DNA from: Branchiibius hedensis
Lineage (GTDB): Bacteria; Actinomycetota; Actinomycetes; Actinomycetales; Dermatophilaceae
DNA length: 64,000 nt
NCBI RefSeq assembly: GCF_900108585.1
Contig: NZ_UESZ01000001.1
Location: 558,001-622,000 of the forward strand
Direction: 5' to 3'
This document shows, piece after piece, positions 1-64,000 of this stretch. The notes beneath the pieces are model-generated. The model was not told where the DNA came from. It saw nothing but the letters and a program-made list of their open reading frames with translations, and did not search any database. Each line of letters opens with the position of its first letter. Positions within the stretch are counted from its first letter, which is position 1. The position numbers and the translations under genes are program-made.

Positions 1-259
1 CGACGTCAAGGTCGAGGACATCCAGCGCTTCGAGAAAGAGTTCCTGGACTACCTGCACTCGGCGGCCAAGCCCACGATGGACGCGATCCGCGAGAGCACC
101 AAGCTCGACGACGACGGCAAGGCGGCCTTCGAGGCGGCCATGACCGAGTTCAAGAAGCAGTTCGTCCCCAGCGACGACAAGGGTGGCGAAGGCTCGGAGC
201 AGCACGACGAGATCACGCAGGACCAGATCGACCAGGCGAAGATCGTCAAGCAGTCATGA
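1..259 (+). CDS. atpA: ATP synthase F1 subunit alpha, C-terminal end (partial)
   Basis: The window opens inside this gene; the first whole codon starts at base 2 and the stop is TGA at 257-259. The 85 visible residues are the C-terminal helical part of the alpha subunit (FEKEFLDYLHS, then a charged tail ending KIVKQS). Alpha alternates with beta in the F1 hexamer and carries the non-catalytic nucleotide sites, none of which lie in this fragment. atpG follows after 37 bp and atpD after that, the standard A-G-D order, which is the main support for the name. Confidence 0.93.
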   Translation, partial: DVKVEDIQRFEKEFLDYLHSAAKPTMDAIRESTKLDDDGKAAFEAAMTEFKKQFVPSDDKGGEGSEQHDEITQDQIDQAKIVKQS

Positions 260-296
260 GCCCCGCCCACACGGCCGATAACGGAAGGAGTCACTG

Positions 297-1214
297 ATGG
301 CCGGACAGCAACGCGTCTACCGTCAGCGGATCCGTTCGGTGCAGGCGACCAAGAAGATCACCCGCGCCATGGAGTTGATCGCTGCCAGCCGGGTCGTCAA
401 GGCCCGGCAGCGGGTCACCGAGTCCACGCCGTACGCGCTGGCTCTGACCCGGGCCTGCTCAGCGGTGGCGACGCACACCAACGAGAACCACCCGTTGACC
501 ACCGAACGGGAGAACCCCAAGCGGGCGGCGGTGCTGATCGTCACCAGCGACCGCGGCCTGGCCGGTGCCTACTCGGTCAGCGCGATCAAGAAGAGCGCCG
601 AACTGATCGAGAAGCTGACCGGCGAGGGCAAGGAAGTCCTGCCCTACCTGGTCGGCCGCAAGGGCGTCAGCTACTACCGGTTCCGTCGTCGCGAATTCGT
701 CCAGGAATGGACCGGATTCACCGATGCGCCGCCGTTCGACGTAGCACGCGAGATCGGCGAGGTTCTCACCGACCAGTTCGTCAAGGGGTCCGATGACGGT
801 GGTGTCGACGAGGTACACATCGTCTACACCCGGTTCGTCAACATGGTCACCCAGGAGCCGCAGGTCGTGCGCCTGCTGCCGCTGGAGGTCGTGAGCGCCG
901 ACGAGTTGGGCGAGGACGAGCAGCACCACGCCCCGGACGGACCGCTGCCGCTGTACGACTTCGAGCCGAGCACCGCAGAGGTCCTGGACGCGCTGCTGCC
1001 GCGGTACGTCACGGCCCGTATCTACAACGCGTTGCTGCAGTCGGCGGCCTCCGAGCTGGCGGCCCGCCAGCGCGCGATGAAGTCGGCGACCGACAACGCC
1101 GAGGATCTGATCAAGACCTACACGCGACTGGCCAACCAGGCGCGGCAGGCCGAGATCACCCAGGAGATCAGCGAGATCGTTGGCGGCGCCAGCGCCCTCG
1201 CGGATGCCAGCTGA
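297..1214 (+). CDS. atpG: ATP synthase F1 subunit gamma
   Basis: Central rotor stalk of F1, coupling proton flow through Fo to ATP synthesis by beta. The 305-residue product starts [15 protein letters not shown], then has the conserved [14 protein letters not shown] helix, and ends with the matching C-terminal helix ([34 protein letters not shown]). The two helices form the coiled coil that enters the alpha/beta hexamer. Length is normal for actinobacteria. The ATG is preceded by a strong ribosome binding site (GGAAGGAG, near 281-288). It lies between atpA and atpD in one operon. Confidence 0.97.
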
Positions 1215-2729
<1,515 letters not shown>

Positions 2730-2750
2730 CCCCTTCTTCAGCTTCATCCA

Positions 2751-2780
2751 GCGGCTCCTCACCTCACGGTGGGGAGCCGC
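2751..2780 (+). terminator. Hairpin terminator after atpD
   Basis: A 13-bp stem (2751-2763 with 2768-2780, one G-T wobble at 2759/2772) closes on the four-base loop TCAC. Stem ends are GCGGCTCC and GGAGCCGC. No T-run follows, as is common for actinobacterial hairpin terminators. It sits 22 bp after the atpD stop and just before the promoter of the next gene, so it probably ends the ATP synthase transcript before atpC. Confidence 0.75.
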
Positions 2781-2805
2781 CGGCGTTCCCGGTAGATTCG
2801 CGGGC

Positions 2806-3444
2806 GTGACCGACACACCGGAGAGTGCCGAGGACTTCTACGCCCGCGTCGAAGCAGCGGTGGACAGTGAGCGACGACTGCCGGTCGCGATCGAGGAGAT
2901 GCCCGGCTGGGACATCTTCCCGTTCGAGACGAACTCGTTGCGGATCAAACCGCTCGAGCCGCTGGCGGAGACCGAGCCGGCACGCCGGGGCGAGGATCCC
3001 GACGACTGTTGGTGCGCCTCGCCGCTCGATCTCAGCGACCCGGGCCTGATCTGGTACTCCGACCGCTGGAAACTCTCCTTGGCGGTCGAGGGCAGTGGGT
3101 TGCCGATCATGCTCTGGCTCAGCCCGTTGGAGCACATGGACATCAGCACGATGAAGCCCGCGTGGGCCGCGGAGTTCGGCGTACTGCTCGCGGCGATCAG
3201 CGCCCAGATCGAGGCGCTGCCGTCCGTGGGACGGGCCCAGATCGCCAAGTACGGCGACGGCGGAGCCCACCTGCACCTGCTGTTGATGGGGCGCCCGGCC
3301 CGGATGCTGCAACTGCGCGGCTCACCGCTGCTGGACTGGGAGGAGAACCTGCCCCGAGTGCCTGAAGCGGTGCTGCGGGCCAACGCCCGCCCGATCGTGG
3401 AGGAACTCGTGCTGGAGTACGGCGGCACCGGCCGGTTGGGCTGA
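2806..3444 (+). CDS. HIT-like superfamily protein (probable)
   Basis: 212 residues from a GTG start. This start is chosen because a TAGATT hexamer (2793-2798) lies 7 nt upstream, fitting a leaderless transcript; a longer in-frame extension reaches back into atpD and is unlikely. The C-terminal half holds AHLHLLLMGRP, resembling the histidine-triad segment His-x-His-x-His of nucleotide hydrolases and transferases, but the third His is Leu. The preceding MLWLSPLEHMDIS segment and the following acidic tail fit the same fold. The substrate is unknown. The family assignment is moderate; enzymatic activity is inferred only. It is convergent with the transporter gene, 7 bp apart. Confidence 0.6.
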   Translation: MTDTPESAEDFYARVEAAVDSERRLPVAIEEMPGWDIFPFETNSLRIKPLEPLAETEPARRGEDPDDCWCASPLDLSDPGLIWYSDRWKLSLAVEGSGLPIMLWLSPLEHMDISTMKPAWAAEFGVLLAAISAQIEALPSVGRAQIAKYGDGGAHLHLLLMGRPARMLQLRGSPLLDWEENLPRVPEAVLRANARPIVEELVLEYGGTGRLG

Positions 3445-3451
3445 GCGGCAG

Positions 3452-4192
3452 CTACTCGACTTCGGCGCGGGCGGCGAGCACGAAGCACGCGCCCAGGGTC
3501 ACGACGAACCCGACGACGGCGACCGGCGCGAAGCCGGAACGGAATTCGTCGCCCAGCACGATCAAACCCACGCCCGCCGGAATGATCGTCTCGACCGCGG
3601 AGGTGATCGCCGCAACGGTCGTCGCGCGGCCGCGGTCGAGGGCGAATCCGTAGGCGACCAACGCAACGGCACCGGCTGCGACGATTGCCCACAGAGCCGG
3701 TGAGGCGAGGGTGCTCCACCACGGATCGCGCACCTCCAGGACCCGTGCCGCGAGGGCCACGACGCCGAAGCCGAGTCCGGAGGTCGTGGCCAGGACGATG
3801 CAGGACCGGTTAGCAGAGCGGTCGAGCAGTCCGATGGTGAGCAGCAGTCCCAGCGCAATGCCACAGCCGAGAAGAGTCCACTCGAAGTTGCTCGACACCC
3901 TGCGGGCCTCGCCCTCGGCGGCGCTGATCGCGAGCAGGATGAGGCCGAACGCAATCGCGCCGATCGCCGCAATTTCCTTGCGGGACAGCTTGATTCCCAG
4001 CGCGGGGACCGCGAGAGCAGCCGTCACGGCCACTGCCGAGGCGACGAATGCCTGGACCAAGAACAGCGGCAACTGCTGCAGCGCCACGATCGAGGCGAGG
4101 AAGCCGACGCCGTCGACGATGAGACCGACCGCGTACAACCAGCCCGCCCGGGCGCGCTGCACCCAGGTGACGTCCGACGGCAAGGCGGACAC
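3452..4192 (-). CDS. DMT/EamA-type integral membrane transporter
   Basis: Polytopic membrane protein with about eight hydrophobic segments from GWLYAVGLIVDGVGFLASIVA to VAVVGFVVTLGACFVLAA, and the internal duplication style of drug/metabolite-type transporters. The first usual start codon in frame is GTG at 4192 (246 residues). However, the frame continues upstream without a stop and encodes a good extra membrane helix (CVVCALAYGSATVLQALAV) back to the end of gatD, with only CTG codons as candidate starts. The true N-terminus is therefore uncertain. It is last in a minus-strand group TerC-MurT-GatD-transporter; substrate unknown. Confidence 0.7.
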   Translation of the reverse strand: MSALPSDVTWVQRARAGWLYAVGLIVDGVGFLASIVALQQLPLFLVQAFVASAVAVTAALAVPALGIKLSRKEIAAIGAIAFGLILLAISAAEGEARRVSSNFEWTLLGCGIALGLLLTIGLLDRSANRSCIVLATTSGLGFGVVALAARVLEVRDPWWSTLASPALWAIVAAGAVALVAYGFALDRGRATTVAAITSAVETIIPAGVGLIVLGDEFRSGFAPVAVVGFVVTLGACFVLAARAEVE

Positions 4193-4278
4193 TCGGCGTA
4201 CGGCGAGGGCTTGCAGGACCGTCGCCGAACCGTACGCGAGCGCACAGACGACGCACGCCAGCAGCGACAGGCCGGTCC

Positions 4279-4998
4279 CTAACGCGGCAGTCTCCTGGCG
4301 ATCTCGCGGGCGCGCTCGGCGAGCGTGTCATCCAGCGGGCGCGGCGTGAAGGAACCGAAGCGGCGGGTGGCAGCCGTGGTGATCAAGTGGTCGGCGATGG
4401 CGGGGTTCTTCGGCAGCAGTGAGCCGTGCAGGTAGGAGCCGATCACTTCTCGCGAACGGGCGCCCTCGGTCTGGTCCTTCTCGTTGTTGCCCTCGCCAGC
4501 CACGACAGTGCCCAACGACTGCACCTCGGGGCCGAGAAACGTTTGGCCCGAGTGGTTTTCGTAGCCGATGATGTCGCCGAACTGCTCCGAGTGGGTCACC
4601 ACGTTGCCGATCAGCCGCGTCTCACCGGCGTGAGTCTCCAAGTCAAGGACGCCGATGCCCTTGATCGTGTGGCCGTCCTGGGTGCGGAAGAAATGCCCGA
4701 AGAGTTGGTAGAGGCCGCAGATGACCAGCATGGGTACGTCGTCGGCGGCCAGATCGCGCAACTGGCCCCCGATGCCCAGCAGGTCGTCCTGGATGACGTC
4801 CTGACCGCTGTCCTGACCGCCACCGCCGACGATCAGGTCGACATCGGTGGGGAACGGGTCGCCCTCGTTGTAACTGAGCAGCTCGACCGGCAACCCGTGC
4901 TCTTCGGCGCGGCGGGCGAGCACCAGGGTGTTGCCCCAGTCGCCGTAGATGTTCATCGCACGCGGGTACAACTGCAGGATCCGCAATGACTCACTCAT
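4279..4998 (-). CDS. gatD: Lipid II isoglutaminyl synthase, glutaminase subunit GatD
   Basis: Class I glutamine amidotransferase that supplies ammonia to MurT for amidation of the D-glutamate in the lipid II stem peptide (D-Glu to D-isoGln), at the cytoplasmic face of the membrane. The 239-residue protein carries the nucleophile Cys94 in VICGLYQLFG and the catalytic His191 in GSYLHGSLLP. The Cys position matches that of Staphylococcus aureus GatD (established knowledge). Its ATG overlaps the murT stop by 4 bp (ATGA, 4995-4998), which indicates translational coupling and fits a heterodimer. A transporter reading frame follows directly. Confidence 0.95.
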   Translation of the reverse strand: MSESLRILQLYPRAMNIYGDWGNTLVLARRAEEHGLPVELLSYNEGDPFPTDVDLIVGGGGQDSGQDVIQDDLLGIGGQLRDLAADDVPMLVICGLYQLFGHFFRTQDGHTIKGIGVLDLETHAGETRLIGNVVTHSEQFGDIIGYENHSGQTFLGPEVQSLGTVVAGEGNNEKDQTEGARSREVIGSYLHGSLLPKNPAIADHLITTAATRRFGSFTPRPLDDTLAERAREIARRLPR

Positions 4999-6302
4999 GA
5001 GACTCGCGCCTCCACGTAGGCGCGCTCGCCGAGCAGGTCACGGATCTGCAGCATCACGGTGTAGGTCACGAAGATCCGTTTGCGGCCTTCGGGGTGGGCG
5101 GCGAGGAAGGCGTCCAGAGCAGGCTTGCGTTCTTCCTGCACTGCTTCGAATCCGACCTGGTCGTAATGCAATCGCAGTGCCATGTCCCAGCAGCGATGGC
5201 CGCTGACCATCGCCACACCGCTGTCCCGCAGCCGTTCGAACCCGACGTCCCACAGCCAGCTGACATCGCGGCCGTCGGCGTAGTCGTCGTTGATCACGAT
5301 CATGGTGGCGACACCCGTCGGGTCGAAGGAGGCCAGGCTGAGCCGGAAACCGGCAGGGTTCTTCACCAGCACGAGTTCCACCGGTTGACCGTCGACCATG
5401 ATGGTCTCGCCCCGGCCGAACGCCGGTTTGACCGCGGCCAGCGCGCGCAGCAGGGCCGGGGTGTCCAGCCGGTCGCCGACCACGGCGCGGGTCAGCCCGA
5501 TCGCCGCAGCCGCGTTGAGGTAGTTGTGCACGCCTTCCAGTTGCAACTGGACCGTGTGCGCCTGCCCGGCGAATCCGAAGACGGCGGTGTGGTCCTCGAT
5601 GCTGACCAGACGGGTGTCGTCCGCGTCGATCGGCGGCCCGGTGGGTGCCGTCGGCAGGTCTTCAGCGGTGTCGGAATAGAGCGCGTCGTCGCTGGGGAAG
5701 AGCCGGTGCAGGGACGGGTCGGTGTCGAAGGTGCGGACCGTCGCGGTCAGGTCGGCCGCAAACGCAGGTACGCCGATGCGCGGGTCATCGCCGTTCACCA
5801 CCACCGTGTCCTGCGTGGCGGCCGCGATCTTGTGCAACAGCCTTGCGGTGTGGTCGATCTCGCCGAAGCGGTCGAGTTGGTCGCGCATGACGTTCAACAG
5901 CAGGCTGTACCGCGGCGGGACGGCGGCGATGAAGGAGATCGCGTGCGCCTCGTCCAACTCCAGCACGGCGATGTCGGCGGCGAGACGCCCACGTCGGTCG
6001 ACCTCGCCGAGCAACGATGCGACAACGCCGCGGGAGAAGTTGCTTCCGGTGCGGTTGGTGAAGACCCGCAGGCCCTGGCTCTGCAGGAGTTCGACGACGA
6101 TCTTGGTGGTCGTCGTCTTGCCGTTGGTCCCGCTGACCACCACCACGCCGTACGGCAGATCCCCGAGGGTCGCCCGCAGGAAGCCCGGATCGATCCGCTC
6201 GGCCACCAGGCCCGGCGCGGCCGAACCACCGCCGCGGCGCATGGTGGCCCAACGGGCTGCCTTGCCGACGCTGATGGCGAGGGCATGGCGCATGCCGGTC
6301 AT
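4995..6302 (-). CDS. murT: Lipid II isoglutaminyl synthase, Mur-ligase-like subunit MurT
   Basis: ATP-dependent subunit of the MurT/GatD complex. The 435 residues hold an N-terminal segment (KAARWATMRRGG), the Mur-ligase P-loop GTNGKTTTTK at 58-67, the central domain (LELDEAHAISFI, NVMRDQLDRFGE, VVNGDDP) and the DUF1727 C-terminal domain (KNPAGF, INDDYADGRDVSWLWD). The central domain lacks the four-Cys zinc ribbon known from S. aureus MurT; the only visible Cys is in HRCWD. Start ATG at 6302 lies 9 bp after the terC stop; ATG at 6293 is a possible alternative. Confidence 0.95.
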   Translation of the reverse strand: MTGMRHALAISVGKAARWATMRRGGGSAAPGLVAERIDPGFLRATLGDLPYGVVVVSGTNGKTTTTKIVVELLQSQGLRVFTNRTGSNFSRGVVASLLGEVDRRGRLAADIAVLELDEAHAISFIAAVPPRYSLLLNVMRDQLDRFGEIDHTARLLHKIAAATQDTVVVNGDDPRIGVPAFAADLTATVRTFDTDPSLHRLFPSDDALYSDTAEDLPTAPTGPPIDADDTRLVSIEDHTAVFGFAGQAHTVQLQLEGVHNYLNAAAAIGLTRAVVGDRLDTPALLRALAAVKPAFGRGETIMVDGQPVELVLVKNPAGFRLSLASFDPTGVATMIVINDDYADGRDVSWLWDVGFERLRDSGVAMVSGHRCWDMALRLHYDQVGFEAVQEERKPALDAFLAAHPEGRKRIFVTYTVMLQIRDLLGERAYVEARVS

Positions 6303-6311
6303 CCTAAGTGG

Positions 6312-7121
6312 TCACGAAGGATGCACGTCGGAGGTGGACTGCGAGGTCTCCTCGTATTTGGAGATCAGGTGCACCGGCGGCGGTCGTCGCAGCGAACGGC
6401 GTTTGGCCACGTTGCGGGCGTAGATCAGGTTCAGCGACTCCACACCGATGGCGAACGCGATCGGGCCGTAGATCAGCGGCTTGCTGATGTGATAGTCGAA
6501 GCCCTCCGCGATCAAGGTGGTCCCGATCAGCACCAGGAACGCCAGCGCCAGCATCTTGACGGTGGGGTGGGCGTTGACGAAGTCGCTGATCCGCGCGGCG
6601 ATGATCATCATCAGGCCGATCGACAAGATGACGGCGGCGATCATGATCGCGAGTTCGTCGACCATGCCGACGGCGGTGATGACCGAGTCCAACGAGAAGA
6701 CCGCGTCGATCAGCAGGATCTGGATGATCACGCGGCCGAACGTCGAGGTGACCCCCGCCGTGGCCTCCTCGTCCTCGAACTCACCTTCCAGTTTGTGGTG
6801 GATCTCACTGACCGCCTTGTAGACCAGGAAGAGGCCACCGGCGATCAGGATCAGGTCCCGACCACTGAATTCGAAGCGGCCGTCCCCGGGGGACCAGATC
6901 GGGTCGGTGAGTCCGACGATCCACGAGGCGAAGAACAGCAGGATGATGCGCATGACCATCGCCAGCGACAACCCGACGATCCGGGCGCGCTGCCGCTGGC
7001 TCTCCGGGAGCCGGCCCACCAGGATCGAGATGAAGACGACGTTGTCGATGCCGAGCACCAACTCGAGGGCGAATAGGGTCGCGAAGGCCAGCCAGGCGTC
7101 TGGGCTTGTCAGCAAGTCCAT
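6312..7121 (-). CDS. TerC family integral membrane protein
   Basis: 269 residues with the TerC family signature: an N-terminal LELVLGIDNVVFISILVGRLP segment followed by about seven membrane helices and a conserved second acidic motif LLIDAVFSLDSVITAVGMV. TerC proteins are linked to tellurite resistance and to metal (manganese) export in other bacteria; the substrate here is not shown by the sequence. The loop EIHHKLEGEFEDEEA is strongly charged. It heads the minus-strand group with murT-gatD and is divergent from atpC across 89 bp. A TAGGCA hexamer lies 6 nt before the ATG. Confidence 0.9.
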   Translation of the reverse strand: MDLLTSPDAWLAFATLFALELVLGIDNVVFISILVGRLPESQRQRARIVGLSLAMVMRIILLFFASWIVGLTDPIWSPGDGRFEFSGRDLILIAGGLFLVYKAVSEIHHKLEGEFEDEEATAGVTSTFGRVIIQILLIDAVFSLDSVITAVGMVDELAIMIAAVILSIGLMMIIAARISDFVNAHPTVKMLALAFLVLIGTTLIAEGFDYHISKPLIYGPIAFAIGVESLNLIYARNVAKRRSLRRPPPVHLISKYEETSQSTSDVHPS

Positions 7122-7165
7122 GATGTCTGCCTAACGTGCGCACAGGCGTGTCGGTTCCGCCTCTG

Positions 7166-7187
7166 ACCTGCCGGTAGACTGGCAGGT
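7166..7187 (+). promoter_or_regulatory. Probable atpC promoter with inverted repeat
   Basis: A TAGACT -10 hexamer (7175-7180) lies in the loop of a 7-bp inverted repeat, ACCTGCC (7166-7172) and GGCAGGT (7181-7187). A GAGGAG ribosome binding site (7198-7203) and the GTG start of atpC (7211) follow. No clear -35 was seen. The symmetry around the -10 could be an operator or a short 5'-end hairpin. Confidence 0.5.
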
Positions 7188-7210
7188 ACATCGATGCGAG
7201 GAGTAGCCCT

Positions 7211-7501
7211 GTGAGTATGAAGGTCGAGGTCGTCGCCGCGGACCGCGAGGTCTGGAAGGGCGAAGCGACCCAAATCTCGGCCCGCACCACCGAAGGTGAA
7301 GTGGGCATCCTGTCCGGTCACGCACCGCTGCTGGCCGTGCTGGTCGACGGTGAGGTTCGCATCGACCCCGTGGAGGGTGAGCGCGCGACGATCCACATCG
7401 ACGGCGGCTTCCTGTCGGTCGACTCCAACGTGGTGACCCTGGTTGCCGAAGAGGTGGACGCCGAGTCGCTGACCGAGCGCAGCGCCGCACCGTCCGCGTA
7501 G
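7211..7501 (+). CDS. atpC: ATP synthase F1 subunit epsilon, short form
   Basis: Rotor subunit that joins gamma to the c-ring. The 96 residues cover the beta-sandwich domain (MKVEVVAADREVWKGEA, GEVGILSGHAPLLAVL, IDGGFLSVDSNVVTLVAEE). The chain stops right after this domain, so the C-terminal helical hairpin that inhibits F1 in many bacteria is absent. GTG 7211 is preferred to ATG 7217 because the GAGGAG ribosome binding site is 7 nt before the GTG. The gene is separated from atpD by five genes, four of them on the other strand, so it needs its own promoter. DUF2550 follows after 9 bp. Confidence 0.95.
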   Translation: MSMKVEVVAADREVWKGEATQISARTTEGEVGILSGHAPLLAVLVDGEVRIDPVEGERATIHIDGGFLSVDSNVVTLVAEEVDAESLTERSAAPSA

Positions 7502-7510
7502 CTCTGGCGC

Positions 7511-7942
7511 GTGACTCACGACCTGCTGATCTCGGCTGAGGTCGCGTTCGGGCTGGTCCTGCTGGTCGTCCTGGTGACGATTGCCTATTTCCTGCTGCGC
7601 CGACGGATCATCGGCCGGGGAAACCCGCTGATGCTGGTGTATTTGAAGAACAGCACCCGCGCGCGCACCGGTTTCCTGGCGGTGGCACCCGATGAGGTGC
7701 AGTGGTTTCCGTTCCTGTCGCTGCGGCTGCGTCCGCGGTATCGCTGGCGGCGCGGCGATGTCACCCTGGGCACGCCCCAGCCGGTGACCGGGCAGCGGTT
7801 CGCGACGCTGGCTGAGCCACTTGCCGTCGACTGCACGGTCGGACTGGCGACCTATCGGCTCGTCCTGTCCGCATCGGACTACACAGCGCTGCGATCCTGG
7901 TCCGAATCCGCCCCTCCCGGGCTCAACGCCAACGTGGCCTGA
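7511..7942 (+). CDS. DUF2550 family membrane-anchored protein
   Basis: 143 residues: one N-terminal membrane helix (LISAEVAFGLVLLVVLVTIAY), a basic stretch (LLRRRIIGRG), then a cytoplasmic domain with SLRLRPRYRWRRGDVTLG. This matches the DUF2550 family usually found next to atpC in actinobacteria, and that neighbourhood is kept here. GTG start 9 bp after atpC. Function unknown; the basic patch could bind membrane or nucleic acid, which is inference. Confidence 0.85.
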   Translation: MTHDLLISAEVAFGLVLLVVLVTIAYFLLRRRIIGRGNPLMLVYLKNSTRARTGFLAVAPDEVQWFPFLSLRLRPRYRWRRGDVTLGTPQPVTGQRFATLAEPLAVDCTVGLATYRLVLSASDYTALRSWSESAPPGLNANVA

Positions 7943-7951
7943 GCGCGGCTC

Positions 7952-8557
7952 TCAGGGTTTGGTCTTGCGGCCACCGCCCGGTTGCCACAGCACATCCCCG
8001 CCGGCGGGCAGGTTGGCAACCCGCGCCGCCAGGAACAGCAGGTCGGACAGCCGGTTGAGGTAGCGCGCGGTCAGCGGGTTGACCCCGCCGCGTTCACCGG
8101 GCTGATCACCATAGGTCTCCAGGGCCAGCCAGGCTGACCGCTCCGCCCGCCGTGCGATCGTCCGAGCCAGATGCAGGTACGCCGACCCGGCCGTCCCGCC
8201 GGGCAGGATGAACGACCGCAGGGTCTCGACCTGCTCATTGAGCCGGTCGCAGTCGGCCTCCAGGTCATCGATCCAGGGCTGCTCGACCCGTAACGGGGGG
8301 TACGCCGGATCCGGCACGATCGGCGTACACAGATCGGCCCCCACATCGAACAGTTCGTTCTGCACGCGCAGCAGGATCGTGCGCAACGCCTCGGGCAGGT
8401 CGCCCGCCGCGAGAGCCACCCCGATCGCGCTGTTCGCCTCGTCGGTGTCGGCGTAGGCCAGCAGACGCGGGTCGTTCTTGCTGGTGCGGCTCATGTCACC
8501 GAGGGCCGTCTGCCCGTCGTCGCCGGTGCGGGTATAGATACGGCTCAGAATGACCAT
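7952..8557 (-). CDS. Cob(I)alamin adenosyltransferase, PduO type
   Basis: Transfers the adenosyl group of ATP to cob(I)alamin, making the adenosylcobalamin used by the mutase encoded at 21192. The 201-residue protein starts with the PduO signature SRIYTRTGDDGQTALGD and has the second conserved part RVQNELFDVGADLCTP followed by ILPGGTAGSAYLHLARTIARRAER. This is not the CobA-type P-loop fold. CAGGAT (8569-8564) lies 6 nt before the ATG, fitting a leaderless transcript. Convergent with the DUF2550 gene, 9 bp apart. Confidence 0.93.
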   Translation of the reverse strand: MVILSRIYTRTGDDGQTALGDMSRTSKNDPRLLAYADTDEANSAIGVALAAGDLPEALRTILLRVQNELFDVGADLCTPIVPDPAYPPLRVEQPWIDDLEADCDRLNEQVETLRSFILPGGTAGSAYLHLARTIARRAERSAWLALETYGDQPGERGGVNPLTARYLNRLSDLLFLAARVANLPAGGDVLWQPGGGRKTKP

Positions 8558-8772
8558 GCTCTGATCCTGCCACCGGCGCGCCTAAGCCCCGGTGGCGGCT
8601 GGGTGTGGCTCAATGCTGGCACCCGAATTCCCCCTGACCGCTGTGCCAAGTATCTGGCGGACCTGTCCGTCCTCCTTGGCCCATGACCGTTCCACAGTCA
8701 ACGCCCTGCGACGACACAGCCGCCGGGTAGTGGATAGGACCCAACCCACAGTTTGCTCGCCGGAGGTGTGAA

Positions 8773-9126
8773 ATGTCTGCTCGGAACCGACGTGCGGCCG
8801 ACGCAGGTTTCAGCGGCTGGTGGCAGGCGCAGGTCGAGGAGATCGTACCCGGCGTCGAGATGACGATCACCGGGCCGCTCAACGTGCACACCGTGGGTGA
8901 GGTGCGCACGGCGCTGGTCCGCTCGATCGACGGCGGGATCGGCGATTTCCTGCTGCACCTCGGCCTGGCCGATATCGGCGATGCAACGGGTCTCGGGGTG
9001 CTGGTGGGTGCCCATCACCGGGCTGAACGTGCCGGGCGGCGGCTGGTCCTGACCGCTGTGTCGCCCCGCATCGATCGGTTGTTGCGCGGATCGCGGTTGG
9101 ATCGCGTCCTCACCCGCACCGCCTGA
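8773..9126 (+). CDS. STAS domain protein (anti-sigma antagonist-like)
   Basis: 117 residues: a variable N-terminus, then one STAS domain with the core strand LLHLGLADIGDATGLGVLVGAH. In SpoIIAA-type antagonists the phosphorylated Ser sits in Asp-Ser-Ser/Thr-Gly; here the motif is Asp70-Ala71-Thr72-Gly, so the usual phospho-acceptor is Ala. A canonical GGAGGTG ribosome binding site precedes the ATG. The 215 bp between this gene and the adenosyltransferase gene show no other coding signal. Partner sigma or anti-sigma factor is not in the window. Confidence 0.85.
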   Translation: MSARNRRAADAGFSGWWQAQVEEIVPGVEMTITGPLNVHTVGEVRTALVRSIDGGIGDFLLHLGLADIGDATGLGVLVGAHHRAERAGRRLVLTAVSPRIDRLLRGSRLDRVLTRTA

Positions 9127-9147
9127 ACCGGCTGCCATGATGTCGCC

Positions 9148-10572
<1,425 letters not shown>

Positions 10573-10587
<15 letters not shown>

Positions 10588-11268
10588 CTCGGCGTTGTCG
10601 ATGCCCTTGAGCGCGTCGTAATCCAACGTGACACAGCGGATTCCGCGGTCTTCGGCCAGGGTCCGCGCCTGCGGCTTGATCTGCTGGGCAGCGAAGACAC
10701 CGGTGACCGGCGCCAGCGAGGTATCGCGGTTGAGTAGTTCGAGGTAACGCGTCAGTTGTTCGACACCGTCGATGTCGCCGCGTCGTTTGATCTCCACGGC
10801 GACCGTGTGGCCCTCGGCGTCGCGGCACATGATGTCGACCGGCCCGATGGCGGTGAAGTACTCGCGGCGGATCAAGGAGTAGCCCTCGCCGAGGGTGTGG
10901 ATGTGCTCAGCGAGCAGGGCCTGCAACTGCGCCTCGACGCCGTCCTTGATCAGCCCGGGGTCGACGCCGAGCGCGTGCTCGCTGTCGTGCAGTACCTGGT
11001 GCAGGCGAACCCGTAGCTGGTCCTCGTTCTTGGCGTGCTGGACGATCCAGACGTTGCTGACGCCTTCCTCGGCCTCGTCCTCGCTGGGGGCGACCTCGGT
11101 CAGGGTGCACGGTGGGGACATCCAGTTCAGCGGTTTGTAGGACCCGCCGTCGCTGTGCACCAGCACCGAACCGTCCGCCTTCACGACCAGTAAGCGGGTC
11201 GCCAGGGGCAGGTGGGCGGTCAGCCGGCCCAGGTAGTCGACGCTGCATTCGGCGATCACGATCCGCAC
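10573..11268 (-). CDS. nucS: Mismatch-specific endonuclease NucS
   Basis: Endonuclease that cuts DNA at mismatches and provides non-canonical mismatch repair in actinobacteria lacking MutS/MutL. The 231-residue product begins [21 protein letters not shown], has the DNA-binding N-terminal domain ([10 protein letters not shown]) and the nuclease core GPVDIMCRD with [17 protein letters not shown] (acidic residues plus Glu-x-Lys). GTG 11268 is chosen because known NucS proteins start at this point; a 23-residue upstream extension has no family support. Divergent from the dehydrogenase gene. Confidence 0.95.
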
Positions 11269-11327
11269 GGGCGCCAGCGTATCCGGCCGGTTGACGGCCC
11301 GACGTCCGGCTCTGGGAGACTTCGGAC

Positions 11328-12992
11328 ATGGTGCCAAGCGGTGGACGGGGTAATGGGTCGGGTCGGATCGGGACGGTCGGCGTCGTCGGCCTCGGCACGA
11401 TGGGCGCTGGCATCGTGGAGGTCTTCGCCAAGGCCGGCCTGAGCGTCGTCGGTGTCGACGGAACGCCCGAGCTTGCCGAGCGTGGCAAGGGATTCCTCAC
11501 CACGTCGACCGGCAAGGCCGTTGCGCGCGGTCGGCTGTCCGAGCAGGACCAGAAGGCGCTGCTGGACCGGGTCACCTGGACCGCCTCGGTGACCGACCTG
11601 GCCGATGTCGACCTGGTGATCGAGGCCATCCCGGAGCGGTTGGAGTTCAAGATCGACCTGTTCAGCAAGCTGGATGACATCGTGCGCCCGGACACGATCC
11701 TGGCGTCCAACACCTCCAGCCTGTCGCTGACCACCATCGCGGCCGCCACCAAGCACCCCGAGCGCGTCATCGGGATGCACTTCTTCAATCCGGCGCCGGT
11801 GCTGGCGCTGGTCGAGGTGATCAGCACGCTGTTCACCGACACCAAGCTGGTCCGTGAGGTGCGCGATCTGGCAACGCGACTGGGCAAGAAGCCGGTTGTG
11901 GTCGGGGACCGGGCCGGGTTCGTCGCCAACGCGCTGCTGATCACCTATCTGGCGCGAGCGATCCGGCTGTATGAGACCGGAAGCGTGTCGCGTGAAGACC
12001 TGGACAACGCGATGCGCGTCGGTGCGGGCTTCCCGATGGGGCCATTGACCCTGTCGGACCTGATCGGACTCGACGTGGTCAAAGAGGTCTGCGACGTGTT
12101 GTACGAGGCGACCAAGGACCCGTCGGCGGCGCCGCCAGCGCTGTTGCAGCAGATGGTGACCGCGGGCCGCCTGGGCCGCAAGACGGGCCAGGGCTTCTAC
12201 GACTACGGCCCCGATGCCGACGAGTCGGAGCAGCCGGCGTCGAGCGGCCGGGCGCTCGCAGTCAGCACCATCGGCCTGCTTGGGACCGGCGAGGCGTTGG
12301 CGCAGCTCGGCGAGACGATGGAAGCCGGCGGTTTGAAGGTCGTCCATTCGGTCACTGCGTCGGCTGCGCTGGGCGAAGCACAGATCGTGTTCGTGGGCAC
12401 CGACGCCGGTTGCGCGACAGGGGAATGCGCTGCCGGAGCGTGTGAGTGCGACCAGATGGGTCCGGCCCAGGAAGCCATCTCGGCGGGGCTTTCGAAGATC
12501 GGGAAGAACGCGATCCTGGCGCCGATGGACGGCCTGGCGGAATGGGCAATCGGGACGCCGGATGAGCACGCCCGGGTCGTCGTGCCGGTGCGCCTGCACG
12601 AGCCCACCAAGGGTGGTCAGGTGCTGGAGATCGGTACCGGACTGGACAGTGGTGCCCGGGAAGTCGCCGCCGTGCGCACCGCGGCGGACCGCGCGGGGCT
12701 GGTGCCCGTGGTCGGTCGGGCCCGCTCGGGGCTGGTGGTCGACGCCTTGCTCTACCCGCATCTCAACGACGCCGTCGCGATGCTCGACTCCGGCTACGCC
12801 AGCGCCCAAGACATCGACACGGCGATGACCGCGGGGTGCGGATACCCCGAGGGCCCGTTCACGATGATCGACCGACTCGGCGCGGACCAGGTCACCGAAG
12901 GTCTGGCTGTCATGGCGACCACCGTCGGTGGCGCTGGCCCCTCACCGTTGCTGGTCGAGCATGCGGTGCGGGGCCGGAAGTTCCTGGACTGA
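11328..12992 (+). CDS. 3-hydroxyacyl-CoA dehydrogenase, two-module form
   Basis: NAD-dependent oxidation of 3-hydroxyacyl-CoA in fatty acid degradation. Residues about 15-300 are a full module: dinucleotide motif [27 protein letters not shown], the SNTSSLSL segment, HFFNPAPV with the catalytic His, and the C-terminal domain ending [12 protein letters not shown]. Residues about 310-554 are a second, degenerate copy: it begins [12 protein letters not shown], keeps a C-terminal helical domain (DAMTAG-like [18 protein letters not shown]), but has lost the active-site segment and holds a Cys cluster at 362, 367, 372 and 374. GAGACT lies 6 nt before the ATG. Confidence 0.9.
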
Positions 12993-12998
12993 GTTGCC

Positions 12999-13295
12999 GT
13001 GCCCCGGCGTAAGCCACCGCGACGACCGCCCACTCGGCCCCTGACCGAGGTGCTGGGCGGCGGGACCTCCAGTGCGTCGTACGCCGGTCAGGTCTGGACG
13101 GTGCGCACGGTGCGGGGCAACGCGACGGGCAAGAGCTACACCTGCCCGGGCTGCCAGCAGCAGGTGTCGGCAGCGCAGGCCCACGTCGTGGTCTGGCCCG
13201 CGGAGGGACTCGGCGACGTGACCGACCGACGCCACTGGCACACGCCCTGCTGGCAGGCGCGAGATCGTCGCCCGCCACGGGGGTCCTGGCGCTAG
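12999..13295 (+). CDS. Small zinc-ribbon-like conserved protein
   Basis: 98 residues, very basic at the N-terminus (MPRRKPPRRPPTRPL) with a CPGC pair followed by HVVVWP and RRHWHTPCW. The two Cys plus later His and Cys residues could form one zinc site. It resembles small conserved actinobacterial proteins of unknown role. GTG start 6 bp after the dehydrogenase stop, so probably co-transcribed. Its TAG stop shares the tetramer CTAG (13292-13295) with the stop of the epimerase gene on the other strand. Confidence 0.75.
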   Translation: MPRRKPPRRPPTRPLTEVLGGGTSSASYAGQVWTVRTVRGNATGKSYTCPGCQQQVSAAQAHVVVWPAEGLGDVTDRRHWHTPCWQARDRRPPRGSWR

Positions 13296-13714
13296 TTCGT
13301 CGGCGGCTCGACCAGTTCGACGAGAACGCCGCCGGCGTCTTTGGGGTGCACGAAGTTGATACGGGAGCCGTACGTGCCCGGGCGTGGCTCGTCGTACAAC
13401 AGTCGTAATCCTCTGTCTCGCAGGGCTTTCGAGACGTCATCGACGTTCTTGACGCGGTAGGCGACCTGCTGGACCCCGGGGCCCGAGCGGTCAAGGAACT
13501 TGGCGATGGACGAGTCTTCGGACAGCGGAGCGAGCAACTGCAACTGGGTGCCGCCCGGGGTGACCTCGACCATGGCTTCGCGCACCCCCTGCCCCTCGTT
13601 GGTCTCCTCATGGACCACGCGCATGCCGAGGGTCTGGGTGTAGAAGGTGATCGCGTCGTCGAGGTCGGGCACCGCGATGCCGACGTGGTCGACTGCTTCG
13701 AAGAGCGGGTCCAT
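13292..13714 (-). CDS. mce: Methylmalonyl-CoA epimerase
   Basis: Vicinal-oxygen-chelate enzyme that interconverts (R)- and (S)-methylmalonyl-CoA. The 140 residues have the paired modules expected: [22 protein letters not shown] with metal ligand His10, [25 protein letters not shown] and the C-terminal [19 protein letters not shown] with metal-ligand His and Glu. It belongs to the acyl-CoA/B12 block. A TAGTGT hexamer (13727-13722) lies 7 nt before the ATG and overlaps the -10 of the divergent thiolase gene. Confidence 0.93.
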
Positions 13715-13721
13715 AACCTCA

Positions 13722-13731
13722 ACACTAGACT
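13722..13731. promoter_or_regulatory. Overlapping divergent -10 elements for mce and the thiolase gene
   Basis: Start codons of the two divergent genes are only 24 bp apart. Rightward TAGACT (13726-13731) is 7 nt before the thiolase ATG; leftward TAGTGT (13727-13722) is 7 nt before the mce ATG. The two hexamers share two bases, so polymerase can open only one direction at a time, and both transcripts would be leaderless. Confidence 0.6.
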
Positions 13732-13738
13732 TGTGAGC

Positions 13739-14953
13739 ATGGCCACTGTTGTTGATCCGGACCGTCAGCCCGTCCTCGTCGCGGGAGCCCGTACGCCGAT
13801 GGGCAAACTCCTCGGCTCCCTCGCCGGATTCTCCGGGACCGACCTGGGTGGCTTCGCCATCGCGGGTGCGTTGTCCCGTGCCGGTATCACCGGTGACCAG
13901 GTGGACTACGTGATCATGGGCCAGGTGCTGCCCGCCGGAGACGGGCAGATCCCGGCCCGTCAGGCCGCGGTCAAGGGCGGGATCCCGATGACCGTGCCGG
14001 CCCTGACGATCAACAAGGTGTGCCTGTCAGGGCTGGACGCGATCGCGCTGGCCGCACAGCTGATCCGGGCGGGGGAGTTCGAGGTCGTGGTCGCCGGCGG
14101 ACAGGAGTCGATGACCAATGCGCCGCACCTGCTCGTGGGCAGTCGCAAGGGCTACAAGTACGGCGACGTGACGATGAAGGACCACATGGATCTTGACGGT
14201 CTGTGGGACGCGTTCACCGATCAGCCGATGGGGGCACTGACCGAGCAGGCGAACGTGGGGGAGCTTGCCTACACCCGCGAGGAGCAGGACGCCTTTGGGG
14301 CGCGCTCGCATCAGTTGGCGGCACGTGCCTGGAAGGACGGCCTGTTCGCCGACGAGGTGGTGCCGGTGTCGATCCCGCAGCGACGTGGCGAGCCAGTGGT
14401 TTTCGCGGAGGACGAAGGGATCCGATCCGACACGACGGTGGAGTCGCTGGCCGGTCTGCGCCCGGCGTTCTCCCCTGAGGGCACCATCACGGCCGGGACG
14501 GCGTCGCCGATCTCGGACGGGGCCGCGGCCGTGGTCGTGACGTCCCTTGCGAAGGCACAGTCGCTCGGGTTGCCGGTGCTGGCCTACATCGGTGCGCACG
14601 GCGTCGTCGCCGGTCCGGACTCGTCGCTGCAGTTGCAGCCGGCGAACGCGATCCGGGCGGCGTGCGCCAAGGAGGGCATCTCGGTGTCCGACGTTTCGCT
14701 CTTCGAGTTGAACGAGGCCTTTGCGCTCGTGGGACTTGCTTCGACTGCGTCGCTGGGGGTTTCGCCGGACATCGTCAACGTCAACGGCGGTGCGATTGCG
14801 ATGGGTCACCCGATCGGCATGTCCGGCGCGCGGCTGGTGCTGCATCTGGCGTTGGAGTTGCAGCGGCGCGGTGGCGGGGTCGGCGCGGCGGCGCTGTGCG
14901 GCGGCGGTGGACAGGGCGACGCGCTGCTGATCGAAGTCCCCTCCGCTTCGTGA
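13739..14953 (+). CDS. Acetyl-CoA C-acetyltransferase (thiolase)
   Basis: Condenses two acetyl-CoA or cleaves acetoacetyl-CoA. 404 residues. Nucleophile Cys in [18 protein letters not shown], catalytic His in [19 protein letters not shown] and second Cys in [19 protein letters not shown] 13739 is preferred because TAGACT lies 7 nt upstream; GTG 13733 is the alternative and the longer upstream frame runs antisense through mce. Its stop overlaps the GTG of the MeaB-type gene by 4 bp (GTGA), so the two are translationally coupled. Confidence 0.95.
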
Positions 14954-15912
14954 GCCGCGCAACGCTCGCCGTCGACGATCTGGTCGCGGCGGCACGCTCG
15001 GGCTCCCACCGCGCGGTCGCTCGGCTGATCACCCTGGTGGAGAACGATTCCCCCCAGCTTCGTCCGGCGATGAAGGCGTTGGCGCCGTACGCCGGTCACG
15101 CCCGGCTGATCGGGTTGACCGGGTCGCCTGGGGTCGGCAAATCCACGACCACGTCGGCGCTCGTGGCCGCCTTTCGCGCACAGGATCTGCGGGTCGGAGT
15201 GTTGGCGGTTGATCCGTCGTCACCGTTCTCCGGTGGAGCTCTACTGGGGGACCGGATCCGGTTGTCCGATCACGCGCTGGACCCGGGCGTCTACGTGCGG
15301 TCGATGGCCACGCGGGGGCATCTGGGCGGTCTGGCGTGGGCGGCTCCGCAGGCGCTGCGGGTGCTGGACGCGGCCGGGTGCGACGTGATCCTGATCGAGA
15401 CGGTGGGTGTTGGTCAGTCCGAGGTCGAGATCGCGGGAATGGCTGACACCACCGTGGTTCTGCTGGCGCCCGGGATGGGCGACGGGGTGCAGGCCGCAAA
15501 GGCGGGGATCCTCGAGGTCGGGGACGTCTTCGTGGTCAACAAGGCCGACCGCGACGGAGCGGACGCGACAGTGCGGGAGTTGCGGCAGATGCTGACGCTG
15601 GGCGCTGCGCCTGCCGCAGGGGCGTGGCGGGCTCCGGTGGAGAAGCTGGTGGCGGCGTCCGGCTCCGGATTGGACGAAGTGCTCGCTGCATTGGATAAAC
15701 ACTGGTCCTGGCTCGCCTCTTCTGGCGAGCTCGCCGCGCGACGTACCCGGCGGGCTTCGGACGAGATCCTGGCTCTTGCGCTGGGCGAATTGCGTTCGCG
15801 GATGGGCACATTGGACGACCACGCGTTGTTGGCGTCGTTGGCGTCGTCGGTGGTCGCGGGCTCTGCAGACCCGTACTCAGCCGCTGATGAGCTGGTGGCG
15901 TCGGTCTCCTGA
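14950..15912 (+). CDS. MeaB/ArgK-type G3E GTPase, mutase chaperone
   Basis: GTPase that loads and protects the adenosylcobalamin of acyl-CoA mutases. 320 residues: N-terminal helices, Walker [11 protein letters not shown], switch segments [19 protein letters not shown] and [15 protein letters not shown], Walker [15 protein letters not shown], and the base-recognition motif NKAD. The GTG start overlaps the thiolase stop. The partner mutase is probably the one at 21192, 5 kb downstream. A longer upstream frame is shadow coding of the thiolase and is excluded. Confidence 0.95.
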
Positions 15913-15914
15913 GC

Positions 15915-15953
15915 TTTTCCACAGCCACTGCGCAGTGTGATCGGTTGTCCACA
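15915..15953 (+). promoter_or_regulatory. DnaA-box-like pair around a palindrome, upstream of the HNH gene
   Basis: TTTTCCACA (15915-15923) and an exact actinobacterial DnaA-box consensus TTGTCCACA (15945-15953) flank a perfect 12-bp palindrome, CACTGCGCAGTG (15926-15937). All lie between the GTPase stop and the HNH gene. Two boxes are too few for an origin. Confidence 0.45.
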
Positions 15954-16026
15954 CCGCGCGGGTTCGGTCTTTTCCCGGGGTGTGGCGGGCTCCTAGCGTG
16001 GCGTCCAGGACCTGGAGGAGGGCTGG

Positions 16027-17526
16027 ATGTCTGCGATTGCCGTTGACCCTGAGGTGGCTGCGGATGGCGTTGCTGCGACGGGCGCACATGCCTCGGTCAT
16101 CGGTCGGTTGCATGGGGTGCTGGATGAGTTCGCGGCCCTGTCGGACAGCGACCTGGAGGACGTGGGTGACGCAGGGGTGCGGGCCGCGAGCAGGTCGCTC
16201 GCCCAAGCAAAGGCCCGGATAGACGCTGTGCTCATGGTGCTCGCGCGTACCTTGGATGAGCGGGGCGCGGCCCGGGCTGCGGGCGCCACATCGACAGGGG
16301 CGATGTTGGCTGGGGACTTCGGTGGCGACCGGCCCGCCGCGGCTCGGATGGTGCGTACGGCCCGCCGGTTGACCAATGCTCCGGCGACCCATTCCGCCCT
16401 GGGTGCGGGTGCGTTGGCCGGGGAGCAGGCCGGGATCATCGCGGCCGCGTTGACCCGGTTGCCCGTGGGCCTGGATGCCGCTGCGCGGCGGGGGCTCGAA
16501 GACTGGCTGATCGCGCAGGCCAAGGTCTTGTCGATCCAGGACCTGGCCCGCGCGGCGATGCGTTCCGCGGCGGCGTTCAAGACCCGCGCTGAGGCGGACG
16601 TGCACGAGGATGCGCAACTTGCTGCCCGGGAGCACCGTGCCCGTGCCCGCAGTGCGTTCTGGATGGCGGACAACCGGGACGGGACGTGGCGCGGTGGGTT
16701 CACCGTGCCCGAAGCGGAAGCCGAAGCGCTGATGGCGGCGGTCGAAGCCGGCGCGGCGCCACGGCGTACCAACCCCGCACTGGCCGACCGCGCCAACGAT
16801 GACCCGGTCACCGAGGGCGCCGCCGGGGTTGACGAGGATCTACCGATGGATCGTCGGCACCGCGAGGGGCGGGCATTCGCCGCCATCTGCGGGCGGTTGC
16901 CGGCCGATCAGTTGCCCAATGCCGGTGGGATGAGCGCGGTACTCACGGTCAACGTGGACTACGACGCCATCGCCGGGCAGTTGGGTCCGGGCACCTTGCC
17001 CTCGGGGGCGAGGGTGTCCGCGGGGCTGGTGCGGGAAGCGGCGTGTTCGGCGGGGATCATCCCTCGGGTGATGGGCGGCGCGTCGTTGCCGTTGGACCTG
17101 GGCCGGTTGAAACGGTCATTCACCGCGACCCAGCGTCGGGCGTTGGCCCAACGCGACCACGGTTGCATCTTTCCCGGGTGTGATCGCACGGCGGCCTGGA
17201 CCGAGGGGCATCACTGGCGCGATCCGTGGACACCTACCCGACCGGGCGAGCGGCTCGGCAACACAGACCTTGATAACGGATGTCTGTTGTGTGCCGACCA
17301 CCACCGGTTGGTGCACGCACGCAACATCCCGGTCCGGGAGCGGGGCGGCTACTTGGAGTTCCTGATTCCACCGCTACGGCCGTTGCAGATCTACGACTCG
17401 GACCTGCTCACCGGTGCGGACCCGGATAGTGGTGGCGTGGCTGACGGTGTGCTCGTCGACGCAGCCGGCGGTGCTGGCCCGGCCACGGGCTTGCAGTGGC
17501 AACGAAATCTGCGCTGGCGCGCCTGA
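16027..17526 (+). CDS. DUF222 domain HNH endonuclease (13E12 repeat family type)
   Basis: 499 residues. The N-terminal two thirds are the DUF222 region (LDEFAALSDSDL, ARTLDERGAARAAGATSTGAML, RTARRL). The C-terminal HNH domain has the Cys pairs CIFPGC and CLLCADHHRLVH and the motif TEGHHWRDPW, so zinc-binding and catalytic residues look intact. This family exists in many copies in actinobacterial genomes; its role is unknown, with a selfish or mobile nature suspected. A GGAGGAGGG ribosome binding site precedes the ATG. No flanking repeats were found. Confidence 0.9.
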   Translation: MSAIAVDPEVAADGVAATGAHASVIGRLHGVLDEFAALSDSDLEDVGDAGVRAASRSLAQAKARIDAVLMVLARTLDERGAARAAGATSTGAMLAGDFGGDRPAAARMVRTARRLTNAPATHSALGAGALAGEQAGIIAAALTRLPVGLDAAARRGLEDWLIAQAKVLSIQDLARAAMRSAAAFKTRAEADVHEDAQLAAREHRARARSAFWMADNRDGTWRGGFTVPEAEAEALMAAVEAGAAPRRTNPALADRANDDPVTEGAAGVDEDLPMDRRHREGRAFAAICGRLPADQLPNAGGMSAVLTVNVDYDAIAGQLGPGTLPSGARVSAGLVREAACSAGIIPRVMGGASLPLDLGRLKRSFTATQRRALAQRDHGCIFPGCDRTAAWTEGHHWRDPWTPTRPGERLGNTDLDNGCLLCADHHRLVHARNIPVRERGGYLEFLIPPLRPLQIYDSDLLTGADPDSGGVADGVLVDAAGGAGPATGLQWQRNLRWRA

Positions 17527-17533
17527 TGGGTAG

Positions 17534-18247
17534 TCAGCCTCGTTCGAGCAGGGCGAGTTCCTCCTCGACGTACTGATCCTGTTGGCCACGGTCAGCAAGC
17601 TCCGCCTTCAAGTCGCGCTGGATGACAAGGGCTTCGTCGTCGCGCCCCAGGTTGCGCAGTGCCCAGGCGATCATCCACCGGGCGACAACGATTCGCCCGG
17701 GGTCCGGGTCGAGCCTGCGCCGAGCGTCGAGGGCAGCTTCGAACTGCGGCAGCGCCGCTTCGAAGTCGCCGGCATCGGCGTGATCCATGGCGATGTTGTT
17801 GAGCACGGAGGCCTCCCAGCGGCGGGCTGCGGGGTCGTCGGCGCGACGCGCAACGTGCAGCGCGCGCTGGTGCGCGTCGTCGCGTTCTGGTTGATCGCTG
17901 ACCAAGGCCAGCATGTGCAGGGCGTCAACCAGCGGCTCCTGCAGGTCCGCGTCCTCGGCCTTGGTGGCGGCTGCCGTGAAGTGACCGCGCGCGGCCTCGG
18001 ATCGGCCGGTGTCGCGGGCGATCCGACCTCGTTCCAGATCGACGCGCACGTCCACTTCAGGGTCGCGACGGTCGAGGGCGGCGAGTTGCTCCTCCGCTTC
18101 GTCGAACCGCCCCTGCAATCCCAGGGCGCGAGCGACCTGGGTGAGCGCGAGGGCGCGCTGGCCGGCATCATTCGCCGCCGCTCGGAAACGGCTCTCGCTG
18201 CGTAGGGGGTCGTCGAAATCCCACAGATCGCGAAGTTCCAGCTGCAC
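17534..18247 (-). CDS. Tetratricopeptide repeat protein
   Basis: 237 residues of helical repeats, including ALGLQGRFDEAEEQLAALDRRDP, ARDTGRSEAARGHFTAAATKAEDADL and NIAMDHADAGDFEAALPQFEAALDARRRL. No enzymatic domain, signal peptide or membrane helix. TPR units bind peptides or partner proteins; the partner is unknown. GTG start, with TATCCT (18260-18255) 7 nt upstream, fits a leaderless transcript. Convergent with the HNH gene, 7 bp apart. Confidence 0.8.
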   Translation of the reverse strand: MQLELRDLWDFDDPLRSESRFRAAANDAGQRALALTQVARALGLQGRFDEAEEQLAALDRRDPEVDVRVDLERGRIARDTGRSEAARGHFTAAATKAEDADLQEPLVDALHMLALVSDQPERDDAHQRALHVARRADDPAARRWEASVLNNIAMDHADAGDFEAALPQFEAALDARRRLDPDPGRIVVARWMIAWALRNLGRDDEALVIQRDLKAELADRGQQDQYVEEELALLERG

Positions 18248-18310
18248 GGCAAGCAGGATATGGCGGTAATTGGTTTGCCGCTTCCGCGTTGCTGCGGTTG
18301 GTTGAGCAGC

Positions 18311-19042
18311 ATGACCAGCAGTGACCTATGGACCGAGGCCGACGCCGAGCGGTACGACGAGGATTCGTCGGAGATGTTCGCACCGCGGGTGCTGGAGCCC
18401 ACGATCGACGTACTGGCTGAACTGGCCGGCCACGGGCCGGTGCTGGAGTTCGCCATCGGCACTGGACGGGTTGCCATCCCGCTCAAGCAGCGCGGACTCT
18501 CGGTGAGTGGTATCGAGTTCTCAGCACCGATGGCCGAGCGTCTTCATCGGAAGGATCCGGCTCTACCGATCGTCATCGGCGACATGGCGACACAAACAGT
18601 GCCGGGCGGGCCGTTCAGCCTGGTCTATCTGGTGTTCAACACGATCGGCAATCTGCGCACGCAGGCTGAGCAGGTCGCCTGCTTCGCCAACGCTGCCCGC
18701 CACCTGGCTCGGGGCGGTGCCTTCGTTGTCGAGTTGTGGGTGCCGGAGTTGCGCCGGATGCCGCTCGGGCAGAACGCCGTACCGTTTGATGTCACCGATC
18801 AGCACGTCGGATTCGACACGCTGGACATCGCCACGCAACAAGGTACGTCCCACCACTACACCCGTCAGCCGGACGGCTCGTTCCGCTACGGCGCCAGCAA
18901 CTTTCGCTACGTGTGGCCATCGGAACTGGATCTGATGGCGCAGTTGGCTGGCATGCAGCTGGAGTCGCGGTGGGGCGGGTGGTCGGGCGAACCGTTCACG
19001 AGCGACAGCACCTCCCACGTGTCGGTCTGGCGTACGCCATAG
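18311..19042 (+). CDS. Class I SAM-dependent methyltransferase
   Basis: 243 residues. Motif I is VLEFAIGTGRVAIPL, followed by the acidic end of strand 2 (SGIEFS), GDMATQTVPGGPFSLVYLVFNTI and LARGGAFVVELW, the usual Rossmann order. The accepting substrate is unknown. ATG 18311 is taken as the start since the N-terminal TSSDLWTEADAERYDEDS matches the family; an in-frame ATG at 18260 would overlap the start of the divergent TPR gene. Confidence 0.85.
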   Translation: MTSSDLWTEADAERYDEDSSEMFAPRVLEPTIDVLAELAGHGPVLEFAIGTGRVAIPLKQRGLSVSGIEFSAPMAERLHRKDPALPIVIGDMATQTVPGGPFSLVYLVFNTIGNLRTQAEQVACFANAARHLARGGAFVVELWVPELRRMPLGQNAVPFDVTDQHVGFDTLDIATQQGTSHHYTRQPDGSFRYGASNFRYVWPSELDLMAQLAGMQLESRWGGWSGEPFTSDSTSHVSVWRTP

Positions 19043-19051
19043 CCTTGCCGC

Positions 19052-19360
19052 ATGGCTCTCTTCGCGTTCTCCGTTGCTCCTGCTAGCACTGACGACCCCG
19101 ACGGTTCGTTCAGCGAAGCCGTCGCCGAGGCGGTCCGCATCGTGCGTGATTCGGGGCTGCCGAACGAGACGACCGCGATGTTCACCACGCTGGAGGGTGA
19201 CTGGGATGACTGCCTGGCCGTCATCAAGGCGGCCACGGAGGCGGTGCAGAAGTACTCCTCGCGAGTGTCGCTGGTGATCAAGGCCGACATCCGCCCTGGC
19301 TTCACCGATCAGCTGAGTGCCAAGGTGCAGCGGGTCGAGGAGCGGCTGGCCGATGACTGA
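19052..19360 (+). CDS. MTH1187/YqgV-type thiamine-binding protein (DUF77)
   Basis: 102-residue ferredoxin-fold protein: FAFSVAPASTDD, VAEAVRIVRDSGLPNETTAMFTTLEGDWDDCLAVIKAA, SSRVSLVIKADIRPG. Members bind thiamine or related ligands; the physiological role is unclear. TAGCCT (19040-19045), which includes the stop of the previous gene, lies 6 nt before the ATG, so it may have its own leaderless transcript. The next gene overlaps by 8 bp. Confidence 0.85.
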   Translation: MALFAFSVAPASTDDPDGSFSEAVAEAVRIVRDSGLPNETTAMFTTLEGDWDDCLAVIKAATEAVQKYSSRVSLVIKADIRPGFTDQLSAKVQRVEERLADD

Positions 19361-19865
19361 CTTCGTGCTGCGGCCGATCGTCGACGCAGACGCCGAGGAG
19401 GTCGGCACGGCGCACGTACGTATCTGGCAGCACACCTACGCCGGGATGATGGACCAGGCCAAATTGGACGCTTTGCAGCCCGAGCAGCGGATCACCGGCT
19501 GGCGCGAGCAGATCATCCCTGGTCAGGTCGCCCGAGAAGCTGCGGGTGAGACCCTCACCCGGTGCGCCGTGGACCCGGCAACCGGTCGCATCGCCGGTTT
19601 CGGTACCGGCGGTCGGCCGCGGGACGAGGACCCGCCGCGGGCGACGGAGTTGTGGTCACTGAACGTGCTCCCTGAGTTCCACGGAACCGGAGCAGCAGCG
19701 CAACTGCTCGATGTCCTCATCGGTGACCGACCGGCGTACCTGTGGGTTGCGACCCAGAACGACCGCGCCATCGCGTTCTACCGCAAACACGGGTTCGAAC
19801 TGGACGGGCAGACGCAGTACGACGACGCCTGGTCTTGTCACGAGTCGCGGATGGTCCGCGGGTGA
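19353..19865 (+). CDS. GNAT family N-acetyltransferase
   Basis: 170 residues with the GNAT acetyl-CoA fold: FVLRPIVDADAEEVGTAHVRIWQHTYAGMMD at the N-terminus, the beta4 segment ATELWSLNVLPEFHGTGAAAQLLD that binds the pyrophosphate, and the C-terminal VATQNDRAIAFYRKHGFELDG. Substrate unknown. The ATG overlaps the previous stop and its own stop overlaps the GTG of the MarR gene (GTGA), so the three are one translational unit. Confidence 0.88.
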   Translation: MTDFVLRPIVDADAEEVGTAHVRIWQHTYAGMMDQAKLDALQPEQRITGWREQIIPGQVAREAAGETLTRCAVDPATGRIAGFGTGGRPRDEDPPRATELWSLNVLPEFHGTGAAAQLLDVLIGDRPAYLWVATQNDRAIAFYRKHGFELDGQTQYDDAWSCHESRMVRG

Positions 19866-20365
19866 GCGGCAAACTTCCCTTCGATCCGATCGCTCGCGCC
19901 CGGGAGCTCTGGCGGGCGCGCTGGGGGGCGGATGCGCCGTACGACGCGATGGCCACCGCGACCTCGATCATGCGGGTCCAGCAGCGGTTGCTCGCCGACC
20001 TGGATGCCGCGGTCGCGCCGTACGGATTGACCTTTGCCCGCTACGAGGCGCTGGTCCTGCTGGCGTTCTCACGGACCGGCGACCTGCCGATGAGCAAGGT
20101 GGGGGAGCGGCTGATGATCCACCCCACCAGCGCCACCAACATCGTTCAGCGGCTGGCCGCCGACGGTCTGGTCGAGCGGGTGCCCAACCCGCAGGACGGC
20201 CGCGGCACCCTGGCCCGGATCACTCCCGCGGGCACCAATCGGATGGAGGAGGCAACCGCGGCGCTGCACGCCATTGATTTTGGTCTAGCGGGCGTGTCCG
20301 AGCGAGAGCACGGCCAGCTGTGGCGACTACTCCGCAACATCCGCAAACGCTCCGGCGACTTCTAA
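19862..20365 (+). CDS. MarR family transcriptional regulator
   Basis: 167-residue winged-helix regulator: dimerisation helices (ATATSIMRVQQRLLADLDAAV), recognition region SKVGERLMIHPTSATNIVQRLAADGLVERVPN, wing DGRGTLARITPAG, C-terminal helix. GTG start coupled to the acetyltransferase stop. A regulator of this type close to an acyl-CoA mutase is a recurring actinobacterial arrangement. The 20-bp palindrome at 21153-21172, one gene downstream, is a plausible operator; that link is inference. Confidence 0.9.
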   Translation: MSGKLPFDPIARARELWRARWGADAPYDAMATATSIMRVQQRLLADLDAAVAPYGLTFARYEALVLLAFSRTGDLPMSKVGERLMIHPTSATNIVQRLAADGLVERVPNPQDGRGTLARITPAGTNRMEEATAALHAIDFGLAGVSEREHGQLWRLLRNIRKRSGDF

Positions 20366-20391
20366 GCTCGCCCGCCACGTAGGTTTGCCAC

Positions 20392-21159
20392 GTGACCGAT
20401 CATGATCTGTCTACCCTGCTGTCGGCCATGGCCTCGCCGGACCCTACGACCCGCGATGGATGGGCGTACGCCGAGCTATCGCGGGGCATTCTTTCGGGCC
20501 GTTTCGCAGCGTCGAGCGATGAGATCCGGGCGAGTGCGATCGATCAGCTGAGCAGCCCGCATGTGCAGGCCCGGACCTTCGCGCCTCTTACCCTCGCGTG
20601 GTTGGTGCTCGCAGGCGATCGCGATCGCGGTGCCTTCGAGCAGCTCCGGGACTGGTACACAACCGAGTCCGACACCCGCGGGTATGACGATCGGCTGGGT
20701 TGGTTGCACGCAGTTGCGCACGGCGCCGACTACTTCGCAGAGGCCGTCAAGGCAGGCATTGCCGGTGGCGGCGAAGTCCTCGAAACTCTCGCGGTCAGAA
20801 TGGTTTTCGACGGACAAGCGTGGCACGACCAAGAGTATGCCCGTGTCGCAGGGGCGGCGATTGTCGCGCTATCAGTCGACCCGGGGGGCCACACGGTGTG
20901 GCTGGGCAAGGTCGTGGATGCGCTCGCGGAGTTCGAGCGCGCTCCTCAGCCGGCCCGTCCGCCGGACTGGATCCACAACGTCTACACGACTCTGGCTGCG
21001 GCGTACGTCGCATTATGCGAGCAGCCGGTGGATGGGCAGCAGCCCCTGATCGTCGCTGAGGCGTCCGCAATAGCTGATGCCGTTGCGAGGTTGCTTGCCC
21101 GAATGACGCCGTGGCTGCTCAGGACGCGTGCGGAGGCTGACGGAGGGGTAAGTTACTAG
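20392..21159 (+). CDS. DUF2785 family protein
   Basis: 255 residues of mostly helical protein with the DUF2785 marks: RDGWAYAELSRGILSGR near the N-terminus, a RTFAPLTLAWLVLAGDRDRG helix, YTTESDTRGYDDRLGWLHAVAHGADYFAEAV, and a C-terminal WIHNVYTTLAAAYVAL segment. The function is unknown. TAGGTT (20380-20385) lies 6 nt before the GTG start, fitting a leaderless transcript. Its last codons overlap the palindrome upstream of the mutase gene. Confidence 0.8.
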   Translation: MTDHDLSTLLSAMASPDPTTRDGWAYAELSRGILSGRFAASSDEIRASAIDQLSSPHVQARTFAPLTLAWLVLAGDRDRGAFEQLRDWYTTESDTRGYDDRLGWLHAVAHGADYFAEAVKAGIAGGGEVLETLAVRMVFDGQAWHDQEYARVAGAAIVALSVDPGGHTVWLGKVVDALAEFERAPQPARPPDWIHNVYTTLAAAYVALCEQPVDGQQPLIVAEASAIADAVARLLARMTPWLLRTRAEADGGVSY

Positions 21160-21172
21160 GACGTCCTAGTAA
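21153..21172. promoter_or_regulatory. Perfect 20-bp palindrome over the mutase promoter (candidate operator)
   Basis: Half-site TTACTAGGAC is followed directly by its exact reverse complement GTCCTAGTAA. The palindrome occupies the -35 region of the promoter whose -10 is TACGCT (21180-21185), with the mutase ATG 6 nt further on. Position and symmetry fit a repressor operator for a dimeric regulator; the MarR protein encoded at 19862 is the nearest candidate. Confidence 0.75.
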
Positions 21173-21191
21173 ATTGCCGTACGCTATCCGC

Positions 21192-22859
21192 ATGTCACGT
21201 GTGGAATGGGAGCGCCAGTACGCCGCCGCCGAGGCCTCAGGTCGGGTCCGCGACGCCGACTTCACGACCTTGTCCGGCGACGAGGTCGATCCGGCGTACG
21301 GCGTCGACGACGGTGAGTGGCCAGGCCAATTCCCTTACACCCGAGGCCTGTACGCCACTGGCTACCGCGGGCGACCGTGGACGATCCGGCAGTTCGCTGG
21401 CTTCGGCAACGCCCAGCAGACCAACGAGCGCTACCGGATGATCCTTGGTCGCGGTGGTGGCGGTCTCAGCGTCGCCTTTGACATGCCCACCTTGATGGGA
21501 CGCGACTCCGATGACCCGATGAGCCTGGGCGAAGTCGGTCACTGCGGTGTCGCCATCGACTCGGCGGCCGACATGGAGGTGCTCTTCGACGGCATCCGCC
21601 TGGACGAAGTCACCACCTCGATGACCATCAGCGGCCCGGCGGTCCCGGTCTTCTGCATGTATCTCGTGGCCGCCGAGCGTCAGGGCGTCGACGTCGGCAA
21701 GCTCAACGGCACCCTGCAGACCGACATCTACAAGGAGTACATCGCACAGAAGGAATGGCTCTTCGGTCCCGAACCGCACCTGCGGCTCATCGGTGATCTG
21801 ATGGAGTACACCAGTGCGAAAATCCCTGCCTACAAACCGCTTTCGGTGTCTGGCTACCACATCCGTGAGGCCGGCTCTACCGCCGCGCAAGAGTTGGCCT
21901 ACACCCTGGCTGACGGCTTCGGGTACGTCGAGTTGGGTCTCTCCCGGGGCTTGGACGTCGACGTGTTCGGGCCCGGGTTGTCCTTCTTCTTCGACGCCCA
22001 CGTGGACTTCTTCGAGGAGATCGCCAAGTTCCGCGCCGCCCGTCGCATCTGGGCTCGCTGGATGCGTGACGTCTATGGCGCGAAGACCGCCAAGGCCCAG
22101 TGGCTGCGATTCCACACCCAGACCGCCGGCGTCTCCCTGACCGCGCAGCAGCCGATCAACAACGTGGTCCGCACGGCGGTCGAAGCCCTCGCTGCAGTTC
22201 TCGGCGGCACCAACTCTTTGCACACCAACGCCCTCGACGAGACGTTGGCGCTGCCCACCGAGGAGTCCGCCGAGGTTGCCCTGCGCACCCAGCAGGTGCT
22301 GATGGAAGAGACCGGCGTGACGAATGTCGCTGACCCGCTTGGTGGTTCGTACTTCATCGAAGCGCTGACCGACCGGATGGAGCAGCAGGCCGAGGCGATC
22401 TTCGAGCAGATCCGGGTCATGGGGCAGCGGGGCAAACCGGAGGGATACGAGCATCCGATCGGCCCGATCACCAGCGGCTTGCTACGCGGTGTCGAGGACG
22501 GATGGTTCATGTCCGAGATCGCCGAGGCCGCCTTCCAATACCAAACCGCCGTTGAGAAGGGCGACAAGCGGGTCGTCGGCGTCAACGTGCACACCGAGTC
22601 GTCCGCCAAGGAGTTGGAGATCCTGCGGGTCTCGCACGAGGTCGAACGCGAGCAGGTCCGCGTCCTGCAGGCACGCAAGGCGGCCCGCGACGAGCCCGCG
22701 GTCCAGGCGGCGCTCGCCGAGATGATCCGGGTGGCGCAAGGCGATGGCAACCTGATCGAGCCCATGCTCGCCGCGGTCCGCGCGGAGGCAACGCTGGGGG
22801 AGATCTGCGGCGCCATGAAGGAGCTGTGGGGTAGTTACCGCGAGCCCGCTCGATTCTGA
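21192..22859 (+). CDS. icmA: Adenosylcobalamin-dependent acyl-CoA mutase, large subunit (isobutyryl-CoA mutase type)
   Basis: 555 residues, forming only the TIM-barrel substrate domain; the C-terminal B12-binding domain with Asp-x-His-x-x-Gly is absent, so it needs a separate small subunit, which is not in this window. Substrate region: TRGLYATGYRGRPWTIRQFAGFG and GTLQTDIYKEYIAQKEWLFGPEP. Phe68 and Gln186 fall exactly where isobutyryl-CoA mutase has Phe80/Gln198 and methylmalonyl-CoA mutase has Tyr89/Arg207 (the offset is constant for both pairs), pointing to isobutyryl-CoA/butyryl-CoA isomerisation. ATG 21192 is chosen over TTG 21174 because TACGCT is 6 nt upstream. Substrate is inference from two residues. 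Confidence 0.88.
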   Translation: MSRVEWERQYAAAEASGRVRDADFTTLSGDEVDPAYGVDDGEWPGQFPYTRGLYATGYRGRPWTIRQFAGFGNAQQTNERYRMILGRGGGGLSVAFDMPTLMGRDSDDPMSLGEVGHCGVAIDSAADMEVLFDGIRLDEVTTSMTISGPAVPVFCMYLVAAERQGVDVGKLNGTLQTDIYKEYIAQKEWLFGPEPHLRLIGDLMEYTSAKIPAYKPLSVSGYHIREAGSTAAQELAYTLADGFGYVELGLSRGLDVDVFGPGLSFFFDAHVDFFEEIAKFRAARRIWARWMRDVYGAKTAKAQWLRFHTQTAGVSLTAQQPINNVVRTAVEALAAVLGGTNSLHTNALDETLALPTEESAEVALRTQQVLMEETGVTNVADPLGGSYFIEALTDRMEQQAEAIFEQIRVMGQRGKPEGYEHPIGPITSGLLRGVEDGWFMSEIAEAAFQYQTAVEKGDKRVVGVNVHTESSAKELEILRVSHEVEREQVRVLQARKAARDEPAVQAALAEMIRVAQGDGNLIEPMLAAVRAEATLGEICGAMKELWGSYREPARF

Positions 22860-22863
22860 CTGT

Positions 22864-23109
22864 GTGCCCGGGAGACCGCCGATCGTCGTACCCATCGTGC
22901 GGGTGTTTCCCGGCGGTGAGGCGATCCGCTTCTACCGCGATTTCCTTGGCTTCACGATCGACTGGAGCACCGCTTCGAACCCGGCCTGCCGCTCTACCTA
23001 CAGGTGTCCCGTCAGGGGTGCGTGCTGCATCTGAGGGGGTGACGAGTTGCAGATCGCTGACCCCTTCGGTAACCGATTGATTTTCCACACGCCGCGTCCG
23101 TCAGAATGA
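22864..23109 (+). pseudogene. Decayed glyoxalase-superfamily gene
   Basis: Three pieces of one glyoxalase/bleomycin-resistance-type protein lie in different frames. Frame 1 from GTG 22864 reads VPIVRVFPGGEAIRFYRDFL then GFTIDW. The expected continuation EHRFEPGLPLYLQVSRQGCV is in another frame from about 22966, consistent with one lost G in TGGGAG. After a stop near 23040 the C-terminal piece DELQIADPFGNRLIFHTPR appears, with the middle 50-60 residues missing. The frameshift plus the internal deletion make a real pseudogene more likely than a sequencing error alone. It lies between the mutase and CnoX-like genes. Confidence 0.8.
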
Positions 23110-23113
23110 AGAC

Positions 23114-24054
23114 ATGCCTGAAAAGCCGCTGACCGCCGCATCGCTGCGGGGTGCCGTCGACCTGTCCGCGCTCGCCAAACCTGCCGCCGCCCGACCTGGC
23201 GCCGCGCCGCGGTCCACGGAAGCCTCCGGCACGCCCAATGGCCTGGTCCAACAGGTCGACGACAACACCTTCGGCGCCGCCGTCGAGATGTCCCTCGATG
23301 TCCCCGTGATCCTCGCCGTCTATTCCGGAGCCCGACCCGCCAGCCAGCAGCACGTCGATGAGTTGGCTTCAATCGTGGGGAGTACGGCGGTCGGCTGGTC
23401 CTCGCCACCGCCGACATCGACTCCGCGATGCAGATCCGCCAAGCGCTGCAAGTCCAACAGGTACCGATGGTGCTCGCGCTGATCAAGGGTCAGCCGTTGC
23501 CGCTCTACATGGGCCCGCAGCCGGCCGATGCCGTGCGCGGGGTGTTCGATCAGGTGCTCCAGGCGGCCCAGCAGGCGGGCGTCACCGGCACTGTTCCCGT
23601 CGAGGGTGCGCCGCCCGCGGCGCAGGAGCCAGAGTCGGATGAGGATCCGTTGTTGGCCCAGGCGTACGACGCGATCGAGGCGGGGGACTACGACGCCGCC
23701 ATTGCGGCGTACGACCAACTGCTGGCCACCAACCCCGAGGACGAGGGTGCCCGCCTCGGCCGCGGGCAGGTGCTGCTGCTCCAGCGCACCGCAGACCTGG
23801 ACGCGACAACCGTCCGGGAGGCGGCCGCGCAGAACCCCACCGATGTCGCCGCCCAGACCCAGGTCGCCGACCTCGACCTGCTCGGCGGACACGTCGAGGA
23901 CGCCTTCGCCCGCCTGATCGACCTGGTCCGAGCAACAAGCGGCGACGACCGCAGCGCAGCTCGCGAACACCTCATCGGCCTGTTCGACATCATCGGCTCG
24001 ACCGACGAGCGGGTGAAGAAGGCGCGCACCGCCCTGATGTCGGCGCTGTACTGA
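23114..24054 (+). pseudogene. CnoX/YbbN-like thioredoxin-fold TPR co-chaperone, frame broken
   Basis: The N-terminal part (ATG 23114) has a thioredoxin-fold start, DVPVILAVYSGARPASQQHVDELASIVG, without the Cys-x-x-Cys. After VG at 23377-23380 the frame is wrong; in the -1 frame the fold continues EYGGRLVLATADIDSAMQIR, then QVQQVPMVLALIKGQPLPLY and C-terminal TPR helices (LLAQAYDAIEAGDYDAAIAAYDQLL) to the stop at 24054. Adding one G to the GGGG run, or a -1 slip of Gly-tRNA on it, restores one protein of about 313 residues. All other parts look well conserved, so it may be functional. CAGAAT lies 6 nt before the ATG. Confidence 0.75.
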
Positions 24055-24058
24055 TCAG

Positions 24059-25702
24059 CTACACCCCGAGGGCAGCGTCGACGATCTGCTTGGCCTCGGT
24101 CTGCACCTGCTTCAGGTGATCCTCCCCGAGGAACGACTCGGCGTAGATTTTGTAGACGTCCTCGGTGCCTGACGGCCGAGCAGCGAACCAGGCGTTCTGG
24201 GTCGTGACCTTGAGGCCACCGATCGCGGCACCGTTGCCCGGCGCCTCGGTCAGTGTGGCCGTGATGTCCTCTCCCGCAAGGCTTGTGGACGCGACGTCCG
24301 ACGGGCTGAGGGCCGCCAGCTTGGCCTTCTGCTCCCGTGACGCCGGCGCGTCGACACGGGCGTAGGCCGACGAGCCATACTGCGCCGTGAGTTCGGTGAA
24401 GTGCTCGGACGGCGTTTTCCCGGTCGCAGCAGTGATCTCCGAAGCCAACAGCGCCAACAGAATGCCGTCCTTGTCCGTTGTCCACACCGACCCGTCGAAC
24501 CGCAGGAACGACGCCCCCGCCGACTCCTCACCACCGAATCCGACCGACCCGTCCAACAGGCCCGGCACGAACCACTTGAAGCCGACTGGCACCTCCCACA
24601 GTTCGGCGCCGATCCCGGCCACCACGCGGTCGATCAGGGACGACGACACCAGGGTCTTCCCGACGCGGTGCGACTTCCAGTCCGGGCGCGCTCCGCCGTA
24701 AAGATACGAAATCGCCACGGCCAGATAGTGATTCGGGTTCATCAACCCGCCCTTGGTCACGATGCCGTGCCGGTCGCTGTCCGCGTCGTTGCCGGTAGCG
24801 ATGTCGTAGTGGTCGCGTTGCTTGATCAACGAGGCCATCGCGTACGGCGATGAGCAGTCCATCCGGATCTTGCCGTCCCAGTCCAGCGTCATGAACCGCC
24901 ACGTCGGGTCCACCAGGGGATTGACCACGGTCAGATCCAGCCCGTACTGCGAACCGATCTCGCCCCAGTAGGCGACCGACGCACCGCCGAGCGGGTCCGC
25001 CCCGATCTTGACGCCGGCGTCCTTGATCCGCGACAGATCGATCACGTTGGGCAGGTCGGTCACGTACTCGGCCAGGAAGTCGTACGAGCCTGCGCTGGCA
25101 CGCGCCGTGCTGATCGGCACCCGACGTACGCCGTCCAGCCCGGCCCGCAGGTACGCATTGGCTGCCGCTGCAATCACCTTGGTGGCATCACTGTCGGCGG
25201 GACCACCGTGTGGCGGGTTGTACTTGAACCCGCCGTCCCGCGGCGGGTTGTGCGACGGGGTGATCACGATGCCGTCGGCCAGGCCAGGGCCCGTGGTGCG
25301 GCCCGCGTTCGCCTTGAGGATCGCGTGGGAGACACCCGGCGTCGGGGTGTAGCCGTCCCGACTGTCGACCAGCACCGTGACGTCGTTCGCTGCCAGTACC
25401 TCCAGTGCGCTGACCCATGCCGGTTCGGACAACCCGTGGGTGTCCCGACCGATGAACAGCGGACCGTCATACCCCTGCTCGCGTCGGTAGTCCACGATCG
25501 CCTGCGTCGTCGCCAGGATGTGCGCCTCGTTGAACGCACTGTCCAGCGACGACCCGCGGTGCCCGGACGTGCCGAAAACAACCTGTTGGTCGGGGTTTTC
25601 CGGATCGGGGGTCAGCGTGTAATACGCCGTGATCAAGGCGGGTACGTCGACCAGGTCGCTGGGCAGCGCCGGTTGACCGGCTCGGGATGCGGCGTCATTC
25701 AT
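24059..25702 (-). CDS. pgm: Phosphoglucomutase, alpha-D-glucose-phosphate specific
   Basis: Interconverts glucose 1-phosphate and glucose 6-phosphate, linking the glycogen genes here to glycolysis. 547 residues with the four-domain phosphohexomutase plan: substrate loop [12 protein letters not shown], phospho-Ser150 in [18 protein letters not shown], metal loop [11 protein letters not shown], sugar loop [12 protein letters not shown] and the C-terminal phosphate loop [13 protein letters not shown]. An AGGAG ribosome binding site lies 7 nt before the ATG. It follows the maltokinase-glgB gene by 13 bp and should be last in the glgE-treS-mak/glgB-pgm operon. Confidence 0.96.
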
Positions 25703-25715
25703 CGTTGAACTCCTA

Positions 25716-28700
25716 CTACTGAATCGGGATGAGCCAGATCATGGACAACGGGGGAAGGGTTATCCGGGCAGATGCGGGCTGGCCGTTGGCTGCCTCGGAG
25801 ACGGCCGTCACGGCGCCCAGGTTGCCGCGCCCGGCCCCGCCGTACGCCTGCGCATCGGTGTTCAGCACTTCTGCCCACTCACCGGTGAACGGCAAACCCA
25901 AGGTGATGTCGCGGTGCTCGGTCGCGGAGGCGTTCAGGACGGCCGCCACCACGTTGTCCGGACCCCGCTCGCCGGCGCCCCAGCGCAGATAGCTGAAGGT
26001 GTTACCTCCCGCGTCGTCGCCGTTGATCCACTCGAAACCATCGCCCTGGTGGTCCAACGACCACAGCGCCGGGGTGTCGACGTAGAGCTGGTTGAGGTCC
26101 TTCACCAGTGCGTGCACGCCGTAGTGCTCGGGGTGGCGAAGCAGCCACCAGTCGAGGCTGCGTCCGTCGGCCCACTCAGCTTCCTGAGCGAATTCGCACC
26201 CCATGAAAAGCAGTTGTTTGCCGGGGTGGGACCACTGGTGGGCCAGAAACGCACGCACGTTGGCCAACTGGTTCCACCGGTCCCCGGGCATCTTGCGCAG
26301 CAGCGATCCCTTGCCGTGCACGACCTCGTCGTGGCTGATCGGCAGCACGAACCGCTCGCTCCACGCGTAGACGAAACCAAAGGTGATCTTGTTGTGGTGG
26401 TACTGCCGGTGGATGGGTTCTTCGTGGAAGTAGTCCAGGGTGTCGTGCATCCAGCCCATGTTCCACTTCAGTCCGAAGCCGAGACCGCCGGCGTCCGTCG
26501 GCTGGGTGACCCCTGGCCAGGACGTTGACTCCTCGGCGATCATCACGCTGCCGGGGGAGCGCCGGTAGGCGGTCGCGTTGGCCTCTTGGAGTAGTTCGAC
26601 GGCCTCGAGGTTCTCCCGGCCGCCGTACCGGTTGGGTAGCCATTGGCCGTCGCTGCGGGCGTAGTCGAGGTAGAGCATCGAAGCGACCCCGTCGACCCGG
26701 AGCCCGTCGGCGTGGAACTCCTCCAACCAGTACGTTGCGTTGGCGACCAGGAAGTTGCGCACCTCCGTGCGGCCGAAGTTGAAGATGTACGAACCCCACT
26801 CCGGGTGCCAGCCGCGTCGCCGGTCCGGGTGCTCATAGAGGGCCGTCCCGTCGAAGCGCACCAGCGCCCACTCGTCGGTGGCGAAGTGGCCCGGCACCCA
26901 GTCCAGGATGACGCCGATCCCGTTCTGGTGCAGGGTGTCGATCAGATAACGCAGATCGTCGGGGTTTCCGAGCCGGGAGTTCGGTGCGTAGTACCCCGTC
27001 ACGTGATAACCCCACGACGGCGGGTAGGGGTGCTCCATCACCGGCATGAACTCCACGTGCGTGAAGCCCAGATCCTTGACGTAGTTGACCAGGTGCTCGG
27101 CCAGGTCGCGGTACGACTGACCCTCACGCCACGAGCTCAGGTGCACCTCGTAGGTGCTCATCGGTCCGGTGTGCGGGTCGGTGTTGGCCCGCTTGGTCAT
27201 CCAGTCCGAATCGCCCCATTCGTAAGCGGATTCGGTCACGATGGCCGCCGTCTTCGGCGACGTCTCGGTGAACCGCGCCATCGGGTCGGTCTTCTCCCGC
27301 CACACCCGGTCGGCCCCTAGCACCTGGAACTTGTAGCGCGTTCCTGCGCCGACATCGGGGACGAACAGTTCCCACACCCCGGAACCGCCGAGCAACCGCA
27401 TCGGGTGGGTGGTGCCGTTCCAGCCGTTGAACTCACCGATGACCCGCACGCCCTTGGCGTTGGGCGCCCAGACCGCGAACGCCGTACCGGTCACCTCACC
27501 CAGCGGCCCGTCGTAGCGGTGCACTCGTGCGCCCAGTGCGTTCCACAACTCCTCGTGCCGGCCCTGACCGATGAGGAACAGGTCCATCTCCCCGAGGCTG
27601 GGCAGGAACCGGTAGGGGTCGTCGGCGACGTGTTCGACGCCGTCGCCGTACGTCGTGACGATCCGGTAGTCGGGCACGTCACTTCCTGGGATCCGGGCTG
27701 ACCAGATCCCTTCGTACTCATGCTGCAACGGCACTCGCTCATCACCGGCCAGCGCGATCTGCACGGTCGCAGCCAGCGGGCGCAGCACCCGGATGAACGG
27801 CCCCTCGGCATCCATCTGGGCACCGAGCACGCTGTGCGGGTCGCGGTGCAACCCGGCCAGCAGCGCGTCTGCCTCGTGCTCGGCCACCGGCGGTGCCGAC
27901 GGCGCCGCTGAGGGGGACTCCGAGGAACCAAGGAGCCGGTCGACCGCAGCTAACGGAATGTGCTTCCAGGCCGGTCGGTTTCGCACTTCGTAACTGACTT
28001 CGTAGACCGCTTTGTCGATCTCGTAGGCGTTGAGCACGGCGCCGCTGATCGGGCTGCCCGCGGAGTACCCCTCCAGGAAGGCCCGACGACATGAGTCCGA
28101 CCAGTCGCGCCGTGAACCGGCGCCGCGCACCTCGGCCGAACCGGCCGCGTAGTCGAAGGAACGCAGCATCCCGGCGACATCGCGCATCGGGCTGTCCGGC
28201 AGGCTGCGCTCGGCCAGCGGTCGCAGCGGCTCACCTTCGAAGTCCAACATCACCCAGCCGCGGTCCGGCACCTGGAGCACCTGGCCGAGGTGGAAGTCAC
28301 CATGGATGCGTTGCAGCGGGGGCCACTGAGCGGCTTCCGCGCGGGCGAGGACCGATTCGTAACTGTCCTGGAGGTCTGCCAGCGCGGGCTCATCGGCGAC
28401 CGCGCGGTCGAACCGGTCCCGCATCTGGCCGACCAGGTGAGTCACCTGCTCGGGGGTGGATGGTGTCCGGCCCATGGTGTCGGCGAGGGTGACGTGCATC
28501 GCAGCCGTGGCCGCGCCCAGTGACCGGGCCGCAGCGGAGTAGTCCTGCTCGGCTTCGGCGGCCGCGCTGGCGTGCCGCCACGCGTCGAGTACGCCGGGTA
28601 GAAACTCCTCGGCGAACGCCAAGTCACCGTGTGCGCCTGTGCCGTCCGGTTGCGTCCACGAGCCGCTGAGCGCGCCGATAGCGTGCGGGACCACTTCGCT

Positions 28701-29318
28701 GCCGGCAGCCGACAACGCGGTCTGCAGTTCGACGTCGGGGTTGTGGCCGTCGTGCAGGACTCGGAAAACCTTCACGATCACCGGCGGACCGTCGGTGAGG
28801 TGAATGATCACCGAGGTGTTGGACTGTTCGCCGCTGAGCACCTGCGAGGAGGCCACCTCGCTGACGTGGGCACCGGCGCGTCCGCTTCCGGTCACGGTGA
28901 CCTTGCTCGGAAGCGGTTCGCCGGACGGGGTGGCCAAGGTCGACTGCTGCGCACCGGTCTGGATCGTGCGCAACAGCTGGCTGACGAAGACCGGATCGTG
29001 GCAGGCGTCGTACACGTAGCGAAGGCCGAGTTCGCTGTGTTCCATGGTCCCGATCAGCGCGTGCTCGGAGACTTCCAGGGGTTCGCCGCGATAGGTGACC
29101 GGAACCTGATAGACCGTCGGCGTCGCGGCGGAATCGTCGCTGAGTAGCAGCACCTCGACACCCACCTCGCCAGCCGGATCGTCGAAGCGATACGAACCGA
29201 GATTTCTCAGCTGCGGAGTCCGGGATTTGTCGGCGTACCAACGCTGTTGCTCGATCCACGGGGTCAGCAACTCGACCTTCCCGGGGGTCAGTGTGGCGTT
29301 GCGATGAATCGTGGCCAT
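25716..29318 (-). CDS. Maltokinase-glycogen branching enzyme fusion (Mak-GlgB)
   Basis: A single uninterrupted 1200-residue protein joining two GlgE-pathway enzymes. Residues about 1-475 are maltokinase (Pep2/Mak): [27 protein letters not shown] and the kinase catalytic motifs [14 protein letters not shown] and [10 protein letters not shown]; it makes maltose 1-phosphate. After a Ser/Pro/Ala-rich linker (about 475-490), residues about 490-1200 are a full GlgB: N1 and CBM48 domains ([29 protein letters not shown]), GH13 barrel with nucleophile Asp in [15 protein letters not shown], acid/base Glu in [11 protein letters not shown], and [11 protein letters not shown]. Follows treS by 1 bp. Both halves look intact. 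Confidence 0.94.
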
Positions 29319-29319
29319 G

Positions 29320-31047
29320 TCACGCTCCTGTGCGGTCGGTGGTGGTCACGGCAAGCCAGAAGAAGTCCCGCGAGCCAAGGGTCAAGGTGATCGTTCCGGT
29401 CTCCTCGACGGCCGGGAAGTGCGCACCGCCGAAGACGTCGCGCAACCGAGCCCCGGCGTACGGCGGGGGCAACGTCACGGTCACCGACTGGGGCCGGCTG
29501 GACAGGTTGTTGACGCACAGCACGGCGGTGACGTCCAGTTCCTCGCGTGCGGCGTCCTGCTCACTGGCGACGCGCATGAAGGACAGGATCGCTTCGTTGC
29601 TGCTCTGGCACGGCACGTAGCTGCCGAGTCCGAAGACCGGGAACTGCTTGCGCACACTCAGCATCGACCGCAACCAGTGCAGTAACGACGACGAAGTGGC
29701 ATGCGCCGCTTCGACATTCACCGTCGAGTAGTTGTGGACCAGACTGGTGACCAGTGGCAGATAGAGCTTGCCGGGGTCGGCGGTGGAGAAGCCGGCGTTG
29801 CGGTCCGGCGACCACTGCATCGGCGTCCGGACCGCGTCCCGGTCCGGCAACCAGATGTTGTCACCCATCTGGATCTCGTCCCCGTAGTACAGGCACGGGG
29901 AACCGGGCAACGAGAACAACAGGGCGTGGATCAGTTCCAGTTCCGGGCGGCTGTTGTCCAGCAGCGGCGACAACCGCCGCCGGATGCCGACGTTGGCGCG
30001 CATCCGCGGGTCGGGTGCGTACCAGCCGTACATCGCGACCCGTTCCTCCGGGGTCACCATCTCCAGGGTCAGCTCGTCGTGGTTGCGCAGGAAGGTGCCC
30101 CACTGAGTCCCCGCCGGGATGTCCGGCGTCTCGGCCATGACCTTCTCGATGCTGGTCGCCTTCTCATCGCGCAGCGCGTAGTACAACCGCGGCATCACCG
30201 GGAAGTGGAAGCACATGTGGCATTCGGGTTCTTCCACACTGCCGAAGTAGTCGACCACCTCCTGCGGCATCTGGTTCGCCTCGGCCAGCAAGATCCGTCC
30301 GGGGAACTCCTCGTCGACGAATTGTCTTAGTTCAGCGAGGAATTCGTGGGTCTTGGGGTGGTTCTCGCCGTTGTGGCCCTCTTCCTCGAACAGATACGGG
30401 ACTGCGTCGAGGCGGAAGCCGTCGATGCCCAGGCCGAGCCAGAAACGGACGATGTCGTACATCTCCTCCTTGACCTTCGGGTTCTCGAAGTTGAGATCCG
30501 GTTGGTGGGAGAAGAAGCGGTGCCAGAAGAACTGGCGGCGCACCGGGTCGAAGGTCCAGTTGGACACCTCAGTGTCGATGAAGATGATTCGGGCGTCGGA
30601 GTACTTCTCGTCGGTGTCGGACCAGACGTAGTAGTCGCCGTACGGGCCGTCCGGGTCCGAGCGGGACGCCTGGAACCACGGGTGCTGGTCGCTGGTGTGA
30701 TTCATGACCAGGTCGATGATCACCCGAATGCCGCGGGCGTGCGCCTGCGACACCAACTCGATGAACTCCGGCAGCGTGCCGAACTCGGGCAGCACGGCTT
30801 TGTAGTCGGCGATGTCGTAGCCACCATCGCGCAGCGGGGAGGCAAAGAACGGCGGCAACCACAAGCAGTCGACACCCAACCATTGCAGGTAGTCCAGGCG
30901 ATTGATCAGGCCGCTGAAGTCACCTGAGCCGCTGCCGTTGCTGTCCCCGAAACCGCGGGTGAGCACCTCGTAGAAGACGGCTTTGCGGAACCAGTTCGGG
31001 TCGTGGCGCAGACCGGGCTGTTGAAGGTTGAATGCGGGGTTCGGCAC
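29320..31047 (-). CDS. treS: Trehalose synthase (maltose alpha-D-glucosyltransferase)
   Basis: GH13 enzyme interconverting trehalose and maltose, feeding maltose to maltokinase. 575 residues: NWFRKAVFYEVLTRGFGDSNG at the N-terminus, DLVMNHTSDQHPWFQ, nucleophile Asp in GIDGFRLDAVPYLFEEEG, acid/base Glu in ILLAEANQMPQ, and FLRNHDELTLEM. The HNGENHPKTHEFL segment is typical of TreS. There is no C-terminal maltokinase domain; that activity is in the next gene, fused to GlgB. Spacing to glgE is 2 bp, so it is co-transcribed. Confidence 0.95.
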   Translation of the reverse strand: MPNPAFNLQQPGLRHDPNWFRKAVFYEVLTRGFGDSNGSGSGDFSGLINRLDYLQWLGVDCLWLPPFFASPLRDGGYDIADYKAVLPEFGTLPEFIELVSQAHARGIRVIIDLVMNHTSDQHPWFQASRSDPDGPYGDYYVWSDTDEKYSDARIIFIDTEVSNWTFDPVRRQFFWHRFFSHQPDLNFENPKVKEEMYDIVRFWLGLGIDGFRLDAVPYLFEEEGHNGENHPKTHEFLAELRQFVDEEFPGRILLAEANQMPQEVVDYFGSVEEPECHMCFHFPVMPRLYYALRDEKATSIEKVMAETPDIPAGTQWGTFLRNHDELTLEMVTPEERVAMYGWYAPDPRMRANVGIRRRLSPLLDNSRPELELIHALLFSLPGSPCLYYGDEIQMGDNIWLPDRDAVRTPMQWSPDRNAGFSTADPGKLYLPLVTSLVHNYSTVNVEAAHATSSSLLHWLRSMLSVRKQFPVFGLGSYVPCQSSNEAILSFMRVASEQDAAREELDVTAVLCVNNLSSRPQSVTVTLPPPYAGARLRDVFGGAHFPAVEETGTITLTLGSRDFFWLAVTTTDRTGA

Positions 31048-31049
31048 GC

Positions 31050-33032
31050 TCAGCCCCTCACGTGGAAGATGTGGACAGGCGTGGTGGCAGGCCCGAGTCT
31101 GACGAAATTCTCTGCCCGCCAGTCGTATTCGATGCCCGACAGCAGATCGCGGGCCGTGAATCGATCCCCGGGCTGCAGACCGAGCGCCGGCATGTCCAGT
31201 CGCACGGTGGATTCCCGGGTGGCGTGCGGATCAAACGAGGCGATCACCAGGATCACGTCGTCACCGCGCTTCTTGGAATAGGCCAGCATGGTCTCGTCGT
31301 CGACGTGGTGGAAGCGCAGGTTACGCAACCAGTGCAGCGCCGGGTGCTCGTGTCGGATCTTGTTCAGCAAACCCAGGAACTGGGCGAGCGACTGCCCCTC
31401 TTTGGGGCCGCCCAACTCGTAGTCCGACCAGCGCCGATCCTTGTACTGGTACTTCTCGTTGTCGATCTGCTCCTCTGCACCGGGGCGGGGCACGTCCTCG
31501 ATGAGTTCGTAACCGGTGTAGATGCCGTAGGTGGGGGACAGGGTGCCCGCGATCGCCGCGCGCATCGTCCACCCGGTCGGTCCGGCGAATTGCATGTACG
31601 GCGTGAGGATGTCGTGCGTCGTCGGCCAGAACGAGGGGCGCATGTAGTGCGCCGACTCGGTAGCCAGCGACTCGCAGTACTCCCGCATCGTTGCCGGCTC
31701 GTTGCGCCAGGTGAAGTAGGTGTAGCTCTGCTGGAAGCCGATCTTGCCCAGGGTGTGCATCATCGCGGGCCGGGTGAAAGCTTCTGCCAGCCAAATGATT
31801 TCGGGGTGATCCTGGGCCACATCGGCGATGAGCCACTGCCAGAAATCCAACGGCTTCGTGTGCGGGTTGTCCACCCGGAACAGGGTGACGCCGTGGTCGA
31901 TCCAGACCTGGACGACATCGCGCACTGCGCGGTAGATCCCCTCCGGGTCGTTGTCGAAGTTCAGAGGGTAGATGTCCTGGTATTTCTTCGGCGGGTTCTC
32001 CGCGTAAGCGATGGTGCCGTCGGCGCGGGTCGTGAACCACTCCGGGTGTTCGCTGACCCACGGGTGGTCCGGCGCGCACTGCAAGGCGAGGTCCAGGGCG
32101 ACCTCCAGGTTCAACTCGCGGGCATGGGCCACGAAGGCGTCGAAGTCCTCGAAGGTACCCAGATCGGGATGGATCGCATCGTGACCACCGTCCTTGCTCC
32201 CGATGGCGTACGGCGACCCCGGGTCGAGCGGCCCGGCGTCGAGGGTGTTGTTCGGGCCTTTGCGGTTGACCTCGCCGATCGGGTGGATCGGGGTCAGGTA
32301 GACGACGTCGAATCCCATCGCGGCGATGGCGTCCAGTCGCTGCGCGGCGGTGCGCAAGGTGCCCGAAACCCAGTGGCCGTCCTCGTCGAGATGCGCACCC
32401 TCTGAGCGGGGGAAGATCTCGTACCACGCTCCGGTCAGGGCTAGTTCGCGCTCCACTAGCCACGGGTAGTCCGGCGTACCCGTGACGAATTCGCGCAACG
32501 GGTGTGTCGCGTGCACGGCTTCCACCGATTCACCCGTGCCGCCCGCGAGACGGTCAGCCACCGACAGCGTCTGGTCGCGCAGGGTGGCCGCTCCCGCCGT
32601 GAGCGTGGATCGATCGGCATCGGTGACGGTCGCGTCCTTCGCCCAACGATCCAGCACCAGCGCGCCCTCGGCGAGCATCAGGTCGACGTCGACGCCGGCG
32701 TCGATCTTGATGATCGCGTCGTGCCGCCACGTGGCGTACGGGTCGGACCAGCCTTCGACACGAAGTGTCCACATACCGGGCGTTGCAGCGCTCACCACGC
32801 ATTCCCAGGCATCCAGCCCGCGGTTGACGCACGTCATCGGCAACAGCGTGGTTGCACCCGACGGATCCGTGAGGGCAACGGAGGCGTTCACCGCATCGTG
32901 CCCCTCGCGGAACACCGTTGCGGTGACGGTGAATTCCTCGTCAACCACCGATTTGGTGGGAAAGGCACCACCATCGACGAGCGGGCCCACTCCGAGCGCG
33001 GGGATACGACCGACCTGCAGGGATTGGCTCAC
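31050..33032 (-). CDS. glgE: Alpha-1,4-glucan:maltose-1-phosphate maltosyltransferase
   Basis: Adds maltose units from maltose 1-phosphate to alpha-glucan chains. 660 residues: an N-terminal beta domain (LSLQVGRIPALGVGPLVDGG region, FTVTATVFREGHDAVNASVAL), a helical dimerisation part, then the GH13 barrel with nucleophile Asp in VTLFRVDNPHTKPLDFWQW and acid/base Glu in IIWLAEAFTRPAMM. The WFTTRADGTIAYAENPPKKY segment is characteristic of GlgE. GTG start with TAGCGT (33044-33039) 6 nt upstream, so the operon glgE-treS-mak/glgB-pgm probably starts with a leaderless transcript. Confidence 0.96.
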   Translation of the reverse strand: MSQSLQVGRIPALGVGPLVDGGAFPTKSVVDEEFTVTATVFREGHDAVNASVALTDPSGATTLLPMTCVNRGLDAWECVVSAATPGMWTLRVEGWSDPYATWRHDAIIKIDAGVDVDLMLAEGALVLDRWAKDATVTDADRSTLTAGAATLRDQTLSVADRLAGGTGESVEAVHATHPLREFVTGTPDYPWLVERELALTGAWYEIFPRSEGAHLDEDGHWVSGTLRTAAQRLDAIAAMGFDVVYLTPIHPIGEVNRKGPNNTLDAGPLDPGSPYAIGSKDGGHDAIHPDLGTFEDFDAFVAHARELNLEVALDLALQCAPDHPWVSEHPEWFTTRADGTIAYAENPPKKYQDIYPLNFDNDPEGIYRAVRDVVQVWIDHGVTLFRVDNPHTKPLDFWQWLIADVAQDHPEIIWLAEAFTRPAMMHTLGKIGFQQSYTYFTWRNEPATMREYCESLATESAHYMRPSFWPTTHDILTPYMQFAGPTGWTMRAAIAGTLSPTYGIYTGYELIEDVPRPGAEEQIDNEKYQYKDRRWSDYELGGPKEGQSLAQFLGLLNKIRHEHPALHWLRNLRFHHVDDETMLAYSKKRGDDVILVIASFDPHATRESTVRLDMPALGLQPGDRFTARDLLSGIEYDWRAENFVRLGPATTPVHIFHVRG

Positions 33033-33081
33033 GCTCCGACGCTACAAGGTTGCGCCGGAGCGTGCACGGTGGCGGCCACGC

Positions 33082-35607
33082 CTACTGGGTGATCGCCGGT
33101 GTGTGCCAGATGCGGTCGATGTAATCGACCATCGAACGGTCCGAGGAAAAGAAGCCGGAGCGAGCCACGTTGAGGATCGCCTTGCGGGACCAGTCGTCCG
33201 GATCGGCGTACGCCGCCTCCACCCGTTGCTGGGCCTCCAGGTACGCCGCGTAGTCCGCCAGCGCCAAGAACCGGTCCTCACCGAGCAAGTTGGAAATCAC
33301 CGGCTCGAACCGGTTGCGGTCCCCGTCGGAGAAGTGGCCCGAGGCGATCAGGTCGATGGTCGCCTTCAACTGCGGGTTGTTCTCGTAGACCGAAACGGGC
33401 GAGTAGCCCTCGGCGATGGTTGCTTCGACCTCCGGTTCGAGCATCCCGAAGAGGAAGAAGTTGTCGTCGCCCACCAACTGGCGGATCTCGACGTTCGCTC
33501 CATCATCGGTGCCGATCGTCAACGCGCCGTTCAGGGCGAACTTCATGTTGCCGGTTCCGGAGGCCTCCTTGCCCGCCAGTGAGATCTGCTCGGACAGGTC
33601 GGCGGCCGGAATCAACCGCTCGGCGAGGGTCACGTTGTAGTTGGCCGGGAACGCCACAGTCAGGCGACCCTGCACCTGCGGATCATTGTTGACGGTCTTA
33701 CCGACCGCGTTGATCAACGCGATGATCTCCTTGGCGATGCGGTAGCCCGGCGCCGCCTTCGCGCCGAAGAGGAAGGCCCGCGGCATGACGTCCTCGACGG
33801 CGACCTTGCCGCTGAGGATCTGCTCGTAGAGCGTCACGATGTGCAGCAGCTTCAGCGTCTGGCGCTTGTATTCGTGCAACCGCTTGACCATGACGTCGTA
33901 CATCACATCGGTAGGCAACGTGATGTTGTCGCGGGTCGAGAGCACCTGTGCCAGCGTTTGTTTGTTGGCCGCCTTCACCTGCCGGAACTTCTCACGGAAC
34001 GCCGGGTCGTCGGCGTGCGGCTCCAGTTCCCGTAGCCGCTCCAGGTCGGTCACCCAGCCCTCGTCGCCAAGGGTCTGCGTGATCAGATCCGACAGACCGG
34101 GGTTGGACAGGCGGATGAAGCGGCGCGGTGTGATGCCATTGGTCACGTTGGTGAATTTGTCCGGCCAGTAGGCACTGAAATCCGGAAGAACCTTGTCCCG
34201 CAACAATTCTGAGTGCAACGCCGCGACGCCGTTGACCTTCGATCCCGCGATCGTCGCCAGGTAGGCCATTCGCACGGAGCGCTCGGGGTGGTCGGTGATG
34301 ATCGACATCCGGCGCAGTTTGATCTCGTCACCCGGGTACGCTGCGCGCACCTCGTCGAGGAAGATCTCGTTGATCTTGTAGATGATCTCCAGGTGGCGCG
34401 GCAGCAGCTTGCCCAGCAGTTCGACCGACCACACTTCGAGCGCCTCGGGCAACAGCGTGTGGCAGGTGTAGGCAAAGCACTTCTGGGTGATGGCCCAGGC
34501 GTCGTCCCACTCCATGCCCTTCTCGTCCACCAGCAGCCGCATGAGTTCGGGAATGGCGATGACCGGGTGAGTGTCGTTGAGCTGGAAGATGACTCGGTCG
34601 GGCAGGTTGGCCAGATCGAAGTACTTCGGCAGGACATTCTCCAGCTGGTCGCGCAGCGAGCACGCCACGAAGAAGTACTGCTGCTGCAGCCGCAGTTCCT
34701 TGCCCTGCGGGGTGGAGTCCTCGGGGTAGAGCACCTTGGAGATGTTCTCGGCGAACGTCTGTGCGCGCACTGCCTCGACATAGTCCCCGGCGTTGAAGAT
34801 CCGCAGGTCGAACGCCCGCGTCGCCCGTGCGCTCCACAGCCGCAGCGTGTTGACCCGGCCGTTGCGGTAGCCGGGGACCATGTAGTTGTAGGGCACGCCC
34901 TGCACGTCCCACGCCGGCAGCCACCGGGTGCGCTCACGGCCCCGGTCGTCGGTGTAGGTCTCGGTGCTGCCGCCGAAGTGCACGGTGACCGCGTGCTCCG
35001 GGTGCGGGAATTCCCACGGGTTCCCCAGCGCCAACCAGCGGTCGGAGTGTTCGACCTGCCAGCCGTCCTCGAACTCCTGACGGAAGATGCCGTATTCGTA
35101 CCGGATCCCGTACCCGATGCAGGGCACACTCATCGTCGCCAGCGAGTCCACGAAACAGGCCGCCAGGCGACCCAGGCCACCGTTACCCAGGCCGGGTTCG
35201 GTCTCCTGGGCCCGTAGGCGGTCCAACGACAGACCGAGGGCGTCCAGACCCTCCTCGACCACGTCGGTCATCCCCGTCGCCAGCAGCGCATTGTCCAACT
35301 GGCGGCCCAGGAGGTACTCGGCGGACAGGTAGGCCACGGACTTGGCCTGCTCTTCGTACTGCCGGGCGAGGGTCTTCATCCACCGGGCCTGCAGATTCTG
35401 CCGGACCGCCTTGCTCAACGCGATGTACTGGTCGTTGCGCGAACTGCGGGCCAGGCTGACGCCACGACCGAAGTTCAGTTCGTCCATGAACCCGTTGATG
35501 AATTCATCGACCGTGTGGATCGGCGCGTCCTTGTCGTACGGCGAGAGGCCCCCGGGGCTGGTCGGCCGGGGAGAGGGGTAGCTGGACTGTGGCTTTGCAT
35601 CGGTCAC
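33082..35607 (-). CDS. glgP: Glycogen/maltodextrin phosphorylase
   Basis: Releases glucose 1-phosphate from alpha-glucan ends; the product is used by Pgm. 841 residues from GTG 35607. Family marks: YLSAEYLLGRQLDNALLATGM, GLGNGGLGRLAACFVDSLATM, QLNDTHPVIAIPELMRLL, and the pyridoxal phosphate Lys in SLAGKEASGTGNMKFALNGAL. The GTG is chosen since the glycogen phosphorylase N-terminus begins here (residues FMDELNFGRG soon follow) and TAGCGT (35620-35615) is 7 nt upstream; a longer frame extends to 36072 through non-homologous sequence. It lies upstream of glgE with 49 bp between, so read-through is possible. Confidence 0.95.
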   Translation of the reverse strand: MTDAKPQSSYPSPRPTSPGGLSPYDKDAPIHTVDEFINGFMDELNFGRGVSLARSSRNDQYIALSKAVRQNLQARWMKTLARQYEEQAKSVAYLSAEYLLGRQLDNALLATGMTDVVEEGLDALGLSLDRLRAQETEPGLGNGGLGRLAACFVDSLATMSVPCIGYGIRYEYGIFRQEFEDGWQVEHSDRWLALGNPWEFPHPEHAVTVHFGGSTETYTDDRGRERTRWLPAWDVQGVPYNYMVPGYRNGRVNTLRLWSARATRAFDLRIFNAGDYVEAVRAQTFAENISKVLYPEDSTPQGKELRLQQQYFFVACSLRDQLENVLPKYFDLANLPDRVIFQLNDTHPVIAIPELMRLLVDEKGMEWDDAWAITQKCFAYTCHTLLPEALEVWSVELLGKLLPRHLEIIYKINEIFLDEVRAAYPGDEIKLRRMSIITDHPERSVRMAYLATIAGSKVNGVAALHSELLRDKVLPDFSAYWPDKFTNVTNGITPRRFIRLSNPGLSDLITQTLGDEGWVTDLERLRELEPHADDPAFREKFRQVKAANKQTLAQVLSTRDNITLPTDVMYDVMVKRLHEYKRQTLKLLHIVTLYEQILSGKVAVEDVMPRAFLFGAKAAPGYRIAKEIIALINAVGKTVNNDPQVQGRLTVAFPANYNVTLAERLIPAADLSEQISLAGKEASGTGNMKFALNGALTIGTDDGANVEIRQLVGDDNFFLFGMLEPEVEATIAEGYSPVSVYENNPQLKATIDLIASGHFSDGDRNRFEPVISNLLGEDRFLALADYAAYLEAQQRVEAAYADPDDWSRKAILNVARSGFFSSDRSMVDYIDRIWHTPAITQ

Positions 35608-35666
35608 GGCTAAAACGCTAACGACAATCAGCCCCCGGTGGGCACCCGCAACCAAGATCCGTCTCA

Positions 35667-35741
35667 TGTGGCGTACGCCACACCGGACCTTCGACCGGCT
35701 GCAGTGCATCAAAACGGACCGCGGCAGAGCCGGTCGAAGGT
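35667..35741. promoter_or_regulatory. Palindrome and long inverted repeat between glgP and a membrane gene
   Basis: Two symmetric elements lie in the 193-bp divergent gap. First, a perfect 16-bp palindrome with half-site TGTGGCGT (35667-35682). Second, a perfect 14-bp inverted repeat, ACCTTCGACCGGCT (35687-35700) and its complement (35728-35741), with a 27-nt loop. Either may be a regulator site for glgP or the divergent gene. Confidence 0.6.
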
Positions 35742-35800
35742 GCTGGTCAGGCGCGCAGCGCCGTGTCAGGGAGGTCCACCGCACCGCATACGATGGCGCG

Positions 35801-36166
35801 GTGCTGATGCCCCTGACGATCGTGCTGTTCGCGCTGCTCGGCGCGCTCGCGGCGTACGTCGGGTACCTCACCGTGCGCGGTCGGCCGATGGACGACCCGA
35901 CCCTGTATGTGGCCCTCGCCACCGAGCTGGTACTACTGGTCCAACTGGTCGTGGGCATCCTGCGATCCGGGGACGGTGCTGCCAGCATGTCGCGCCCGGT
36001 GTTCATCGCGTACCTGGTGGGGTTGGTCTTCGTCCTCCCGGTCGCAGGGGCGTGGGCCATCGCGGAACGCACGACCCGCTGGGGGACCGGAGTCTTGCTG
36101 GTTGGGGTGCTCGGCCTGCTGGTGATGGTGGTGCGACTGGTGCAGTTGTGGAACGGAGCAGCCTAA
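35801..36166 (+). CDS. Small integral membrane protein, function unknown
   Basis: 121 residues, almost entirely four hydrophobic helices: MPLTIVLFALLGALAAYVGY, VALATELVLLVQLVVGIL, VFIAYLVGLVFVLPVAGAWA and VLLVGVLGLLVMVVRLV. No enzyme motif is visible. GTG 35801 is chosen because TACGAT (35789-35794) lies 6 nt upstream. Its stop abuts the GTG of the next small membrane protein gene, so the pair is probably co-expressed and may interact. Confidence 0.75.
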   Translation: MLMPLTIVLFALLGALAAYVGYLTVRGRPMDDPTLYVALATELVLLVQLVVGILRSGDGAASMSRPVFIAYLVGLVFVLPVAGAWAIAERTTRWGTGVLLVGVLGLLVMVVRLVQLWNGAA

Positions 36167-36586
36167 GTGGCAGGCAAGACATCCCAGGGATTCGGACGGG
36201 TCCTCATTGCGATCTACGCGCTGCTCGCGCTCGCGGCGACCGGCCGCTCGGTGCTGCAGCTGACCACGGAGTTCCACAAAGCACCGCTGGCCTACCTGCT
36301 CTCGGCGGTGGCCGCCGTGATCTACCTGGTGGCGACCGTGGCGCTCGTGCGTGGTGACCGCACGTCGGTGCGGGTGGCACGGGTGACCATCACCATCGAG
36401 TTGATCGGTGTGCTCGCGGTGGGTCTGTGGAGTTACCTCGACAAGGCCGCCTTCCCCGACAAAACCGTCTGGTCGCACTTCGGCCAGGGATACGGCTATC
36501 TGCCGTTGGTGCTGCCGATCGTCGGTCTGTGGTGGCTGGCGCGGACGGCTCCGCTCTCAGCGGACTCCCGCGAAGACGGCGAATGA
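36167..36586 (+). CDS. Small integral membrane protein, function unknown
   Basis: 139 residues with four hydrophobic helices (VLIAIYALLALAATGRSVL, LAYLLSAVAAVIYLVATVAL, ITIELIGVLAVGLWSYL, YLPLVLPIVGLWWLA). The loop DKAAFPDKTVWSHFGQGYGY before the last helix is polar and probably exposed. Not recognised as a known transporter. GTG start immediately after the stop of the previous gene. Its 3' end overlaps the end of glgX on the other strand by 30 bp. Confidence 0.75.
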   Translation: MAGKTSQGFGRVLIAIYALLALAATGRSVLQLTTEFHKAPLAYLLSAVAAVIYLVATVALVRGDRTSVRVARVTITIELIGVLAVGLWSYLDKAAFPDKTVWSHFGQGYGYLPLVLPIVGLWWLARTAPLSADSREDGE

Positions 36587-38683
36587 GGCTGCGGCCGCTT
36601 TGTAGGCATCGCCAGGAGCCAGACTGAGGTCGGGCACCCACGACGGGTGCTCCGCGGTGCTGCTCCACAGCAGTTCCCAGGTCGCCACGCCATCGTGGGC
36701 CGGCACCGTCACCGCGCTGTCGACAGAGGCGCCGTGCAGGACGAACAGCAGCGTCGTGTCGTCGATGGGCGAGCCGTCGAAGATCGCCTGCACGGTCGAG
36801 GTCTGTGGTGACTGCCAGTGCGCGGAGTCCATGAACCCACCATCGGCGTTGCACCACCGCAGTGACACCTCCGACAGATCACCGGAGGGAACATCGGGGG
36901 TGAAGAACCCTCGCCGGCGCAGCACCGGGTGCGCCTGACGTAGCGCGATCAGGAATCCCGTCGTGTCGATCAGGTCGTCCTGGGTGTAGTCCAAATCCCA
37001 GTTGTACCAGGCGATTTCGTTGTTCTGACAGTACGCGTTGTTGTTGCCGCGTTGACTGCGTTCCAGTTCGTCGCCGCCCAGCAGCATCGGCGTCCCACCC
37101 GATAACAGCAGGGTCGCCAACAGGTTGCGGATCGCTCGTCGCCGCAGGGTCTGGATCGGTTCGTCGCCGAATTCCCAGCCCTCGACCCCGAAGTTCCAGG
37201 ACCGGTTGTTGTCGGTGCCGTCCCGGTTGCCCTCGGCGTTGGCGCCGTTGTGTTTGTGGTTGTACGCGGTGAGATCGGCCATCGTGAAGCCGTCGTGGGC
37301 GGTCACGTAGTTGATCGCCGCCTGCGGGCTGCGGTGCCCGAACAGGTCCGGTGAGCCGGCGATGCGAGCGCCGAGATCGGCCAGGGCGTGCCGGGGATGG
37401 CCAGCGTGATCGGCGGCCAGATCGCCCAGCCAGAAGTTGCGGACCGTGTCCCGGAAGCGGTCGTTCCAGTCTCCGAACGGCGGTGGGAACTGACCGGTGC
37501 GCCACCCGTGGGAGCCCAGGTCCCACGGCTCGGCGATCAGTTTGACGCCCGTCAGCACCGGATCGGTGCGCAAACCGACCAGGAACGGGTGGTCCGGGCT
37601 GAAGCCGTCGTCCTGACCCCGGCCCAGCGCAACAGCCAGGTCGAACCGGAAACCGTCGACGTGCATCTCACTGACCCAGTAGCGCAGCGAGTCCAACACC
37701 ATGCGGACCGCGGTGGGGTGACGCATGTCGAGGGTATTGCCGCAGCCGGTCATGTCGACGTCGTGGCCGCGTTCGTCCAGGCGGTAGTAGTCGTGTCCGG
37801 CCAGCCCCCGCCAGGACAATGTCGCCCCGCTGGCGGCACCCTGCTCGCAGGTGTGGTTGTAGACGACATCGAGGATGACCTCGAAACCGGCGGCGTGCAG
37901 GAGTTTGACCATGCCCTTGAACTCATCGACGGCACCCTGCGGGTCGCCGGAACTGGCGTACGCCGCGTGCGGGGCGAAGAAGCCGAGAGTGTTGTATCCC
38001 CAGTAGTTTTCGAGCCCGACCTTGACCAAGTGCGGCTCTGAGGTGAAGGCGTGCACCGGCAGCAGTTCGATCGTGGTGACCCCCAGCCGGCGCAGGTGGG
38101 CGATCACGGAGGGGTGCGCCACCCCTGCGTAGGTGCCGCGCAGTTCCTCGGGTACCCCTGGATGGGTCATCGTCAGACCGCGCACGTGGGTTTCGTAGAT
38201 CACCGTCTGGTCCCACGGCACCTGGGGCGGTCGATCATCGCCCCAGTCGAACTGGCTGTCGAGTACCACGCTGCGGGGGACGTACGGCGCGCTGTCGCGT
38301 TCATCGCGCTGGTATCCGTCACCGTCGAAGTAGGAACTGACCTGGTGGCCGAACACCTCCGGTTGCCACCGCACGGCACCTTCGAGAGCGCGCGCGTAAG
38401 GATCGACCAGCAACTTCTGTGGGTTGTACCGCTGCCCGGCCCACGGATCCCACGGCCCGGCCGCGCGCAGGCCGTACCGCTGGCCGGCCCGGATCCCGTC
38501 GACGAAACCCGCCCAGACGCCGCCGACGTACGGATCGAGGGCGATCCGGCGCTCGGCGCCCTGGTCGTCGAACAGGCACAGCCACACCTGCTCGGCCTGT
38601 CCTGCGTAGACGCTGAATTCGCAGCCGCTGTCGCGCAGGTGCGCGCCGAAGGCCGGGGGGAAGTCGACGGCGGGCCGCTGCAT
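36557..38683 (-). CDS. glgX: Glycogen debranching enzyme GlgX (isoamylase type)
   Basis: Hydrolyses alpha-1,6 branches left by GlgP. 708 residues: N-terminal CBM48-like domain (FGAHLRDSGCEFSVYAGQAEQVWLCLFDD with charged neighbours), then a GH13 barrel with VIYETHVRGLTMTHPGVPEE, nucleophile Asp in MHVDGFRFDLAVALG, acid/base Glu in KLIAEPWDLGSHGW and YVTAHDGFTMADLTAYNHKHN. ATG 38683 is preferred because TACGCT (38696-38691) is 7 nt upstream; the frame is open 33 codons further. Divergent from the YbjN-like gene. Confidence 0.94.
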   Translation of the reverse strand: MQRPAVDFPPAFGAHLRDSGCEFSVYAGQAEQVWLCLFDDQGAERRIALDPYVGGVWAGFVDGIRAGQRYGLRAAGPWDPWAGQRYNPQKLLVDPYARALEGAVRWQPEVFGHQVSSYFDGDGYQRDERDSAPYVPRSVVLDSQFDWGDDRPPQVPWDQTVIYETHVRGLTMTHPGVPEELRGTYAGVAHPSVIAHLRRLGVTTIELLPVHAFTSEPHLVKVGLENYWGYNTLGFFAPHAAYASSGDPQGAVDEFKGMVKLLHAAGFEVILDVVYNHTCEQGAASGATLSWRGLAGHDYYRLDERGHDVDMTGCGNTLDMRHPTAVRMVLDSLRYWVSEMHVDGFRFDLAVALGRGQDDGFSPDHPFLVGLRTDPVLTGVKLIAEPWDLGSHGWRTGQFPPPFGDWNDRFRDTVRNFWLGDLAADHAGHPRHALADLGARIAGSPDLFGHRSPQAAINYVTAHDGFTMADLTAYNHKHNGANAEGNRDGTDNNRSWNFGVEGWEFGDEPIQTLRRRAIRNLLATLLLSGGTPMLLGGDELERSQRGNNNAYCQNNEIAWYNWDLDYTQDDLIDTTGFLIALRQAHPVLRRRGFFTPDVPSGDLSEVSLRWCNADGGFMDSAHWQSPQTSTVQAIFDGSPIDDTTLLFVLHGASVDSAVTVPAHDGVATWELLWSSTAEHPSWVPDLSLAPGDAYKAAAASFAVFAGVR

Positions 38684-38796
38684 GGGGTTCAGCGTAGTTC
38701 TTAGCGCAGAGGCGGATTCGTGCATTTGCTCGCACGGTGGCGAGGCGGTCATGCCGCCGGTGCGGCCGGAATCTGTCGGCACGCTAGTTTTGGACT

Positions 38797-39366
38797 ATGA
38801 CTGATCCCACATCGCTGCCCAACTTCGCGCAGGCGGGGCCCCCGCAATCACCGGCGGCGCCCCCGCAGGCAGGTGGGTCGTTGCGCGAGAAGGCGCTGGC
38901 CGCCTTGGCCGCCGACAACATCCCCGCCCAGGTCGACGACGACGGGGACATCGTGTTCTCGCTGCAGGAGCAGCAGTTGCTCGTGCGCTGCATCGACAGC
39001 GAGCCGGGTCTGGCGCTGCTACGCATCTTCGGCCAGTGGCAGATCACCGAGGACCTACCCAGTGAGCCCGCCAAGCGTCTGAACGCCGCCAACGACGTGA
39101 ACCTGGCCATCAACTTCGTCAAACTCGGCATCGCCGGGGACAACCTGATCGTCGCGGGGGACCACCTCGTCGGCCCGTACGACGACGTCGCCGAACTCAT
39201 CAAGGGCACCTCGGGCATGCTGCTGCAGGCCGTCCAGGCGTGGCACCAGGCCGTTACCGGCGCAGGTCCGCACGTCGCAGAAGCCACCCCGGAGCAGTTG
39301 CAGGCCAGCGCCGACGCGCTCGCCGAGCAGGCCCGGGCCGCCCAACAGGGCGGGGAGTTCGCGTGA
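38797..39366 (+). CDS. YbjN-domain protein
   Basis: 189 residues. A Pro/Ala-rich N-terminus (LPNFAQAGPPQSPAAPPQAG) leads to a YbjN-type domain resembling type III secretion chaperones: ALAADNIPAQVDDDGDIVFSLQEQQL, LLRIFGQW, RLNAANDVNLAINFVKLGI, ELIKGTSGMLLQAVQAWHQAV. An Ala/Gln-rich helix closes the protein. Cytoplasmic; role unknown. TAGTTT (38785-38790) lies 6 nt before the ATG. Its stop overlaps the GTG of the enoyl-CoA hydratase gene (GTGA). Confidence 0.8.
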   Translation: MTDPTSLPNFAQAGPPQSPAAPPQAGGSLREKALAALAADNIPAQVDDDGDIVFSLQEQQLLVRCIDSEPGLALLRIFGQWQITEDLPSEPAKRLNAANDVNLAINFVKLGIAGDNLIVAGDHLVGPYDDVAELIKGTSGMLLQAVQAWHQAVTGAGPHVAEATPEQLQASADALAEQARAAQQGGEFA

Positions 39367-40154
39367 CGGTGAGCTTCGGGGAGTTCGTCACCGTCGAGGT
39401 CGAGGACGCGATTGCCGTCATCCGCATCGATCGGCCGAAGATGAATGCGCTCAACGGCGCGATTCGTGACGGTCTGCGCGACGCGGCCCGCTCGGTGTCC
39501 GCCGACGAGCAGGTACGGGCCGCGATCGTGTGGGGCGGGGAGCGGGTCTTTGCTGCCGGCGCCGACATCAAGGAGATGGAGCAGTACGGCTACGCCGAGA
39601 TCGTCCTGTGGGGACGGCAGTTGCAGGACGCCTTCCGCGAACTGGCCGCGATCCCGAAGCCCACCGTGGCCGCGGTCGAGGGGTATGCGCTCGGCGGTGG
39701 GATGGAACTGTCGATGACCTGCGATTTCCGGATCGCCGCCGACAACGCCACCTTCGGTCAACCGGAGATCCTGCTCGGGATCATCCCCGGCGCCGGCGGC
39801 ACCCAGCGACTTGCCCGGTTGGTCGGTCCGGCCAAGGCCAAGGATCTGGTCTACTCGGGCCGGTTCGTCCCGGCGCAGGAGGCGTTGGCGATCGGTCTGG
39901 TCGACGAACTGGTCGAGCCCGGCACCGTCCTGGCCGCCGCGAAAGCCAAGCTCGCGCCGTACGTCAATGGTCCCGCTCTGGCGTTGCGCGCCGCGAAGGA
40001 AGCGATCGATCGAGGTCTGGACGTCGACCTGGACACCGGTCTGGCGATCGAGACGGCGTTGTTCGCCGGATTGTTCGGCAGTGACGACCAGCGGTCGGGG
40101 ATGGCATCATTCGTGGCCAACGGACCGGGTAAAGCCACGTTCACCGGACGCTGA
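39363..40154 (+). CDS. Enoyl-CoA hydratase/isomerase family protein
   Basis: 263-residue crotonase-fold enzyme of fatty-acid degradation, hydrating trans-2-enoyl-CoA. Visible family parts: IAVIRIDRPKMNALNGAIRD, oxyanion-hole segments FAAGADIKEM and AAVEGYALGGGMELSMTCD, and the catalytic Glu region FGQPEILLGIIPGAGGTQRL. The C-terminal FVANGPGKATFTG is typical. GTG start coupled to the YbjN stop. It lies just upstream of etfB/etfA, which supports a role in acyl-CoA oxidation. Confidence 0.92.
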   Translation: MTVSFGEFVTVEVEDAIAVIRIDRPKMNALNGAIRDGLRDAARSVSADEQVRAAIVWGGERVFAAGADIKEMEQYGYAEIVLWGRQLQDAFRELAAIPKPTVAAVEGYALGGGMELSMTCDFRIAADNATFGQPEILLGIIPGAGGTQRLARLVGPAKAKDLVYSGRFVPAQEALAIGLVDELVEPGTVLAAAKAKLAPYVNGPALALRAAKEAIDRGLDVDLDTGLAIETALFAGLFGSDDQRSGMASFVANGPGKATFTGR

Positions 40155-40177
40155 GCGTCCTTAGCGAAGGAACGACC

Positions 40178-40567
40178 ATGAACGACGCAGCCGCTGCCGA
40201 ACAGCCGTTGTCCACCGGCGCCGCCAAGGACAGCCGGGCGATCGCCCTGGCGTTGTTGGTCGCCGGCCTGCTGGGCACCTTCCTCACACTGTGGGGTTGG
40301 ACCGGTATCCGCAAGAACGCCGTCACCTGGTGGGATCAGTACACGACCGCCGGGATGTCGCCCTGGGTTCCGTTCGGAGTCGGTCTGGCACTGGTGCTGC
40401 TGGCCGCCATCGCCGACGCGATCCTGGGTCGCCGTTCCGATGTGTTCCAGGTCGCCGAGGGTGCGCAGCCGACTACCTTCCAGACGTTGGCCAACCGACT
40501 GGCGCCCTGGCTGCTGGTGCTGATCACCGCCGTCGGAATCCTGCTGATCTGGTTGCGCTACCACTGA
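40178..40567 (+). CDS. Three-helix membrane protein, function unknown
   Basis: 129 residues: a polar N-terminus of about 20 residues, then hydrophobic segments AIALALLVAGLLGTFLTLWGW, VPFGVGLALVLLAAIADAIL and LAPWLLVLITAVGILLIWL. Between helices 2 and 3 is a cytosolic or external loop RRSDVFQVAEGAQPTTFQTL. No known family recognised. A GAAGGA ribosome binding site lies upstream of the ATG, 23 bp after the hydratase stop, so it may be the last gene of that unit. Confidence 0.75.
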   Translation: MNDAAAAEQPLSTGAAKDSRAIALALLVAGLLGTFLTLWGWTGIRKNAVTWWDQYTTAGMSPWVPFGVGLALVLLAAIADAILGRRSDVFQVAEGAQPTTFQTLANRLAPWLLVLITAVGILLIWLRYH

Positions 40568-40602
40568 GCGGGAGCGACACCGCCGGCTCCACTACTGGCG
40601 GG

Positions 40603-40668
40603 TAACATAGAACCGACGTGCGGTGCCCCAGAACTCCGCACGACTGCCATCACTACGTACAGGAGAGG
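40603..40668 (+). promoter_or_regulatory. Probable etfBA promoter and leader
   Basis: TAACAT (40603-40608) is the best -10 candidate upstream of etfB. The leader then carries a short inverted repeat, GTGCGG (40619-40624) with CCGCAC further on, and an AGGAGAGG ribosome binding site at 40661-40668 before ATG 40680. Unlike many genes here, etfB therefore has a normal leader. Confidence 0.45.
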
Positions 40669-40679
40669 CCGAGCGACAC

Positions 40680-41459
40680 ATGAACATCGTCGTCTGTGTC
40701 AAGTACGTGCCCGACGCCCAAGGGGCGCGCACGTTCACCGAAGACAACACCACCGACCGCGAGAACGTCGACGGTCTGCTGTCCGAACTCGATGAGTACG
40801 CCGTCGAGGAAGCACTGAAGTTGGTCGAAGCGAGCGAGGGTGAGGTCACCGTCCTGACCGTCGGCCCCGACGGCGCCGCCGAAGCGATCAAGAAGAGCCT
40901 GCAGATGGGCGCCGACAAGGGCGTGCACGTGCTGGACGACGCGATCGCCGGTTCGGATGCCCCGGCAACCTCCCTGGTGCTCGCGGAGGCGATCAAGAAG
41001 ATCGGCACCCCGGACGTCGTCCTGACCGGTCTGGCGTCCACCGACGGCACGATGAGTGTTGTGCCGGCGATGCTCGCCGAGCGGCTGGGTCTGCCCCAGG
41101 TCACCCAGGTCTCCCAGTTGGAGGTGTCCGGCACCAGCGTGACCGGCCGCCGCGACAGCGACAGCGCCTCGGAGACCATCGAAGCCACCCTGCCGGCGCT
41201 GATCGGGGTCACCGACCAGATCAACGAACCGCGCTACCCCTCCTTCAAGGGGATCATGGCCGCCAAGAAGAAGCCGGTCGAGACGTGGTCGCTGGCCGAC
41301 CTGGGTCTGGACGCCGCCGCGGTCGGTCTGTCCAGCGCCTGGACCACGGTCGACTCCTTCGCGCAGCGTCCGCCGCGTGAGCAGGGCGAGATCGTCAAGG
41401 ACGAGGGTGACGGCGGCGTGAAGCTGGCCGAATTCCTGTCCGCCAAGAAGTTCGTCTGA
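40680..41459 (+). CDS. etfB: Electron transfer flavoprotein subunit beta
   Basis: Beta subunit of the ETF heterodimer, which takes electrons from acyl-CoA dehydrogenases. 259 residues: MNIVVCVKYVPDAQGAR, NPYDEYAVEEAL-like ELDEYAVEEALKLVEASEGEVTVLTVGP, VVLTGLASTDGTMSVVPAMLAERLGLPQVT, and the signature-bearing part GVTDQINEPRYPSFKGIMAAKKKPV. ATG 40680 has the AGGAGAGG ribosome binding site. etfA follows after 28 bp. Confidence 0.96.
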   Translation: MNIVVCVKYVPDAQGARTFTEDNTTDRENVDGLLSELDEYAVEEALKLVEASEGEVTVLTVGPDGAAEAIKKSLQMGADKGVHVLDDAIAGSDAPATSLVLAEAIKKIGTPDVVLTGLASTDGTMSVVPAMLAERLGLPQVTQVSQLEVSGTSVTGRRDSDSASETIEATLPALIGVTDQINEPRYPSFKGIMAAKKKPVETWSLADLGLDAAAVGLSSAWTTVDSFAQRPPREQGEIVKDEGDGGVKLAEFLSAKKFV

Positions 41460-41487
41460 CCGGCCCTGCGAGACAAGGAGATCCACC

Positions 41488-42444
41488 ATGGCTGAAGTAC
41501 TCGTGCTGGTCGACCACACCGACGGCACCGTCAAGAAGACCACCGCCGAACTGCTGACGATTGCCCGGCAGATCGGCACCCCGTCCGCCGTGTTCGTCGG
41601 CAGCAACGTCGAGGCCGCCCGTCCGCGGCTGGCCCAGTTCGGCGCCGAGAAGGTGTACGTCGTGGACAACCCCGACGTCACCGGTTACCTCGTCGCCCCG
41701 TTGGCCGAAGCGTTGGCCGCCGTGGTCGCGCAGGCGTCCCCGGCCGCCGTACTCATCCCGTCCTCGGGCACCAACAAGGAAGCGGCCGCGCGCCTGGCGA
41801 TCAAGACCGACTCCGGTCTGATCACCGACGCCACCGCCGTGTCGGTGACCGACGGCAAGATCGTGACCACCCAGTCCGCCTTCGCCGGTGGGTTCACCGT
41901 GCAGGCGCAGGTCACGAAGGGTACGCCGATCATCACCGTGAAGCCGAACGTCGCTCCGCCGCAGGCCAGCCAGGCCTCCGCGACGGTGGTGCCGGTCGAG
42001 CTGACCGTCTCCGACGCCGCCAAGGGCACCAAGATCGTCAAGGTCGAGCCGAAGGCGAAGTCGGGTCGCCCCGAACTGACCGAGGCAGCGATCGTGGTCT
42101 CCGGTGGCCGTGGCACCGGCGGTGACTTCGGTCCCGTCGAGGCGTTCGCCGACGTGCTGGGCGCTGCTGTCGGTGCCTCCCGCGCCGCCGTCGACGCCGG
42201 CTGGTACCCGCACAGCAACCAGGTCGGTCAGACCGGCAAGCAGGTCTCGCCGCAGCTGTACGTCGCGGCGGGCATCTCCGGTGCGATCCAGCACCGCGCC
42301 GGCATGCAGACGTCCAAGACGATCGTCGCCATCAACAAGGACGACGAGGCGCCGATCTTCGAACTGGTCGACTTCGGTGTCGTTGGCGACCTGTTCGACG
42401 TGTTGCCGCAGGCGACCGAGAAGGTCAAGGAAGCCAAGGGCTGA
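41488..42444 (+). CDS. etfA: Electron transfer flavoprotein subunit alpha
   Basis: Alpha subunit of ETF, carrying FAD. 318 residues: N-terminal [47 protein letters not shown], and the C-terminal FAD domain with [40 protein letters not shown], and [22 protein letters not shown] ribosome binding site (AAGGAGATC) precedes the ATG. Together with etfB and the upstream hydratase it serves beta-oxidation. A strong hairpin follows. Confidence 0.97.
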
Positions 42445-42468
42445 GCAACTCGCTCGAGAACCTCGCCG

Positions 42469-42501
42469 CGGCCGGTCAGCCCTTCGTGGGTTGGCCGGCC
42501 G
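42469..42501. terminator. Bidirectional hairpin terminator between etfA and a lipoprotein gene
   Basis: A stem of about 14-15 bp pairs 42469-42482 with 42488-42501 (stem core GGCCGG with CCGGCC, two G-T wobbles) around loop TTCGT. It lies at the convergent ends of etfA and the lipoprotein gene, overlapping the last codons of the latter, and could end transcripts from both sides. No T-run. Confidence 0.7.
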
Positions 42502-43594
42502 TTGCGGTGCTGGCCGCAGGGCTGGCGCTGGTGCTGGTCGCTACGGTGTGGCCGGTCCAGGCGGCACCGACCGTCCGGCTGGTGGGATCCTTGACGTAGA
42601 CCAAGGTCCAGGAGTTCATGGCGCTGCCGCGGGGCAGCCAGAAGATCAGGTTGTAGGTCTTTTCCTGCCCGGCCGGCACCAGATCGCTGGAGAGGGTCTC
42701 CCCGGTGCTGCCCAGTTCGCCGTACCGGCACAACATGCCGTGCGAGTCGATGAGCTGGAACTGGCCGCGTTCGACGAATCCCACGGACCCCTGCGCGGCG
42801 ACCGTGACCGTGATCTCCACGCCGTCGACGTCACTGGGTTGCCGGTCGCTGGGCGGCAGATCCACCATCACCGGGGCCCGCGGGTCGAGTGTGACCGTGA
42901 TCGCGTCGGCGCCGGCGCGCTGCGCTGTGCCGAACGGTTTGCGGGTGACCTTCGCGACGTCGTACGTCGATTTCTTGCCGTCGCACCCGGATGCGGCGGT
43001 GGCCGACGGGGTCGGGGCATCCGCGGCCCACTGGGCGTTGGCGACCTTCCCGCCGGCCTGATCGGTGTACATCACGGAGTACGTCGTGAGGTCGGTCCCG
43101 TGCGGCACGAGGAAGGCGACCTCGCCGGAACCGGGGTGGCTCTCGTCGACCTGCATGATCGCGAACGAACTACTGAGCGGATTGGTCGCCGGCTGCGGAC
43201 AGCGTTGACCGGCCGGTGACACCAGCACGAACGAGGCCGGCGACACCGCGAAGATGCCGTTCGTGCGCACTTGGACGTTGACCGGCACACTGGCCAGATC
43301 CCAGCCCGCGACCCCGCTCGGGGTCGTGCTCACCGTGGGTTGCCCGACCTGGCCGGCCAGGGCGTGGGTGGATTCGAGGTCGGCCGCGGTCGAGTAGGCG
43401 GTTGGCTGCCCCCGAAGGGTGGGCGCGGCGCCGGCCGCGCACGCCGGTGCCGCGGTGGATGTGGAGGTGGAGGTCGGCTGGGTCGAGCTCGACGACTGGG
43501 CGCTGCTTCCGCTGCACGCTGTGACCAGCGCGGCCAGGGCTGTCGCGCTCACGATGGATGTGGCCCATCGCGCGCGCCCGGTTCCCGTCCCCAT
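42476..43594 (-). CDS. Predicted lipoprotein with two tandem Ig-like domains
   Basis: 372 residues. The N-terminal signal peptide ends in a lipobox LVTAC (Cys about residue 22), followed by a Ser/Thr-rich linker, so it should be anchored outside the membrane. Two related domains follow: [20 protein letters not shown] to [10 protein letters not shown], and [20 protein letters not shown] to TVGAAWTGH. Each holds an internal Cys, a LVPAGQ/LVPHGTD-like turn and a final AW/QW. The fold resembles DUF4352-like extracellular domains. ATG 43594 is chosen because it gives the signal peptide; the longer frame does not. Function unknown. Confidence 0.82.
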
Positions 43595-43696
43595 GTCCCG
43601 GTCAGTGTCGCAAAGCTCGCTGTGCACACGCGCACCCGTCCGGGGGAGCGTTGAGCGGTCAACCACTCTCGCGATGACGCCTACACTGTTTTGGTT

Positions 43697-44890
43697 ATGA
43701 ATGTGTCCGCGGTGTACCTCGATCACGCGGCGACCACCCCGATGCGCGAGCCGGTCGCGGCGGCCGTCGCCGATCAGTTCCGCATCCCCGGCAACCCGTC
43801 CTCCTTGCACACTGCGGGCCGCGCGGCTCGGCGCGTCGTGGAGGAGGCCCGCGAGCAGATCGCGGCCGGGCTGGGCGCTCGGCCCTCCGAAGTGGTGTTC
43901 ACCAGCGGGGGAACCGAAGCAGACAACCTGGCGGTGATCGGCACGTTCGAGGCGCGTCGGTCAGCCGATCCACGGCGTACCCGGTTGATCGTCGGAGCCA
44001 CCGAACACCACGCGGTCCTGGACGCCGTCGAATACCTGGTCACCCAGCACGGTGCGCTCGTGGACTGGATCGAGGTCGACGGACAGGGCCGGCACGATCC
44101 GGACACCGTCGCCGAACTGATCCAGCGCAACCCCAAGGACGTCGCGCTGGTCTCGATGATGTGGGCCAACAATGAAGTGGGCACCGTCCAACCGGTCGCC
44201 GAGGTCGCCGCGATCGCGCACTCGGTCGGTGTCCCGTTCCACACCGACGCGGTGCAGGCGGCCGGACAGTTGCCCGTCGACTTTGCTGCCAGCGGGGCTG
44301 ACCTGATGGCCATCGCCGCCCACAAGCTCGGCGGTCCGACCGGAGTCGGTGCGCTCATCGCGCGACGCGACGCGGTCTTGCAACCCGGCACCTTCGGGGG
44401 CGGGCAGGAACGCGGCCTGCGCAGTGGGACCCTCGACGTGGCCGGGATCCGCGGCTTCGGGGTAGCGGTCGCCGAGACGGTCGCCACCTTGGACACCCAC
44501 CGCAAGCACCTGGTCGGACTACGCGATCGCCTCATCGAGGAGGCTCTGGGGCTGGATCTCGGGATCGAGGTCAGCGGCAGGCACGTGGTCGGTGACGCCG
44601 ACCACCGCTTGGCGGGCAACGCCCACCTGCGCGTGCCCGGCTGCGACGGCGACTCGCTGCTGTATCTGCTGGACGCTGCCGGGGTCCAGTGCTCCACCGG
44701 TTCGGCCTGCCAGGCGGGCGTGCCGCGGCCCAGTCACGTGCTGCTGGCGATGGGTATCCCGGAAAGCGGTGCGCGCGGTGCGTTGCGGCTGACCCTCGGC
44801 CACACCTCGACCGACGCCGACGTCGACCGCTTCCTGGAAGTGCTGCCGTCCTGCGTCGAGCGGGCCCAACGAGCAGGACAGGTCGCCTGA
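43697..44890 (+). CDS. Cysteine desulfurase (NifS/IscS type)
   Basis: Pyridoxal-phosphate enzyme that takes sulfur from cysteine. 397 residues: [33 protein letters not shown], the cofactor Lys in [13 protein letters not shown], and the persulfide Cys in [22 protein letters not shown]. It overlaps the start of mnmA by 1 bp, so it is very likely the sulfur donor for tRNA 2-thiouridine. ATG 43697 fits the family N-terminus; TACACT (43682-43687) is 9 nt upstream, and TTG 43691 is an alternative start. Confidence 0.95.
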
Positions 44891-45962
44891 TGCGCGTTGT
44901 GGCCGCCATGAGCGGGGGAGTGGACTCGGCGGTCGCCGCCGCCCGGATGCTGGATGCCGGACACGAGGTCGTGGGCGTGCACCTGGCGCTGTCGCAGTCG
45001 GCGGCGACGCTGCGCGAATCCGCCCGTGGCTGCTGCACCATCGAGGACGCCGGGGACGCCCGCCGGGTCGCCGACATGCTGGGCATCCCGTTCTATGTGT
45101 GGGACATGGCGGCGCGCTTCCGGGAAGACGTCATGGAGGACTTCGTCGCCGAGTACGCCGCTGGCCGCACTCCGAACCCGTGCCTGCGGTGCAACGAGCG
45201 GATCAAGTTCGCGGCCCTGCTGGACAAGGCACTGGCCCTCGGTTTCGACGCCGTCGCCACCGGCCACTATGCGCAGATCGTCGAGGGACCGAACGGCCGC
45301 GAGTTGCACCGCGCCGTGGACATGGCCAAGGACCAGAGCTACGTGCTCGGCGTGCTGGACGCCGACCAGTTGGCCCGCTCGTTCTTCCCGCTGGGGGACA
45401 CCATCAAGCCGGACATCCGGGCGGAGGCCGAGCGGCGGGGCTTCTACATCGCCCGCAAGCCCGATAGCCACGACATCTGTTTCATCCCCGACGGCGACAC
45501 CGCCGGTTTCCTCGCGAAGCGGCTGGGCTCGGAGCCCGGGCCCATCGTCGACGACTCCGGTGCCGTCGTCGGCCAGCACGAGGGTGCCTTCGCCTACACC
45601 GTCGGGCAGCGCCGCGGGTTGGGGTTGAAGCAGCCGCGAGCCGACGGCGCTCGCCGCTACGTCGTGGACGTGCAGGTCGCCAGCAACACCGTCGTGGTCG
45701 GCACCGAGGACCTGCTGGGTGTCGACGTCATCGACGGTGACCACCTGCGCTGGTGCGGACCGTCGCCCGTTGGCGAGATCCGGGTGGGCGCCCAGTTGCG
45801 GGCGCACGGCGAAGAGTTCCCCGCCCTGGCCACCGTCGACGGTGAGCAGGTTCGCGTCGTCTTGGATCGGCGTACTCGCGGGGTGGCCACCGGTCAGTCC
45901 GTGGTTCTTTACGACGGCACCCGGGTCGTCGGCTCGGCCACCATCAGCGCCACCGGCCGCTC

Positions 45963-45966
<4 letters not shown>
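44890..45966 (+). CDS. mnmA: tRNA-specific 2-thiouridylase
   Basis: Makes 2-thiouridine at the wobble position of Lys, Glu and Gln tRNAs. 358 residues: PP-loop [21 protein letters not shown] at the N-terminus, catalytic Cys in [14 protein letters not shown], second catalytic Cys in [11 protein letters not shown], and [11 protein letters not shown] before the C-terminal beta barrel. Start ATG overlaps the desulfurase stop (TGATG) and the next gene starts inside its stop codon (GTGA), so three genes form one translational chain. Confidence 0.96.
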
Positions 45967-49748
<3,782 letters not shown>

Positions 49749-49831
49749 GAGCTAACTCCCATCGTCGGACTATGCAACTCCAGCTTAGTGGTGGACGGAA
49801 TGTCCGCCGCGGCGGACTGGTTGACCACCTC

Positions 49832-50071
49832 GTGAGTGATGTGACGATCTACTGGCGACCCGGTTGTGGCTTTTGCGCCAAGCTCGAGGACACCATCAGT
49901 GCGGTGCGCGACAACGCGACCTGGCACAACATCTGGCAGGACGAGGACGCCGCGGCCTTCGTGCGCAGCGTGAACAACGGCAACGAGATCGTTCCCACCG
50001 TCGTCATCGACGGGCAGGCGCATACCAACCCCGAGCCCGCACTGGTGCTGGCGGCCCTGACCGGCGACTGA
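49832..50071 (+). CDS. Mycoredoxin/glutaredoxin-like protein
   Basis: 79-residue glutaredoxin fold with the redox motif YWRPGCGFCAKLED near the N-terminus, cis-Pro loop IVPTVVIDGQ and C-terminal HTNPEPALVLAAL. This is the size and motif style of mycoredoxins, which reduce mycothiol-mixed disulfides in actinobacteria. GTG 49832 is chosen as it starts the fold (SDVTIYWRP); the frame is open further upstream without homology. Divergent from the kinase-like gene and upstream of gatC. Confidence 0.88.
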   Translation: MSDVTIYWRPGCGFCAKLEDTISAVRDNATWHNIWQDEDAAAFVRSVNNGNEIVPTVVIDGQAHTNPEPALVLAALTGD

Positions 50072-50136
50072 GCGGTCTCCTCGCGCGGCCTCAGTGCCGG
50101 AAATTCCCGCACGGGCGCCGCATTAGACTGGCGGAC

Positions 50137-50433
50137 ATGTCCTCGATCTCGCGCGACGATGTCGCGCACGTCGCCATGCTGGCGCGGATCCAACTCACCG
50201 ATGCGGAGTTGGACACGCTGGCCGGCCAGTTGGAAACCATCGTCGGCTACGTCGGGCAGGTGGGTGACATCACCTCCGACGACGTCCCGCCGATGTCGCA
50301 CCCGTTGCCGTTGACCAACGTGACTCGCCCCGACGTGGTGCGCCCGAGCCTGACCGCCGAAGAGGCGCTGTCCGGCGCGCCGCAGGCCGAGGCGCAGCGC
50401 TTCGAGGTTCCGCGCATTCTGGACGAGGAGTGA
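50137..50433 (+). CDS. gatC: Asp/Glu-tRNA amidotransferase subunit C
   Basis: Small subunit that stabilises GatA in the GatCAB amidotransferase converting Glu-tRNA(Gln) and/or Asp-tRNA(Asn). 98 residues: [39 protein letters not shown] and C-terminal [25 protein letters not shown] (50124-50129) is 7 nt before the ATG, fitting a leaderless operon start; the longer upstream frame overlaps the mycoredoxin-like gene and is excluded. gatA follows with overlap or a short gap. Confidence 0.96.
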
Positions 50434-51953
50434 ACGTGTCCGACCCCACCCGACTGACCGCCGCCGCGCTCGCGGACGCGCTGGCCGCCGGTGAGCTCAG
50501 CGCTGTTGACGCCACCCAGGCCCACTTGGACCGCATTGCCGCCGTCGATGACGATGTGCACGCCTTCCTGCAGGTTGACGCCGAGGGGGCGATCGCTGCG
50601 GCCCGATCCGTCGACGAGCAGCGTGCCGCCGGAGCCCCGCTCGGCCCGTTGGCCGGCGTGCCCATCGCGGTGAAGGACGTCGTGGCGACCAAGGGTCTGC
50701 CGACGACCGCGGGCTCCAAGATTCTCGAAGGCTGGGTGCCGCCGTACGACGCGACCCTGGTCACGCGGCTGCGCGCCGCGGGCCTGCCGATCCTGGGCAA
50801 GACCAACATGGACGAGTTCGCGATGGGCTCCTCGACCGAGCACTCCGCCTACGGCCCCACCCACAACCCGTGGTCACTCGACCGCATCCCCGGCGGCTCC
50901 GGAGGTGGCTCCGCCGCGGCCGTTGCGGCGTACGAGGCACCGTTGGCCATCGGCACCGACACGGGCGGCTCGATCCGCCAACCCGCCTCGGTGACGGGCA
51001 CGGTCGGGGTCAAGCCGACGTACGGCGGGGTGTCGCGTTACGGGCTCATCGCACTGGCCAGCTCGCTGGACCAGGCGGGTCCGTGCACCCGCTCGGTGCT
51101 CGACGCCGCGCTGCTGCACACCGTCATCGGCGGGCACGACCAGATGGACTCCACCTCGATCGATGCTCCGGTGCCGCCGGTGGTCGAGGCGGCCCGCCGC
51201 GGCGACGTCAGGGACTTAAGGATCGGCGTCATCAAGGAGATCTCGGGGGAGGGCTTCGCCCCGCAGGTGCGGGCGCGGTTCACCGAGTCGCTGGATCTGC
51301 TGTCCGCGGCGGGCGCCGAGATCGTGGAAGTGTCGTGCCCGAGTTTCGAGAAGGGCCTGGCCGCTTACTACCTGATCCTGCCGAGCGAGGCGTCGTCCAA
51401 CCTGGCCAAGTTCGACGCGATGCGGTACGGCCTTCGGGTTGCGCCGAAGGGCGTCGAGTCGCCGTCCGCTGAGCAGGTCATGGCGGCGACCCGTGACGCG
51501 GGCTTCGGTGACGAGGTCAAGCGCCGGATCATCCTGGGCACCTACGCGTTGTCCTCGGGGTATTACGACGCCTACTACGGCCAGGCGCAGAAGGTCCGCA
51601 CCTTGATCGCCCGGGACTTCGCCGCGGCGTTCGAGCAGGCCGACGTGCTGGTCACGCCGACCGCGCCGACGGTGGCCTTCAAACTGGGCGAGAAGCTGAA
51701 CGATCCGATGGCGATGTATCTCAACGACGTCGCGACCATCCCGGCGAATCTGGCTGGTGTGCCAGGGCTTTCGCTGCCCAACGGGTTGGCCGAGGACGGT
51801 CTGCCCAGTGGCTTCCAGGTGCTCGCCCCGATCCAGGCCGACGATCGTCTCTACAACGTGGGCGCCGCGCTGGAGCGGTTGCTGGAGGACCAGTGGGGTG
51901 GGCCGCTGCTCGCGCAAGCGCCCGCGCTGCAGGCGAAGGAGGTTGTCCGATGA
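50430..51953 (+). CDS. gatA: Asp/Glu-tRNA amidotransferase subunit A (glutaminase/amidase)
   Basis: Amidase-signature enzyme that releases ammonia from glutamine for GatB. 507 residues if started at GTG 50430. The Ser-cisSer-Lys triad is seen as Lys82 (PIAVKDVV), Ser157 ([12 protein letters not shown]) and Ser181 ([11 protein letters not shown]). GTG 50430 overlaps the gatC stop, but GAGGAG (50425-50430) fits better as ribosome binding site for GTG 50436 (505 residues). Its stop overlaps the gatB ATG. Confidence 0.97.
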
Positions 51954-53455
51954 GCGCGGTGCTGGAAGAGGTTGTCGACTACGACGATGCCGTGGCCCGG
52001 TTCGACCCGGTGCTCGGCTTCGAGGTGCACGTCGAACTCGGTACGGCCACCAAGATGTTCTGTGGTTGCGCGACTGGTTTTGGTGCGGAGCCGAACACCC
52101 AGGTCTGCCCGGTGTGTCTGGGCCTGCCGGGTGCGCTGCCGGTCGTGAACGTGATCGGTGTCGAGTCGGCCATCCGGATCGGCTTGGCGCTGAACTGCTC
52201 GATCGCCTCGTGGTGCCGGTTCGCCCGGAAGAACTACTTCTACCCGGACATGCCCAAGAACTTCCAGACCTCGCAGTACGACGAGCCGATCGCCTTCGAC
52301 GGGTATCTGGACGTCGAGTTGGAGGACGGTTCGGTCTTCCGGGTCGACATCGAGCGGGCCCACATGGAGGAGGACACCGGCAAGTCGCTGCACATCGGTG
52401 GCTCGACCGGCCGCATTCAGGGCGCCGAGTACTCGCTGGTCGATTACAACCGGGCCGGCATCCCGCTGATCGAGATCGTCACGAAACCCATTGTGGGAGC
52501 GGGGGATCGAGCACCGGAGATCGCGCGAGCCTACGTCGGTGCGGTGCGCGATCTGCTCAAGGCGCTGAACGTTTCCGACGTGAAGATGGAACAGGGCTCG
52601 TTGCGATGCGACGCCAACGTCTCGCTCAAGCCGTCGGGCGCGGAGAAGTTCGGGACGCGGACGGAGACCAAGAACGTCAACTCGCTGCGCTCGGTCGAGC
52701 GGGCGGTGCGGTACGAGATCAGCCGGCAGGCCGCCGTACTCGACTCGGGGCAGCCGGTCCTGCAGGAGACGCGGCACTGGCACGAGGACACCGGGGTCAC
52801 CACCTCCGGCCGGCCCAAGTCGGATGCGGATGACTACCGCTACTTCCCCGAGCCGGACCTGGTGCCGATCGCGCCGGATCCGGCGTGGGTCGAGGAGTTG
52901 CGCGCGACGCTGCCCGAGCCCCCGAACGTGCGACGCCGTCGTCTCCAATCCGACTGGGGCTACAGCGATCTGGAGATGCGGGACGTCATCAACGCCGGTG
53001 CCCTGGAGCTGATCGAGGAGACCGTTGCCGCTGGTGCGACGCCGGTTGCGGCGCGCAAGTGGTGGACCGGAGAGATCGCTCGCCGCGCCAGCGCGCAGGG
53101 CAAGGGGCTGGACGAGTTCGGTGTGACGCCGGCGCACATCGCCGAGTTGGACGCCCTGGTGCAGGCCGGCCGGTTGAACGACGCGATGGCCCGGCAGGTG
53201 TTCGAGGGCGTGCTGGACGGCGAGGGCACCCCGACGGCTGTCGCCGACGCGCGTGGCCTGCAGTTGGTGCAGGACGACGGCGCGTTGAAGGCTGCGGTCG
53301 ATGAGGTCATCGCCGCGAATCCCGATGTGGCACAGAAGGTCCGCGACGGCAAGGTGCAGGCGGCCGGTGCCCTCATCGGTCAGGTGATGAAGGCGATGAA
53401 GGGGCAGGCGGACGCGGCCAAGGTGCGCGAGTTGCTGCTGTCCCGTCTGACCTGA
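51950..53455 (+). CDS. gatB: Asp/Glu-tRNA amidotransferase subunit B
   Basis: Kinase and transamidase subunit that activates the tRNA-bound Glu or Asp and amidates it. 501 residues: cradle domain with [17 protein letters not shown] and [13 protein letters not shown] (Cys pairs for the zinc site), [18 protein letters not shown], the HMEEDTGKS segment, [16 protein letters not shown] and the C-terminal YqeY-like tRNA-binding tail ([25 protein letters not shown]). GAAGGAGG (near 51936-51943) precedes the ATG, which overlaps the gatA stop (ATGA). Confidence 0.97.
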
Positions 53456-53501
53456 GGATCCCGGTGTCAGGCGCCGGATAGGCCCGTGCTCACATTGATC
53501 T

Positions 53502-54422
53502 GTGACAGTCGTATCGGTCGGGAACCAGGAACTCTTCGACACGGTCAGCGCCGTGCCGGGTGTCGAGGCCGTGCTGTTCGACGGTCTCGGCACACCTCCG
53601 CGCCCTGACATCGAGGTCTTCATCGGCCCGTACGACGCGCGCCCGCACGCCTTCGACGATCTAGGAGAGTTGCACTCTCTGAAGGCGGTTCAGCTGGTGA
53701 CGGCCGGGTACGAGCACGTGCTACCCACCCTGCCCGCGGGCGTCGTGCTGGCCAACGGTGCGGGCATTCACAACACGTCCACCTCCGAGTTGGCGTTGGC
53801 TCTGACGCTGGCCGCTCAGCGCGGCATCCCCGACTTCGTGCGGGCCGCGCAGACGGGCAGCTGGACGCACGACGGCGACTATCCGTCTCTGGCGGACAGG
53901 AACGTGCTCATCCTCGGGTACGGCGAGATCGGCCGAGCCGTGGCTCGTCGGGTTCTCGCGTTCGAGGCGTCCGTGACGCCTGTGGCATCGCGGGCCCGTG
54001 CCGGTGATGACCTGGTAGACATCGTGCACGGCACGGACGAACTCCCAGCGCTGCTGCCGGGACACGATGTGGTGATCGTCGTCGTACCGCTCACCGACTC
54101 CACCCGCGGGATGGTTGACGCGCAATTCCTGGCGGCGTTGCCCGATAACGCGCTGATCGTGAACGTTGCCCGCGGCAAGGTTGTGCAGACGGATGCCTTG
54201 CTCGTGGAGTGCCGCTCCGGGCGATTGCGTGCCGCGCTCGATGTCACCGACCCGGAGCCGTTGCCCGCCGATCACCCGCTGTGGCAGCTGCCGAACGTGC
54301 TGATCAGCCCGCACGTCGGTGGGGCGAGCTCGGCTTTCTGGCCGCGGGCTCGGCGCTTCGTGGATGAGCAATTGCGGCGGTATGTCGCAGGCGACGGTCT
54401 GCAGCACGTCGTGTCATCCTGA
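53502..54422 (+). CDS. D-isomer-specific 2-hydroxyacid dehydrogenase family protein
   Basis: 306-residue NAD(P)-dependent dehydrogenase. Substrate domain at both ends, nucleotide domain with LILGYGEIGRAVARRVLAFEA, VVIVVVPLTDSTRGMVD, the catalytic Arg in NVARGKVVQTDAL, Glu in ALDVTDPEPLPADHPLW and His in ISPHVGGASSAF. All three catalytic residues look present. Substrate unknown (glyoxylate, hydroxypyruvate or phosphoglycerate-like). It has no ACT domain, so it is not a classical SerA. GTG start 46 bp after gatB. Confidence 0.9.
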   Translation: MTVVSVGNQELFDTVSAVPGVEAVLFDGLGTPPRPDIEVFIGPYDARPHAFDDLGELHSLKAVQLVTAGYEHVLPTLPAGVVLANGAGIHNTSTSELALALTLAAQRGIPDFVRAAQTGSWTHDGDYPSLADRNVLILGYGEIGRAVARRVLAFEASVTPVASRARAGDDLVDIVHGTDELPALLPGHDVVIVVVPLTDSTRGMVDAQFLAALPDNALIVNVARGKVVQTDALLVECRSGRLRAALDVTDPEPLPADHPLWQLPNVLISPHVGGASSAFWPRARRFVDEQLRRYVAGDGLQHVVSS

Positions 54423-54426
54423 GCGC

Positions 54427-54945
54427 ATGGCGCGGACCCGCAGACTGACGCTGATCCGGCACGCGAAGGCAGAAGACCCGCGGTTGGCCGAGGATCACGA
54501 GCGAGCCCTCACGCAAACAGGCGCTGCTGATGCTCGTGCGCTCGGGCATTGGATGAAGGCGCAAGGAATCTCACCGTCGGAAGTGTTCTGCTCGACGTCC
54601 GTGCGCACCCGCGAAACCTGGGCCGGCGTCGTCGACGCGAGCGGCATCGGCGCATTGGTGGAGAACGATCGCCGGATCTACCTGGCGCATCCGCAGACGC
54701 TCATCGAGGTGCTGCGGGAAGCCAGCGAACACACCAGGGATCTGGTGCTGGTCGGTCACTCGCCGGGCGTACCGCTGCTGGCGGCGCTGCTCGCTGACGG
54801 CCACGGGGATGAGGCAGCACTCGGTGCGTTGGAAGAGGGATTTCCCACGTGCACGGCCGCGGTGCTGGCGGTCGATGTGGACTGGGTCGACATCGCGCCA
54901 GGGACCGCCCGCCTGACCGCTTTGCACACCGCCGCGCGGGTGTAG
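54427..54945 (+). CDS. SixA-type histidine phosphatase
   Basis: 172-residue member of the histidine phosphatase superfamily. The phospho-accepting His is in TLIRHAKAEDPR, the conserved Arg in CSTSVRTRETW, and the second His in LVLVGHSPGVPLLAALLA. Size and order match SixA, which removes phosphate from phosphohistidine in signalling proteins; the target here is unknown. ATG 54427, 4 bp after the dehydrogenase stop, so probably co-transcribed. Confidence 0.88.
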   Translation: MARTRRLTLIRHAKAEDPRLAEDHERALTQTGAADARALGHWMKAQGISPSEVFCSTSVRTRETWAGVVDASGIGALVENDRRIYLAHPQTLIEVLREASEHTRDLVLVGHSPGVPLLAALLADGHGDEAALGALEEGFPTCTAAVLAVDVDWVDIAPGTARLTALHTAARV

Positions 54946-55038
54946 CGCTTTACGAATTCTTTACGGTGGATAACCCCAAACCGCTTGTCGGGCGCCACCA
55001 GAATGGCGGGACCTGGACGACTGCAAGGAGGGGATGTC

Positions 55039-55715
55039 GTGCCTGGGATGGGTAATGGCCGTCGCTCGCGTGCGCTCATGTGTTCGGCGATCATGCTCAC
55101 GGTGGTCACCGGCGTGGCTGGTTGCGGGGGAAGACGGACGCAGGGGGTTCGTCAGCGGCAACCAGCCCGTCGGTACCCAGCTCATCGACATCCGTGTCGT
55201 CGGCACCCGCGTCTCCGACGTCGGCTAGTTCACCGGCTTCCAGTACGCCGAGCGCACCCGCTACGGGCAACCCTGCGTTGGGAATCAAGGGGCTGCCGGA
55301 TGCCGCGAAGCAGAAGACGACTGACGGCGCGATCGCGTTCGTGAAGTACTACGTCGCGGTGGTGAATTACGCAGGGAGCAAGCCTCAGACGGGACTGGTT
55401 AAGAGTCTTTCCCTAGACACCTGTGAGACGTGCGATCGGTGGGAGTCATCCGCTGCCTACTTCGCGCAACACGACCAGAAAATCGTCGGTGATCAACTTC
55501 CCGGCGGTACAGGGTGGGATGTGAAAGCGGACCTTATCGATCAGTCGCCGCCTGCCGCACACATTGGCGTCGCGTTCAAAGCGGCCGACGTGCCCATTAA
55601 GTCCGCTGATGGTTCGCAGACGTCCCAGCACGTGGCTGCCGCGGTCGAAGTCTTTCTGCTCCGTTGGACCGAGAGCGGATGGCTTGTGAGTGATGTTCAG
55701 CGCGATGTGGCTTAG
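55039..55715 (+). pseudogene. DUF6318-like lipoprotein, frame broken after the lipobox
   Basis: A ribosome binding site (AAGGAGGGG) precedes GTG 55039. The first frame gives a signal peptide CSAIMLTVVTGVAGCGG with its lipobox Cys; then the frame runs into Arg-rich nonsense. In the -1 frame the protein continues KTDAGGSSAATSPSVPSSST, a Ser/Pro linker, and a domain GLPDAAKQKTTDGAIAFVKY with TCETCDRWESSAAYFAQHD and AVEVFLLRWTESGWLVSDV to the stop at 55715. One extra G in the G5 run at 55126-55130 restores a lipoprotein of about 225 residues. The domain is intact, so this may be a recent mutation or a sequence error. Confidence 0.75.
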
Positions 55716-56619
55716 ACGTAGTGCGCGGCTCCCGATTTATGCCCTATCCGCAGTACTGGTGCTGGCATCGGCGTCTGCACCTGCGGTGGCAGAGCGCCCT
55801 CCATGTGTTGGTGAGTCGTGCACCGACCATGGACATATTTACACGGGCATGACTGCGGCCGAGACGAAGGGCCAGCCGACATATATAGAGAAGGATGTTG
55901 TCGAGGGCGGCAAGAAGGTCCGCAAGAAAGTGCCTCTTGTTTACTCGGTGCCGATGAACTGTCCGGGTAACGGTCCAGAGGACGCTGACGGTGGGAATGC
56001 GTGTGGTCAAGCCATGACCGGCTGCCAGTACGTGCCGGACGCCAGCGGTCCCTACGTGAAGATCTACCGCCATCCCGAGGACGAGACCACCCCTGTTAAC
56101 TGGGAATTCGTGGGAAACACCTGCTACACGTCCTTGCTCCCCGGTGGCGCGGACCGGCCGCAATTGACGATGGCGATGATCGTGAAGGAATGGAAGCAGA
56201 CCCCGTTCGCCAAGCCTGGCCTGTCGATCCAACCGGTCAACAACCGCACCCTGGTCACTTTGCCGACTTATTTTGCGCTGGTGTGGCCGCAGGCGGGCTA
56301 CCAACCGGGCGAGGTCCGTGCGACAACCTTGATCGGGCATCGCGTCGAAATCCGACCCACGTTCAAGTCCAACAACTTCCAGTTCGGTGACGGCGCAGGC
56401 AGTGGTCCAACTCAGAGCTCCGGCGGGGCGTACCCGAACGGCGACATCACGCACGCCTACAACGATCCGGGGACGTTCACGGTGGGGGTGAGCACGACGT
56501 ACGGCGGACAGTTCCGAGTGGACGGCGGCGACTGGGCGGACATTCCCGGCACCGCCACTATTGCGGGGCCGACCCAGCAAGTGCAGGTTCTGACCTCGAC
56601 CAACCGCCTGGTGCGGTAG
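55690..56619 (+). CDS. Secreted protein with PKD-like domain
   Basis: 309 residues with a signal peptide (LPIYALSAVLVLASASAPAVA, cleavage after AVA). The mature part has Cys-rich segments (CVGESCTDHG, NCPGNG, NACGQAMTGCQY, NTCY), a linker, and a C-terminal part with FQFGDGAGSGP, DITHAYNDPGTFTVGVSTTY, the pattern of a PKD-type beta domain. Probably exported and disulfide-bonded; role unknown. The start (GTG 55690 or ATG 55693) lies inside the end of the previous gene. Codon use is less biased than in neighbours (ATA and TTT codons appear). Confidence 0.75.
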   Translation: MMFSAMWLRRSARLPIYALSAVLVLASASAPAVAERPPCVGESCTDHGHIYTGMTAAETKGQPTYIEKDVVEGGKKVRKKVPLVYSVPMNCPGNGPEDADGGNACGQAMTGCQYVPDASGPYVKIYRHPEDETTPVNWEFVGNTCYTSLLPGGADRPQLTMAMIVKEWKQTPFAKPGLSIQPVNNRTLVTLPTYFALVWPQAGYQPGEVRATTLIGHRVEIRPTFKSNNFQFGDGAGSGPTQSSGGAYPNGDITHAYNDPGTFTVGVSTTYGGQFRVDGGDWADIPGTATIAGPTQQVQVLTSTNRLVR

Positions 56620-56626
56620 GCCGGCT

Positions 56627-57079
56627 GTGGCCTACTTCGGCTTTAGAGGCAAGCGAGTGGTCGCTGCCGGACTGCTGGTGATGGCCGCTACCGGATGCCG
56701 CGGTGAGGGGTCTTCGGACACCGCGACGACCTACCGCGTGGGAATCGAGATGGGCACGACCACGACTCCGTCCCGACCGATAACCCCCGAGCTGCGAGCA
56801 GATCTGACCGGACGTCTGATTCGCGTCAGCGGCCAGTGCTTGGACGCCAGTCAAGTAAAGGTGCGCGTGTTCGAGGCCGAGGATGTGGTGAAGCTGACGA
56901 TCCCGGCAGTGGCAGGTCGGGACGGGAAATTCGAGGCCAGCGGTGAGCTCGATTCCAAACCGATCTTCGTCCTGCACGCCACGGCTGCCTGCACCATGCA
57001 GGTCAACGGGAAGTCGCTTACCCTGACCAGCGCGGCCGTTGAGGTGTCATCTGCGCTTGGCGCCTCGAGCACGGATTAG
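56627..57079 (+). CDS. Small predicted lipoprotein, function unknown
   Basis: 150 residues. N-terminal GKRVVAAGLLVMAATGCRG is a signal peptide with a weak lipobox ending at Cys24. The mature domain (LRADLTGRLIRVSGQCLDAS, VKVRVFEAEDVVKLTIPAV, FVLHATAACTMQVNG) is beta-rich with a likely Cys pair. GTG start 7 bp after the PKD-like gene, so the three exported-protein genes from 55039 form one unit. Stop overlaps the MOSC gene stop on the other strand. Confidence 0.7.
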   Translation: MAYFGFRGKRVVAAGLLVMAATGCRGEGSSDTATTYRVGIEMGTTTTPSRPITPELRADLTGRLIRVSGQCLDASQVKVRVFEAEDVVKLTIPAVAGRDGKFEASGELDSKPIFVLHATAACTMQVNGKSLTLTSAAVEVSSALGASSTD

Positions 57080-57726
57080 TGATTCGTCGAACGCGCGAGG
57101 TACTCGTGTTCGCTCGGATACAGCACGCCCGCATCCAACACCCGCCGAGCCAACTCCCGGTCTCCGGTGACTGCCCGGAACGCGTCGAGCAACGTGATGT
57201 CGTGGGCTGGTCGCGACACTCTCACGGCATCGCCCGCCGAGATACGTCCCGGCACCTGCACTGACAGGTAGGCGCCGGTGCGCCCGGCCTCGGTGAATCG
57301 GCGTACCCACTGTTTCTCGCCCATCCGCGCCGCAAAGGTGGCGCACGGGATCCGTGGCACCTCCACCCGCAACACCACCGACCCGATCGTCCAGCGCTCG
57401 CCCACCAGAGCGTTGGTCAGCTCCAGCCCGCGCGTCGTGAGGTTCTCCCCGAAGAGTCCCGGCTCCAGCGGCCGACCCAGCTGCGCCGCCCACCACGCGT
57501 AATCCTCTGTGGCGTAGGCGTATACGGCCTGGGCGTAGCCGCCGTGATGCTTGTGGCTACCGATCCCGTCGCCGACCACCCCGCTGCCCAGCCCACCCTT
57601 CTTGGGCCCAGGGTCGCGTACGTCGATGTGCTTTGTCGGACGCTTGTCGATCGCTGTGCGCCCGCGCACCCCGGGCAACGCTTTGACGTCGCCCAGATTC
57701 ACTGACAGCACCTCACCATCCCGCAC
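57076..57726 (-). CDS. MOSC domain protein
   Basis: 216 residues of the MOSC family (molybdenum cofactor sulfurase C-terminal type): LSVNLGDVKALPGVRGRTAI, GSHKHHGGYAQAVYAYA, LGRPLEPGLFGENLTTRGLEL, and a conserved Cys in RVEVPRIPCATFAARMG. Related proteins (YiiM type) handle molybdenum cofactor-dependent reduction of hydroxylated compounds. GTG start with TAATCT (57738-57733) 6 nt upstream; leaderless. Divergent from the TPR gene. Confidence 0.88.
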   Translation of the reverse strand: MRDGEVLSVNLGDVKALPGVRGRTAIDKRPTKHIDVRDPGPKKGGLGSGVVGDGIGSHKHHGGYAQAVYAYATEDYAWWAAQLGRPLEPGLFGENLTTRGLELTNALVGERWTIGSVVLRVEVPRIPCATFAARMGEKQWVRRFTEAGRTGAYLSVQVPGRISAGDAVRVSRPAHDITLLDAFRAVTGDRELARRVLDAGVLYPSEHEYLARSTNH

Positions 57727-57784
57727 CCTGCAAGATTAGCGAGATTGCCAGGTCACGTATCGACGCGCTCAGTAGCCTGGGTGT

Positions 57785-59491
57785 GTGCGCGACGCCGCCG
57801 ACGACGGCTATTTCGACCTCGGCTCCTACAGCCGCGCCACCGGCACGGCGTCAGCGACCGCGCAGCGATGGTTCGACCGGGGGCTGGTCTGGGCCTACGC
57901 CTTCAATCACGAGGAAGCCATCGCCTGTTTCGAACGAGCCCTGCAAGCGGACCCACAGTTGCACCTGGCCCACTGGGGCATCGCCTACGCCGTCGGCCCC
58001 AACTACAACAAGGGGTGGGACGCCTTCGATCCGCTCGACCTGGCCGCGTCGCTGACCCGAGCGCGCGCCGAACTCGAGCTGGCTGGCCAGGCACCAGGAC
58101 TGGACGGCGAGCTCGCGGCCGCCCTCGCCACCCGGTTCGACGGGATCGACGCGGACGACTTGTCGCTAGTGCCGGCCGGCCACGCGGCGTACGCCGATGC
58201 GATGGTGGCACTGGCCGACCGTTACCCCACCGACCTGGACGTGCTGGCGCTCGCGGCCGATGCCCTGGTCAACGTCACGGCGTGGGCCTTGTGGGATCCG
58301 CTCACCGGTGAGCCGGCGCCCGGCTCGCGAGCGTTGGAGGCCGAGGCCTTGCTGGACACGGCCCTGGCGTTGCCTGGAGGCACTGAACATCCGGGCGTGC
58401 TGCACCTGCACATTCACCTGTTGGAGATGTCCGACCGGCCCGAAGCGGCCATCCCCAGCGCGGACCTGCTGCGGGGACTGGTGCCCGACGCGGGCCATCT
58501 GCAACACATGCCGAGCCACATCGATGTGCTGTGCGGTGATTACCAGGCATCCATCGTGGCCAATCATGCTGCGGTGCAAGCTGATCGACGGTTCGTAGAG
58601 CGCGAGGGTCCGTTCAACTTCTACTCGCTCTATCGTGCGCACGACCTGCATTTCATCGTCTACTCCGCGATGTTCCTTGGCCGGTTCGGGGATGCGATTG
58701 CGGCGGCCGACGAGTTGCGGGACCAACTGACTCCCGAGGTCCTGTCCGTCGAATCGCCGCCGATGGCCGATTGGCTCGAGGCGTTCGTGCCGCTGCGTGT
58801 GCATGTCCTCGTCCGGTTCGGGCGGTGGGCCGAACTGACGCAGGAACCGTTGCCGCAGGATCGGGCCCTCTACTGCACGACTACCGCGATGGTCCGCTAC
58901 GGGCGGGCTCTGGCACATGCTGCCCTCGGTGACGTGCCGGCCGCGCTGGCCGGGCAGGTCGACTTCGAGCAGGCCGTGGCGCAGGTACCGGAGTCTCGCT
59001 ACCTGTTCAACAACACCGCGCGAGACATCCTCGGCGTCGCCTCGGCCATGCTGGACGGTGAAATCGCCTACCGGCAGGGCAGATTCGATGACGCGTTCGC
59101 ATTGCTGGCAACGGCCGTCGAGCGGGACGACGCCCTGCCTTATGACGAGCCATGGGGTTGGATGCAGCCGACCCGCCACGCCCTCGGTGCCCTATTGCTC
59201 GAGCAGGACCGGGTGCAGGAAGCCGCCGAGGTGTACGCCGCGGACCTGGGTTTCGATCCCTCGATCAGTCGCTCGGTGCACCACCCGCGCAACGTCTGGG
59301 CACTGCACGGTTACCACGAGTGTCTTGAGCGGCTCGGTCGCGTGGATGAGGCGCGCGTGATCCAACAACTGCTCACCGGAGCGGCCGCGCGCGCCGACGT
59401 GCCCGTCCTCGCATCGTGCGCCTGCCGCCTTGAGGTGTTCGAGTCCGCGCAGGAGCCGGGCTGCGGTTGTGGTTGTGGGTGTGGCTGCTGA
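57785..59491 (+). CDS. TPR-repeat protein with Gly-Cys C-terminal tail
   Basis: 568 residues of helical repeats beginning FDRGLVWAYAFNHEEAIACFERAL. Two His-rich patches stand out: LHLHIHLLEM (about 205-213) and LQHMPSHIDVLCGDY (about 238-250), both conserved-looking in this uncharacterised TPR family. The protein ends with ASCACRLEVF and a tail of alternating Gly and Cys, five Cys in the last ten residues. His patches and tail suggest metal handling, which is inference. No signal peptide. TAGCCT (57773-57778) lies 6 nt before the GTG. Confidence 0.82.
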   Translation: MRDAADDGYFDLGSYSRATGTASATAQRWFDRGLVWAYAFNHEEAIACFERALQADPQLHLAHWGIAYAVGPNYNKGWDAFDPLDLAASLTRARAELELAGQAPGLDGELAAALATRFDGIDADDLSLVPAGHAAYADAMVALADRYPTDLDVLALAADALVNVTAWALWDPLTGEPAPGSRALEAEALLDTALALPGGTEHPGVLHLHIHLLEMSDRPEAAIPSADLLRGLVPDAGHLQHMPSHIDVLCGDYQASIVANHAAVQADRRFVEREGPFNFYSLYRAHDLHFIVYSAMFLGRFGDAIAAADELRDQLTPEVLSVESPPMADWLEAFVPLRVHVLVRFGRWAELTQEPLPQDRALYCTTTAMVRYGRALAHAALGDVPAALAGQVDFEQAVAQVPESRYLFNNTARDILGVASAMLDGEIAYRQGRFDDAFALLATAVERDDALPYDEPWGWMQPTRHALGALLLEQDRVQEAAEVYAADLGFDPSISRSVHHPRNVWALHGYHECLERLGRVDEARVIQQLLTGAAARADVPVLASCACRLEVFESAQEPGCGCGCGCGC

Positions 59492-59530
59492 AGGAGGCAG
59501 CACCCTTGCCGGCGTCCCTAGACTCTGGTT

Positions 59531-61234
59531 ATGAGCGAAGGTACGCCGGACATCAAGCCCCGCAGCCGCGACGTCACCGATGGTCTGGAGAAGACCGCCG
59601 CGCGAGGGATGCTGCGAGCGGTCGGCCTGACCGACGAGGACTTCGCCAAACCCCAAGTGGGAGTGGGCAGTTCGTGGAACGAGATCACCCCGTGCAACCT
59701 GTCGCTCGACCGCTTGGCGAAGGCGGTCAAGGACGGTGTCTTCGCCGCCGGCGGGTACCCGCTCGAGTTCGGGACGATCAGTGTCTCCGACGGCATCTCG
59801 ATGGGCCACGAAGGGATGCACTTCTCGCTGGTGAGCCGCGAGATCATCGCCGACTCTGTCGAGACGGTGATGAGTGCCGAACGCCTCGACGGCTCAGTGC
59901 TTCTCGCCGGTTGCGACAAATCGCTGCCGGGCATGTTGATGGCCGCCGCGCGACTCGACCTGGCCAGCGTCTTCCTCTACGCCGGCTCGATCCTGCCCGG
60001 TATCGCCAAGCTCTCCGACGGCTCCGAGAAGCAGGTCACGATCATCGACGCGTTCGAAGCGGTCGGCGCCTGTGCAGCCGGTCTGATGTCGCGGGACGAC
60101 GTCGACGCGATCGAGCGCGCCATCTGCCCCGGTGAAGGTGCGTGCGGCGGGATGTACACCGCCAACACGATGGCCTCGGTCGCCGAAGCGATCGGGATGT
60201 CGTTGCCCGGCAGCGCCGCCCCGCCCGCGACCGACCGCCGCCGCGACGGGTTCGCCCGCAAGTCAGGGGAGGCGGTCGTGGAACTCCTGCGAAAGGGCAT
60301 TACCGCCCGCGACATCATGACCAAGGAGGCCTTCGAGAACGCGATCGCCGTTGTCATGGCGTTCGGCGGCTCCACCAACGCGGTGCTCCATCTGCTCGCG
60401 ATCGCCCACGAGGCCGATGTCGACCTGAGCATCGACGACTTCGCCCGGATCGGCGCCAAGGTGCCGCACCTGGCCGACGTGAAACCGTTCGGTGCGTTCG
60501 TCATGACCGACATCGATCGTGTCGGTGGCGTGCCTGTCGTCATGCGGGCCTTGCTCGACGCGGGTCTGCTGCACGGCGACTGTCTCACCGTGACCGGTAG
60601 GACGATGGCCGAGAACCTCGCCGACATCCGCCCGCCGGACGTCGACGGCAAGGTCCTGCGTGCGATGGCATCGCCGATCCACCCCAGCGGCGGGATCACC
60701 ATCCTGAAAGGTTCACTCGCGCCCGAGGGCGCTGTCGTGAAGTCTGCTGGCTTTGACAACGACGTATTCGAAGGCACCGCAAGGGTTTTCGATGGCGAGC
60801 GGGCGGCCATGGATGCTGTCGAGGACGGCTCGTTGAAGGCCGGCGACGTCGTCGTGATTCGGTACGAAGGGCCGAAGGGTGGGCCGGGGATGCGCGAGAT
60901 GCTCGCGGTCACCGGCGCGATCAAGGGTGCCGGGCTGGGCAAGGACGTCTTGCTGCTGACCGACGGCCGGTTCTCCGGGGGTACGACGGGTCTGTGCGTC
61001 GGACACGTAGCTCCCGAAGCCGTGGACGAAGGCCCGATCGCGTTCGTGCGGGACGGCGACCGCATCCGCCTCGACGTCGCGCAGGGGACTCTCGACCTCC
61101 TGGTCGATGACGCGGAACTGGCCGATCGGCGTACGTCGGGCGTCAAGCACCCAGAGGCGAAGTACACCCGTGGGGTGCTGGCCAAGTATCGAAAGCTGGT
61201 GGGCAGCGCTTCGGGCGGGGCGGTCTGCGACTGA
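59531..61234 (+). CDS. ilvD: Dihydroxy-acid dehydratase
   Basis: Third step of valine, isoleucine and leucine synthesis. 567 residues with the iron-sulfur Cys residues in [12 protein letters not shown] and [13 protein letters not shown] and a third in the N-terminal part ([12 protein letters not shown]), plus [11 protein letters not shown] and the C-terminal [19 protein letters not shown]. Active-site Ser in the C-terminal domain fits the IlvD/Edd family. TAGACT (59519-59524) is 6 nt before the ATG, so the transcript is probably leaderless. It precedes the ilvB leader, an expected grouping. Confidence 0.97.
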
Positions 61235-61334
61235 CGAAGAGCGAGCGCGGAGGTGTCCTGAGCGCAGCGAAGGGCGCCGGAGTGTGAGGTCGAGGAGTCG
61301 CAGCATGGGCTCTGCGACTGACGAATAGCGAGCG
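61224..61334. repeat. Intergenic repeat pair with REP-like element
   Basis: A 24-nt direct repeat starting TCTGCGACTGACGAA occurs at 61224-61247 and again at 61311-61334 with one mismatch. Between them lies CCTGAGCGCAGCGAAGG, an imperfect palindrome of the kind scattered in many high-GC genomes. The first copy includes the end of ilvD. This fills most of the gap after ilvD; nothing coding is seen in 61335-61465. Confidence 0.55.
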
Positions 61335-61468
61335 TTCTGCCACCGGCGTCTGGAGTTTGGAACTGGATTAACCTCGGATGTCGGTATCGAGGTGCAGCGC
61401 CTTCCAAACCGTGAGGAGTCGCGGCTGCACGACACATGACCGAATAGTGAGATTCGCATCTCATCATG

Positions 61469-61498
61469 TTGACCATCTGGCGACCCGAGGCACACACT
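61469..61498 (+). promoter_or_regulatory. Probable ilvB operon promoter
   Basis: TTGACC (61469-61474) as -35 and CACACT (61493-61498) as -10, spacer 18 bp. The GTG of the leader peptide is 7 nt after the -10, so transcription should begin at or next to this codon. A short inverted repeat (GAGAT/ATCTC) lies just upstream. Confidence 0.6.
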
Positions 61499-61505
61499 GA
61501 CTGAC

Positions 61506-61544
61506 GTGGCACGCATTCTCGTACTCCGCAAGCGCGCAAGCTGA
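61506..61544 (+). CDS. ilvB operon leader peptide
   Basis: A 12-codon open frame, GTG to TGA, encoding (V/M)[11 protein letters not shown]. Four branched-chain codons in a row (Ile-Leu-Val-Leu, 61515-61526) are followed by basic residues and a stop that lies inside a hairpin. Leader peptides of this kind control ilvB operons in corynebacteria and streptomycetes by ribosome stalling (established knowledge). It lies upstream of the attenuator and ilvB. Confidence 0.85.
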
Positions 61545-61597
61545 CCAGATCAGCAAGCGCGCCTACCCTCACTGCCCCAGCGGCTGAGGGTTTTTTT
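61532..61597 (+). terminator. Transcription attenuator of ilvB (pause hairpin, antiterminator, terminator)
   Basis: Pause hairpin: GCGCGC-AA-GCTGA (61532-61544) pairs with TCAGC-AA-GCGCGC (61550-61562). Terminator: CCCTCA and GCC (61566-61576) pair with GGC and TGAGGG (61582-61590), followed by seven T (61591-61597). Antiterminator: TCAGC (61550-61554) can instead pair with GCTGA (61583-61587), which breaks the terminator. A ribosome stalled on 61515-61526 would cover the 5' arm of the pause hairpin and favour the antiterminator. Confidence 0.85.
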
Positions 61598-61648
61598 ATG
61601 CCCCGCGAGCGCCATACCGACCCAGCAGACCAAGAACAGGTGACCACC

Positions 61649-63535
61649 GTGACGAATGTGCAGGCCCCCAAGGCGGCGTCCCGCATCCCGAGCCCGGCCC
61701 AGGTGACGCCCTTGCAGCACAAGGCGCGTGACCGCAGCGCCGGAGACGTCCCGCAGGCGCTGCCGGACACCCCTCCGACCCCGCCGATCCAGGTAACGGG
61801 TGCGCAGAGTCTGGTCCTGTCGCTGGAGTCCGTCGGCGTGGACACCGTGTTCGGCATCCCCGGCGGCGCGATCCTGCCGGCCTACGACCCGCTGCTGGAC
61901 TCGGTGAAGGTCCGCCACATCCTGGTGCGACACGAGCAGGGCGCCGGTCACGCCGCCGAGGGCTATGCCTCTGCCACCGGCAAGGTCGGTGTGTGCATGG
62001 CCACCTCCGGTCCGGGTGCCACCAACCTGGTCACTGCGATCGCGGACGCGTTCCTCGATTCGGTGCCGATCGTGGCGATCACCGGTCAGGTCAATTCCAA
62101 GACCATTGGTACCGATGCCTTCCAGGAGGCCGACATCCGCGGCATCACGATGCCGATCACCAAGCACAACTTCTTGATCACCAACGCCGACGAGATCCCA
62201 TCCGCGATCGCCGCGGCGTTCCACATCGCAGCGACCGGCCGACCCGGCCCGGTCCTGGTGGACATCAGCAAGGACGCCCTGACGGCCAAGACCACCTTCT
62301 CCTGGCCGCCGCAGGTCGATCTGCCGGGCTACCGCCCGGTGACGCGTCCGCACCCCAAGCAGATCAAAGCGGCCGCCGAACTGATCCGCGCGGCCAAGAA
62401 GCCAGTCCTCTATATCGGGGGAGGAGCGATCCGCTCGGGGGCCAGCGAGTCTCTGAAGGAGCTCGTCGAGCTCACCCAGATCCCGCTGGTGACCACGCTG
62501 ATGGCGCGCGGCGCCGTGCCGGACACCCACCCGCTGCATCTCGGGATGCCCGGGATGCACGGGTCGGTTCCGGCCGTGACCGCACTGCAGAAGGCTGATC
62601 TGCTGATCACGCTCGGCGCGCGGTTCGATGACCGGGTGACTGGTGATCTCGCGTCGTTCGCACCCGAGGCCAAGGTGATCCACGCCGACATCGACCCGGC
62701 CGAGATCAGCAAGAACCGCCAGGCCGACGTGCCGATCGTCGGTGACATCGACGAGGTCGTGCGCGAACTGATCGGGGCGCTGAAGGACGACATCGACCCC
62801 AGCCGCTTCACCCCCTGGCGGGAGCGTACGACGGGTTGGAAGCGGGACTTCCCGGTCGGCTACACGACTCCCGAGGAGGGTTTGTCACCCCAGTACGTCA
62901 TCGAACGGATCGGTGCGCTGACCGGCCCGGACGCGACGTACGTTGCGGGTGTCGGTCAGCACCAGATGTGGGCGGCCCAGTTCGTTGACTACGAGCGCCC
63001 GAACTCGTGGTTGAACTCCGGTGGCGCCGGCACGATGGGCTACTCGGTGCCTGCCGCGATGGGCGCCAAGACCGCCGAACCGGACCGGACGGTCTGGGCG
63101 ATCGACGGTGACGGTTGCTTCCAGATGACCAACCAGGAGCTCGCGACCTGCGTCATCAACAACATCCCGATCAAGGTCGCCATCATCAACAACTCCAGTC
63201 TGGGCATGGTGCGCCAGTGGCAGACGCTGTTCTACAACGAGCGCTACTCCAACACCGATCTGCACACGGCCATCGGCGCCCGGGTCCCGGACTTCGTCAA
63301 ACTGGCCGACGCGTACGGTTGTGTCGGACTGCGCTGCGAACGCGCCGAGGACGTCGACGCCACGATCGCCAAGGCGCTGGAGATCAACGACGTTCCCGTC
63401 GTGATCGACTTCGTCGTGGAGCGTGACGCCATGGTGTGGCCGATGGTGCCGGCCGGTGTCAGCAACGACATGGTGACCGTGGCGCGCTCGATGGCCCCGG
63501 TGTGGGACCGCGAATCCGAAGGTGAGGACGACTGA
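61649..63535 (+). CDS. ilvB: Acetolactate synthase, catalytic subunit
   Basis: Thiamine diphosphate enzyme making acetolactate or acetohydroxybutyrate. GTG 61649 with an AGGTG ribosome binding site gives 628 residues; ATG 61598 also opens the frame, but it abuts the terminator T-run and has no ribosome binding site. Domains: N-terminal pyrimidine-binding part with the catalytic Glu in [18 protein letters not shown], central FAD-type domain ([13 protein letters not shown]), and the diphosphate part [14 protein letters not shown] to [17 protein letters not shown]. The N-terminal 50-residue Pro-rich extension is poorly conserved. Stop overlaps the ilvN ATG by 1 bp. Confidence 0.96.
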
Positions 63536-64000
63536 TGGCCAAGCACACGCTCTCGGTGCTGGTGGAGAACAAACCCGGTGTGCTCGCCCGGATCGCCGGC
63601 CTGATCTCGCGCCGCGGCTTCAACATCGACTCCCTCGCGGTGGGCGAGACCGAGCACACTGAGATCTCGCGGATGACCATCGTCGTGGACGTCGATGAGT
63701 TGGTCCTGGAGCAGGTCATCAAACAGCTCAACAAGCTGGTCGAGGTCCTGAAGGTCGTCGAGTTGGAACCCGATGCCGCCGTCCAGCGCCAGATCGTGCT
63801 GATCAAGGTGCGCGCCGACGGTACGACGCGTGGCCAGATCCTCGAGCTGACCCAGATGTTCCGGTGCAACGTCGTCGACGTCACCGCCGACTCGGTGGTC
63901 ATCGAGGCGACCGGGGCACCGAACAAGTTGATCGCGCTGCTCGAAGTGCTTGAACCGTACGGCGTGAAGGAACTCGTCCAGTCCGGCCTGGTGGCCGTCG
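63535..64000 (+). CDS. ilvN: Acetolactate synthase, regulatory subunit (partial)
   Basis: Regulatory subunit that binds valine and activates IlvB. 155 residues are visible before the window ends; only the last few should be missing. N-terminal ACT domain: HTLSVLVENKPGVLARIAGL, SRRGFNIDSLAVGETEH; C-terminal domain: QRQIVLIKVRADGTTRGQIL, DVTADSVVIEATG, and the start of the final helix region. Coupled to ilvB by TGATG overlap. ilvC probably follows outside the window. Confidence 0.96.
   Translation, partial: MAKHTLSVLVENKPGVLARIAGLISRRGFNIDSLAVGETEHTEISRMTIVVDVDELVLEQVIKQLNKLVEVLKVVELEPDAAVQRQIVLIKVRADGTTRGQILELTQMFRCNVVDVTADSVVIEATGAPNKLIALLEVLEPYGVKELVQSGLVAV

Follow-up and report, generated by a model that had tools for sequence, protein, structure and literature searches.

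A strongly conserved attenuator, very probably with a leaderless leader peptide, upstream of ilvBN in Branchiibius hedensis and its actinobacterial family

Leaders rich in isoleucine, leucine and valine codons and followed by terminators have been described upstream of ilvB in Corynebacterium, Mycobacterium and Streptomyces (Seliverstov et al., 2005, PMC1262725; this article and the others below are cited from excerpts of their text). As excerpted, the genome list of that study is without genera of the family analysed here, and promoter spacing is absent from its text. In Streptomyces lividans TK24, the leader of ilvL/ilvBHC, MRTRILVLGKRVG, is reported to be transcribed leaderless (PMC8079986). 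In Corynebacterium glutamicum, a 'start of translation', which evidently stands for the start of transcription, is placed at a distance of one nucleotide from the start codon of the leader, and the mRNA is treated as leaderless (PMC11857589). In Mycobacterium tuberculosis, the change of LVVI to AAAA in the ilvB1 leader abolished induction, and the model proposed there is that a ribosome at these codons lets an anti-terminator form, which is prevented by a ribosome at the stop codon (PMC13236596). A leaderless leader peptide is not new, as it is in print for both S. lividans and C. glutamicum. For the latter species, the title of a paper by Morbach et al. in 2000 reportedly already refers to a leader peptide being made with no ribosome binding site.

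We analysed the region upstream of ilvB in a stretch of 64,000 nucleotides (hereafter, the window) of the 4.0 Mb genome of Branchiibius hedensis, in which the gene order around the leader is ilvD, leader region, ilvB and ilvN (Table 1). The named ilvB matches closest to that of the window are from Phycicoccus, Flexivirga and Janibacter, and a search of the genome with the leader region gives a single match. A sequence-only reading had proposed an attenuator at 61469-61597, and all the elements that it named were recovered: a -10 element 7 nt upstream of the leader frame, a 12-codon frame with four branched-chain codons in a row, and a terminator with a T7 run lying directly before the first ATG in the ilvB frame. 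Our analysis indicates that 61469-61597 is probably an attenuator that places transcription of the ilvBN operon under ribosome control, with a leaderless leader and, as the 'on' hairpin, a structure called P1 that precedes the terminator hairpin T. The attenuator is real, strongly conserved and of a type already known in other actinobacteria; in the open-licence literature, no paper on it was found for the family of the window. Simple consensus scans for promoters and terminators at the leader region return none of either, and the terminator stem carries a bulge. Further upstream, a 24-nt direct repeat of 96% identity (TCTGCGACTGACGAAGAGCGAGCG) is observed, with one copy at 61224-61247, from the end of ilvD, and the second 87 nt further on, at 61311-61334, in the spacer before the leader.

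Table 1. Features of the ilvD-ilvBN intergenic region and of the flanking genes (positions in the window)
Feature	Position	Strand	Basis
ilvD (dihydroxy-acid dehydratase), upstream gene	59531..61234	+	TIGR00110 above cut-off
-35 element TTGACC	61469..61474	+	sequence; conserved TTGAC in relatives
-10 element CACACT, 7 nt before leader GTG	61493..61498	+	sequence; conserved hexamer in relatives
Leader peptide, 12 codons, GTG 61506-61508 to TGA 61542-61544	61506..61544	+	sequence and family comparison
Control codons ATT CTC GTA CTC (Ile-Leu-Val-Leu)	61515..61526	+	sequence; codon conservation in relatives
Hairpin P1: 61532-61537/61557-61562 and 61540-61544/61550-61554	61532..61562	+	folding, covariation
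Intrinsic terminator hairpin T: 5' arm 61565-61575, 3' arm 61580-61591	61565..61591	+	folding, covariation
U-tract T7, directly before ATG 61598	61591..61597	+	sequence
TG in fixed register after terminator stem	61599..61600	+	87/94 relatives
ilvB (acetolactate synthase large subunit)	61598..63535 as open frame	+	NF005860 and TIGR00118 above cut-off
ilvN (acetolactate synthase small subunit)	63535..63999, extends beyond window	+	TIGR00119 above cut-off

A strong ilvB match was found in 114 of the 119 family genomes searched, and 110 loci, window included, were analysed, the matches of G046, G079, G109 and G118 being left out. A search for the peptide and the T-run, which makes no use of promoter information, detects the leader at 105 of these 110 loci. 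Two further leaders, VALKCVVPPRA (L115) and VARTDVVPGRAG (L181), were missed by the regular expression and added by inspection, so that the arrangement is present at 107/110 family ilvB loci. Of the others, L117 is cut by a contig end, and L193 and L194, two loci of one genus, have no such leader. After the start codons of L139 and L182 had been moved by hand to an upstream GTG, the 105 leaders were reduced to 94 non-redundant ones at 90% identity; the swap and partition tests were run on 91 of them (L173, L176 and L195 excluded), and the alignment comprises 27 of 70 diverse sequences, 48 of these 70 being listed. The layout of leader and hairpins also recurs elsewhere in the phylum, where 49 of 80 loci passed a score; as this score rewards promoter-like spacing, the phylum-wide set does not count here as support for leaderless starts. 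Four of the 49 belong to the family of the window, and the remaining 45 divide into 41 with two stems, one with a single stem and three without a T-run.

The leader frame of the window reads GTG GCA CGC ATT CTC GTA CTC CGC AAG CGC GCA AGC TGA. It resembles the S. lividans system by its I-L-V-L run, its very probably leaderless character and the hairpins and U-rich stretch before ilvB, and differs from it by its GTG start and its tail (PMC8079986, as excerpted); P1 also is 31 nt long in the window, as compared with 54-68 nt in the Streptomyces loci that we folded. Family leaders come in two lengths, either VARILVLP followed by the stop or window-like forms with a tail (RRAS, QRA), and the stop codon is found, depending on the relative, either at +24 or between +33 and +42. 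The control run includes rare codons. The Val codon (61521-61523 in the window) is GTA in 92/94 leaders, as compared with 34 of 1256 Val codons (2.7%) across the 31 long open frames of the window, and the second Leu position is CTT in 67/94 leaders, versus 3.2% of Leu codons, the window itself having CTC. Among the 45 loci outside the family, GTA makes up 44 of the 74 Val codons in the control run. Rare codons at control positions fit a sensor, and GUA and CUU have already been named conserved control codons in C. glutamicum (PMC11857589, in the text available). The earlier proposal that ilvB is attenuated through branched-chain codons in a leader peptide is supported.

The promoter hexamers of the window are separated by 18 nt. 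A TTGAC motif is located at -35, -36 or -37 from the leader start in 56, 34 and 4 relatives, respectively, that is, in all 94 non-redundant ones, and a -10-type hexamer, with a non-A first base, A in second place and T in sixth, begins at -12 or -13 in 91/94. When the leaders are anchored on the start codon, A is found at -11 in 85/94 and T at -7 in 84/94. Textbook promoters with elements at these distances would start their transcripts right at the start codon. The -10 hexamer of the window is one base further upstream than the family register, so that its transcription start would be 61505 or 61506. A Shine-Dalgarno-like stretch is absent from the 20 bases before the start in 49/105 leaders and is scattered from -20 to -4 in the rest. 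This constant spacing between hexamers and leader frame makes it very probable that the peptide begins at the transcript's 5' end; the suggestion that it does so, made from the window alone, gains comparative support from promoter spacing in 94 relatives.

When 61506-61600 is folded, a weak 5' hairpin, P1, a bulged T and then T7 are predicted, at -40.9 kcal/mol versus -27.0 +/- 2.7 in shuffles (z -5.1, 0/200 as low). The pause hairpin that had been announced around the leader stop codon is indeed present, with the stop in its 5' arm, but it is larger than described, having at its base a GCGCGC helix (61532-61537/61557-61562). In 94/94 relatives, two stems and no more are predicted for the segment between +21 and the T-run, and a strict layout, defined by P1 start, T end, spacing and stability, is found in 92/94 as compared with 31/1880 dinucleotide shuffles. 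Both stems are also favoured by arm swapping among the 91 relatives, in which own partners are preferred with z -24.5 for P1 and z -15.7 for T, and 0/2000 permutations are as good. In the 27-sequence alignment, 12 of 22 pairs are changed on both sides, in 53 cells versus 21.6 in shuffles, and 93.5% of cells pair in P1 and 78.1% in T; RNAalifold recovers the P1 base and parts of T. The conserved letters are those of the leader codons and the helices. P1 varies in length from 27 to 86 nt across the family, and it starts at +24 to +27 in 92/94 relatives. As this start is fixed while the stop codon shifts by several codons, P1 appears to be set by the control codons.

How the two hairpins respond to translation was assessed by masking: the RNA was hidden up to the expected front edge of the ribosome, placed by a general rule 13 bases beyond the start of the A-site codon, and pair probabilities were then computed in the 91 relatives. 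The mean computed probability of P1 is 0.97 with the ribosome at the Ile or first Leu codon, 0.76 at Val, 0.40 at the second Leu and 0.01 at the stop codon. That of T stays at 0.93-0.96 at all ribosome positions, and at 0.97 throughout in the window; T exceeds 0.8 in 84/91 relatives at the stop and in 86/91 without a ribosome, and 89 to 91 of the 91 are above that value when the ribosome is stalled, the lowest value of all being 0.36. In these computations it is P1, and not T, that depends on ribosome position. As P1 is predicted to be present on stalling and open at the stop, the reading is that a stall turns the operon on and that termination follows when there is none. On the strength of this model we read P1 as an 'on' hairpin, which is also the polarity put forward for C. 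glutamicum and M. tuberculosis; we infer from it both the response of the attenuator to amino acids and the antagonism of P1 towards T. This reading agrees with the models for these two species and conflicts with leader-codon mutants of S. coelicolor. The latter, reported to be without effect, are presumably those of Craster et al. in 1999.

The mechanism could then operate as follows. RNA polymerase would start at GTG 61506, or one base before it, and the leader would be translated from its leaderless end. When charged tRNA for Ile, Leu or Val runs low, the ribosome would halt at ATT CTC GTA CTC with its front edge at the foot of P1; P1 would form, termination would fail and ilvB would be transcribed. 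When the amino acids are plentiful, the ribosome would instead reach the stop codon inside the P1 5' arm and hold P1 open, and the terminator would act, ending transcription in the U-tract. The M. tuberculosis ilvB1 leader, with its LVVI uORF and an abundant short terminated transcript, is described with the same polarity; it differs by its leader sequence and by the end of its U-tract, at +126 as compared with about +92 in the window (PMC13236596, excerpted text).

Against the main reading, P1 and T are predicted together in naked RNA and, in these calculations, do not exclude one another thermodynamically; bases that both could claim are also rare, as set out below. The gap between the two is 0-3 nt in 94/94 relatives (0 nt in 55, 1 in 21, 2 in 15 and 3 in 3) and likewise in the 41/41 two-stem loci outside the family, which include Streptomyces, Mycobacterium, Cellulomonas and Saccharothrix. 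This close spacing is weakened as stand-alone evidence, because 631 of the 896 shuffles with two stems are also within 3 nt, which makes it partly a habit of minimum-energy folds. A bold and rather unlikely possibility is that throughout the phylum, and with no alternative pairing, P1 may block the abutting T by adjacency, a rigid helix hindering the entry of T into RNA polymerase. If this were true, an absence of leader translation would give high, not low, read-through, which is the opposite of the trp rule.

The best of the other explanations, although improbable in our view, is the 'fast' attenuator proposed for C. glutamicum, in which P1 and T share foot bases and the stalled ribosome decides which of them holds these. 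The window family is like the C. glutamicum ilvBNC leader and the ilvB-II motif in having a branched-chain leader treated as leaderless and a hairpin that touches the terminator (PMC11857589 and PMC10272879, both from excerpts), and the 0-3 nt gap in all members would suit such sharing, even if it counts for less in view of the shuffles. A shared GCC trinucleotide is reported in C. glutamicum, three bases being common to antiterminator and terminator (PMC11857589, as excerpted), whereas bases that both P1 and T could claim by contiguous extension occur in only 9/94 relatives; in the window, 2 nt separate the end of P1 (61562) from the start of T (61565). The overlap reported for C. glutamicum is therefore not the rule in the family. 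As the hairpins touch but seldom share bases, an 'either-or pairing' fails to cover most members. The excerpts on C. glutamicum also report, as a further difference, a third hairpin, an antiantiterminator (PMC11857589).

A classical three-way attenuator fares somewhat worse and is judged unlikely. As the sequence-only reading had it, stalling would free the segment 61550-61554 from 61540-61544 and let it pair with 61583-61587, breaking the terminator. The complementarity on which this was built stands, the segment being perfectly complementary over five bases to both partners in the window (GCTGA/TCAGC/GCTGA), but the antiterminator itself is unsupported: there is no clear covariation, and forcing it costs 8 to 21 kcal/mol relative to the free fold. 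Across the 91 relatives, the P1 3' half slightly prefers its own T 3' half (7/2000 permutations as good), a preference of the longer P1 3' piece that relatedness could cause, whereas the inner arm alone is without clear preference (279/2000 permutations as good). Among the 22 sequences, window included, whose terminator 5' arm is like that of the window (CCCTCA), no preference is left, with 2648/5000 permutations as good for the inner arm and 1103/5000 for the longer piece. In the alignment, 63.7% of cells pair in the 27 sequences versus 60.6% when shuffled, a value reached by 22/500 shuffles; the covariation score, however, is reached by 32/500 shuffles, and a slide by one column scores equally. 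When the pairing is forced, the energy is -11.5 versus -22.0 kcal/mol for the free fold from +33 (10.5 worse), -8.6 versus -16.8 from +39 (8.2 worse) and -20.1 versus -40.9 for the whole RNA (20.8 worse). Finally, the T 5' arm, which is made first, is more than half paired to upstream RNA in 0/91 relatives with the ribosome at Ile, the first Leu or Val, in 12/91 at the second Leu and in 11/91 at the stop. Other upstream partners were considered for the T 5' arm. A trp-type 2:3 pairing with the P1 3' arm is weaker for own than for swapped arms (1993/2000 permutations as good or better), and pairing with the leader codons or the P1 5' arm is rejected on the arm-swap test, which yields no clear upstream partner.

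It could also be that the element is a constitutive terminator or determines RNA stability, the leader peptide having no regulatory part, and we consider this very unlikely. Such a role would account for T being predicted, on average, at all ribosome positions, and for the ineffectiveness of leader codon substitutions in S. coelicolor, in work cited in the excerpted text of PMC1262725. It is at variance with a control run that is conserved at the codon level, with rare GTA and CTT, with a P1 start tied to the control codons (+24 to +27, 92/94) and not to the stop, and with the M. tuberculosis ilvB1 leader, which responds through such codons (PMC13236596, excerpted text). A ligand-binding riboswitch, for instance for ppGpp, is hardly credible as the controller of ilvB: ppGpp riboswitches do control ilvB in some bacteria (PMC10272879, as excerpted), but no family listed in Rfam reaches its gathering score in the window, and the letters conserved here are those of leader codons and helices.

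The position of ATG 61598 is occupied by a start-like codon in 93/94 relatives, but only in 16/93 does its reading frame continue into ilvB; it is out of frame in 58/93 and in frame but stopped in 19/93. An ATG or GTG after the U-tract is thus rejected as a general ilvB start; in the window too, ilvB probably starts elsewhere, and GTG 61649, with AGG 8 nt upstream, may be a likelier codon than ATG 61598. A small second gene beginning at the codon after the U-tract is unlikely, as the frames that do not lead into ilvB are anywhere from 1 to 81 codons long, and in the Streptomyces loci the place is taken by TTG.

The same place carries a TG in fixed register: with the last stem G counted as 0, T is at +9 and G at +10 in 87/94 family members and in 34/44 phylum-wide loci, 4 of these from the family of the window. 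The consensus for RNA polymerase pausing is G-10 Y-1 G+1. The TG fits this consensus, or else a start codon after the GGAGGG stretch. Of the 137 GGGTTTTTT sites in 40 family genomes, 49 have the TG, and many of them are ilvB attenuators themselves. A scan of these genomes for other terminators also picked up attenuators on the opposite strand.

The only other GGGTTTTTT site of the B. hedensis genome belongs to a similar attenuator before leuS (L197:1419-1550, that is, G000:C1 at about 780,110-780,240). Its leader is MQRVLGLSTPRRSR, with TAACCT at -12 to -7, and its upstream hairpin abuts the terminator with zero bases between and with the same TG register. The 487 aa leuS fragment has TIGR00396 as its best match, below cut-off because the fragment is cut. 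For S. lividans, a leuS leader that is leaderless has already been published (PMC8079986, in the text available).

With these results, a form of control over branched-chain amino-acid synthesis that was already known, leaderless leader included, is extended to a whole actinobacterial family. They also bring 94 diverged copies together in one set, which makes the old puzzle of how P1 bears on T testable.
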